Of a stretch of DNA of 64,000 bases, positions 1 through 64,000 are shown in pieces. Within the stretch, counting starts at the first letter, position 1. Each line of letters opens with the position of its first letter. The stretch spans positions 310,001-374,000 of the forward strand of contig MCGT01000014.1 of assembly GCA_002104935.1 (NCBI GenBank), read 5' to 3'. The position numbers were made by a program, and so were the translations under genes. The stretch comes from Hesseltinella vesiculosa (Eukaryota; Mucoromycota; Mucoromycetes; Mucorales; Cunninghamellaceae). Below the pieces are notes generated by a model. It saw only the letters and a list, made by a program, of their open reading frames with translations, did not search any database and was not told the DNA's origin.

Positions 1-811
1 ATCAGCAGGACCAACCCATGGAACTCGAAGCTTTATTAAACTCATTATAAACATTCGAGCTGATAACCGACACTTCAACGGCCCAACTGAAAAAAAAAAA
101 AAAAAAAAAAAAAACGTTTGGGAGCTACCAACGCCCCAAGCAATCACCACCCACTCGCTTTCCACAACCGACAATAAAGAAGCCTTCGCGTGGCCAGTCT
201 TATCCAACACAGTATGGACGTAAAGGCAACAGGTAAAGGCAACAGCTCGTTTAGTTTTTCCTCGGAAGCCAGCTACGTGGGAGCCGATTCTGATACCTGT
301 GACGCATCTTGTGGAACGAGGTTCAAAATGCATGAAAATCGGAATGGCTGTTAGTTTCATATTGCATCAAAATCAGAATGGATGATGGAGAAGTAACCAA
401 CCATTTCCGTCGTGCGTGTGATTTGTGATATCCATACATGAATAAAGTGTAAAGTGTTCAGGGCTCATCCGTAGCTGTTCAGCATTTGAAACCTGCAGCC
501 AGGTTAGAATTCTAACGCCGACCGCGGCCATTTGACGCATGGGCCTGGTCGTCTTCTGAAAACCGCGTAGCACCCTTCAACCCCCATGTTGTCTCTCGAC
601 TTTTTTTTTTTTTTTTTTTTGCTCAGGCACCCATGCATTGAAAAACACACGCCCGCCAGCGGCGTTCTCTCCTTTTTTAGAGATATGCTGGTACCATAGC
701 GCTCGTCATCGTGTCTACTGAACTCAGCCCTCGCGTTTCTATTTTTATGAGCTCTTATTGTGACATTTATCTTTTTTTTTTTTTTAATACAAATAAAATT
801 CATTTCTAAAG
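1..811. other. Intergenic, A/T-run rich
   Basis: No supportable gene is seen. There are A or T homopolymer runs near 90-115, 601-620 and 772-785. The segment just right of 700 is probably the 3' UTR of the UDP-glucose dehydrogenase gene that ends at 812. Confidence 0.5.
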
Positions 812-1566
812 TCAACATGGCTTGCCAATGGCCTGGGTCTTGAAACCAATGGCTTTGAGCTTGGGCATATCGAGCATGAGACGACCGTCAAACAAAAAGG
901 CAGGTTTGTTCATGTCTTGATAGATGCGTTGATAATCCAGAGTTTTGAATTCGTCCCATTCGGTCAAGATGACGACAGCGTCAGCGTCCTTTGCAGCCTC
1001 GTAAGCATCCTTGCAAATGGTCAACTGCTTGCCAACCATAGCACGGTTGTCCAAGACACCAGGTTCAGAGACATCCATCCAGATTTGTTCGTCGGCCACT
1101 TTGGGATCGTAAATTACAACGCGAGCCTGTTCTTGCAACAGGTCCTTGACAACGGTGATGGCGGCTGATTCTCGAGTGTCACCAGTGTCCTTTTTGAAAG
1201 CAAAGCCAAGGACGCAGATCTTCTTGTTGGTGATGGTGTTGAAGAGGGTGGAGAGGATGTTGCTGACAAAGCGTTTCTTTTGGTGCTCGTTCATCAGAAT
1301 GACTTGGTACCAGTAGGCAGCCACTTCGGGCAAGTTCATTTGCTCGGCCAGGTAGACGAGGTTCAGAATGTCCTTTTGGAAGCACGAGCCCCCAAAGCCA
1401 ACCGAGGCTTTCAGAAATTTGCTTCCCAGGCGGCTATCACGACCACAAGCAAAGGCCACCTCGTCCACGTCAGCCCCAGTTGCCTCACAAATCGCTGACA
1501 AGGCATTTACCGACGAGATTCGTTGAGCCAACATGGCATTGGCCGCCTGTGTGAAAAAAGACGGCG

Positions 1567-1604
<38 letters not shown>

Positions 1605-2400
1605 CGTTTCTTACCAACTTGGATAGTTCAGACGACCAGAGATTGGTGGTGATGACTCGTTCTTGTGGCACCCAATGCGTATAAACCTGGGCCAAGGCTT
1701 GTTGCGCACAGATGCCTTCAGGCGTTTGCATGGAGCCAATAAGCACACGATCAGGCTTGAGCAAGTCTTGGATGGCAGTGCCTTCTGCAAGAAATTCGGG
1801 GTTGGACAGGATATCGAAATGCAGATCGGTTGTTGCGTTGGCTTCCAAAATAGCACGCATGCTTTCAGCTGTACGACATGGCACGGTTGATTTTTCCACC
1901 ACAATCTTGGATGACTTTGCTACTTGGGCAATGCGACGGGTGGCGCTTTCCACATAACTACACAGAAAAGATGTCAGACCCCCCCTCACCCTTGCGCTTT
2001 CCAACTCTCTCTCTCTCCTGTCGTTACGCAAGGTCGGCAGCTCGACCAGCACCCACACCAGCTCGCTTGGTAGGTGTATTGACAGACACAAAGATGAGAT
2101 CGGCTTGGTCAATGGCTTGGTCAACTTCAGTGGAGAAGAACAAATTCTTATCACGGCAGGCCATAACAATCTCTTCCAAACCTGGTTCGTAGATTGGCAG
2201 CTCGTCGGAATTCCAAGCAGCAATACGAGCCTCATTCACATCCACAATGGTCACTTTGATTTCGGGACACTTGTAAGCAATCACAGCGCATGTGGGTCCT
2301 CCTACACATGAAAAAAAGGGTGAGAAGAAGAGGCGAAAAGGTCAAGTCACTTGCCAACATAACCAGCACCAATACAGCAAATGGATTTTACTTGAGTCAT
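812..2400 (-). CDS. UDP-glucose 6-dehydrogenase
   Basis: The enzyme oxidises UDP-glucose to UDP-glucuronate with two NAD+, in the cytosol. UDP-glucuronate is the precursor for the glucuronic-acid polymers typical of Mucoromycota walls. The exons, read on the minus strand, are 2400-2355, 2301-2028, 1957-1615 and 1546-812, giving 465 residues, the usual family length. Visible landmarks are the N-terminal Rossmann motif GAGYVGG (residues 11-17), the stretch VSVNTPTK in the NAD domain, and the catalytic loop [10 protein letters not shown] with the nucleophile at Cys276, the same number as in the human enzyme. Intron 1 only restores the conserved VGGPTCAV junction if the donor is GC (GCAAGT) rather than GT. 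Introns 2 and 3 are GT-AG, and intron 3 carries a long T run on the coding strand. The ATG at 2400 opens directly into the Rossmann fold, so the start is well supported. Confidence 0.95.
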
Positions 2401-3039
2401 CGTAGAATATAATACAGGAAGAAGGGTACAGTGATAGGAGGAGGAGGTTAGACAAACGAACGAAAAGAAGAATAGAATAAAGAAAAAGAAGTCGTATTTT
2501 ATAGTGGCAGAAAAAAAAAAATAGGACAAGCAAGGGGGAACCAACCCGCCGGAAATTGGAAAGCCAATCGGCCAATCAACAGCGCCGCATGAGCCAACTG
2601 AATCCCATGCCTGCTTTTCGTCTATTGTAAAGGATGGGCCTTTTTTTTTTTTTAACTTGAATGTTCAAGGGCTTGACTTGGATGCATGAATTCCCTGTCC
2701 TTTTGCTCCCACGTGCTGCGGCCACACTTTTTACAGCAGACGCCTTGACAGCCATCGTTCATGGCACATGCGTTTTTTTTTTTTTTTAACATGGACCCCT
2801 TCTCCCGAGCGTTCTATTATTTTCCCATTGTGCCTTTCAACATTGGGTTTTTTTTCTGTGTGTCAATGGAGAAAACTCCTCAGCAGCCATCTCTGGCTAA
2901 AAAGTGACAGAGAGAGCAACATCGATGGGACGAGCGGACTTTGGATGACAAATCTGCATCTTTTTGAGTTTGTCATTTTTCTCTTCACTTTCCATTTTCT
3001 TAAACGCAATCGATATTCTGTATATTTCTTCTTTTATTG
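2401..3039. promoter_or_regulatory. Shared upstream region of divergent genes
   Basis: This 640-bp gap separates the divergent start codons of UDP-glucose dehydrogenase (minus) and the CFD1-like gene (plus). It contains pyrimidine- and T-rich tracts and CCAAT-like words near 2560-2575. No specific factor site can be assigned. Confidence 0.35.
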
Positions 3040-3979
3040 ATGGCTGAAGGAAATCCGCATTTATCAAAAGTCAAGCATATTATCCTTGTCCTTTCTGGAA
3101 AGGGGGGTGTGGGCAAGTCATCGGTCACAACACAATTGGCAGTGTCCTTGGTCGATCAAGGCTACCGAGTTGGGGTGTTGGATGTTGATCTGACCGGCCC
3201 AAGTATTCCCCGCATGTTTGGATTGGATGGCAAAAAAGTACATCAAGCATCACAAGGGTAATGAAGCTCTACGCAAGCCTTTCTTGTTCACTCATTGCAT
3301 TCTTCTGCGGATCTAGCTGGGTCCCCGTCTATGCTGATGAAACACAACGCCTGTCCTGCATGTCCATTGGCTTCTTGCTCGGCAGCAAAAATGACTCTGT
3401 AGTATGGCGTGGCCCCAAGAAAAATGGTAGACGACTGTGATGGAAAACCAGAGGCCCCAGGTCACTCAACCGACGTCTTTTCTCCCTGTTTTAGCCATGA
3501 TCAAACAGTTTCTGCAGGATGTGTACTGGGGTGAGCTGGACTATTTACTCATTGATACCCCTCCTGGCACCTCTGATGAACATATTAGCGTGATTGAATA
3601 TTTGAAGGACTTCAACCCAGACGGTGCTGTGATCGTGACGACACCTCAGCAGGTGGCCATTGCCGATGTGCGCAAGGAGTTGTCGTTTTGCAAAAAGGTC
3701 AAGCTACCCGTTCTGGGAGTGGTGGAGAACATGAGTGGCTACATCTGCCCCCACTGTAAGGACTGCACCAATATCTTCTCCTCTGGCGGTGGCGAGTCCA
3801 TGGCTCAAGAATATGGCATCGACTTTCTCGGCCGCGTCCCGATCGACCCTGCCTTCACCATGGCGGTTGATTCCGAAGGCTCGTCTGCCTATGTCCATTC
3901 CTTCCGCAAATCCGAGCTCTTCCCTCTCTTCCAAGGTATCACTAAGCAGCTCACCCAACACCTCGACCCTACCCCCTAG
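3040..3979 (+). CDS. CFD1: Cytosolic Fe-S cluster assembly NTPase CFD1/NUBP2
   Basis: This is a Mrp/NBP35-family P-loop NTPase. With NBP35 it forms the cytosolic scaffold on which new 4Fe-4S clusters are assembled (CIA pathway). The exons are 3040-3257, 3317-3426 and 3495-3979, giving 270 residues. The deviant Walker A motif GKGGVGKSS lies at residues 20-28, followed by [12 protein letters not shown]. The C-terminal half carries [10 protein letters not shown] and then the cluster-ligating CPHC motif (Cys194, Cys197) with a further Cys200. It lacks the long N-terminal cysteine extension of NBP35, so CFD1/NUBP2 is preferred. Both introns are about 60-70 bp and GT-AG. Confidence 0.93.
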
Positions 3980-4779
3980 GATCCCATTCCCCTTCCAGCT
4001 TTGTAGCATAGTTTAGAAAAATATAAATGAGTCATCCAACCCTCCTTCGTCATGTTTTTCTTTTGATCCAACAAGCCGACGCTTAGCCATTTACTTCTAG
4101 ATCTGCTGTGCTTGTAGTTGCGATCTTAAAGGTCGGCAACCGTCATTGTAGTGAGTTTTGAATTCCCTGGGCTTGCCAATATTGATCTGAAAGCTCAAGC
4201 AAAAGAGTCATGGCTCTCTGACAGCGGAGATGCCCTCCGTTCCCGTGATTGGCCAGAGTGGCCGACAATGGCAAGCGTGCCCGTTGGACCCAGCTCTCAA
4301 GAATGCCAGCCAAACTCTCAGTCAAAGGAAAAAAGGACTGTCATCTACCAGCAGACGGCTTCAGATATACCCATAGAGACTTGTGAAATGATATTTATCA
4401 TCACGACAGACCCGAAATGACAGATTTGTCCTTTTTTTTTGGGTCCAGCTTCTTAAGCCGCTTCTTCCAGATCACGATTGCAAAAATGGCAAGTTGCTTA
4501 TGGCTAGACTGTTACAGTATCTACATAGGCAGCCATAAAATTTTTCGAATCTGGGCCGAGGCAAAAAAAAAAAAAAAATAGCCAGATCAAGTGTCAGTCT
4601 GAACTGTTTTGGGGAACGAAAATAGACATAGCGATCATGTCTGTATGACGTTTCACCAAGAAGATATGAAAAAAGAAAATGTGGCTGTACGTTGAACATT
4701 TATTTTCAACGTGAACATCTGCAATTTTTTTTTTCCCTTCAATCCTCACTTTTGTATTTTTCTTTCTTTCTCTGAAGCC
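3980..4779. other. Intergenic
   Basis: This stretch lies between the CFD1-like gene and the next plus-strand gene. No coding signal is convincing. The last about 60 bases before 4780 are T/C-rich, as is common just before start codons in this window. Confidence 0.45.
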
Positions 4780-6009
4780 ATGCTTTATTCCCATGAGTTT
4801 CTGGCTGTGTACCCCAACTATCAAATGCAGCTTGTGGGTCTCGCTGCAGTCACCATGGTCATCTACCTTGGTGGTCTAGGCTATGCTGGGTTCCTGCACC
4901 AAAAGCGTGAAAAGCGAAAGGATTTGGTGGTTTTGAAGATCCTTATCGCTCTGCAATTCTTTGGGTTTCTTGGCCAAGCCATGAATCTCGCCAGCTATGC
5001 GCCAACTCAGAATCCGAACGACTACTATTACATGGCCGACTTGCCACCCCTGATTTTCCGTTCCATTGCCCAAGTCGGCACGTTCATGCTCCCCTTTATG
5101 ATCATCCAAGCAGATGCAGCCGACGCTGTGGGGGGCTCTTGGACCGCGAGTGTGTGGGGTTGGCTCATTTGCTTCACCTACATCGTTGGCCAGAGCCTGT
5201 TTGTACTTACAGGCGTCTTTGAATTGGTGTATGCCAATGCTAACATGATCGACCCTTCAGGAGTAAGCGTAGATGAAATTATGGAATCATGGGTAATTAC
5301 CGCAGGCAACGAGCTCTTGTGGTGGATCATTTTTATGTACTTGGTTGTCAGTCTCCGTTTCAATGTCCGCCTCACCCGATTTTTCTACCTTTACATCATC
5401 CTTGTCCTGGGCTCGGCCTTCAGCAGTGCTATGTACTTCCTCCCTGCTGATTTCAATTACAATTTTGATGCTGGTCTGACAGCCTTCAATGTCCTCACAA
5501 CCGTGCCCATGGCCTTGGCCCTCCTTCTTGCCGTCCATACATCGCCCACCTGGGTGTCTCCACCTCCTCCCGACCCCTATGCCTTGGCGTACCAGCAGCA
5601 ACAGCAATACCTTCAGTATCAGCAATATCAGCAGCAGCAAGCTCAACTGGCCCAGCAACAACAACAGCAGCAGCAAGCCCAGCAGCATCAACAATTCCAA
5701 ACTCCAGAGCAGATCATGCAGCAGCAACAATTCGAACAGCAGCAGCAGCAAGCCCAGCAGCAATTCGAACAGCAGCAGCAGCAAGCCCAGCAACAATTCC
5801 AACAGCAACAGCAGCAAGCCCAGCAGCAATTCCAACAGCAGCAGCAACAGCAACAGTTCCAGCAACAGCAACAGTCTCAGCAGCAGCAGCAGTTTCCACC
5901 GCAGCCACCTCACGTGGAAGCACCGAATCAAAAACATGAAGTGGAGGAGCCACAGCAGGCATCACCTGGCCAAAAAATTATGCTTCAACCTTCAGACAGC
6001 AACGTATAA
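4780..6009 (+). CDS. Seven-pass membrane protein with polyglutamine C-terminal tail
   Basis: The family is not recognised. The frame is intronless, and the first ATG compatible with the membrane domain gives 409 residues. About seven hydrophobic segments can be picked out. They start near residues 14, 48, 86, 123, 172, 207 and 238 and include the stretches VGLAAVTMVIYLGGLGY, LPPLIFRSIAQVGTFM and FFYLYIILVLGSAFSSAM. After the last segment comes a Pro-rich linker and about 100 residues dominated by Gln, with an irregular unit like QQQQQAQQQF, ending in a charged tail. The layout is consistent with a receptor- or sensor-like integral membrane protein with a cytoplasmic prion-like tail, but neither function nor topology is shown by sequence alone. 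A GTG-initiated extension upstream is in frame but is low-complexity and was not used. Confidence 0.75.
   Translation: MLYSHEFLAVYPNYQMQLVGLAAVTMVIYLGGLGYAGFLHQKREKRKDLVVLKILIALQFFGFLGQAMNLASYAPTQNPNDYYYMADLPPLIFRSIAQVGTFMLPFMIIQADAADAVGGSWTASVWGWLICFTYIVGQSLFVLTGVFELVYANANMIDPSGVSVDEIMESWVITAGNELLWWIIFMYLVVSLRFNVRLTRFFYLYIILVLGSAFSSAMYFLPADFNYNFDAGLTAFNVLTTVPMALALLLAVHTSPTWVSPPPPDPYALAYQQQQQYLQYQQYQQQQAQLAQQQQQQQQAQQHQQFQTPEQIMQQQQFEQQQQQAQQQFEQQQQQAQQQFQQQQQQAQQQFQQQQQQQQFQQQQQSQQQQQFPPQPPHVEAPNQKHEVEEPQQASPGQKIMLQPSDSNV
5590..5904 (+). repeat. CAG/CAA trinucleotide-rich repeat
   Basis: This is a mixed CAG/CAA run coding for glutamine inside the preceding gene, with interspersed Ala, Phe and Glu codons. 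CAA interruptions are frequent, which usually stabilises such a tract. The opposite strand reads as an open leucine-rich frame, an artefact of the repeat. Confidence 0.85.
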
Positions 6010-6479
6010 ATATCCCTTCTTATAATAAATGTACATCTTATTTCGTAGCCCAAAATAGGTGGCATGGGAATTGACTGGCAAAAAAAAAAAGAAAATCAAA
6101 AAAAATGAGGCGCAGGGCAGTCATCGTGGCAATCACATTCTCCTTGATCCCTGTTTTTATGGTTTTTTTCTTTTCCATGTCTTGGTTAAATGTTCGTGTT
6201 TTTCCCACCATTCGATAGAACCAACCGTCAGCACATTTTTAAGGCTCCAAGCATGGGGATGAAGGAAACTTACGCAAGGGAAACGCAAAGGCAGCGATCA
6301 GAGTTTGGCTATTTTTTTTTTTTTTTTGGTGCTGCCCATTCGTTTTGGAACAATGTGGTGGGTTGTCCTACCTTCTCCCCTTTTTTTTATGAAAGCTTGG
6401 CTACAAACATTCCTACTTAGCTGTGGGGAAGATTTGCTTGTCCGTTGTGATCCATGCTCTTTCTGTGGAATCGATGTGT

Positions 6480-6749
6480 TTATTGATGGTAACCAGTTAC
6501 ACTTGACAGGGTCTTGAACAGGTTGGATTTCGCCCAAGTGCGGCAATGAATGCTGGTGTCCAGGTTGAGGCACTTCCTGTTTTGAAGTTGGCAGCTGCTG
6601 TTGCTGTGTTCGTTGCCATTCGTAAAGAGGGAGTATTCCTGCTGTTGCTGGTGGTAGAGATATATTTGCTGGCAGTGAATCTGATTGGCTTGACGCTGTA
6701 GGAGGGCAACTTCCGAAGAATTGGCAGGCTGAGCAAAGTGGACAGCCAT
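6480..6749 (-). CDS. Doubtful small Gln-rich ORF
   Basis: This is an 89-codon ATG-initiated frame on the minus strand, rich in Gln, Ser and Asn. It has no recognisable domain, signal peptide or homologue. It sits between two gene-poor stretches and could be a fragment of a multi-exon gene whose other exons are not evident, or chance. It is listed only because nothing else explains the segment. Confidence 0.2.
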   Translation of the reverse strand: MAVHFAQPANSSEVALLQRQANQIHCQQIYLYHQQQQEYSLFTNGNEHSNSSCQLQNRKCLNLDTSIHCRTWAKSNLFKTLSSVTGYHQ

Positions 6750-7719
6750 GTAGATGATGAGGGGGGACGCTCAGGACAGCTTCAAAAACAGCGTTCAGTG
6801 ACACCAAGAAGTAAATGTAACAAAACGGCAGAGTTTAGCATGGGATACGCCCCACAAAGATAAGAAAGGAACTAAACTGCCTGCTGACAAAGCCACTGCC
6901 CAGCCCACAGCCTATAGTTGTGCTGGAGGTACATGATAAACATCACAGGATCAGGTCTAAGCCTTCTGTATCTTGGTGGGGACAGATCCAAGTGGTAAGA
7001 AACAATCAGACAAGGAAAAAGAACAGGCGAAAAAAAAAAGTTGCCACCCGTCCGTTGGTCGGAGTACGAAAAAGGGACAAAAACGTCCAGTCGTCTGAGG
7101 AGACTTTTTTCAAAAAAAAAGAATGAATCAACCAGCGTTGAATTTTGCACAGCACCAAGTTCAAAGGCAACACATAGATGGTGAAAAAATAAAGTCGATC
7201 TATGAAGCTTGTCCATCCAGCACCAAGTATCTTTTCCAAAAAAAAAAAGAAGTTGCCAGTGCCTGTTTGCTGCGGCTGGGTTTCAATTCTGCTCCTAAAG
7301 ATTAATGTGCTCTTTCACGCGCATGGTTGTTTCAGTTTGATGCATTTTCTCGTATGTTGAACGAGCCTCTATATCTGCATTGATAGAGCTATTTTATTAA
7401 ATGACCCTGAGCTATGCCAATTTCACCTAATTGGCTGTGGTTCTTTTTTGGCAGCGGTTTCAGTCAAGCCGGTCCTTTTTATCTCTTACTTTTTATCAAA
7501 AGCCCCCCTTTTTTTTTTACTTTATATTGCAACACGCTCCGATATGAAAAGCAGCGCTGTTCGACGAAACCCTTGATAGTGGTGTTTCTGCTGCTTCTGC
7601 TGCACAGCTCTCTGCTTGCCAGCAACGCATCGCTGGCCTGCAAAAGAAAACGCCAACAAAAAAGCTGTCCCTTCCAGCAAGATATTTGAAAGGTACGCAA
7701 GGCGAATCAAAACGGTCGT
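6750..7719. other. Intergenic, no clear gene
   Basis: Several short frames exist on both strands, but none has splice signals or family resemblance. A hydrophobic stretch encoded near 7560-7625 (plus strand, LIVVFLLLLLHSSLLAS) looks like a signal peptide. It has no suitable nearby ATG and stops soon after. Confidence 0.35.
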
Positions 7720-8067
7720 ATGTGGACTAGACCTTTCTTATATAGACCCCAAGATAAATTGGACCACGCCTGCCATGCCTCCCCAGCAGACTCCATGTCC
7801 ACTGCCCAAATGACACCTGTCGATTCCAAACAACCCAAACAGTTCCTGTCAATGTCACTCTGCAATCTATACTGGAGTGGCCAAAGTTGGTGGCAGTCAT
7901 GGAAAGAGGTTGAGCTTGACAAACAAATCAAATTAGCTCAAGACTTCGAATCTGCCTCCACCCAGAAAAAAGCAATACCGTTGGACAACCTCTGGGAGCT
8001 GCTAACTGTATCAGGACTCTTCAACTTCAAAAATACTCTCATGAATTATCTCTTTAGCCTCCCTTAA
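7720..8067 (+). CDS. Hypothetical ORF, 115 codons
   Basis: This is an uninterrupted ATG-initiated frame with ordinary amino-acid composition (not homopolymeric) and no recognised domain. A central part has a WSGQSWWQSWKEVELDK stretch, and the C-terminus looks helical. No intron or signal peptide is visible. It could be a real orphan gene or a terminal exon, and the evidence is only length and composition. Confidence 0.3.
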   Translation: MWTRPFLYRPQDKLDHACHASPADSMSTAQMTPVDSKQPKQFLSMSLCNLYWSGQSWWQSWKEVELDKQIKLAQDFESASTQKKAIPLDNLWELLTVSGLFNFKNTLMNYLFSLP

Positions 8068-9011
8068 AACTCACACCCTAGAAAAAAAAAGAAACAGCAG
8101 CGGCACCCCCCACCCACAAAAAAATAAAATCATGGCTCAAACATTCGCTTTAAAACAAAGGGGACCGAGGTGATGTCAAAAATACACTAACCATATGATA
8201 AATCTCTCAGATAAGAATGCGAAGCTAGCACAGCCAGCTATTCCTCATTAATTTACTGTAAACAGTCGTCCAATCAGCTGTAGTACACTTTTTCCACAAT
8301 GTAGCCGCCAATCATATTTACACTAATGTCGAGCCACCACAAAAACATGCATAAAAGCCAGTACATTGTCGAAGTGAAGCGAGATTCATTGCAAGTGACT
8401 GATTTCGTCGAACCATGGTTTGGACCTGGCCTTGATAAGAGCGGCGTTCTCTCCTGGGATGAGTGTCCGGTCTAAAAAGGAGCAGAGCATGAGCTGCTGC
8501 AAAGTCTTATATCTGAATAGTCTCTTACCATGCTATATTAGAGGTATCAATGAAGGTGAGTCGAAAGGCGATTTGAGTGGAAAAAAAAAAACTGGAAAGA
8601 GTGAGCAAATGACTAGAATTGAATTTCGCCAACACGTTGATCGGCATCCCAAATCTGTCAGCCTGGCATTGAGCCAATCAGGCAGGACTTTCCTTGATGC
8701 GTGACATCTGAGCTCCTTCAACAAACGGCATCAGCGTATTTTTTTCCCTGCAGGATGGCAGATCTGTTGCTAGCAAATTCAGAGTAGTCAGGTTGATGCA
8801 AGTGTAGGGTGATATGATTAGCCGAGAAGTCAGGGAGGCAGAGTTTCATGCACTGGGTTTTTTTTTTTTGCTACTGCTTTTCACTTGCCCCATTTTGGGA
8901 ATACCGGGCGCGGGCGTGCGGTGAAATTTTGTTTGAAAAATTTGAAAAACCTTCTTTTTTTGTCTTTTTTCGTTTGAATCAACTTCTTTCATTTGAATCA
9001 ACGTCTATATA
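8068..9011. other. Intergenic / upstream of the iron transporter gene
   Basis: No gene is supported. The last 150 bp before 9012 carry T-rich blocks and a direct repeat of a TTTGAATCAAC-like word at about 8974 and 8993, which could be regulatory for the downstream transporter. Confidence 0.35.
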
Positions 9012-9972
9012 ATGTCATTATTGTCTGGTATGCGACAAAGCCCAGCACATGAATATGGTGCTATTCCTGCTGAACATCATGAAGAACATTTTGATTCAGC
9101 CGAGATTGTACGAGACACCATCATTGGCTTGTCAGGTATTTTTTTGCATCGGATCTGTGAAAGAACACCGGCTCACTCGCTTTTTATTTTTCAGATGGGT
9201 TGACTGTTCCATTTGCATTGGCAGCTGGTCTTTCAAGTCTAGGAAGCACAAAGATTGTCGTGTATGGTGGTGCAGCAGAAATCGTCAGGTAAAGCGGGAA
9301 CCACGAGCCCCGCAAACAACTCACGCCTGTCCTGCTTGATTCAGTGGAAGCATCAGTATGGCTTTGGGAGGTTATTTGGCTGGACGATCAGAAATGGAAC
9401 ACTACAACACTGAGCGTCTGCGAGAAGAACAAGAAGTGGAAGAGTGCCCTCATGAAGAAGAAGAAGAAATCGTGGAAATCCTCGAGCCTTACGGCCTTGA
9501 CCGGGCGACAATCCAACCTATCATTGAAAAACTCAAAGCCAACCCTGAAAACTTTGTGAACTTTATGATGAAGTTTGAATTGGGGTTGGAAAAACCCGAC
9601 CCTCATCGATCCTGGATCTCGGCCCTCACCATTGGTGTTTCGTACATGTAAGGGAGCCTAGAAAAAGACGAGAAAAGGCATTGACCTTTTTTTTTTATTA
9701 TTAGGTTCGGTGGGATCATTCCTTTGGCTCCCTATGTTTTTACAGACGACGCGAACAAGGCATTGATTGTGTCGGTAGCTGTCACGCTTCTGACCTTACT
9801 GATATTTGGTTATGTGAAGAGCCGCTTAATCAATCCCAAAGGGGCCGTATGGGGCGCTATTCAAACGTTGCTGATCGGAGCCCTAGCTGCTGCCTGCAGC
9901 TATGGCATTGTGTATCTGCTGCCTGATGAATCCCAGCAAGTCACTGGCTTCTTGCAATCTGTCGCCAAATGA
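9012..9972 (+). CDS. Vacuolar iron/manganese transporter, VIT1/CCC1 family
   Basis: This is a membrane transporter that moves cytosolic Fe2+ or Mn2+ into the vacuole. The exons are 9012-9135, 9195-9288, 9345-9647 and 9705-9972, giving 262 residues. The family signature is clear: a first helix with IGLSDGLTVPFALAAGL, then GAAEIVSGSISMALGGYLA. Next comes the charged cytosolic metal-binding region, with many Glu residues (HEEEEE) and the helix ENFVNFMMKFELGL, and then three C-terminal helices. The N-terminus contains HEEH. All three introns are 56-59 bp and GT-AG. The Glu-rich loop matches the metal-sensing region known from plant VIT1. Iron-responsive control is plausible but no site was identified. 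Confidence 0.93.
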
Positions 9973-10104
9973 ATATTTAAAAAATAACACTCTATCCCTC
10001 AAAATCTATCCCCCTGCCTTTCTTTCAATATCCCCCACTCTCTCCAAAAAAATAAACCTACTGCATCCGTGACGTTTTTTAGTTTGCTAGAAATCTTTTG
10101 GACA

Positions 10105-11121
10105 CTACATTGACATGTTGTTGAGCATGTTGTGCATTTGAGCCTGGGCAATTTCACCATCCAGATAGGTTTGGCCATCGGTATCCAAAAACGTTCGCTG
10201 CACAAACTCCTCATAGCTGCTGAATTGCTCCGTGTTGGTATCTAAAGGGAGAGCATGAGCTCATCTCTCTTTTTTTTTAATTGTTTTCATTTGGTTACCT
10301 TGAAGGCCATGCATTTGTTCCAAAATTGGACTGAGAGCATCCCAAAGGGAAGGATTGGTGGTCTGCACCCATTGGAAGATATGGATCAGGCTGTCGGTAA
10401 AAGGGAGGCCATTGAGCTGGTCGGATTCCAAAATCTGGGTGAAGGGTTGGCAGAGGGTATCGTCATTGTTCATTACACGGTGGGCCTCGGTGATCCAGGC
10501 TTGCATGTCGGGCGAGAACACAGCGGCCGACGGGGTGGGTTTGGGTCGATAGGGGTCAACAATAGCAGCAGGGTTAACGGCGAGCCGGAGACGTGGAGGT
10601 TCGTCAGCCGTCTCCATGCCATCGGAAAAATCGTCTTCATCGAGATCGTCGTCCATACCGAGCATCTCCAGCCCTTGCTCGTCACCCGACTGGGCTTGTT
10701 CGTTCATAATGGATTCGAGGGTGGCTTGTTGCGCAGGAGTGAGCTGGCGCTTGAAGTGATCCAGGCGTTGCATGATCGTCTCGTGACTGGCAGAGGCATT
10801 GTCAAACATGAAGCAGTCCACAAAGCCAGCAAACTCGGCGCGGGGGAGCTGGTGGTACACTCGATAGAGCAGGTTGAACGTGTCGGCGACGCGGCTAAGC
10901 TTGGCGTCATAGTCGGGATCTGCTTCAGCTCGTTGCAGCAATGAGTCGATTTCAGGTTCCAATGGGGCACAGGCAGGCTGTCGTAAGATGGGTTTGAGCT
11001 GCTGAGCGACCTGGGAAAGTGGTGCTGCGTAACGTGGCGAGCATAACAATTGTAACATGACTGCAAAGTCTTCCTTGGCAACAGCATCTTTAAGGTGACA
11101 TAAACATTGGAATACTTCCAT
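10105..11121 (-). CDS. Unknown acidic helical protein
   Basis: The exons on the minus strand are 11121-10299 and 10241-10105, giving 319 residues. No family is recognised. Residues 1-145 look all-helical. An acidic linker follows (DDDLDEDDFSD), then a Pro-rich stretch, a second helical part and a C-terminus ending in MLNNMSM. The intron is 57 bp with GT-AG borders, and the frame is intact. The gene is divergent from the CTK3-like gene (172 bp between start codons) and convergent with the iron transporter (132 bp between stops). Conservation in relatives would be needed to suggest a role. Confidence 0.8.
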
Positions 11122-11292
11122 ACTTGATTCTCGATTCAAAATGAAGAAAAAAAAGATAACGAAAAGCGATGTGTGAGAATAAAAAAATAGACAGTGAAAA
11201 AAAAGGACTTTGAAAATGACAAGCGGGCATCCTGCCTACTAGTTCTTTTTTTTTTTTCTCTTCTTCTTCTTTATTCAAAAAGAATCATCGGG

Positions 11293-12183
11293 ATGGATCC
11301 GTTTGAATGTCGACTCCAGTTCATCTCGCTGTTGAAAAAATTGAATGCATCTCAACAATCGATTCAGAAGGCCACTCGCTACGCCATGAAACATCGGCAG
11401 CTCTCCGAAGATCTTTACAGTTGTTTTTTAGAAGAGCTTGACAATGTAAGGCTCTCGCTTAGACCGGTTGCTAATGAAAAAGAAATCATGCTTGAATCTT
11501 GTTGTAACCATGATTTCCTCTTTCATACTCTTTCAAACGGCATTATGATGATTTAGGCCTCGATCAACACACGACTGAATATTCTCTATGTCCTTGACAG
11601 CATCTTGACAACCAGCCGTAAATCCAACTTTTTTGACTACATCAAGCTGACGCAAAGGGACATTGTGCGTATTGTTCAAGCGGTTGCTCCTGACACAAAC
11701 CGGGGCATCGTGAATTTGGCAAGTACAAGAAAAGTAAGCCCTTGTGAAACACATAAAACCAGCGCATGCGATTCACCCCCCCCTTTCTCAGCTATTACAG
11801 GGCTGGAAGGAGCGAGGTTTATTTGATCAAGATACCATCAACGCAGCAGATCAAGCTTTAGAGGCTCGCACAAACAAGTAAAAAAAAAAAAAAAAAAAAA
11901 AGCGCTGAAAACACATGGCAAACACTTATTTTTATTTTTTTTTTTTAGTTCACAAGATGAACCACAACGAGATGATACCCAAGGCTTTTCCAAAGCCGAT
12001 ATATTCCATCGCATGGAGCAAGATCGTGAACGACATAAACTATTACGTGAAGAGCGCTGGCAACGACCTGTAGACGAGCCACCTGAGGATGCATTTGAAC
12101 TGCTATGGGCCACAACAGACGAGCACATTGACCATTTGTCGCTTATGAAGCAAGCACAAGAATTTGTCAGGTTGAACAATTAA
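11293..12183 (+). CDS. CTK3: CTD kinase subunit gamma (CTK3-like)
   Basis: CTK3 is the non-catalytic subunit of CTDK-I, which phosphorylates the C-terminal domain of RNA polymerase II during elongation. The exons are 11293-11445, 11557-11733, 11792-11877 and 11949-12183, giving 216 residues. The N-terminus (MDPFECRLQFISLLKKLNAS, then QSIQKATRYAMKHRQLSEDL) is the conserved CTK3 CID-like fold. It is followed by LNILYVLDSIL and YIKLTQRDIVRIVQAVAP. A charged C-terminal helix ends the protein. Introns are 58-111 bp with normal borders, and the third contains two homopolymer runs. A poly(A) signal AATAAA lies two bases after the stop codon. Confidence 0.9.
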
Positions 12184-12439
12184 AAATAAAGATGTGTTTT
12201 AAGTCCTGAATTTTACTGGTGATTGCTAATCCCTCATGGTAGCACAAATGAGGAGTGTTTGTGGGCCCCATGCCTCGGGTGAATGGTGAGCCATCCCGCT
12301 GACAAAAAAATGACAGGGCTCCGGCAAAATGATCTTTCCAGTCTTTTTTAAACTCGCTTCCTGCATTTTCTTGCTCTCCTTTTTTTTTTCTTTTATCTCT
12401 TCTGTCTCTTTCTTTATCTTGTCTGTTTCCAAAAACGCC

Positions 12440-13790
12440 ATGTTTATCACATCTCACACTCCCTTTAATGATATGGATATCCAGGTTCAACTGGATGCTG
12501 ATCAGCTTGTGCTGCACGGATCGCCTGAAGAAGCCGGTGGCGTGGTTCTGCGGGGAAGTTTGCTCATCACCTGCCGGGAGCAAACTCGTATCAAAGCCAT
12601 TCACCTGAAACTCACGGGGAATCTACAAGTGCATTGGGTCGAAGGTAAAGATGGAAATGAGAATGAATCATAGGGCTTTCGTTGCTAACAAGACGTAACA
12701 GGCCGTTCTCAGCGCCATCATCAAGACCGGCGATCGGTGATGAGTCATGAATGGGATTTCCTGTCAACAAACAAGGTGCAGCACTTTAACAAGGGAGAAC
12801 ATCGCTTTGCCTTTGAATACCCCATCCCTGGTGATGCCCCTGCCTCCTTTCAGCATCAGATTGGATCGATGATATATCAACTCAAAGCTCAAGTGGACCG
12901 CCCAACGTTCCATTACAATGCCTCGGCCTCCAAAACCTTTCAAGTCAGTCGGGTGCCGTTGACAAACGACGCCCTCCACAGCAACCCACAGCAAATCCAG
13001 AACGAGTGGGCGGATAAATTATTGTACTCCGTCCAAGTGCCTCATCAGATCCATACGCCTGGCTCTTCGATTCCCGTCAAGTTTGACTTCTTACCTTTGA
13101 TGCCAAACCTTTCCGTTGCTCGGGTGCGACTTGTATTGAAAGAATACATTCAATTCACTGCGGGGGACAAGACAAGCATCGAGCGTCGGGTGCTGGCGAA
13201 CGTCAATGACCATCGATTTACCACCACCTCTTCGTCGACGCTCTTTTCCTCGGGCTGGTCCACCACTGTCAAAGCACTGATTCCCAACCTACCACCCCAG
13301 GGTCCCATCGATATGCACGTCGATACCGAGAATGATTTCATTCATGCCTATCACAAACTGTTGGTCACTGTGTCGCTTGTCAACCCAGATGGTCACATCT
13401 CGGGTAAATTCAGCAAACATGACAAAAAAAAAGTCACAAATCTCATTCTTTTTTTTTTTTTTTTCCCTTTCAGAATTGCGAGTGTCTATCCCCATCCATT
13501 TGGTGGAACCATTGTCAGAAGAAGATGGCAATGTCTTACCAGCCTATGAAGACGCCTGGCGCACTCAACCTTACTCCGAAGGCGGTCTCTCCGATAGCAG
13601 CAGCACCTCGTCTGTCTCATCAGAAGCCCCTCTTCCCTGGTTGACTTCCGATCTAACCCGGGTGCCTTCCTATTCTTCAGCCCTGCGCACTGGCCGTCTC
13701 TATAGCTACAGCGGCAATTCTCTTCCTTCCTATGATTCCCTGGCTGCCAGTGCTGCCTTTACACCTCTCGCTCCTCAAACCAAAGGCTAG
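12440..13790 (+). CDS. Alpha-arrestin with PY-type motifs
   Basis: This is an arrestin-domain protein of the ART/ARRDC type, an adaptor that recruits Rsp5/NEDD4-like ubiquitin ligase to membrane cargo. The exons are 12440-12644, 12702-13403 and 13474-13790, giving 407 residues. The arrestin N-fold covers about residues 5-160 (IQVQLDADQLVLHGSPEEAG, then FEYPIPGDAPASFQ) and the C-fold about 170-310 (LLYSVQVPHQIHTPGSSIPV). The Ser-rich tail carries LPAY at 324-327, a VPSY and LPSY at 386-389, which fit the loose PY/LPxY consensus for WW domains. An in-frame ATG lies 111 bp upstream, but the extra segment is a pyrimidine-coded hydrophobic stretch, so the start adjoining the fold was chosen. Confidence 0.9.
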
Positions 13791-13922
13791 ACCCTTATTG
13801 CTAATCGTATTCCCCACGCCTGATCCATTCCATATGAGTACCTCTTTCTCTCTCGATCGTACCTCCTGTAAATAAGTGTATAAATGTGCCATTTTTTTTA
13901 TTTTGATTTGCTTGACAGTGAT

Positions 13923-15843
13923 TTAGAATCCCATTTTCTTGGGCCATGATTTTTTGACAGGCGGCTCAGATAATGCTGGCGGTGTTGTTTGCCATTCGTC
14001 AAACCAAACGCCATATATCCCAATCACAGGGAAGTGATCGCTGGCACCAATCTGGTAAAAAAAAAAAATCTTGAGCGTTTCGGATTTATCTTTTTCCTCA
14101 TCGGATCCATTCCGTCACGATTTCCATCTCCGCCACTTACCAAACGGTGATCCATCACAGCATCATAATGGTAACAAAGCGTATCTCTATTGACAAGTTG
14201 AGGCTGCAGGGTGGTGGTGGGCTTCTTCTTTTTCTTCATGAGCCAAGGCGTGGAGGTGATCTTCTTCAGGGCTGCTTTGTTTGGGACTTCGGTAGGCATC
14301 ATTCGCTTTTTTTTCTTGGTGGCATGCCGAGGGCGGTCGTGCCAAAGGATGCGGTCGGTCCAGCTTGGCACACGCATTTTTGGGCTGGTATCATAGGTGA
14401 TGGTCGTATTAAGTGTGAGATCGGTGGGGGATGGAAGGATAAAGGAGGATAATGAAACACCTTTGGCGGGTGGTTGGGGTGGAACGGTGGCAATGGATGA
14501 TTTAGGAGACGGCAGGGTGGACGAAGCCGGGCTGGTGGCGGTGGTTGGGGTGGGCGTCGCAACGGTGTCGCTGGTATCAAACTTGTATGTCGGCATAAAA
14601 TAAATCGGGTGTTCTTTGAAGACAGCTAAAGGACCGCCTTGCTGCCGCTCTATGGATAGCTGGTCATGTTTCAGCAAGGTAGCAATATCCCGCTGCTGCA
14701 AGCATTGGAGCACAAACGAGCGGCTGGCGTCGATCCGGTAGTTGGTGTCACCAAACAAAAAGACATGGTCAAACTGGTCAAGCAGGGACTTGGCCACGGT
14801 GGCGTCAGCCGTAGACTGGGCTGAGGCCAGGGTGCCTGTCGACGTACTTGTGGGCAGGGGAGGTAGCGGAGGCAGTGTAGATGACTTTCGAAACTTCTTG
14901 AATACTTGCTGCCACTTGGGTGCATGAGGAACGCCTGTCGTCTTTTTTCGGTTGCCTCGATGAATATGCAGCTCCGACAGAATCCGTTGTACATTGGCGT
15001 TTCGTTCCGACAGATTCGTTTGGTGTGCTGTTGTCGAACATCCAGAGTAAAAAAAAAAAAAAAAAAAGAGGGTAGGACATCTTGTCTTTCTCATGTATTG
15101 TTCCTTACCTCGTAAATGACAGTTGATGAATAAAAGATCTTTCGAACCAATTTGAAGGGAGATGGCCACTGCACCTTTGTTCCTATTTTTGGTAAGGTGA
15201 CATGACCACGCGCATCACAAAAGTTATTAAATGACCCACGCTTTCCAAAAGAATCCTTTTTGTTGCAGCCAACTTGCATACTGCTGTTGACTTACCCAAT
15301 CATGTTTGCCCAACCGGTCTTGATGGACTCGCCATGCACTTGCTTGACCAGGGAGGCCATAGGCTTCCACACAAACACTGCGAGATGCAACGCCGCCAGC
15401 GTTTCAGTACGGAGGGGCTGATAGCTGGGGCCAAGATATTCTGCCAGTCGCTGTTCCCACATTTCTTTGGACGGGTAGAAAAGAGACTCGGAGATGTCGC
15501 GTTCGCACTCTTGCGTGCCAATGACCATTAAGTGATAAGGGTGACCAACTTGGTTGTCCAAAAACAGGCTGGTTGGCTCGGCGTCGCCGGCGTTTGCTCT
15601 GGTTGTCAAAAAAGGTTCCAGATCGATTGGAAGCAGTCGTCCGTACATGTTCCAGGTACCAATAAAGATTTTGAGGCGCTGATGCTGATGATAATGCTGT
15701 GGCCGCACGGTGGGCGTATCGGTGGTTGGCACTGCTGGTGTTTTGGATAGGAATTGCGTGAGTGCCTTGACTTTGAACCAAGAGATGGGCATCGCCTTGG
15801 GCGGATCAGGTAATGGACCTGGCGTTTCGGTAAGAACACTCAT
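13923..15843 (-). CDS. Inositol polyphosphate 5-phosphatase
   Basis: The protein removes the 5-phosphate from phosphoinositides or soluble inositol phosphates. The exons on the minus strand are 15843-15296, 15182-15109, 15027-14141 and 14051-13923, giving 545 residues. All core motifs of the INPP5 fold are present. They are GTWNMYG (62-68), TQECERD (110-116), GNKGAVAISL (about 183-192), FINCHLRAH, FGDTNYRID (299-307), PSWTDRIL and SDHFPV (507-512). Two Ser/Pro/Thr-rich inserts interrupt the fold, one after the INCHLR strand and one before PSWTDRIL. There is no Sac1 domain, PH domain or CAAX box. Intron 2 contains a long T run on the coding strand. The gene is divergent from the SCAP-like gene (296 bp) and convergent with the arrestin gene (132 bp). 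Confidence 0.93.
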
Positions 15844-16139
15844 CAAGCAATGCAGACAAGTTGTCACGTGCGATGGGGGTGTAGCTAGAGTAGTGAGCAA
15901 GAAAATAACAATAAAAAAGAAAGAGAAAACAGGAAGAATCAGGCAAAAAAAAAAGATTCGCCAAAACGAGAGAGAAACAAGGGCTGTTCTGATTGGCCAG
16001 GTCCTTTGGCGTTCCAAGCTTGAAAGCTTTTTTTTTTTTTTTTTTTTTTCAACTAGAGAAACCTGGCCTTTTCTTCTTCCCCTTTGCTTTTTTTTTTTTC
16101 TCAACATAACATTGTTTTACACATTTTTGTGCATTCAAC

Positions 16140-19100
16140 ATGCCGATCAATGCAGCTAGAAGGAAAATAGCTGGTCGTGCTTCATATGGATTTTACAAAT
16201 ATGGGCTCTTATTTTCCTCCATTGTGTTCCCTGTGTTGATTGGTTCAGTCCTGGTCATGGCGGCCTTGTCGCTACCCATGTTACAGCAAGCTGTTCATTA
16301 TGTTTACCAACAAGCGATACCCAGTTCACTGTCCATGCTGGATGGCCAGTTTTGGCATCAGTCTCCCTTTGTTTATCTCGACACGCCAGATGCAACGACC
16401 AGCAGCACGCAGGTGCTTGTCAAGCAGCTCCGCATCACGAATCTACAACAAACGGTTGACCAGGATGTGCTCTTGTTTGCTCATGATCTTTATCAGCGGC
16501 TTCTGACCACCACCATTCCTCATCCGCCAGCATCCCTCCATGACATTTGTGTGAGGGTGGACGAAACTGCCACTTGCTTGGCCTATTCGCCTCACCTTTA
16601 CTGGCCGTCGCGGGCTGATTTGGCAGCTGATCATCACTGGATGGACACCGTCAATCACCATTATCAATCACACTCTCCTCGACGATCCTTCCCATCACAA
16701 CAAACACATACGACGATTGCGCTGCCTCGCTCCAACCACAGCTCATATGCACCTCGATTGGTCATGCAGCCTTCGACTGTTTTTGGCAACCTCTCCGTCA
16801 ACAATGACGAGATCACCCACGCCGACACCGTTTTGCTCACTCTTTTCTTGCGTTCCATCCCTGGTCAAGATATCGATGTCCTCTGGGACAAGCTTTGGCT
16901 TCAAGTCTTTGATAGCTGGACAAAAGAACATAATGGCAATGTTGCTTGGTGGTATGCCATGCCCACAGATGGCCAGACCTGGTACTACAAGGTAACTTGA
17001 CCCCTCCCTCCTCAATCACCTCGCTTATTCTTTTTGACCAAAGGTATCATGGTGGCCATTCATTTCATCGCGTTTTGTTCAAACCGCCCTTGTCACGTAT
17101 ACCGTCGCATTTTATCTGCTTTCAAACATGTTTGCCAAGTCCAGCCAAGTCAAATCCCACTATCTTGTTGCTCTGGCCGCTCTATGTGTCATGTCAGCAT
17201 CCGCCAGTATCCCAATGTCCCTGCTTCAATTCCTGGGTTACCCAATGCTAGCTCTTCCGTGCTACCTGTGCATCCTTGTGCCAGCCATTGCATCATTGGA
17301 AAACGTCTTCTTGCTTACCAATGCTGTCCTTGATGCTGGCTGCGATATGCAAGTCAAGCAAAAAGTGTCTCGAGGTAACGTCGCACAAATGCCCAATGAA
17401 CGAATGGCCAGGCTTGATTGACTTTTTTACTTTTTTTTTTTTTTTTTTAGGTTTACAAAGCGTTGGCGTGCCCATGACCACGATGTTGTTGGCTGAATTA
17501 GTGATCTTGTCCATCGGCAGTGCGATGGAATCGCCTATGATTCAAGAATTTTGTCTTTATTCTAAAACTGTCTTGCTCGTCGACTATGTGTTGCAGCTCA
17601 CCTTCTTTACTGCCGTGCTGTCGATTGATATCAGACGTGTCGAGGTAAGCACCAAAGCTCAGTATATCATATATTATACAACCGCCTCATTTTTTTTCCC
17701 CTTCGGCATAGCTTATGGATTTGGATGATCGACAAAAATCAAAGCGCTTACATGCTTTGTCCAACTGTGATGCCAACTTTCAACAAGTGCCTCCTGACTT
17801 TTGCCCGATCCACGATCAAGAAGTCGATGGCGTCGAAGGAAAAACCTGTGGCGAATGCAAAGACTTCAAAACCCATCGCACCTACAATGTTGTCTTGGTA
17901 AAAAAAATCATTCAGACATGACCTACTGGCAAGTCTCATATTTTTTTTTTTACACTCCCATTAGTTGTGTGTGATTCTGCTGGTGTTGGGTATGATGTCA
18001 TCGATGCCAACCGCACGTTCTTTCGCGCCATTCACCGAAATGGATACCTCCAAAGATCTCTGGCGCGTTATCAGCCAAAAAAACAGCATGCCTTTATCAA
18101 CGAACAGTCGCCAATCTCATATCAAGGTCACTATGCTACCACCTGTACTTGTTATTTACAACAATCCTGTCGGCGATTTGCTTTCTTCAACCCAGAGCCA
18201 AGTCGACAACTTGATACAGCATTACAAATCCGCATACCAATCAAGTGTAGCTCATTGCCAGGAAGATTCTCGCCGCCTGGTCAAGCCGCCCTCATTGCTG
18301 CGTAGCTCGTTGGTCCGTGCCGGCCGGTCGTTGGGTGCCCACTTGAGCTCTGTCAATTTGCCATACATGATGCTCTGCCTGGTCTCGGCCATAATGTTTG
18401 CTTGGCTGCTTCCCAGCCTTCGCCATCGATGGCTGTCACCTTTGATCGATGGCTTTGATGCGCTAGTCACTCGCCTGGATAATCTAGCATGGCCCAGTCG
18501 CTCATCTTCGGAATCGCGCCACACTCATGCCACCACCTCCCGTCAAGTTGCCAGCAACCATCAAGACTACGATGCGGACGGCATGCACAAAGGCGCCATC
18601 TCAGCGCAAGAGCAGTTTGACCTACAACAAAAGAGCAGTCTGCGCACCATTCAGATTAAGACTTTGAAAGGACAGCATGCCTCGGACCTGCGCCGACTCT
18701 GTGGCAATGGAAAGCATGGAACTGTGTTGTCCTGCGATCAAGACGGTCGACTTGTGCTATGGGACGCTGTTCGTGCGACGTGGATGGCTCGTTTGGACCG
18801 ACTCGAATTCACCCATGCCAGTGGCGGTGCCGTCTTTGGCGACCTGAACCGTGACTACTATCGCCTGCCTCTCTCCTCAGCCTCGTCCATCTCGCCCTCA
18901 CCTCTGTGCAGCAACAGCAAAAAGCGCCTGTTTACTCCGTCCATCGGCGCCCGGCTGTTGGCCTCGGAAATCACCATGGACAAAGGGAGCCGCTGGGCTG
19001 TTGCCCCCTACGACAATGGTGTGCTTCGTGTATGGAATGTGCAATCTGGCAATCTTGCCTGGGAATTGGATACATCAGCTTTGCTACTATTGCACCCCGA

Positions 19101-21709
19101 TCATCCTTCCCAGCCAAAGGATCTGGCTCCCACTGCTGCCGACCTTCACCATGTCACCATCTACCCAACCAATCGTCAAGCTGCGTCATCGTCTGTCCAG
19201 TCAGACCTTCATCAAGGCTTACGTCAACGAAAATCACCCGTCGCTTCCATTAGGTAAATCAGAATCAAAAGAAAAGAAAAGAAAAGAAAAGAAAAGAAAA
19301 GAAAAGAAAAAACTGGGCCAAAAAAAAAAAAAAAGTGGGATGACAAAAAAAGCGTGAACTGACTTTTTATTCCGGTCTAGCTCTGTCAATGGCAAATCTA
19401 ATGGCAAATCTACACACTTGAACTCGCCTTTGGTTTCCTTGACTCCCAGCCACTCGACAATATCCTCTTCCACGACCACAACCACGCTGTCGACCTCATC
19501 TGGTCTCCATCAGCAACAAAAACAATCGTCGTCAACGCGAGCATCCAAGCGACCGGCGTTTGTCCATTTTGTTGGCGCAGTGGCGGAGTACTGTCATCCA
19601 TTGGTGGCCGAGCTGGCTGCCCAGCAACACTCTGCCGCTGGCCTCACACAGGACCCCCACACCTCACAGAACTTCCTGATCTCAGTGTATCAAAACGGCA
19701 TGCTGTGCGAATGGGACTTGACGACTGGTGAATGCATACAATCCTTCTGGACTGGTCATGCCAAGGCTGTGACGGTGCTGCATGTTGATGAATGCAAAGC
19801 CCCTCATCGCAAACTTGGGGTGACTTGGGTGTTTACTGCTGGCAAAGATGGTGTGGTCAAATGCTGGGAGCGACGTTTGGTCAAGGAAGATGCCCCACTC
19901 TCGACACCGTCCCCGTCGATGGTCCATAGCAATGTCTCTGGCCACCACAGCCCTCCTTCTTGTGGATCTGTCACATTGGCAAATCCTACCGCTGCCATAC
20001 CACCACTCGTCTGCACAATGCCCTCACCAACAACTTCCACACTCACGCCTTCCACGACACCTCCGTCCTCGTCATGCGCCTGCGCTTCAAAGCAAGACGC
20101 GCCATCGGCCTGCTGTTCCAGCCCTGGCCAACCCTTGGCCAGCAGCAAACCAGCCACTTGCCGCGATATCCAGGGCTGTCCCTCGGCCATTCCCTATGCC
20201 CCTACCTCGTATTCGACAAGCTGGACTTGCCTTTATACTATCCAAGTCAGCGATGTGGCTGCCGTGACGTCAGTGGCAACAGCCCTGCCGGTCGGTGGTA
20301 TGGGCGTGCTTGTGTGTGGCACCAGCCAAGGTGCTGTCAAATGTTTCAACTTTGAATCTGGTCAGGCCATTGCTACCTTGTCTGCTGGCCATCACGGACA
20401 ATCCCCAAGCGATCATCATGTCAGCATCTCCCACCTGGCTGTCACCCGGTACTGCGACGCTGACACTGGCCCTGGCCTGTGCCGTGGCTGTGACACTTGT
20501 TTCGGGAACGGCTTTTTCATCGCGTCCAGCTCAAAGACCGACGAACCCGTGCATGTGTGGCGACTGGAACGGTCCGGTGCAAACCATGACAGCAGCTGCA
20601 AGCTGTGCAGTAAGGATTATCGCCAGCCCTATCGGCGTACGTCCCGCAAAGCAGCTTCTCTTTCCAACGATACTTGCTCCCTCGGCGACGCCTCGAGTAA
20701 TAACGATGACGATCCTCCCTTTCATCGACGCAAGCGGCATGAGCGAACCATGTCCAACACTTCGTCGTGTCCCAGTACCCCGGCCAATCCACCCCTCCGA
20801 CGCGTGCGCCGCCGGCCCCACCAGCACCAGCACCAGCACCAGAACCAGCACCTGGCCCCAAGTCATGACCCAACCAACCTGTTTGAATCTGGCCTGCTTG
20901 ATATTGAACAGCTGGCCAGCAATGATGACATTGACCTGACTTCCGTCTTTCTCGGCATCATTCCTAATAGCTGCAGCACCCATCTTGTGTTCTGTGACAA
21001 CATGATCTTGGCCGGTGTCCAGCGCCTCCCTGACAATAATAGGCGGCCCCGTTGGGAAGCCTGGTTTGCCTCGTTGCAGTATCAAGAGCCTGCAACGGAT
21101 GGCTCGATTGCCCACATTCCAGTGGATGTGTTTGATCTGGACGATGGCTCGACTTCTCCTACGCCAGACTCGGCTCAACCTGACAAACAGCGCCCTGCCA
21201 ACCCTTCGCTATGGTCCCGTCTCTTTTTTTCACCTACTCATGCCACGAATGCCATCTCTCCTCGACGACAGAACAGCAATGACAGCGATAGCGAGGATGA
21301 CCGTGAACCGCAGCTGGACGAAAAAGACGACGACACTTTGCTGCCCTTCTCCACGATCCACCAGGTCGTGCCGATGGATGGCCTCGGTCTTGCCTGCGAT
21401 TATGGCAACTTTATCAAGGTGCTCTGCCTTGATGATACCAAGTTTGCCGCCCGCCGTCGTCAACAGCAATCCTTGATGTCAGGCTCTTCCTTGCCAGCCA
21501 TTCAAGAAAAGTTGCTTCATCCGCGCCCGGCCGCCAACACCCACATCCGCCCTAAGAATGCCTTGTGTGATCCTTCCTCTTGCAAACACTCTGCCCTTTG
21601 TGGTGGCACCCCCGGCAATTGCGATCCTCCCTCTTATCGCCCTGCCAGACCTCCTGCTGATTGCAGCATCCGTTCCACCTGTTCCCGTGCCTCGGACTGT
21701 TCTTCCTAA
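16140..21709 (+). CDS. SREBP cleavage-activating protein (SCAP)-like sterol sensor
   Basis: SCAP escorts the membrane-bound transcription factor SREBP from ER to Golgi when sterols fall. The exons are 16140-16991, 17044-17374, 17451-17644, 17712-17897, 17965-19253 and 19381-21709, giving 1726 residues, longer than human SCAP. TM1 lies near residues 22-50, followed by a large lumenal loop to about 284. A helix VQTALVTYTVAFYLLSNMF and the sterol-sensing block follow (about 315-450; LVALAALCVMSASASIPMSL, then YPMLALPCYLCILVPAIASL). A further TM (LCVILLVLGMMS) begins at 522, and another lies near 655. The rest is a cytosolic WD40 region with clear blades (GRLVLWD, NGVLRVWN, GVVKCWE, GAVKCFN, PVHVWRL), separated by long Ser/Thr/Pro, His/Gln and Cys-rich inserts. 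Exon 6 alone is 2.3 kb. No SREBP gene is in the window. Confidence 0.88.
19271..19310 (+). repeat. (GAAAA)8 microsatellite in SCAP intron 5
   Basis: Eight perfect pentamers lie just after the donor site of intron 5, followed by an A run. It is the cleanest short tandem repeat within an intron of this window and is likely length-polymorphic. Confidence 0.95.
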
Positions 21710-21870
21710 TTCACATATCCCTCTTTGTATTATTTTTTTTTCTGCATTTGTCTACACTCATTCCGGAAAGTAAATTCGCCTAATGGCATCTTCAAATATA
21801 AAAGGGATACCAAATATTCGTCCTTTTTTTATTTCTTTTTCACAATTACACCAGAAATCATTGATAATGA

Positions 21871-22245
21871 ACATTCAATTCTTGTTTGAAAACGGGTAAG
21901 GTTCTGTTGTTGACGAGTATGGCAGACCTGAACCAATGGATTATATTGTTGATGAGGAACAGTTTCGTCTTGAAACATTGAGTTCCCATACACAATATTT
22001 AGCTCAACTGCCTCTGAGAGCGAGAAAAGGATAGATGCGCGTACTTGCCTCCTTATTCTCCTGAACTCAATCCAATTGAGCAATTTTGGTCGTGGTTAAA
22101 AGTAAGGTGAAACGCAACAAGTTTCTCGAGAAAGAAACGTTGATGAGCCGGATCAGCGAAGTTTCTAATAGCTTGAAACTAAGTGATTTTAAAGGGATTG
22201 TTAGACATTCTCAAAAATGCTTGGACATGTGCCGTAATAGCCAAC
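21871..22245 (+). pseudogene. Decayed DDE transposase C-terminus (Tc1/mariner-IS630 type)
   Basis: Near 22042 the sequence encodes YLPPYSPELNPIEQFWSWLK. This is the diagnostic C-terminal block of DDE superfamily endonucleases, where the second D/E catalytic region ends (LNPIE). One base out of frame it continues KRNKFLEKETLMSRISEV and on to KCLDMC, as expected for the tail of such enzymes. Thus there is at least one frameshift, plus stops upstream, and the N-terminal DNA-binding part is absent or unrecognisable. The preceding 150 bp contain an open stretch without clear homology. To the right (about 22260-22425) are short repeated words (GTCTCATCTGAGTCTCA and two copies of CAGGCCAATCAA) that may be remnants of element ends. 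Confidence 0.8.
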
Positions 22246-22548
22246 CGCTCTGAATAAGCTCTCATTCATGACAGTATCTGAAGCCTGAGACACATCTGGG
22301 TCTCAAAAATACTTGGTGAAGACTGACAAAATACCTTGAAACTGGAAGTCTGAGTCTCATCTGAGTCTCATGGATGAGACAGGCCAATCAATGTTTTGGT
22401 TTTGTCTCAACAGGCCAATCAAACGTCATGAAATGCGGCACAGTTACAAATGCGGCGCTGTTTCAATATAAACGCGGCGTGTGAGTTTTTTTTTTTTTTC
22501 AACCTGTCTTGCTTAACAACTAACCATACCATTCACCAATCACTCACT

Positions 22549-23229
22549 ATGAATAATCAAAAAGGAAATGCCCCTGCTCAGCGATCCACTGCGAATAATG
22601 ATCGCCTCCAACGTGTGCTTGACAATAACTCAGATATGCACTATGCGAGTCAATGGTCCTGGCTCAAAGTATTGATCAACGACCCGTGAATACGACCAAA
22701 TCATACGAAGCTAAACAAAAGGAATGGGTTGTAAGTATTATTTCTGCATTCTTACACTTCATTGTAGTTAACAATAAATTTTCTTATTATTAGTAATGGT
22801 GTCGTGACAAAGGCTTTACAGATGGTGAACTTGCCAGCGATCAGAAGCTTAATTATTTTTTGTCTGACTTTGTCATGAATCGTGGGCGCAAGTTGCGACG
22901 GAACAATGGCGGAACCCCCATCCCTCTAGGCAAGGAATCAATACTTGCTTATGTAAAGGCTGTATCAGATATTTGCAATCAGCAGCATGCACTTGGCACC
23001 ACACAAACGGACCAGCAAGAGGACCGCTTGTTAGGACATTCCTAGAAAATCTCGACAAAGAACGCGTCCGATCCGAACGCGCTAACTATGAAGACCGCGG
23101 AAAAAACACTCTGAATGACGGATATACGGTGAAAGAGTTAGGCTTGGTCAGCACAGACTACTTGACTCAAAAAAACAACCTTGTTGGCTGTCGCAATAGA
23201 CTTTGTTTTTTATTAAGTCATGCAATATG
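22549..23229 (+). pseudogene. Broken Crypton/Ndc10-like tyrosine recombinase
   Basis: An ATG at 22549 opens a frame that matches, in pieces, the N-terminal and middle parts of the large Mucoromycota protein family related to Ndc10/CBF3 and Crypton tyrosine recombinases (recognised from recall, not searched). Recognisable blocks are SYEAKQKEW, WCRDKGFTDGELASDQKLNY, GGTPIPLGKESILAYVKAVS, YEDRGKNTLNDGY and RNRLCFLLSHA. The copy is dead. A frameshift lies near 22670, a stop codon sits exactly at the 3' side of a small intron (about 22731-22793), and a second frameshift lies near 23005. Similarity stops abruptly at 23229, before the catalytic core with the arginine and tyrosine residues, so the 3' half has been lost or replaced by the next element. 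Confidence 0.65.
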
Positions 23230-23235
23230 AATCTT

Positions 23236-33912: not shown

Positions 33913-34516
33913 ATGAGAAACATCGTTGTGGCAATCGACCCTTTGACAGAGGAAGCTGCCAAGGTGATAGCTTGGTCCATGGACAATTTTCTACGCCCAG
34001 ACGACAACATTCATTTGGCAGTCGTAGTCCTCAAGGATGCCGATTTGGCTGACGCAGGTGAGGACGAAAGAAGTGTTCATACAAAAGATGTTTACACATA
34101 TTTTCCAGGGTGCATCGTGAGCGACAATGTCGAGTCTTTGGAACACGAAGTAAGCATAGGCAGCAAAGGACGGACTTCTGACGACATTATTTCTTTTCGG
34201 CAGCTTTATGACAAGATGCAAATGGCTTTACAGAAAGCAATGGATCAGCTGAAAAGCAAAGGGTTGACACAGATCGAGGCCCATGTTTTGGAAGCCCACT
34301 CCAAGCAAACCTGCAAGTGCTTGGTTCAATTTTTGAATAAGCAAAGCACAGATTGTCTGATCATGGGATGCCGCAACCTCAAAGGCTTTAAAAGGTAAGA
34401 ACGTAGCGAAAGGCACTGCTCGAGCCTGACATGACTTGCTTGTTAGGTACTTTATGGGAAGCTTCAGTGATTATGTCCAGACACATGTGGACTGCCCAGT
34501 CTTGATCGTCAAATAA
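33913..34516 (+). CDS. Universal stress protein (UspA fold)
   Basis: This is a small alpha/beta nucleotide-binding protein of the USP family. The best model has exons 33913-34057, 34109-34149, 34204-34394 and 34447-34516, giving 148 residues, a typical single-domain size. The N-terminal strand RNIVVAIDPLTEEA and the C-terminal GSFSDYVQTHVDCPVLIVK mark the fold. LIMGCRNLKGFKRYFMGSFS fits the ATP-binding GxRG...GS pattern only loosely. The first two introns are 51 and 54 bp, are multiples of three and contain no stop. They could be retained in frame; splicing was chosen because both have good borders and removal restores family length. Confidence 0.85.
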
Positions 34517-35248
34517 ACACTTTCCAGATACCTTTTTTTTTTTCTTTTGAAGGGAGACAAAGAGGGTCGAGAGTGTCGGAGCGATCTGCCTCAGTGCTGC
34601 CATGGCAACCAACCACCTGTCAAGGTTTTCAGGGGGAAATGAGAAGAACAGTTAGGATGCAACCCTGGTTAAAGGGGCCATTTCTCCCGGATCATGCTAA
34701 TAAATAAGCATGCCTGCTATTGCCGAAAAAAAAAAAAAGTTGATAGGAAGGCTATGGATCCGATTTTCCAGGTCAGCGAGGATCGGATTGGGTGAAAATT
34801 CGGCTAAGCCTGGCTATTTTTCTTTTTCCTTTTGATTGTCGTTCTATCGAGCCAAAGCTTGGAATACTCGAGTAGGAAAAAAAAAAAAGATAGAAAGGAG
34901 AAATTTAGAAATAAAGAGAAAATAGTGTCTTGATGTTTGCAGGGCTTTGGAGCTTGCAGGCAGTAGGAGACCCTGATTCTGGATGCCCATGACTTGCTCC
35001 GTCGGCCCTGGTCACAAACAAATAAAAAAAAAAAGTTTGACCTCAAAACAAACGCTTTGACAAGGGATGTCGTTTCCCAACTTTGATTTCTAGTGTATCT
35101 GTCAAAAAGACACACTCCCTCTTCCAGCTAGGTTTTCGAGGCCTCGCTTTTTAAATTTTTCTTTTATTCTGACGATATGAAGAATATCTAGACGGAGGGT
35201 TGAAAAACGGTATAGGGGGGGAAAGTGGAGCGTTTCGATGAAGCTCGT
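34517..35248. other. Intergenic between convergent genes
   Basis: The interval lies between the stress protein gene and the convergent mitochondrial gene. A/T runs lie at 34531, 34725, 34878 and 35022. No gene is supported. Confidence 0.45.
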
Positions 35249-35723
35249 TTAAAGACGATCACGGGAGTGGAACTTGTCAAACTTGGCATTGACGGCGTGC
35301 AACTTGGTGTTTTCGTTTTGTTGAACGTTTTGCCAGGGGAAGGGGTTGTTCTTGCGGTCCCAGACGGTTTCAGGGTGACTATGGTAATAAAAAGTGAGCA
35401 ATCAAATGACGGTATGTTGACACTTTTGACATGGTGATAAATGAACTAGAGCCGAGAGGGGGGAACCCGATCATTCATGATTGCCTGACTGCCTGATGGA
35501 ATCATCCACAAAGACACTCTGCAGAGCTTCGCCAGGTCCCCTGGTCCTCTTAAAGACAAAGAAAAAAAAATCACCTCATTTTTTTGACCACTTACCGAGC
35601 CAATCGGGTCAAGTACCAAGAAGCCAAACCCACAGCACCACCGACGGTGACATAAATAGGGATAATTTCGGTCTTGTACCAGATGGACCAGAAAGACTTC
35701 TTAGCAGCTTGAGCGGCAACCAT
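35249..35723 (-). CDS. B12D/NDUFA4-like mitochondrial inner-membrane subunit
   Basis: This is a small respiratory-chain protein of the NADH-ubiquinone reductase MLRQ/NDUFA4 family, whose animal member is now placed in cytochrome oxidase. The exons on the minus strand are 35723-35596 and 35378-35249, giving 85 residues, the usual size. A single helix (EIIPIYVTVGGAVGLASWYL) is followed by the conserved HPETVWDRKNNPFPWQNV and a charged tail. The intron is 217 bp, longer than most here. The frame stays open for 91 codons upstream of the ATG, but that part is Lys- and homopolymer-rich and homologues start at this Met, so the short form was chosen. Confidence 0.88.
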
Positions 35724-36712
35724 GTTGAATATGTGAAGAAGAAAAAAAATAAAGAGAAGAAGAACGGCTCCGATAAAAAATTTGCCTTTTTTTATAGTGG
35801 TCACCCTTCGACAATTTTTTTTCTTCTTGTTTGATTTGATGCTGGAAGGGACCATCGATTTCACCTCAGAAGAAAACTCAATGCCATTTGATTTGCAGGT
35901 TCGGCTGGTGTCCCACAATCCAGGCTTGTCATTGGCAGGGTTTGGTTCGTTTTTGGGGGGAATGGCTCGGCTAAAGCTGGGGGTGGTGATTTTCATTTGT
36001 CATAATCATTCAGTCGGCGTCCATTTTTTCATCAACGCAAAAGCACAAGATTGGTCCACTTCCATCTCCAAGCTGTGATTGGGCGTACTTGTCGAAACAA
36101 CAAGCAACTCGTAGCAAACTTAACGCATGAGAATGGCCCGGTAAAAAGATGAAAAGCATGGTTGTTCCAGGGCAAAAATAATAACGCGTATGAAATTCCG
36201 TTGCACTATGCGAAACGGAGTGCATAGAATGCTACTACTGGCCAAGAAAAACCTTTCCAGGACCAAGCAAATGAGCATGCCAAACAGAAATAACGACGCA
36301 CAGCCTTCCCATGATGGTGGTCAATGCCCCGATTATTTTTTAAGCAAGGTGGCGAGTGACACTAAATCAAAAAAAAATGCTTGCATGACCAGCTTGTGAT
36401 CAATTCTTCTTTTTCTTTTTTTTTTCTGCATCGCTTTATTGGCATTGTCATTGTGTGAAATGAATACATCGAAAGAAGACTATAAAGAAGTGGTAGAGGA
36501 AGCAGATCACAGTCACAAAAGCTGGTATAAAAAAATGTGACCCACTCATCCTCTCAATTGGAGCTGAAGAGTTGGTGAGAGTGAAAGGGGAAAAGGGAGG
36601 ACGATCAAAGAGTTAGCGAAATTGGGAGGACAGTTGGAAATAATGATAATAAAAAAAAATAAGGGGGATGTAGGTTGGGTGGGGGAGAGATTGCTTCCTT
36701 TTCAAAAACGAT
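35724..36712. other. Intergenic
   Basis: No gene is recognised. The right part (36540-36712) is probably the 3' UTR of the bHLH gene. Polypurine stretches occur at 36570-36670. Confidence 0.45.
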
Positions 36713-37203
36713 TCATGATGTGGTCGAGGATGGTCGAGGCGTGACAGGTTCCCGTCCGTTCTTCAAATCAGCAATTTCACGTTCATACTGGACACACAGA
36801 GCTTGATAGTGATCCAGGTCCTTTCGCAACGACCCTTTTTCATGGTTTAATGTCTGGATATAGTCCACGGCCCGCGCAATCACTCGAGACTTGTTCTTTT
36901 CGTTGCCTGGAATGACGTCCATCAGTTCCTTCATCGCCATGTTGATGGTTTCTCGTCGCCGCCGTTCAACATTTTTGTGGTTTTCCTTTCGTAATTCTAA
37001 CCACGCAAGTGACCCAGGAAGTGGTCGTCCATTCTTTACCCTTTTAATAAAATTAGCTGAGGACCATTCATCATCGAAAACGCCCTTTTTTTTATACATC
37101 CCCTGGCCAGGAAAAAAAAAACTTACGACGTGGAAGGATTATCGGAATCTACAATGTCGTCCGTTGTTTCTTCTTTACTAATGCGAGTTCCTTTTGCTTT
37201 CAT
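36713..37203 (-). CDS. bHLH transcription factor (CBF1-like)
   Basis: This is a small basic helix-loop-helix regulator. The main exon encodes a basic region HKNVERRRRETI with the His-Glu-Arg pattern of class B E-box (CACGTG) binders. Helix 1 is MAMKELMDVIPG, a short loop carries NEKNKSRV and helix 2 is IARAVDYIQTL. A leucine-heptad segment (LRKDLDHYQALCVQYEREIA) follows. Arg rather than Tyr in the ERRRR block argues against SREBP. The start ATG at 37203 encodes MKAKGTRISKEE. The first intron is uncertain: the strong donor at about 37126 joins in frame only to an acceptor at about 37047, while a weaker donor allows a different exon. The internal boundary should be treated as provisional. Confidence 0.75.
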
Positions 37204-37595
37204 CTTGAGAGTCGTATGTAATAATATGTTAATAAGAAGGAGGGATGTGCGATCAAAAAAATGAAGAAGAAGAGAAAGGCAGTAAAATAACCCGTCCACA
37301 AACCAGCGAGGGAAAAAAAAAAAAGGAGAACAGAAAAGAACTCCGTAAGCAAGAGAGAAGAACATGTGATTTTTTGGTCACATGGGACAACAAAAAATTC
37401 TCTTTTGCAATGCAAGGCCATGTGTCACACATTCGTAAACGTTAATGTAACAACATTACGCGAAGCTACTTTAATTCAGTTGCCATAAAACTATTGAAAA
37501 CATTTCAAATTAAAAAAGAATGCTGTAATGATAGAGTGAAAAAAAAAACAAGAAAAGCACGCAGCGCCCGTCTAATAAAAAAAGGAGATGGCGAT

Positions 37596-40328
37596 TCATT
37601 GATGGCCAGGATGGTACACCTTCACAATAGCATCAGCACCGCAGCTAATCAACCAGGGATAGCGAGGATGGAATTGAGCAGCCAACACCCCTTCATCGCC
37701 TTTCTTCCTATGGGCCGAAATTTCTTGAATACAGGACTTGGTTTTGGCTAGGTCCCAAAACCGAAGAGAGGAATCATGCCCCCCAGACACAAATGACAAT
37801 CCGCTCGGTTCAATCGATAAACTTGTCACAGCGTCCAAATGCCCGGACATTTCAAACGTTGCCTTGCCACTGTTGATGTCAAAACATCGGATGTAGCGAT
37901 CTTCATACCCAGCCAGCACCAAGTTCATCGTTGGGTGGGCCACTATCTTGTTGATCTGCTGGCTTGCTTGACCGTCTAACATGGCCACCGCCAAACACCA
38001 AAGAGCATGAGGTCCTCCCTTTACCGAATTTGCTTGTTCCTCTTTCACTTACCAGGGAGGGCGTTGGTATTCCAGGATGTGATGACTTGACCCGTTTCGA
38101 CATCGTAGATTTGGATCGAGGCATCGGTTTTCGCAACCATCACCTTGCGACCGTCCGTCCGACAGAAATCAACACTTGTTGGCATCACTGCGAGAAAAAA
38201 AAATGAGTGAGTCACATGGATCCTAGTAACGATGCATAGTCCTTTCATCTCCTTCGTTACCATGCTGATCACCCGCCTGCCAAGAGTGCTTCAATAGATC
38301 AGCTGTCCCTGTCGTATTCCATACTTTCACCTTGCCATCAGCAGCAGCAGATGCCAGCAATGGGGAAGAAGGAGACAGCTGGAAATCCCAGATAGCATCG
38401 GTATGGCCAATCAATGTGGTGATATACAAGGACGAGTCCACAGGTGAAAAAGCGGTGTGCGAATCGGGAGGGAGTCGCCAAACACGAATGGTGGAGTCCA
38501 AACTGGACGAGTAGAATCGACCCTGTTCACCGTCAATGGCCACCTTGGTGATAAGATGACTATGGCCTCGGTAGGTTGCAATGGCATCCAAGTCCTCATG
38601 TGTTCTAAGTAAAAAAAGTTCAGTTCGGAATAAAAGGTATGGGAGCATACTTTTTCAAAGGGTTGCCATCCCTATCCACCGATCGCTGCATGTTCACAAT
38701 CTTGATCGTGCCGTCATCAGACCCAGAAGCAAAGAGCATGTCATCTGGATGAAACGCAACCGTACGAACAGAATCCAGATGGCCCTTGAACGTCATTTTC
38801 GTTTTCCAGATCTTGGTCACATTGCCGTGTGTGTCAGCACCCTAAAAAAAAAAGGTCAGATCTAGTTGCAAAAAAAAAAAAAAAACCAAGTACTCACCGA
38901 GGAAGATTGGTCGTCAAGATCCAAAGAGGGCGGTTCAGGGGAGATGCGTTTGTCTAAAAAAAAAGAGTATGGGTGATGTGCCAAATCTCATGTTCCCTGG
39001 GCTTACTCGATTTAGAAGATTTACTGGCATTCTTCATCATTTTCTGCAAACGGTCGTCAGAGAGATTGAATTTTTCTTGCATCTTCTTGGACTATAAAAA
39101 ATAGGCAGGTGATGAGTTTTTTTTTTAAGCTGTATTGCCCCAGGTAAACTTACTATGGCTGCTGTGTCTTCTTCAGGCACATCATCTATTTGCGAGGTTG
39201 CTGTGGTGGCGTCGATGACATTGTCCAGCATTTCAATTTCATCCACATTATCCAAGACAGGAGCGGCGGGGGATGCAGGGACATTGTCCGTTAACGGGGG
39301 TGATGATTTGTTGGTGATGTCTGCATTTGGTGGAGGGCTGGCGGACTGAGTGGCATTCGCAAGTAAGCTGCCGTGTTGAGGAGTAGCTGGCGGTGACGAA
39401 ATGGGTGATTGTGGGGCCTGTAAATGACTGTTCGTATTAAATCGGTTCTGTGTTGGTCGTTGGCGACTTGTCTTGCCCGCCGGGGTATTGGAAGCAGTGG
39501 CAGAGGGTGACGCCTGTGTATTGCTACTGGGCGGCTGCGATGGCTGCTGTTGCGAGGGTGATTGAGCAAGGGTATACGTCATGGGCAGTTTGCTTGGCAT
39601 CGACGTCAGGTAGTTGATTTCTTGAAGACACCTAGATGGCATTGAGATCAGTAAGAGTCCCTGCCCGCTCTATACCTTACGTTTTCAAGCTCTGACGATA
39701 TTTTTCACGAATCCTTGAGTCCGCCGTAGCAGGATCATGCATTTCAGGCACAGGGCGTGAAGGCTGGTCGTCGTTTTGTTGCTGTTGTTGCTGTTGCATT
39801 GCCTCTTGGAGATACAAAATAATTGGAGGTCAGCCCGTTTCCTTCCTTTGTTTCGGGGCCAACTTACGGATGTCATTGTCCTCTAATTGCACCTTGTCCT
39901 CCATCACATTGGCAGACACATGAGTGACGGCATTCAAATGTCGCTTCCTATCCATATCAAAAATATTTGGGTGAGTTTCTTAGTTTTGAACATTGCCTCA
40001 CTCCCTTTTTACCTCTCTTGTTTCAAAGCATATTCAAGCATCTTGACACGCTTAATCAGATCCGTTTTCAAATTGTCATTGCCTCTGCGTTCCCCTTCTA
40101 ATAAAGCGATGCGCGCCTAGAGCAAGATAATAAAAAAAAGGCGTTCAAACGATGAGGAAGAGTAGGCGTGCTGAAGGGTGGTTTTTTTTGTTATTGTCCA
40201 ACCTTGAGTTCTGAACGTTCGATGGCCCACTCATTTCGTTCACGTTCAAAGCGTCTCCATTCCACTTGCAAATAATGTAGGATACCCGGTAGATGATATT
40301 CCTGATTCGATGTTGTTTCACTTAACAT
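37596..40328 (-). CDS. Striatin family protein (STRIPAK scaffold)
   Basis: Striatin is the B'''-type PP2A regulatory scaffold of the STRIPAK complex, which controls hyphal fusion, septation and development in fungi. There are eleven exons on the minus strand: 40328-40203, 40116-40013, 39947-39868, 39804-39681, 39631-39154, 39091-39007, 38953-38898, 38841-38651, 38604-38261, 38187-38053 and 37975-37596. They give 700 residues. The N-terminus YHLPGILHYLQVEWRRFERE and KMLEYALKQERKRHLNAV are the caveolin-binding and coiled-coil region. A disordered Gln/Ser/Pro linker covers about 110-300. The WD40 propeller starts near 365 (FKGHLDSVRTVAFHPDD, ATYRGHSHLITKV, LIGHTDAIWDFQLSP, MSGHLDAVTSLSIEP). Ten introns, all with acceptable borders, make it the most fragmented gene here. 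Confidence 0.95.
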
Positions 40329-43300
40329 TGAGACTTCACAACAGGTTTAAGTGCTGTAAAAAGTAGAAAATAAGAAAGCAAACAAAACTTTAGTATCCCA
40401 CCAGAAAAGGGAAAGCATCCAATGGTTCTCCTTTTTTTGTCACCATCCTCTCATGTTCTCCTATTTCTTTGTTGCTTCCCTTTTCTTCAGTTGTCTACAT
40501 CCATTACCTATATTTTACTGATGTCGGATGGGGTTTAACCAAGTCGAAACGATTGAAAATAAAAAAAAAGGAGTGAAGAGAAAGCAAGATCCATTTTCAA
40601 CGGCAGCGCGGGGGGTGGGTCATCAGGCACGTGCCTGAGGTTCACTGGTTTTGTTGCGCCCGTGTTTTGTGGAGTAAGCTTTCGATCATGGCAAACACCA
40701 TTTGCAAAATACAATTCATTTGCTTACATATTTCCCATTAGTCTTCCCGCAAAATATCGCTCCCCTATAGAAGTTACGCCTAGTTTAACGAGCTATGTCA
40801 TCAGCCGCAGCAGCCACTCATCGCTTGCCAGTGTTGGCGACAACAATGGACAAGGAGAAAGAGGTGACGAGGATGTCCTCTTTCTCTCTCTCGAAATCTG
40901 GTCACTGCGCATTTCTATCTTTTTTTGTTTACTACGAGATCGACGTTACAGAAACATCAAATGGATCAAACCGGCAACATAGATTTCTGCCTGCGCAGGA
41001 GTTTGTAATAGGGCAGCGTCCGTGACCAAGATCGCTGTGAGAGTCGATTTGAGCCTTTTCACTCCTTTATTTTGACCAGAAAACATCAACCAAGACATGG
41101 TTTTTATGCCATGGCTTTTATACTGCGTCTTCTGTTCTCTGCGATATTATAAATCACCCTTGACTGGAGCTGTCGCTGTTTTTCGCTTCGTCAACACTAG
41201 TAAAAGTAAAATAGGGACGTACAAGCTGTTAGGAAAAAGAAAAGCCGAATCCTAATCTCCTCCCGTTACAGAAAAGAAAGGCAGAGAAGATCAGCATCTG
41301 AAATCAAACAAAATGTTTTTGCCAAGCGCCTTTGGCTTTATCACAGTTTAAAGCCCTTTGCATCCATGTTTGCCAGCACATAAACTAGGCAGTTTGAAGG
41401 TGAAAAGGTCTTTTGATATAAGAGTGAAATATTCCTGGATGACTTCCTCGTTTTCTTTTATTGCAACCTTGATCCTTGAATGACAGCGGTGGTGTGGCTG
41501 CAGTCGGGGCGGGTCATCAGGAGTGTTTAGTAAGGATTTTTCCGAATTGTAGAGGCCTGGGGGCCGACTTCAAGGCGTGCAAGTAACGTGGGTGTGTGGA
41601 TATTCCTGGAGGCGATGCTACTTCTTTGACAAACGATGCAGCATGAAGGAATGGCGTCGGGAGGAGCACGGTTTAAAACGCCGATCTTTCTTTTCCAACG
41701 TTCCATCCAAGAACCTGCACCCCTCCCCGATGTTTTTCATAGCTAGACCAGTCAGATGTCCCTTACTGTAATGTGTATTTTTTGACAATCCGATGTGCCT
41801 GAGAGGAAAGGTTGCTAAACAAAATTATGCAAGCACCTGTTCATGCAGGCAGGATTCACACCCCACGGGATGTGCAAAAAAAAAAAAGTCTCCTTCTAGC
41901 GTCAAGCAAATGAATATTGCAAATTACAAGGGCTATGAGAGCATGAAAGAATGGCAAAGGTACCAGAAAAGCATCTTTCTGCATTACAAGGCAGTGGCCA
42001 TAGCCACCATGAGTAATAATTAACCTCCTGTCAAAACGAGCCCACCCTTTGGAGAGCTTTGGTTTTGCCTCAAAGGGGTGTGGATCAAAGAAGCTTTACT
42101 CAGTGTCACTGTAACTGCAGAGGGGCGTGTTAATACAGAATGGTGCATCACACGAGTGCGGCCGTGTGCAAATGACTTCCCTTGGAAGTGGATCGCCATA
42201 CATTCCAGATCTTCTGAATGGAGCTTGCATTTAGCACCGCATTTGGCGTTGATTTTTTATTTTTTTTGATGGTAAGCTCATTGGTATTTGGTGTTTGCAT
42301 TGACTTCTCCTGGCATTCTGTATGTTCCAACATACTGCGAATGGAGGTCATTCTCACGACATCGTGAAGAGGCGATGCCATGATCTGCAGTATGAATGCA
42401 TTTCTCTGAACCTTTCTCACACATATCATCTCGCGCGTCCCTTTACAAAATGCACTGAAATTGAGAGCCTTCTTAGTGGCCTTCTTGGTACTACTTCTGA
42501 AATACCTAATCTAGCTCCCGCCTCTTCCGTCCCTCAACTGCTCCTCCCCAGTTCCAGATGTAGGCGCTTTTTCCAGAGCTACCTACTTTGAAGTAAATAA
42601 GCATCATATCATTCAAAAAGTGCAAGCATGCAAGTTTGAGGACACTCAGGGATGATCCATCCTGCCTTAATTTTAAAACACCGACAGAAAATGAACCATT
42701 GGTGGCAACACTTTTTCTCAGAGATGCTTCTCACCTATTCCTAATAGCCTAAAAAAAATAGGCTCAGTCGGACAAAGTAGAAAACTAGCTTGCATTTTAC
42801 AAGGCAGGCAGGCTGGCAGGCAGGCTGGCGACCGTGTAGACTACCATTCATCCAACTCTCCCCCTGCAGTCTGGAGAGTCTGTACTTTTAACCATGGTGC
42901 TCATCTACTGCTCTCATACAAAGGTTGGCGTCAATCAGAGGAGGTTGATTTGTTTCGCCCACCCGCATGGCGATTTTCTGGTGACAGCCGCCGTTTAAAG
43001 TCAGCAGTTGCCTATAATTTTTCATGCTCGAGCTTCCACAGCCGCTAGCTTGGGCTGCAAGTACCCTCTGCCCTGATTACATACTAAGTTTTACTGAATC
43101 ATTTACAAGCGTTGGTATCTTCGAAAGTATTGAAGGTCAAGGTGGATTGCAACATTGCTGCACAGAAGGTTATTTAGGAGAGATCACACTTAGAATGCCC
43201 CGCTGTGCGCAATTGATTTTCTGCTGGCAGTGATCGCCAATGCACTGATATCCCTTCCTGGAGTGCATAATACTTCACCTACCTTACTAGAATATTTGTG

Positions 43301-43473
43301 CAGAATCCAGCGTTGTGATCGAAGTTTTTTTTTTTTTTTTCCTGCTCACTTCAGCCATGCATTTGCCCGTAGTTGTGGCCATATTTTACTACGAAAAAAA
43401 AAATATAAAAAGCCTTGTTTTTCATTTTTTCTTTTCCTTTTTTTTCAAGTGATCAAACTTCAAAGTATTTATT
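40329..43473. other. Gene-poor 3.1-kb interval
   Basis: No frame on either strand shows coding character, splice structure or family resemblance. Composition is heterogeneous, with a GCAGGCAGGCTG-type short repeat near 42804-42830 and a few A runs. It may hold old, unrecognisable mobile DNA or non-coding transcripts. The last 80 bp contain the putative TATA box of the secreted-protein gene. Confidence 0.45.
43404..43410 (+). promoter_or_regulatory. TATA box of the Pro-Ala/Arg-Pro secreted protein
   Basis: TATAAAA follows an A run and lies 70 bp upstream of the ATG. It is one of the few clear TATA boxes in the window and suggests a regulated rather than housekeeping promoter. Confidence 0.5.
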
Positions 43474-44358
43474 ATGGTCCGAGTCTTATGGCTATTGGCC
43501 TTTGCATTGGCTGGTCCTGGTATTTTGGCTGCTCCAGGACAAACGAAAGGAGGAGAACTACTGCCAGAAGTTGGTAGCAAAGTCACTTGCAGCAGCAGCA
43601 CATCTGGGTCAGATTGTAGTCGTGTTGGGCTTGCAGAATCGTCAGATTCGGCATCCGCAAAAAGCTTCCTTTTCCGTCCCCCCCGTCGCCGTCCTCGCCG
43701 TCCCCGTCCCCGTCGCCCTCGCCCTAAGCCAGCTCCAGCTCCAGCTCCAGCTCCAGCCCCAGCCCCAGCTCCTGAACCAGCTCCAGCTCCAGCTCCTGAA
43801 CCAGCTCCAGCTCCTGAACCAGCTCCAGCTCCAGCTCCAGCTCCAGCTCCAGCTCCAGCTCCAGCTCCAGCTCCAGCTCCAGCTCCAGCTCCAGCTCCAG
43901 CTCCAGCTCCTGAACCAGCTCCAGCTCCAGCTCCAGCTCCAGCTCCAGCTCCAGCTCCAGCTCCTGAACCTGGTCTTGGAAAACGCTCTCCCCGCCGCTA
44001 TCGCCCTCGCCCTCGCCCTCGCCCTCGACCACGTCCAACTCCAGCTCCAGCCCCAGCCCCAGCTCCAGCTCCTGAACCAGCTCCAGCTCCAGCTCCTGAA
44101 CCAGCTCCAGCTCCTGAACCAGCTCCAGCTCCATGCACTTGCGCGGATCCAGCTCCAGCTCCAGCTCCTGAACCTGGTCTTGGAAAACGCTCTCCCCGCC
44201 GCTATCGCCCTCGCCCTCGCCCTCGCCCTCGGCCACGTCCAACTCCAGCTCCAGCCCCAGCCCCAGCCCCAGTCCCAGCTCCCGAACCAGCCCCCGCTCC
44301 ATGCCCTTGCGCGGCTCCAGCTCCACCCCTTGCTCCAGCCCCAGCCCCGGGTGCGTGA
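43474..44358 (+). CDS. Secreted Pro-Ala / Arg-Pro repeat protein with Kex2-type sites
   Basis: This is an intronless 294-residue protein. Residues 1-19 are a signal peptide (MVRVLWLLAFALAGPGILA), followed by APG. The mature part has Cys39 and Cys48 and then a first Arg-Pro-rich block near 67-87. A long (Pro-Ala)n spacer with PEPAPAP interruptions follows. Twice there is a cassette GLGKRSPRRY followed by five Arg-Pro pairs and Thr-Pro, with Lys-Arg at 170-171 and 238-239. Each is followed by Pro-Ala spacer and a Cys-x-Cys pair (221/223 and 277/279). Lys-Arg is the Kex2/kexin cleavage signal, so the layout resembles fungal Kex2-processed repeat proteins. The Arg-Pro blocks resemble proline-rich antimicrobial peptides of animals. 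It could equally be a wall-spanning or structural secreted protein. No family is recognised. A paralogue lies at 63599-63925. Confidence 0.75.
   Translation: MVRVLWLLAFALAGPGILAAPGQTKGGELLPEVGSKVTCSSSTSGSDCSRVGLAESSDSASAKSFLFRPPRRRPRRPRPRRPRPKPAPAPAPAPAPAPAPEPAPAPAPEPAPAPEPAPAPAPAPAPAPAPAPAPAPAPAPAPAPAPEPAPAPAPAPAPAPAPAPEPGLGKRSPRRYRPRPRPRPRPRPTPAPAPAPAPAPEPAPAPAPEPAPAPEPAPAPCTCADPAPAPAPEPGLGKRSPRRYRPRPRPRPRPRPTPAPAPAPAPVPAPEPAPAPCPCAAPAPPLAPAPAPGA
43969..44267 (+). repeat. 95-bp internal duplication, 204-bp spacing
   Basis: The segments 43969-44063 and 44173-44267 are identical except for one base and are shifted by exactly 68 codons. They carry the Lys-Arg site plus the Arg-Pro run. They sit within a (CCAGCT)n background (43735-44133), indicating growth of the gene by unequal exchange or slippage. 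Confidence 0.95.
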
Positions 44359-45737
44359 CCTGGACAATGATTTTTTTTGTTCGTGATTGATTTTGTTGCC
44401 TTTGAATGTTATATTTCATTAAGATCAATGAACCATCCTATCTATCCAAGCCAAACATCGAATAATAGCAATAATAAACCAATGTGAAATTAAATCATAA
44501 GCAATGACCTTGTTTTACCGATCGGAGCTATTGCCAGGCAGCTCTCCCCCATCTGCTTTTTTTTTAATTTTTTGGTCTGCAATGTTTTTGCTGAGACAAA
44601 AGTGAAATGCTTAGTACAAATGCGAGATCCGTCTTTCGAAAATCATGTTGCTATCGTTAGCGTGATAACTTTTTGTCTAGAATGAAAAATTTCAGGTCTG
44701 AGCTGGAAAAAAGGCTGCGAAGACACGGAGGACAAGAGGGCAGGTTTTTTTTCCGTTGAAGAGTTCGTTGACATGACAGTCATCACGGGAGCAGGCTATA
44801 TACGTATTTTATTGTGAAGAATACAGTACAGGATTTCCACCATCCGTTGGCGGGAATCAGGTTTTTTTTAAGGCCTTGCATACTTTTTTTTTAGCAGGCA
44901 AACCAATCGGACGGACTGATAAATTATTTTCTAACGTTGGTATCGTTTTTATTTTTTTCCTAACTCATTTTCTCTCTCCTTTCCCAGTATCATGACTACG
45001 TCAAGACCTTGCCAGAATGAAACCATCAATCATTGGCTACATACGTCCGGAAGCCGAAGGGCACCATAAAGGTCGACGAGCCGCGTCTCTGACTTTTAAC
45101 AAGGATGTGCGAGAAGATGAAGCAACGATCGTTTACCGAAAAAGGTTTTACATCATGTGCCGCAGACGCCGGTGACCCCATTGCGAACAGAGACCACGTT
45201 AAACACAGCTTGGCTTCTAAAATTTTCGGTGGATGGCGATATGCAAGGCAAGACATCATTTTTTAGGAACCATGTCCTAATATAATGTGCTTATAGATAT
45301 GCTTGATTATATATCATCTCATGAAAAGATTGTTCTTGTTACTTTTAATTATGCTGAATGGACAAAAAGTACAAAGCGCTTCAGAAAAATGCAGTGGCAT
45401 ACTGTACCGGGCTTGAAATTGACCAATGAAACGCATTTTCTGTTTTTGGAATTCTCATCGTTGGTCTCTTCAATGCGATGTAAAAAAATAAATACGGTAA
45501 CAGGGGAGGGACTTTACTTTCTATTAGCTCTACTGTATAAATGTACAGCATACCGGATTTCCACCATCATTTGGCAGCACTCAGAGACTGTATTTCTTTG
45601 AGCTGTGAATAAATATTTTTGATGGATGAACCAATGAGACGTAATACAATACATCAAGTGCGCGTGAAATCATTTTTTAGAGAATGCTTGCCAGTCTTCT
45701 ATCTCTCTCCCTTTTATGAGAGAACTACAATTCTTAA
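44359..45737. other. Gene-poor interval
   Basis: No gene is supported. A pair of similar segments (about 44825-44860 and 45545-45585) shares GGATTTCCACCATC followed by TTGGC. Both are trailed by a CAAACCAAT/GAACCAAT word about 70 bp later, perhaps related ends of an old element. Confidence 0.4.
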
Positions 45738-46446
45738 AGATCATCTGGTGGTTCCCTGGCCAAAATGGCTGGGTTTTAGTTCAAAACGAAAGTGACCAAA
45801 ATTTGACTGGGTAGCCTTCATCCATCGATCTGACTTTTTCATTATTTGAACATTTCCTCAAAATTTCACACCAATCCCATCACTCAAGTGCTGTCGTTTT
45901 TTTTTTTTTTTTTTTTTTTTCCAAAACCAAGAAGGAAAAAGGGGAATTTGGATGGTCTCATTCAATCTCTGCACAATGCCTTCGATTCCTGGCCACGTCC
46001 ATTGGGTAAACAGTGAAAGGCGGTGCCAATGTCAAGTGCGAAGTGATCAAGATAGTAATGACATATCTTCATAAAATGGGGATTTTGGATTTTTGGCTTG
46101 GTTTGGAAGAAGCTGAACCTTTGAATTGTTTGAGGATTGCCCTGTGCGCATCAGCCAGGCATTGTGCGGAGACTGAATGTGCTCATCCAAATCCCTTCAT
46201 TTTTATTTTTTTTTTTTTAAAAAAAAAAGCAATATCTGGGCAGCACTTTTGAGTGATGGTATTGGTGTAAAATTTTGAGGAAATATTCAAATACATGAGT
46301 GATGATGATAATGAAAAAGTCAGATCGATGGGTGAAGGTTGCTCAGCCAAATTTTGATCACTTTCGTTTTGACACCTCCGACTGCCCAGCAAAAAAAACC
46401 GAAAAATCGGCCATTTCCCTCAGGGGTTCGCCAGGCCATCTGATGA
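45738..46446. mobile_element. Fold-back (long inverted-repeat) element
   Basis: The left arm (about 45738-45980) and right arm (about 46159-46446) are diverged reverse complements. Aligned blocks include AAAACGAAAGTGACCAAAAT versus the complement of ATTTTGATCACTTTCGTTTT. Another is ATCCATCGATCTGACTTTTT against AAAAAGTCAGATCGATGGGT. TCTGCACAATGCC pairs with the complement of GGCATTGTGCGGA near the loop. Both arms carry a homopolymer run at the equivalent place. The loop of about 180 bp is non-coding. No transposase is present, so this is a non-autonomous fold-back or MITE-like element. The exact ends and target duplication could not be fixed by eye. A solo arm relic occurs at 31650-31790. Confidence 0.7.
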
Positions 46447-47327
46447 AAACTCAGCAAAAAATGATTAAATATTGCAACTCTCTGAGGCAAACTGGTGAGT
46501 GTTTTTGGCCTAATGAACTAGGCGCTCCCTCTGTTTTCTTTTGTCTAGTGTCCTCACAAGATACAGCGGTGTGACTACGGCCAAGCTTGCGATGATTGTG
46601 AAATTCTTCGCATGTGATTGTTCTTGTTCTTATGGCATAGAAATATGCTACAGGGAAGACCGACAAAGTCAATGTCCCCTTGCACGCCCACAATGAAGGC
46701 ATCCATGTATTCAAGTACCCAATAAGAAGTTTGGTAATGGTAATTCAACAAAAAGATCATACAAAGAAGCAGTTGTAAATAATGACCTTGAATACAGACG
46801 GCATACGACTGCCTCAGTCCAACAATGAACGAAATTCCTTGGCTACATTCGTCGTTGATGGACCACTTCTCTGTCATTGGTTTGTCAAGAGATATCGTCG
46901 GAAATGAATCAAAAAGGTCCATCTTCTGACCATCTCTGTTGCACTTTGACCGCTCACTATTTTTTTTTTCCCCAAACGAAAAGGTCGTTCTCGGGCTTGA
47001 TCAGCACATTAGCACAATACCAAAGCTAACAAACCCTTGCGTGATTATGCGTCATAAAATATAGACTGAAGATAAACACAACAGCCCGTTCTTGCTGTGG
47101 AAAAGCATTGTTTTTTGTTGTGTCACAACTGGATCTGCCAGAATACAGGTGCGGAGCAATGCAAGTGAAACCGGGTCCGCAAGGGCCAGGGCGGAAAAAC
47201 TAAAAATCATGTGAAAACCGATTTTTTTCGTCTTTTCTTTTGAAGCTTGGATTGCTTTTTCTTTCTAACATCCTGTTTCCTTCCCTTCATCGTCCATTCT
47301 TGCGTTCCCATTGCCAGTGTGTTCTCT
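46447..47327. other. Intergenic, upstream of dolichol kinase
   Basis: No gene is recognised. The last 100 bp before 47328 are pyrimidine-rich, as at other starts in this window. Confidence 0.4.
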
Positions 47328-49895
47328 ATGACGACAGATGCCCATTACGATGAAGGCTTTGCCTCGTCGTCTTCTTTAGATGATTCTCAAACCAAGGAAG
47401 TCTTGAGGCGGCGAAGGAGACAGTCCTCACTGGGGACTTCTGTTACCAAGACTTCACCATCCGATCTCCTCGCTTCGTTTCCCGTTGATACCCTCATTGC
47501 TGCCGAGCCTAGTGAGCGATTGATTTGGATCTCCAGCTATTTCTGGGCCACCTATCAATACATTTCCCTCCCTGACAATACACTACCCATTAACACTATC
47601 CTAGGTAACGAATTGGGCGATGGAAGTGCAAGAGAAAGATGCTGACCACCCTTTACCTCCATTGACAGTGTGGACAGGGCTTATCCTATGCGGCTTGATG
47701 GTATGCCATGTATCGTCTCGATCCAACCAAAACAGCAAAACGAGAAGCTTTGAAAAGTCAACCACTGACAGCTCGTCCGACGACCTGCTCCTGTCCCCAA
47801 CACTGAAATCACCACTGCATAGACAAACATTCGATGCACCTGATCCCTCGTTACCAGCTCCAACCAATCGCATCTTTGGTGCAAGCCGTGCTGCGTTTAG
47901 GTAACCCTTCGCCAGCCCAGGAGATCAAACTCAACTTGTTTTCACCTTTAGAATGGACGCCGATGACGGACTGCTGTGTGGTGCACTATTGCTGATCATG
48001 GTAGCCTATGCACAAATGATTCATGTGATGGACACCTACGAAAATCTGCTGTTGGTGACATGGATGCAGGCCAAGCTGGAATTGATCTTGTTGATGAGCT
48101 TGATTTTTTTGATCTTGGTATCTGCCAGCGGCGTGCTGCACCCAGTCAAGCGCATCATCCGTAAACGTGGTCTCTTTGTGTCGAGCATTTTAGTGTCTGG
48201 CATCGTTACTTTCATCATTACCCGTCTTACTTCACTGACGCCCATCCTTGGATCCACGCCGATCTGGCTGACGGTGTTTTCCATCGTTGCCTACCAATGG
48301 TCCATGTATCTTTGTGTGGTGGCTCTGAAGCGATGCTTTACATTAGGTGAAATGTCAGTGATCTCTCAAGGTGCGGCTGTCATGGTGAACATGGCAACGG
48401 AAACGTTGTGGGCAACTGTAAGCGGATAACGGTGCCCTCCTTTTTTGTTAACTAACTCTCTTCCAGTATTCTGAGGCCGTACCAACGTATATCAAGACCA
48501 ATCGAATGGGGCAAGAGACTGTCATGATTCATGCTGTGATCTTGGGAATGGTGATTGTTGGCGTTGCGCTATACCCATTGCTACGCTACTGTCGCAAGCT
48601 TGCTCAACGTCCTTATTGGCGTAGCCAATCCTCCTCCGATACGTTGCAATCCATCCAACGGCGCAAAATCATTTGTGCTGTCTCCGTCTATGCCCTTACA
48701 GCATTGGTCGTCACGCTTATCGTCACACCCGTTTGCACCACACTGCTCCATCAAAACCCGTTTTTATGGTATGGCTGTCCATTTGCACACCAGATCGCAG
48801 CTCACTTTTTTTATGCAGGACCCTGGACTTTGTGTTTTCGTCACCACCTCGATTATTTTTATGCATGTATTGGGCAACAACAATTGGGATCACAGTGGTG
48901 GCGTGGGTGCTTCTTTTGGATTTACCTTCAAATGCCTATCAAAACGGTGTCCCTGAAAACCAATCGCGAGCCAAGAAGCTGACATCCGCGCTGAACAAGA
49001 AGCGCAAACTCTTCCATGGCCTTGCTGTGCTGATGTTTGTACCGGGGTTGCTTTTTGCTGCAAGTCCCTTCCATTTTACTCGATTCGCTACGGTTCTCTG
49101 ACACCCGATTTTTCTCTCTAGGACTCGTTCCTGCGACTGGCTTTTGGTGTAGCACTGGCTACGTTCATCTACTTGGAGTACCTGCGCTATTTTGCAGTGT
49201 GGCCTTATGGCAAGAACATCCACATGTTCTTGACGGAATTCATCGACAATCGCGACCTTGGGCCTGTCATCTTGAGCCACATGTACCTCTTGATTGGCTG
49301 TGCATCGCCTGTGTGGTTGGGAAGGTAGCCCTCTCTGCGGATAGGAAATGCAAAAAAACTCACCCCTCTTTTTTTTTGTGACAGCTCGAATTTGTTTGCC
49401 AGTTTATCGGGCATCCTGTCATTGGGCTTTGGGGATGCAGCTGTAAAACGCCTAGGACCGAGGAAATCCGAGAAGACGAACTCATCTCTGTTTTTTTTCC
49501 CAAGGCGTCTCTGGTTGGTAAACGGTTTGGACGATGGCATTGGCCTGGTAGCAAGAAGACTGTTGAAGGCACCATGAGCTTTATCATTACTGTGTTTCTT
49601 AGCATGCTTGTTATTTTATATACCTCTGCGTTGATTCGAGTTGACAGTGCCATGACCACATTGGCGAATATGGATGTTGGTGACTGGACACGCTACCTGC
49701 TGGTGGTCATTGCCGCTGGTAAAAAAAAAAAAAAGCAACCGTGATTCATTATATCCTTACACGCCTTTCCCTCTCCTATTAGCACTACTTGAAGCATTCT
49801 CATTGCAAAACGATAATATCATCATACCCCTCTTCTTGTATGCTTTGGTTATTTTTTCTCAAGACCATAGCCAGCTATCTCTGTCTTATCAATGA
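47328..49895 (+). CDS. SEC59: Dolichol kinase
   Basis: This ER membrane enzyme uses CTP to phosphorylate dolichol, supplying the lipid carrier for N-glycosylation, O-mannosylation and GPI anchors. There are nine exons: 47328-47604, 47669-47900, 47952-48417, 48467-48768, 48819-49059, 49122-49324, 49385-49442, 49505-49718 and 49783-49895. They give 701 residues, longer than yeast Sec59 because of an extended N-terminal multi-pass region. More than ten hydrophobic segments are visible. The C-terminal catalytic and CTP-binding region is well conserved: KRKLFHGLAVLMFVPGLLF, FGVALATFIYLEYLRYF, then SLGFGDAAASLVGKRFG and KKTVEGTMSF. Intron 5 has a GC donor (GCAAGT); the only GT alternative would be 29 bp. 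All other introns are 49-64 bp GT-AG. Confidence 0.92.
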
Positions 49896-50136
49896 TCTTT
49901 TCTTTGCACGATCCTATTAAAAAAAATGCATCACCAATAATCACATGTGTTCTCGTTTTGGGTTGTTGCACGGGCTGCTCGTAAAAAAAGAAGAATGCAT
50001 GATTTTTTGTGCAGTATGTTCCTTCCACGCTGACAGTGTTACTGGTCGTCATTTATTACTTAAAAGTACATTTGCTAAGTAGATGAAAAATAATACATAA
50101 AAAACAGAGAGGTGATAGAGACGGCTCAAAGCAGTT

Positions 50137-52607
50137 CTAGAGCTTGACTCGCTGAGCATACCGCTCAATGTCCGAGTAAATGCGTTGCGTGACATTACTG
50201 GAGTGGCCAGATACGATCTGTAAAAGATCAGTCTAAAGATCAAGGCGAAAAGAGGTGTCAATCAACCTATTTTTTTTTTTTTTAGTGGAATAGGGTGAAC
50301 TTACAAGAAGATCATGGTTGCCAAGGATGTCCACATGGTCGGAGGTTAAAGGTCCACCTCGAATGCTGACGGACCCTGCTGGGACGTTTTTGTATTCTCT
50401 TGTGACAACGTTGACACCACTGGGATTATACAATTCCGAATGTTTGGTCCATCCGCCAGAAGGAGTGCACATGTAACCACTGGAGAGAACAGGGACAGTG
50501 TTGTCTCTAACAAAAAAAAAAAAAAAAAAAAAGGTTGAGACACCCCGTTGTCGAGTTCCCTAGGGCTTACCCATCCGTTGTTCGAATACCAGTTTCAATC
50601 CCCAGGATATTGTCAGATACGTTAGGGTCAATGGCCTAGAGACAAACAGAATAAATCCCCGGCCCGCTTCTTGCGTGCAGAGCTGCTTACCAATGACATG
50701 AGTTTGCTACCCCCAGTGTTGTTGAACGTTTCTACATACACATCACAAGTGTCATTGCGGGTGCTATTCATGTTTGCCACAGACGTATAGAAATAGCTTC
50801 GTTCCGTTGCGAGTCCAACACCGTAGAGACAATGGATTTTCATACTGGGAGCTAAAAAGATGGCATCAGTCCATGCTGAAACACTTGTTTTTATGAAGAC
50901 ATTACCGTGAGGGAGCCGGGATTCCAAAGGGTTGCTCCAAGTGCGTGGATCGTTCTCGTTCTTTTCGATCTGTTCCTTGGTAGTGGCCAGGCCAAAAGAA
51001 TAGCTCCCATGAAGCAGCCGGTCAAAATCTTGGGAGGCACTGCTGCGCAAGAGCTGCATTGTCATGTCCAGGGTTTGGTTGCGCAAAGGCGAGGAGTCGC
51101 TTCTCTCGTGAGGAGGTTCGACCAGATCATCGTTTTCAAGGGAAGTCGGTGTGACTGGAACAAAGGATACGAGGTTGCCATAGCTTGGCTTGACCACAGT
51201 CGTCGCGTTCCCCTCCTGGGCTTCGGGCTGCTCATCTTCAGGCGCATCGTTCTCGGTTCCCCAAATGGCATCACCGCCTTTCTGCAACAAGGCACAGGCA
51301 CCACCCCACGTGCGAAGCAAGTCGGTCCGTTCTTTGCGGCAAAAGAATTTCTCAAGTACAGCCACGCCAAAGCTGCCAAATGCCATGGTGTCCCTGGTTT
51401 CACCTGGTCACGATAAAGTACAGAAAACAGGATGAGGTTCTGGTTCCTGGCTATGATTTCAGCATACCTGAGAGTAAAAAGGTCATGGCTTTCGGCACGC
51501 CAAGCAATGGGCCGGACAGGTTGACAAATTCCTCGATGTGGTTGTCTACCCAGCCTTCGCCGCCATGGCCACCTTCAGGATGTTCAACCCATTTCATAAA
51601 GTAGAAAAACACAGTCGACCCTGGAATACAAAAAAAAAAAAAAGAGCCCCATTCTGTTAAGGCGAGAAAGAAATGAGAAGGTTTAGCTGATGCTTACCCA
51701 TGGAGTGAGATAGAATGACAGTCTTGCGGCCAGAGGATGTTTTATAGGCTTCAATGGTAGCTTTGAGCTTGGTAAAGTACTGGTCTCTTGTCTCCATATT
51801 GGGGATTGAGAGACGCCAGTCATACGAGGCAAGATGCATGTTGGAAGGATCATAGCCAATGGCTGCAAGGTTTTCAATGACTTTACCCCAGACCCAGTAG
51901 CTGATAAAAAAAAAGGTGAGATGATGCGTCTACACTCGCGAATCCTCCGCCAAATGCCTACACCATACCCAGTAAATAAGTAATCAGCAGCAGTGAGGCC
52001 TTGGGCAGCACGGAGCTTGATGTTCTCAGGATCCAGGCCAGTTTTTGGGTCAAGTTTCATGTGTTCCAGCCAGCCGTTCTTGTCCATGGCCACCATGCGC
52101 AACTGATTCCAGTCACCCCAAAGCCGGCTGCGAAAGTACTTTTTCGACTTTTCGCTCGTTCCCCAGCTTTCAATAGCTGTGGAGATGATCCCGGGTATCA
52201 TGACCACAGGGTAATGGGCCTTGAGGTCCATGGAGTCTCTGCAGAAAGAAAGGAAGACAACAGTTTGCGTTTGAGCACGGACGGCGCCTTTTTTTTTTTT
52301 TTTTGTTTTACTTGTATTCCAACGCTGGCATAAATTGATCATCGGCCATCATGTCACTCGATTGAAAGAATCGGTAGCTTGAAATTTGAGCAAAAAAGTC
52401 GTCGAGGGCTTCAGATGCAGGCAGCGTTTCTAGGTAAGCTTGAAGGTCACCGACGTTTTCTTGCACCACTGCTGTTTGGGACCCTGCCAGCAGAGCAAGC
52501 AATGCTACAAGGCCGCCCAGTAGAAAGTAGTAGAATCTTTTCTGATCCTTTCCTTGGTGGCATTGCTTGTTGGGCTCAGGTTCTTGCGACGTTGTTGGTT
52601 GGTCCAT
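50137..52607 (-). CDS. LRO1: Phospholipid:diacylglycerol acyltransferase
   Basis: PDAT makes triacylglycerol by transferring an acyl chain from phospholipid to diacylglycerol, in the ER. The nine exons on the minus strand are 52607-52312, 52238-51969, 51900-51698, 51620-51468, 51403-50906, 50851-50691, 50635-50571, 50506-50305 and 50232-50137. They give 647 residues. One N-terminal TM helix (FYYFLLGGLVALLALLAGS) is followed by the LCAT-type hydrolase fold: HYPVVMIPGI, ESWGTS, RLWGDW, YDWRLSIPNMETRDQYF and the nucleophile elbow SHSMG (Ser about 254). The catalytic Asp lies in GDNTVP and the His in SDHVDILGNHDL. NSTRNDT and NVT are potential N-glycosylation sites. Eight introns, all GT-AG, range from 63 to 73 bp apart from a few about 50 bp. 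Triacylglycerol synthesis is prominent in oleaginous Mucorales. Confidence 0.95.
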
Positions 52608-52830
52608 TTTCGAAGAACTCTAAATAAATCAAAACGTGAACGAAAGAGGACCAAAACCTTGAACAGAAAAAATAACCCAAAAAAAGTAGAAAGGCCAACA
52701 GCCAATAGGAAAAAATCAAGCCCTGCAAAAAAGCAACGGGCGCATTGTTGGAGCCCTGCCTTTTCCTTTTTTCTTTTCCAAAAATACGACTCTTCGCCGT
52801 CATTATACCACTTTTTACATTGATGAGCAC

Positions 52831-55800
52831 ATGTCGTCTCGCTATCCAAATGAATTAGACCATTGGCGAAGTTCCTCACAGCACCCGCTTCCATCTCGCT
52901 CCACGGAACATTCACCAAACCTTCCTCCCAAGAATATGAAAGCTTCCTTTTCCTTTAGAAATGATGGTTGGGCCTTTGATGCATCCCCCACTCAAGCTCA
53001 TTTTTCATCCTCCACCTTGTCTTCATCGGCTAAAAAAAGGCATAAACGATCCATTTCATTACATTACGGTAAACCCCTCCATATTCCATTTTGTGCCTTT
53101 GACCAGCTTCTTGAACTTTTTTTTTCTTGTTTTCTAGATGGATCGGATTACAATGCTAATGCTCTCACCGATGTTGATCTGTTAGAGGCCGTATCCAATG
53201 AAGATATCGTCAACCTGACCAAACTTGCAAATACCCTACCGCAAAAATCTCGCAGTCGCAAAGAACAAAAAGAATACCGCCATGATCAGATGGTGAGCCG
53301 TAAGTTGATCTGCCCTCATTTTTTTTTCCCCTCAGCTCACCTCTTATTTATTTTCTTTTATTCCTGGTGGCGCAAATAGATGATCAAATAAAAGCTTCCA
53401 TTCGAAAACAAGGCGAAGCGCAGTCGTCTCAAGGATCTTCCATGCATGAGAGCGATACCTTGACCGATCATGGTGACCAATTTCGCAGCCCAACCGCCGA
53501 CACCGATCCGTCAGCCTTCACCGCCTCCAATTACGACCCATCCACCCTCTCGGTCGACACTGAAGATACACTACACCGACTGCAGCGTCAAAAGGTCAGC
53601 GCCATGATCCATGATTACAAGACTGGCCTGCCCGCTGACAGCTACCCATCCAATGACCTCACCTTGAACCCACCGTCTACCCTTGCACAGCCCTCACGTC
53701 GCACCTGGCATATGAATTTTATCAAGCGTGACAAGAAAGGAAGGCTCGTCGACCACCCCTGCACCTCATATGACGAACGCCATGACGTCGTGCAGCCCAC
53801 TCCATCCCTCTCCATCCAGCCTATCACCTCCACTTCCTCTTCTACATCTTCACCCCTGTGGAAGCGCGCCAGTCAGCTCAAGCGTCTCCGCTTTGCCAAA
53901 CATCACCGCTCCACATCGCATGATGTCACAAACCCTCCTCCCCGGTTGTTACCCCACATCGACAACCAGCCATCATCCTCTCGCCTATCTTACGACCAAC
54001 CCGCCCGCAACGCCTCGTCTGCGTCTCCTTCGTTGCTAGATGGTCGCCAAAGCCAGTTCAGCACTACTAGCAGCCACAAGAGCAGAAATCCATTTTCGTC
54101 GCTGCTTGGCCGCCGCCATTCTTTTGATAACATGCGTGACTTGCTCGCCACTGACGACACCCAACCAGCTTCCATGCCCACTTTTGATACCCAGCAGGAC
54201 GACATCCTGTCATCGTACCCAACCACCTCCTCGACCATGCACTTGATATCGTCCACCGACTCCAGCACAAACACCTCTGTGCGCCAGGTACCCATCCTGC
54301 ATTCGCCTCCGCATCCACTCCAGCCAGAGAAAAATCCAACAGATCACTTGTCCACCTCGGTCGAAACCGAGGAACCATCCCTGCCCCATGACCAGCCATC
54401 CCATTCACCCGACCTTACAACTCATAGCCCTTTGGCTGTCACTTCTGCCACACCGCCGAATGTCAACCAGGCTACTCCTGAGGCCGATCAACAACTTCCT
54501 TCCACGCCCACCCCGGCTGGACCAAAGCGTATGCTGTATTTTGACGTCGATGCGCTGCCTGGCCAAAATAGCAGTATGTCTGCCTTTGTGCAACATATCG
54601 TACAAGCTGGCTTTGGAGAATACAAGACCATGCGCATTCTCTTCGACTATGTTGGCCATGCTGGGGAAGGCGATACCATACACACCGATGACGACGACGA
54701 CGCTGAAGATGATACAGAAGACATCCAAGGCGACAATGCTGTGAATGACCGAGAAAAGGACGACCGCCAACTGCAAACCATCAAAGCAACCAGCGTCATC
54801 ACCCCCAATATATATTCACTCATGCCTGGTCCTGACGGCCCATGCAAACGTCGAATTGGTAAGACAATGAACATCTAAAAAGAGCAGCCCATTTCATTTT
54901 TTTTGTTCTGTTTAGCTCAAATATGCGTGGATGACGTCCTTCAAGCCGCCCCTCATGTCAAAGGATTGGATGGCTTTGAAAAGCTGGTATGCTTTCCCAA
55001 GAAAGATGTCAAGCAAGATCAAGCAAGCATTGCTGAGAAATCAATCTCAGATCAAGACCAATTGCAAGGTACACCTGCTTCCTCGAAGCTCGGCAGGCTG
55101 ATTTTTTGTGCGCACAACTCATTTTTTTTTTCAATACACACCACATAGATCAACTGCTGAATCTCCGTGTACAGCTTGCACCTTTACCTCAAGATTTTGA
55201 CACGTATGTATGAACTGGGAAATCCAAAGTAACAAAAAGCTGACACCTCGCCTTTTTATAATATAAATATTTGTGTACAGTCGACAACTCGTTTACAGCT
55301 TGAAAACAATCGATGATCGTCTGCAAGAACTGGAGCCTTTTCTCAACGATACCAAGGTAGGTACCAACCCGGAATTGGAAAGGAAAAAAAAAATAGGGTC
55401 TCACCTCACCTAACTGCCAATAGTCTTTTTTGATCGATAATTTACCACACTATCAATCTTGCCTCGGTGAAGGCGAGTTGCCATCTGGATTACGCCCTGC
55501 CAGCAGGTCCTTCTCTGGCTTGGACGAACGCCGCACAACCACGCGCACATCACGCGCCTATACCATGGTCGAACCCCCCACCCCAGCCCCGCTGGGCATG
55601 GATGACCCCCATTCATACCAGTATTATCACAAAAAATTGAACCTGGCCCTGTCAAGCTTGCAGCAGGGCGGCCAGGCTTGCCGAGAATCCTTGGAAAGTG
55701 CCGAGGATCTGCTTCGGAAAGTGAAAAACCAAGTCTTGGACACGACTCTTCTGTTGGACGACCGCCTGAAAGACGTGTCTGATGACCATTACTCAAAGGT

Positions 55801-56324
55801 ACTAGGTTGGATGCAGTCAATCGACAACACAGCTCACCCTTTTCTTTACTCATGATAACTAGTTGAACGATCTCGAAGTCAACGTGGATTCGATCATGGC
55901 CAATCGATCCAAGAGCCGAGGCATGGATTTGATCTATCTGATCTTGACTGTTTTCCTGACAGGTAAGAAAGAGCGACCAGCCAAGCAGATCTCTGACCCT
56001 TTTTTTTTGTATTCATTGGCAGGGCTCGCATTTTTGCTATGGGCATTGATCTGGGCTGCTAAATTCATACGTGACGCCGTGATGCTTCCTGTCAAAGTGC
56101 TCCGAACTTACAAGGACCATGTTCAGCAACGAAACGATGATGTCCAAAAGAAAAGCAGAATATCTGTAGCCAATGCTGTCGAACGACCCTCTTCCTCGTC
56201 CTCGTCCTCATCAAGCTCGAGACAGTCATCCTTCACTTCCAACCCACCGCCATTGAAGCGGACATCTTCTGGAGCCACCTATAGAAACGGAGCTTTACGA
56301 CGCCCTTCTTCTAGCAGAACATGA
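52831..56324 (+). CDS. Large Ser/Thr/Pro-rich protein with C-terminal membrane segment
   Basis: The exons are 52831-53068, 53138-53299, 53380-54858, 54916-55068, 55149-55203, 55281-55356, 55424-55798, 55863-55962 and 56023-56324, giving 979 residues. The family is not recognised. Residues 1-490 are low-complexity Ser/Thr/Pro with basic clusters. A more ordered part begins near MLYFDVDALPG (about 518) and includes FGEYKTMRILFDYVGHAGEG and an acidic run. A helical segment with QLLNLRVQLAPLPQDFD and LEPFLND follows. A helical bundle leads to one or two membrane helices near 868-897 (LIYLILTVFLTGLAFLLWAL) and a basic Ser-rich tail. This suggests an organelle- or nuclear-envelope-anchored scaffold, but nothing specific can be assigned. 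All eight introns have GT-AG borders. The gene is divergent from LRO1 (223 bp). Confidence 0.8.
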
Positions 56325-56378
56325 ACCTTGCTTCCCTCCTATCTATGATAATGTATTACCGTATCGTGGTAGCCTAAT

Positions 56379-56384
56379 AATAAA
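56379..56384 (+). terminator. Poly(A) signal AATAAA
   Basis: The hexamer lies 55 bases after the stop codon of the 979-residue protein gene and fits its 3' end. Confidence 0.45.
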
Positions 56385-56541
56385 GCAGGGGCATGTTGGG
56401 AAGGCAGTAAACGATCAAACACTGCCCTCGGTCATTCAAAATAAAATAAAAAAAAACGCACTTGGGTTCCGTTGCTTTTTTTTTTGTTCCTCATCCATTC
56501 TACTTATACCACTTTTAAATACAATTCAACACACTTGCTCG

Positions 56542-57376
56542 ATGACCATGAATGACGAAGGTGCCAGCAACAGTAAGTCGAGTCTACCTGATTGACATCT
56601 GATCACATTTGTATTACACAAAGAAAAAGAGGGCTGTTAAATGCTCAGATGATGACTTCGCTTAACATTTTCCTTTTTTTTTTTTTTACTTTGTAGATGA
56701 GCTATTGATGGCTGCTTGCCGCAATGACCAAGAAGATGTCGTCGAAGAGATCTTGGAAGGCGGTAATTTTGACGTGGGCTACACCGATGGTGCTGGTAAC
56801 ACGGCTGCTCATCTTGCGTAGGTTTAGACGTGCTGGGCTAAACGAGCGACATTGACAGCGGTTTTTTAAAAACAATGATGTAGGGCCAAATCTGGTGCAT
56901 TGGGTTGCCTTGAACACTTGGTCAACTTGGACGACATCGATCTCAACATCAAAAACCGAATGGAAGGATACACACCTTTGCATTTTGCAGTAGAATACCA
57001 AAAGGAAGACGTGGAGATGGCCATTGCTATGGTGGACATCTTATTACAAGGCGGCTCAGACCCCAAGTAGGCACTTCATAAAAAAATTATCCATTTTTCT
57101 GATACAATAACTTCTGGCTTTTTTTTTGAACCAGGATCGAAAACCGAAACAAGCTCACCGCAGCCATGATGGTACAACCTCAAAACAAAGAGCTCAAAAC
57201 CCTTCTGTCCAAGGCTGTCAGGGTGGATCAATTTGTAAGCTTTAGGAAATGGGCAAGGAGCCATGACCAAATGCCCTGACCTCGGCACCTTTTTTTTTTC
57301 TCTCTACCGTTAGGATGAAGGCGATTTTGCGGATGACCTCGATTACGACTCTGACGACGACCAGCCTAGCGATTAG
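56542..57376 (+). CDS. Small ankyrin-repeat protein
   Basis: The exons are 56542-56572, 56697-56817, 56884-57066, 57135-57234 and 57314-57376, giving 165 residues. Ankyrin repeats cover about residues 12-135: ELLMAACRNDQEDVVEEILE, then DGAGNTAAHLAAKSGALGCL, then GYTPLHFAVEYQKEDVEMAI, then a degenerate fourth unit. The C-terminus is a short acidic tail (DDLDYDSDDDQPSD). There is no other domain, so it is a soluble protein-binding module with unknown partner. The ATG is followed by only ten codons before a 124-bp first intron. A second in-frame Met at codon 3 is an equally possible start. Confidence 0.9.
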
Positions 57377-58808
57377 AGTTGGAATTTACTAAGCTCATCA
57401 AATAAAATGTGGCATGGGAGCATGCAATACAAGGAAAGTCGAGTGAGCAAAGATGACGTGAGATGATCGAAGTTTTCAAAAATGTGGGGCAAGAGCCTTT
57501 TCAATGTTCGTGGCCATGAACAGTTTTGGACCATTTCTAATGTCACTCGCCGAAGCCTGGGGGGAGGTTAAGGAAACGATGGCTCATGTGCTTTACTCCA
57601 TTTGGGAAGATCGTGCCTGATGTTACTCAGGCATGTTTTTTACCCCTTTTCTCTGCTCCTTCTTTGCACTGTGGTTCAACTTCCTGTCTTGTCTGATGCC
57701 ATCGACCCATGGTGATTTTATGAGCGGCAACACTTTCCAATTTATTTTTTTTAATGTCATAGCTGGGGTCGAACTAGTCTAGATTGACCTGTTCCCGACC
57801 TAATCCTGACCGTCAGAGGCAACATGATTGGCGGACGGGGATATAAATATCAAGACAAATCCTCGGAACACAAGCCAATTTGGTTGGTTAATGTTGTAAA
57901 AAGGATGCCCCACACAAAAGAAACCAGAAGAAAAAAAAACCGTGGTCAAAAGTAACAAACGCTGAGACTGCCTCTCTTCCTACTTCATAGGACATATCTC
58001 GCCTAGTTTATGGATAGAACCCGAAGCTAACAAACTCCTCCTAATAGATAATCAGTGCTGATAAAAGACATCTCGATAGTTGAGTTGTACCGCCAAAAAA
58101 CGGAGAAACTATTTGATTGTGATAAGCCCAAAAAGTTCGGGTCAAATCATATCGCTTGGTTTTCCCCATTTCGGATCTTGAACTCTAAATAAAAAAAGGA
58201 TAGAAATCCCACAGGTCCACCTAGTGAGTTTAGGATTTCCCTTTTTGGACTCAAAGCTCATACTCTGCCGATGGCCAATTTTGCCGAGAATGCCTTGGGC
58301 AGTTAGTAAAAAAAAAAAAAGCCAAAAACGATCAATGCGGAAGACGTTTACCAAGTTGACATATCAGGGTCCAAACAAAAAAAAAATGCCGTACGCGAAG
58401 TTGCATGGAACATTGGATGGTCTTGTTTTGAAACCATCGTTCATTCCATCTTCCAAAGAATTTGATTGCAAGTGTCTTTCTTGAGCGGTCATTTTTTTTT
58501 GTCTCTTTGTTGAACCTCGATGCTATCGTCAGACCAGATATCCTCAGACCAGTTTGCTCCACATGACGTATAAGGGCAAAACGGTGTGGTTTCTTATTTA
58601 AAAAAGCAACCCGTTTCATTTCAATTTCTTCACTCTTTGCTCCTGTTTATTTTTTCTTGACTTTTACTTGTACCTTTTGTCGCTGGCCGTTTGGATCAAG
58701 ACTTTCCCTCTCGCTTTGATTTTTACTTCTTGACGCTCCCTGTTTTAATCCCCGCTCCACTTTTTTCTTTTCTAATATTTTTAAACACTTCCACGCCAAC
58801 TCATTGTC
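57377..58808. other. Intergenic, upstream of the bZIP gene
   Basis: No gene is supported. A poly(A) signal for the ankyrin gene is at 57401-57406. A hairpin-like word GCCTGA/TCAGGC followed by T-runs lies near 57616. The last 200 bp before 58809 are strongly pyrimidine-rich, a probable long 5' UTR or promoter of the bZIP gene. Confidence 0.4.
57401..57406 (+). terminator. Poly(A) signal AATAAA of the ankyrin gene
   Basis: The hexamer lies 25 bases after the stop codon of the ankyrin-repeat gene. Confidence 0.5.
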
Positions 58809-60636
58809 ATGTCCCTGGACCTAAATGAAGAATCTATGCTAGTTGAACCCATCATGCTGTCTCGGTCAGATACCACCGTGTTGCCTTATGACCCCATTGC
58901 CACTTCTCCTTCAGATGGATCTGAAGCCTCAAGCCCTTCCAAGCGCAGGACTGATCAATTCGACACGTTTGGCGCAAGAAAAAGTCCCAAACACTGTAAG
59001 CAACAAAGAGCTGGCGGCGTGAAGGCCTTTGTGTTGGAAGCTCATTCTTTTTTTTCCAGCTTCTCTGTCGTCCCCTTCTTCTCCAGAATCCTCTGGTAGT
59101 GGTAAGCTCAGATCACTGATTTAAAGGGGCTAGATCACTCACAGTGTCATGCTTTTTTTCCTTTCATAGATAGCGACGATGGCCACTCCATGTCATCCAA
59201 TGGTAAAAAGCCTGGACGCAAGCCAATGACAGATGAATCGCCTATGGAGGTATGTGAAACGGGAAAAAAATGCTGATAGAGTGGGACCCGCTCAGCTTTT
59301 TTTTTTTAAACTTTCCCAGGACGAAGAGGACTTCAAAACCAAGCGCCGTCTTCAGAACCGTCAGGCACAGCGCCATTTCCGAGAACGCAAGGAACGGTAT
59401 GTCAAGGAACTGGAAGCTAAGCTGAAGCATGTCCAAGACGTCTATACGTATACCACCCAACAAGTCATCCAAGAAAACCACCAGCTGAAGGCTCTCGTAT
59501 ATCGCCTGGAAATGGAAACTGCTACCCTGAAGGGTCTACACCTTCAGCAAAGTCTTAGCGAAAGAAATCCTGAAGAATGGTCTGACCTGCTGAAACAACA
59601 AGAAGACGACAAGTTGACACTCTCCGTTACTTCCACACCATCTTCATCATCTGCCTGGCTCTCAGCTGCCATGGCCGCAACCACCTCCACTCCCTCTCAA
59701 CCCTCACCTGACTTGCTAACGTCCATGCCATTGTTTCCCTCTTCTGCTGCCCTCGGCGTTTCGGCCAATGGTTTAACTCCCCTTGGCAGTGGTGCATGTA
59801 TTCTTCCCAACAAGCCTACTGATGTGTCATCGCCTGCCTCGTCCGCTGCCACTGTCTTCACTACCAATGATATGGCCAGCGCCGCCACCCTTGCAAGCAA
59901 GAAGTCCAGCAGTTCGCACACCAGCGCTTCCAAGAAAAAGCAGCAGCTTCAATATACCTTCTCCATCAGCACGCCTACAACATTGCGCGCTCGCCACAAG
60001 CAGCAACAACAGAAAAACATGGCCCCCCGTCCCTGCAATGACAAGAAATCCACATCGCCTGTCGAACTGGTCCGGCTCTACGCTCATGACGACCAGATCA
60101 TGACTCCATCAAAACCCTCAATCTCCGGGCAAGATCAGCCTCAAACCTTAGCCAACCCTGCCTCGCCCGGCGCATCCTCCGTGTCCACAAGCAGCACTTC
60201 GCAAGCTACCACACCCACGGTTCATACCCCCACTTTGGAATGCCAGCAATTTTGTCATCGGTTGAACGAAGAGGTCTGCAACAACCCTTTTGATCAGTTA
60301 CTGTCCGAGCCCTTGTTTGATCCCAGTGGCAGTCTGAATATGAATCTGGGCTTTCCTTCCCTGGACCAAGAACACCCTTTGCTCCTGGCCGACGACTTTC
60401 ATCTCTCGAATGAGAAACACCCCTTGGATCAAAAGGACAAGGTCACTCCATCATACTTGCCTTGCCTAGAGATCTGGCAACGATTGCGCAGTCATCATCG
60501 CTTCGAGGACTTCCCAGGCGACGAGCTCTTGGGTCTTGTCAAGACTTTTGCCAAGTGTTCTCTCAATGGCCCTGTATTATTAGAGCGCGACATCCAATTC
60601 ATCCTCCAGAAGATGGACCAAGGTCCAATCTACTAG
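58809..60636 (+). CDS. AP-1-like bZIP transcription factor (Yap1/Pap1 type)
   Basis: This is a probable oxidative-stress regulator. The exons are 58809-58995, 59060-59101, 59170-59249 and 59320-60636, giving 541 residues. The basic region RRLQNRQAQRHFRERKERYV has the NxxAQxxFR signature of the fungal Yap family. A leucine zipper (LEAKLKHVQDVYTYTTQQVI and following heptads) comes next. A Ser/Thr-rich middle part leads to two cysteine-containing motifs. An n-CRD-like block is CQQFCHRLNEEVCNNPFDQL. A c-CRD-like block is LPCLEIWQRLRSHHRFEDF, then LLGLVKTFAKCSLNGP, as in Pap1/Yap1, where disulfides mask the nuclear export signal. A poly(A) signal follows 108 bases after the stop. Confidence 0.9.
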
Positions 60637-60743
60637 CTTTCTGCTTTGCATCCATATACCTCCATTTTTTTTATGCTCTATCTTACTGTAAAGTCTATTT
60701 TTATCCTCATATCTCCATTCTATGACACTTCACTTTTCATGCC

Positions 60744-60749
60744 AATAAA
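60744..60749 (+). terminator. Poly(A) signal AATAAA of the bZIP gene
   Basis: The hexamer is preceded by a T-rich 3' UTR and lies 108 bases past the stop codon. Confidence 0.5.
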
Positions 60750-62134
60750 CTCATTCCTCATATACTTTTTCAATGTTTGATTGCATCCCGAGTGACACAA
60801 ACCAAGCAGCTTCCCCCATCTTTTGACTGATTAAAGTTTTTTTTTCCAATTCGCGCCTCGTGAGAGGATTGGCGGTTTTTATTTTCCCCGAAAGCGTCAA
60901 CGTATCTATCATTGAATTCCTCCATGTCTTTGTATAACTCGGCTCTTACATAGACCCTCGCCCTTTGCATGCTTTCCTCGATGTTGGTTGATTGTGAAAA
61001 ACATGCATGCGTCATGACTTGGAGAACACTGAAATCAACGCAGCGTATATTGAACGATTCTTTGCTTTCAGAAGTTCACTGATATCGAGTGGGAAAGTTG
61101 CTTCCAAAACGAGATAACCATGCTAATGAAAAAAAAAAAATCCCCTGCGACAGAAATGGAAACAGAAAATTGGTAAGCACCGGTTAATTCAGGACCATGA
61201 AAGATGGGATCTACTTCTCACGTGGTCAACTTCTCTTTCAGCCTAAAAAGTCTCGACCAAGTTTGTTTTTTACCTCTTTACAATTTTTTTTTACCAGCTC
61301 GCCTTGACGCATTGGATATATAGCAAGGAAGGCGGTGAAGAAAAATCTCGAGATATACTAGAAAGTTTTGATTGGAGCAAGGCGCGGGTCAAAAAACAAC
61401 TCAGCCTGGGACATTCAATTTTTACCTATCTGGCAGGTTACGAGGTTTAGCGAAGGATTCATACTGTATTTTCAACGTGGATTTCCAATGCATGACCTAA
61501 AGCAACAGAAAAAAAACAAAAGGATAAAGAAAAAACACCGAGGACGTGACACCAACGTGACCAACCTGCCAGCCAAAAAATCCAGAAGCCAAGGGCTCAC
61601 CTGCTTTTTACCTCACTGGATTGGCCCAAGCAGCCATTGGCTGGACAAAGGCATCAAGTGCAAACCATTGGCACCTGGTTCAGCAATACTTCTGATTCCA
61701 TGAGGCTGCTGTCCTTCCGGGATTTCAACCTGTTAGCCAATCGAGACAATCAAAATGGCACAGGCAAGTCCTGCCGCAAAATCGTGTAGGATCAATCAAG
61801 TACAGGAGCTGTCAACGCTGTGCGCAACATTGGCCATGACTCCCCGCCCATTATCTTGTGCAACCAGCCCAACCAACAGAGACAACCCATTGGAAACTCA
61901 GATATACACGTAGCGATGTCGATCGCATTTGGACCCTGGCGTCTGATTTGCATGAGCCACAGACGATGACTTTTCACTTTGATTTACTCGCTCACCCAAA
62001 CGATGATGTTCATACCCATTGCGCCCTCAGCTTGAAAAAAAAAATACGATGATTTTTATTATTTACAATTTATTAGAGCAACGGAAAAAGCGATGTTTCT
62101 ATTCTGAATCGACAGTGTACTATAAAACCTTTTT
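60750..62134. other. Intergenic
   Basis: The interval lies between the bZIP gene and the convergent PHO88 gene. Short frames only; none shows splicing or homology. It contains A runs near 61127-61140 and 61508-61520. Confidence 0.45.
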
Positions 62135-62890
62135 TTAATCCTTCTTTTGATGGCTGTCTTCGGTAGCAGCAGGAGCGGTAGCGCCGCCACCCAACAAGGC
62201 AGCCAAAGGGTTTTCGGCTTGGAAGGGGCGTTGCAACGAGCCAGTGGCAGGGTCATTCCAGATGTAAATCAAACCAACCTTGCTGGCTGCCAAGTTCTTG
62301 AAGGGCATGATGGATTGCATCAACAAGGGCTGAGTGAATTCTACAAGTGGGTACAAAAAAAAAAAGATGGTCAGCATCAGGATGGACATTTGTTACCGCA
62401 TTCCATGCCCACACTTACTGAAATACCAGTGCATCACAGAGATCATCAAAACGGAAGTCATGGTGGAGGAGATCAATTGTCTGACTTGGGCCACATCATA
62501 TTCAACATTAGTTGTTTGCACCTCCTTGCCTTGGTCAGGACCAGGCTTGGTTTCCACATACTTCAAAGGAGTTGTATCTAGTCAATAAAAATAAAAAGGG
62601 TAAGTGTTTCACCTAATCTTCCAGCTTGCTTGGTCACTCCATTTTTCTCTGCGCTATCTTCTCTACGCTTGTTCATGTTAATATGAGATGAACTTACCGT
62701 TCTTATTTTGGACCATTCGCATCAAGCCAAAAGTCAACAACAGCACAAGGACTTGGGCACCGTAGTAACCAAAGCGAGCAATCATTAGCACTTGAGGATC
62801 TTCCCAATCGATACGTTTGCCCAGCTGCATGGCCACGATCATAAAAGCCACGTTGAACATGGGTGATGTCAAAAATCCAGGAGAGCCCAT
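62135..62890 (-). CDS. PHO88: SRP-independent targeting protein 3 (PHO88/SND3)
   Basis: This ER membrane protein is part of the SND route for targeting tail-anchored and other membrane proteins. It was first described through an effect on phosphate uptake. The exons on the minus strand are 62890-62698, 62577-62419 and 62340-62135, giving 185 residues, matching yeast Pho88. An N-terminal hydrophobic region (MFNVAFMIVAMQLGKRIDWE, then GYYGAQVLVLLLTFGLMRM) is followed by the conserved EYDVAQVRQLISSTMTSVLM and MHWYFKFTQPLLMQSIMPFK. The C-terminus is a low-complexity Ala/Gly and charged tail. Both introns (120 and 78 bp) have GT-AG borders. Confidence 0.94.
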
Positions 62891-63598
62891 TATGAAGATG
62901 TAAAGATGATGAGGATAAGGTTGAGAAGAGAAGAAAAGAAAAGAAGGAAAAAGAAAGAGAAAGAAATAATAAAAAGGCTCGAGGCCACCGTGAGCGATTT
63001 GATTGGTCCGGCATCCTTTTTCCAGCTCCGTGCCTATGAACCTGGAAACGTTGATTGATCTTGTTGCAAGGCGCTCTTCGATGTGAATTTCGAGCAAGTG
63101 ACGTTTGAAGCCTACGCAGTTGGTCACTGAATCTATTTATTTTTTTCCATACTCTTTGGCGAAAATCTGGTGGGCCATCCAAAGTATCCACGGCATTGGA
63201 GTTAGAATGCATCCGCTGTAAAGAAAGAGAATCGTCGTTGCACCACGGGAGTCATAAACCACAGCGCATTTTTCTTTCTGGCCATTCGTCTTCAACGGTT
63301 ACTTGTTGCGTGGCTTTCCTTCTTGGTATTTTTTTTTCAAATTCAAAAGTTTCCATTTGCCTGCGTCTTTTTTTTTTTTTTTTTTTGCTTCAATACCTTC
63401 AATACAAAATGGGCACAGGCAAATGAGTTCAAGGTCCTGACGCCAAAGCAGCGCAGAATCGTTTTTTTTTCTTGTCACCGACTCTCTGGGCTGTATCTAA
63501 GCTTCCATGCTACACAATGCAATACCACACCTTGCAGTCTTTTTTAATTTAGCATGTGCAAAGTATCCTATCTAACCTTGAGGAGGCCGGCCGCCAGC
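62891..63598. other. Intergenic, promoter of PHO88 and 3' flank of the secreted-protein gene
   Basis: This region has a purine/pyrimidine-rich segment directly upstream of PHO88 (62920-62975) and a T run near 63368-63386. No gene is supported. Confidence 0.45.
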
Positions 63599-63925
63599 CT
63601 AAACGGGCGAGCAACTGCATTCCATCTGCGTAGGTCCTACTTGATGACATTCCGAAGCAGTAAAGCCAGAGACTCTGGGATCTTTCATACCAACACAACT
63701 GACTTGAAGGAGATTGCCTGGCGTAGGGGTCGGAGACGGCGTTGGAGATGGCGTTGGAGTTGGAGATGGAGTTGGAGATGGAGTTTCCATTAGAAGCTCA
63801 GGTGTAACTCCCCGGCGGTGCAGATTGACACCCCCGGCCTGATCTGGCCAAACCAGAACGCCCGGAGCCGCCAGGGCACCAGGGGCAATCATTGCAAACG
63901 CGAAAAGCCATTGAACTTGAACCAT
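63599..63925 (-). CDS. Small secreted cysteine protein with Thr-Pro-Ser-Pro repeat
   Basis: This is an intronless 108-residue protein. Residues 1-19 form a signal peptide (MVQVQWLFAFAMIAPGALA) followed by APG, almost the same as in the secreted protein at 43474-44358. A dibasic Arg-Arg lies at 37-38, then a Pro-Ser-Pro-Thr repeat at about 48-70, and a C-terminal domain with Cys77, Cys93, Cys103 and Cys105. That domain ends ECSCSPV; the Cys-x-Cys pair recalls the two Cys-x-Cys pairs of the paralogue. The ATG at 63925 was chosen by comparison with that paralogue. An in-frame ATG 18 codons upstream would add a second hydrophobic stretch. Possible roles are secreted peptide precursor, effector-like protein or wall component. 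Confidence 0.75.
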   Translation of the reverse strand: MVQVQWLFAFAMIAPGALAAPGVLVWPDQAGGVNLHRRGVTPELLMETPSPTPSPTPTPSPTPSPTPTPGNLLQVSCVGMKDPRVSGFTASECHQVGPTQMECSCSPV

Positions 63926-64000
63926 GATCAATCTCGTAAAGGTAAGAACAAACACAAGGAAAGAGAAAGAGAGCAGCATTGGTTTTAAGCTTTTTTTTTT

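Follow-up and report, generated by a model that had tools for sequence, protein, structure and literature searches.

An ATG-initiated open reading frame on the forward strand of the window (the whole stretch of DNA analysed, 64,000 nucleotides in length) is best read as encoding a precursor that is secreted and functions in the manner of a Kex2-processed repeat protein (KEP), with basic heads binding something anionic. We assign this reading a probability of just under one half. The frame, which requires no intron and ends in a TGA codon (Table 1), was recovered at the position proposed by an earlier sequence-only reading of this DNA, and is probably a translated gene.

The product is dominated by proline (103 of the 294 residues), alanine (73) and arginine (30). 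Its N-terminus, MVRVLWLLAFALAGPGILA, followed by APGQ, conforms to a crude signal-peptide rule; of 2706 open ATG starts taken at random, 72 (2.7%) conform as well. Lys-Arg pairs ending at residues 171 and 239 open two cassettes, which share the identical stretch PAPAPAPEPGLGKRSPRRYRPRPRPRPRPRPTPAPAPAPAP and have identical heads, GLGKR being followed by SPRRY(RP)6TP. The putative signal peptide, the positions of the Lys-Arg pairs, the two near-identical cassettes with Lys-Arg before Ser-Pro-Arg-Arg-Tyr and a third Arg-Pro-rich block near the N-terminus had been described in the sequence-only reading and are all found in the translation, the third block corresponding to residues 68-86, where every residue is Arg, Pro or Lys. 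Its count of five Arg-Pro pairs per cassette must be corrected to six (residues 177-188 and 245-256). The DNA of the N-terminal Arg/Pro block is weakly periodic (period 15, 2.5 copies, 82% matches), and about 73 copies of CCAGCT form the array within the frame. Each Pro-Ala tail carries one Cys-x-Cys motif, CTC in the first and CPC in the second, and the only other cysteines are residues 39 and 48. An Rfam scan of positions 42000-46500 returned nothing at the gathering score.

Table 1. Coordinates in the window of the candidate gene, its predicted parts and flanking signals.
Feature	Position	Strand	Basis
TATAAA (43404-43409), pyrimidine-rich block and CAAG (43446-43449), likely core promoter/start region	43404-43449	+	Pattern search
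Candidate gene, 294 aa + TGA	43474-44358	+	ORF translation; no intron needed
Putative signal peptide, residues 1-19, PGILA/APGQ	43474-43530	+	Crude rule
Ser-rich non-repeat region, residues 20-67, Cys 39 and 48	43531-43674	+	Translation
N-terminal Arg/Pro block, residues 68-86	43675-43731	+	Translation
PA/PE stretch 1, residues 87-166	43732-43971	+	Translation, repeat analysis
GLGKR, predicted Kex2 site 1, residues 167-171	43972-43986	+	Translation, Kex2 matrix score
Head 1, SPRRY(RP)6TP, residues 172-190	43987-44043	+	Translation
Tail 1, PA/PE with CTC (44134-44142), residues 191-234	44044-44175	+	Translation
GLGKR, predicted Kex2 site 2, residues 235-239	44176-44190	+	Translation, Kex2 matrix score
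Head 2, SPRRY(RP)6TP, residues 240-258	44191-44247	+	Translation
Tail 2, PA/PE with CPC (44302-44310), residues 259-294	44248-44355	+	Translation
AATAAA, possible polyadenylation signal	44473-44478	+	Sequence; function inferred

Cleavage by kexins is blocked by proline at P1′. Under the Kex2 matrix in Table 1 of PMC2515848, LGKR at both sites scores 0.0315, as against 0.012 for the α-factor site LDKR, while SPRR scores 0.0009, this low value being due to the unfavourable Pro at P3. PRRR in the N-terminal Arg/Pro block scores 0.06, above LGKR, but is followed by Pro at P1′. Only two KR sites are present in the frame, which counts against the KEP-like reading. The same source reports that cleavage was accounted for only in part by the matrix, and that sites cut by Kex2 have fewer positively charged residues in their surroundings than expected; since P3′ and P4′ of both LGKR sites are Arg, this counts against cleavage. 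Serine at P1′ gave the top yield for one reporter in Pichia, and Asn (as read from 'N-luciferase') for another (PMC3777899).

Kex2 cleavage is predicted to yield residues 20-171, 172-239 and 240-294, comprising 152, 68 and 55 amino acids with charges of +7, +5 and +7, respectively; the 68-aa chain would carry +3 once Lys-Arg and Ser-Pro had been trimmed. No dibasic site lies 3′ of the Arg-Pro runs in the frame, and Kex2 would therefore not release short Arg-Pro peptides, for which an additional protease is needed. For the same reason the long PA/PE stretches, which exist as the sequence-only reading had described them, would form the tails of the released chains rather than spacers between peptides. 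Its proposal of Kex2-released Arg-Pro peptides thus holds in part: both the sequence and the protease families of the genome are compatible with a secreted precursor that has two good Kex2 sites, whereas Kex2 alone would not account for short Arg-Pro peptides.

A profile search of the genome located kexin-type P domains (P_proprotein) on contigs 14 and 45, the contig 14 exon also matching Kexin 1ot5 among solved structures (e-value: 1.5e-49). By eye, both kexin-like genes carry subtilase catalytic motifs and a C-terminal membrane segment. The presence of two such genes in one fungus (contigs 14 and 45; L033 and L032) is an observation in its own right, as is the YEFD motif visible in each of their tails. 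DPPIV_N matches were found at three genome loci and Peptidase_S10 gave 56 matches, exons being counted apart; a match to either family does not by itself prove a Ste13 or Kex1 enzyme. PHM, which would amidate GLG-KR, had no match in the genome, and as its control likewise matched nowhere, nothing follows from this.

In the proposed mechanism, the signal peptide, for which there is a good candidate in the sequence, would bring the precursor into the ER, and a kexin would cut after both LGKR sites, as the genes and the quality of the sites suggest. A Kex1-like carboxypeptidase, of a family present in the genome, would trim Lys-Arg, and a Ste13-like dipeptidyl peptidase, whose family is also present, may take off Ser-Pro, in line with the removal of X-Pro dipeptides after Kex2 sites by Ste13-type enzymes (PMC6339444). 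The predicted products are one 152-aa fragment and two chains, 68 and 55 aa long, both of which would consist of a strongly basic RRY(RP)6 head and an extended Pro-Ala(Glu) tail. The heads could bind anionic targets, whether microbial membranes or ribosomes or the wall polymers of the fungus itself; antimicrobial action and the binding of anionic wall polymers may both be options for these products.

The protein may instead belong to the cell wall or matrix, being secreted and left largely uncut or only partly cut, with basic Arg-Pro blocks on stiff Pro-Ala rods binding anionic polymers such as glucuronans and polyphosphate and the CxC motifs possibly serving in crosslinking. The alternation of three basic blocks with PA stretches along the chain and the paired Cys in the tails would suit such a role, as would an exon of the UDP-glucose/GDP-mannose dehydrogenase family in the same window (positions 815-1627, minus strand). 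If this exon encodes a UDP-glucose 6-dehydrogenase, it presumably makes UDP-glucuronate for anionic wall polymers. Both LGKR sites, however, are identical between the cassettes and outscore the α-factor site by the published matrix, and the Pfam scan of the frame recovered 0 families up to E = 1, and hence no known wall domain. We consider a wall or matrix role unlikely, though a serious contender.

Several features, the signal-like start among them, favor a translated gene. The TATAAA, pyrimidine-rich block and CAAG that are situated 24-70 bases upstream of the ATG form a pattern which we take to be linked to fungal promoters. It matched once per strand in the 64 kb, against 0.01 matches expected from 100 order-1 Markov sequences, with the qualification that the pattern was picked post hoc and that these sequences lack the T-runs of the genome. 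The second match belongs to the minus strand and precedes the ATG of an EF-1alpha gene (minus strand, positions 24272-25717 and 26183-26220) by 466-503 bases, a distance that would fit a 5′ UTR intron. The pattern of substitution within the repeats points in the same direction as the upstream signals. In an ungapped comparison of the two cassettes over about 150 nt, nine codons differ, six of them silently, and two of the three non-silent differences reflect an offset of the PE unit. Thirteen of 94 Pro-x codon pairs lie one base from CCAGCT, 11 of these 13 changes being silent and the remaining two being the same Thr in both duplicated cassettes; as ten of the 11 silent changes are the same T-to-C and are clustered, this evidence is mild. 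Codons one repeat unit apart in the PA frame differ 15, 35 and 68 times at positions 1, 2 and 3, respectively, in comparisons that are not independent of one another.

The codon usage tells the other way. Residues 1-69 have a synonymous codon score of -0.19 per codon. Every one of the 108 windows taken from nine local exons scores above this, the 14 windows of EF-1alpha higher still, while 27% of out-of-frame windows score as low. The synonymous score is higher in the +1 frame than in the frame of the candidate gene both in the unique part (-1.0 vs. -12.8) and in the repeat part (76.8 vs. 36.5, with 76.7 in the +2 frame), and the full codon score shows the same tendency in the unique part (7.2 vs. 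-6.3) and overall (165.3 vs. 71.2); poly-Gln in the training exons may be part of the better scores of the +1 frame. In the unique part it is one antisense frame that has the highest synonymous score (2.8). The +1 frame is open throughout, the +2 frame contains 12 stops and an antisense ATG frame extends for 231 aa; since a pure CCAGCT array is free of stops in all frames, openness is little evidence here. It is conceivable that the locus is a CCAGCT/CGCCCT repeat array and no gene, in which case the open frame would be incidental and the signal-like start ahead of it due to chance; a non-coding microsatellite is also what the sequence-only reading had named as its own refutation. The poor codon usage of the unique part, the other open frames with their better scores, and the database results described below, in which no relative was found, though coverage of the lineage is poor, all fit such an array. 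It would leave unexplained the signal-like start with the TATA, CT-block and CAAG directly upstream, the mild silent bias, the preservation of the frame through duplications and non-repeat joints, and the N-terminal Arg/Pro block, the DNA of which is only weakly periodic and yet encodes nothing but Arg, Pro and Lys. On balance a non-coding origin is regarded as rather improbable.

Residues 1-90 gave no match up to E = 10 among 4702 candidates in the protein database, and with residues 158-206 one protein (E = 1.6) was obtained among the matches listed (7996 candidates scored); it carries PRPRPRPRPTPAPAPAPAP but lacks the KR cassette, and was rejected as a relative. The frame itself was not returned by this database, which did return a control protein of the same contig, namely a membrane protein encoded in the window, and this absence favors a non-coding array. 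The control matched only itself among the matches listed (7998 candidates scored). As no relative was returned for the control either and the databases barely cover the lineage, missing relatives mean little.

Within the genome itself, a DNA search, which skips simple repeats, recovered the locus alone. At the protein level four additional matches were obtained, of which three share a single repeat locus on contig 13 and one is on contig 4. The contig 4 match is a short GGGAGT repeat and the contig 13 matches, judged from the locus read there (L003), fall in a long low-complexity repeat; neither was retained as a paralogue. Read by eye on the minus strand, the contig 13 locus (about 151800-152700) opens like a signal peptide and continues as a long Gly-rich repeat. 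An Arg-Pro DNA pattern occurred at 48 places in the genome, seven of them inside the frame, as compared with 84 for the reversed control. Six of 20 fetched loci were translated, L027 and L029 being the same place: in L011, L016, L017 and L027 Gly-Arg runs are encoded by another frame of at least the same length, and in L010 a 73-aa Arg-Pro frame overlaps a 334-aa frame that is probably the real gene. The KR-SPRR pattern occurred at eight places, two inside the frame, against 13 for its control, and the two of the six outside loci that read KRSPR (contigs 14 and 8) did not resemble the frame. These partial searches by DNA, protein and the Arg-Pro and KR-SPRR patterns thus revealed no paralogue in the genome.

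A role as a secreted peptide hormone or pheromone-like signal with the layout of α-factor appears very improbable. The KR followed by X-Pro resembles the Ste13 signature found in KEPs of Rhizophagus irregularis (PMC6339444) and the genome encodes DPPIV-type proteins, but there is only a single X-Pro dipeptide ahead of RRY, the predicted chains are of considerable length and low complexity, and the sexual pheromones of Mucoromycotina are apocarotenoids (PMC6339444), which would tell against a peptide pheromone if the host belongs to that group. Translation of another frame is barely credible, whether of the 231-aa Glu-Leu frame on the antisense strand or, by way of an exon not seen here, of the Gln-Leu frame at +1. 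Both are open, the codon usage of the +1 frame is better and the T-rich tract ending at 43449 could serve as a splice acceptor. However, positions 43475-44356 contain no ATG in the +1 frame, which would have to be entered from an exon further upstream; the start of the antisense frame does not look signal-like by eye, and the silent bias favors the PA frame.

The preferred reading, a secreted precursor working like a KEP, is best set beside the KEPs already described, whose defining features are a signal peptide and repeated units separated by Kex2 sites (PMC7329392, PMC6339444). The frame shares with the proteins of these two surveys (Le Marquer 2019, PMC6339444; Umemura 2020, PMC7329392) a putative signal peptide, repeated units, predicted Kex2 sites between the units and X-Pro after KR. 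It differs in that no more than two of its Kex2 sites are strong, so that weak RR sites must be accepted if a third repeat is to count, and in its predicted chains, which are long and low in complexity. Le Marquer and colleagues require at least three repetitions with KEX2 sites between them (PMC6339444), and Umemura and colleagues at least three tandem repeats, each of at least 8 aa and none over 100 aa, between KR, KK, RK or RR (PMC7329392). Splitting the frame at all dibasic sites gives related pieces of 88, 62 and 51 aa, with identities of 47/60, 35/48 and 44/48 in local alignments; the literal count of three depends on RR sites that score poorly for Kex2 or have Pro at P1′, and the LGKR sites alone delimit two near-identical repeats. 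Of the Ste13 signature (XA or XP after the Kex2 site), one Ser-Pro follows each KR and the dipeptide is not repeated. UstYa (DUF3328), the marker of ustiloxin-type cyclic RiPPs, had no match in the genome, and neither had its control.

A mean of 9.15 KEPs per strain is given for Mucoromycota, and 2560 of 7878 KEPs stand alone without a homologue (PMC7329392), such that an orphan KEP is to be expected if the host belongs to the Mucoromycota. The locus seems to add another case to the many fungal repeat precursors that lack an explanation. In the literature, no fungal Arg-Pro Kex2 precursor was named in the titles and abstract openings of the best 5-20 matches listed per search. The repellent Rep1 of Ustilago maydis is likewise a secreted repeat protein cut by Kex2 (PMC7329392, PMC2515848), but, compared by description only, has ten strongly conserved repeats. 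Closer in theme is KEP type P-4 of Rhizophagus, Diversispora and Trichomonascus, which carries an Apidaecin profile (PMC7329392, Table 2), so that KEPs have already been linked in the literature to proline-rich antimicrobial peptides. These are Kex2 precursors matching the profile of a proline-rich antimicrobial peptide, in part from Mucoromycota; set beside the frame by description only, they differ in being described as rich in Tyr.

Proline-rich antimicrobial peptides (PrAMPs) contain at least 25% Pro and have a net charge of at least +1, with antimicrobial activity and DnaK and/or the 70S ribosome as target being essential (PMC7736402, Box 1). With 41% and 44% Pro, the predicted chains lie within the Pro and charge limits, and it is on composition that an antimicrobial function for them would rest. 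A search of solved structures yielded six matches up to E = 10, led by two weak ones, to poly-PR at E = 0.19 and to cathelicidin-3/Bac7 at E = 2.7. To the animal PrAMP Bac7 (cathelicidin-3) the putative chains would be similar in their RRxRPRP start, PRP motifs, at least 25% Pro and net positive charge, but homology is not detectable (E = 2.7) and the chains carry a long Pro-Ala tail. Peptides of Coprinopsis cinerea KEPs had no activity on five bacterial strains (PMC9769878), and those seen in that source are unrelated to the frame in sequence. As a long shot, the fungus may have independently evolved a multi-copy, Kex2-released PrAMP, in which the RRY(RP)6 head would enter the ribosome tunnel of competitors as Bac7 and poly-PR do, passage through the ER would spare the ribosomes of the producer and the Pro-Ala tail would aid release or wall retention. 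Should the frame be translated and cleaved in the predicted way, the locus would offer an easily tested case for the role of orphan fungal repeat precursors, be it defence, wall building or signalling.

The poly-PR dipeptide repeats of C9ORF72 (PDB 7top) share the Arg-Pro runs, whereas the heads have just six pairs. Long poly-PR blocks ribosome tunnels at 20 repeats, while PR4 at 2 µM caused no inhibition and PR10 was weak on Escherichia coli ribosomes and at 2 µM did not inhibit those of rabbit (PMC9120013); six pairs plus RRY fall between the lengths tested there. If translated and cut as predicted, the products of this fungal precursor would share the Arg-Pro chemistry of ribosome-blocking animal peptides.
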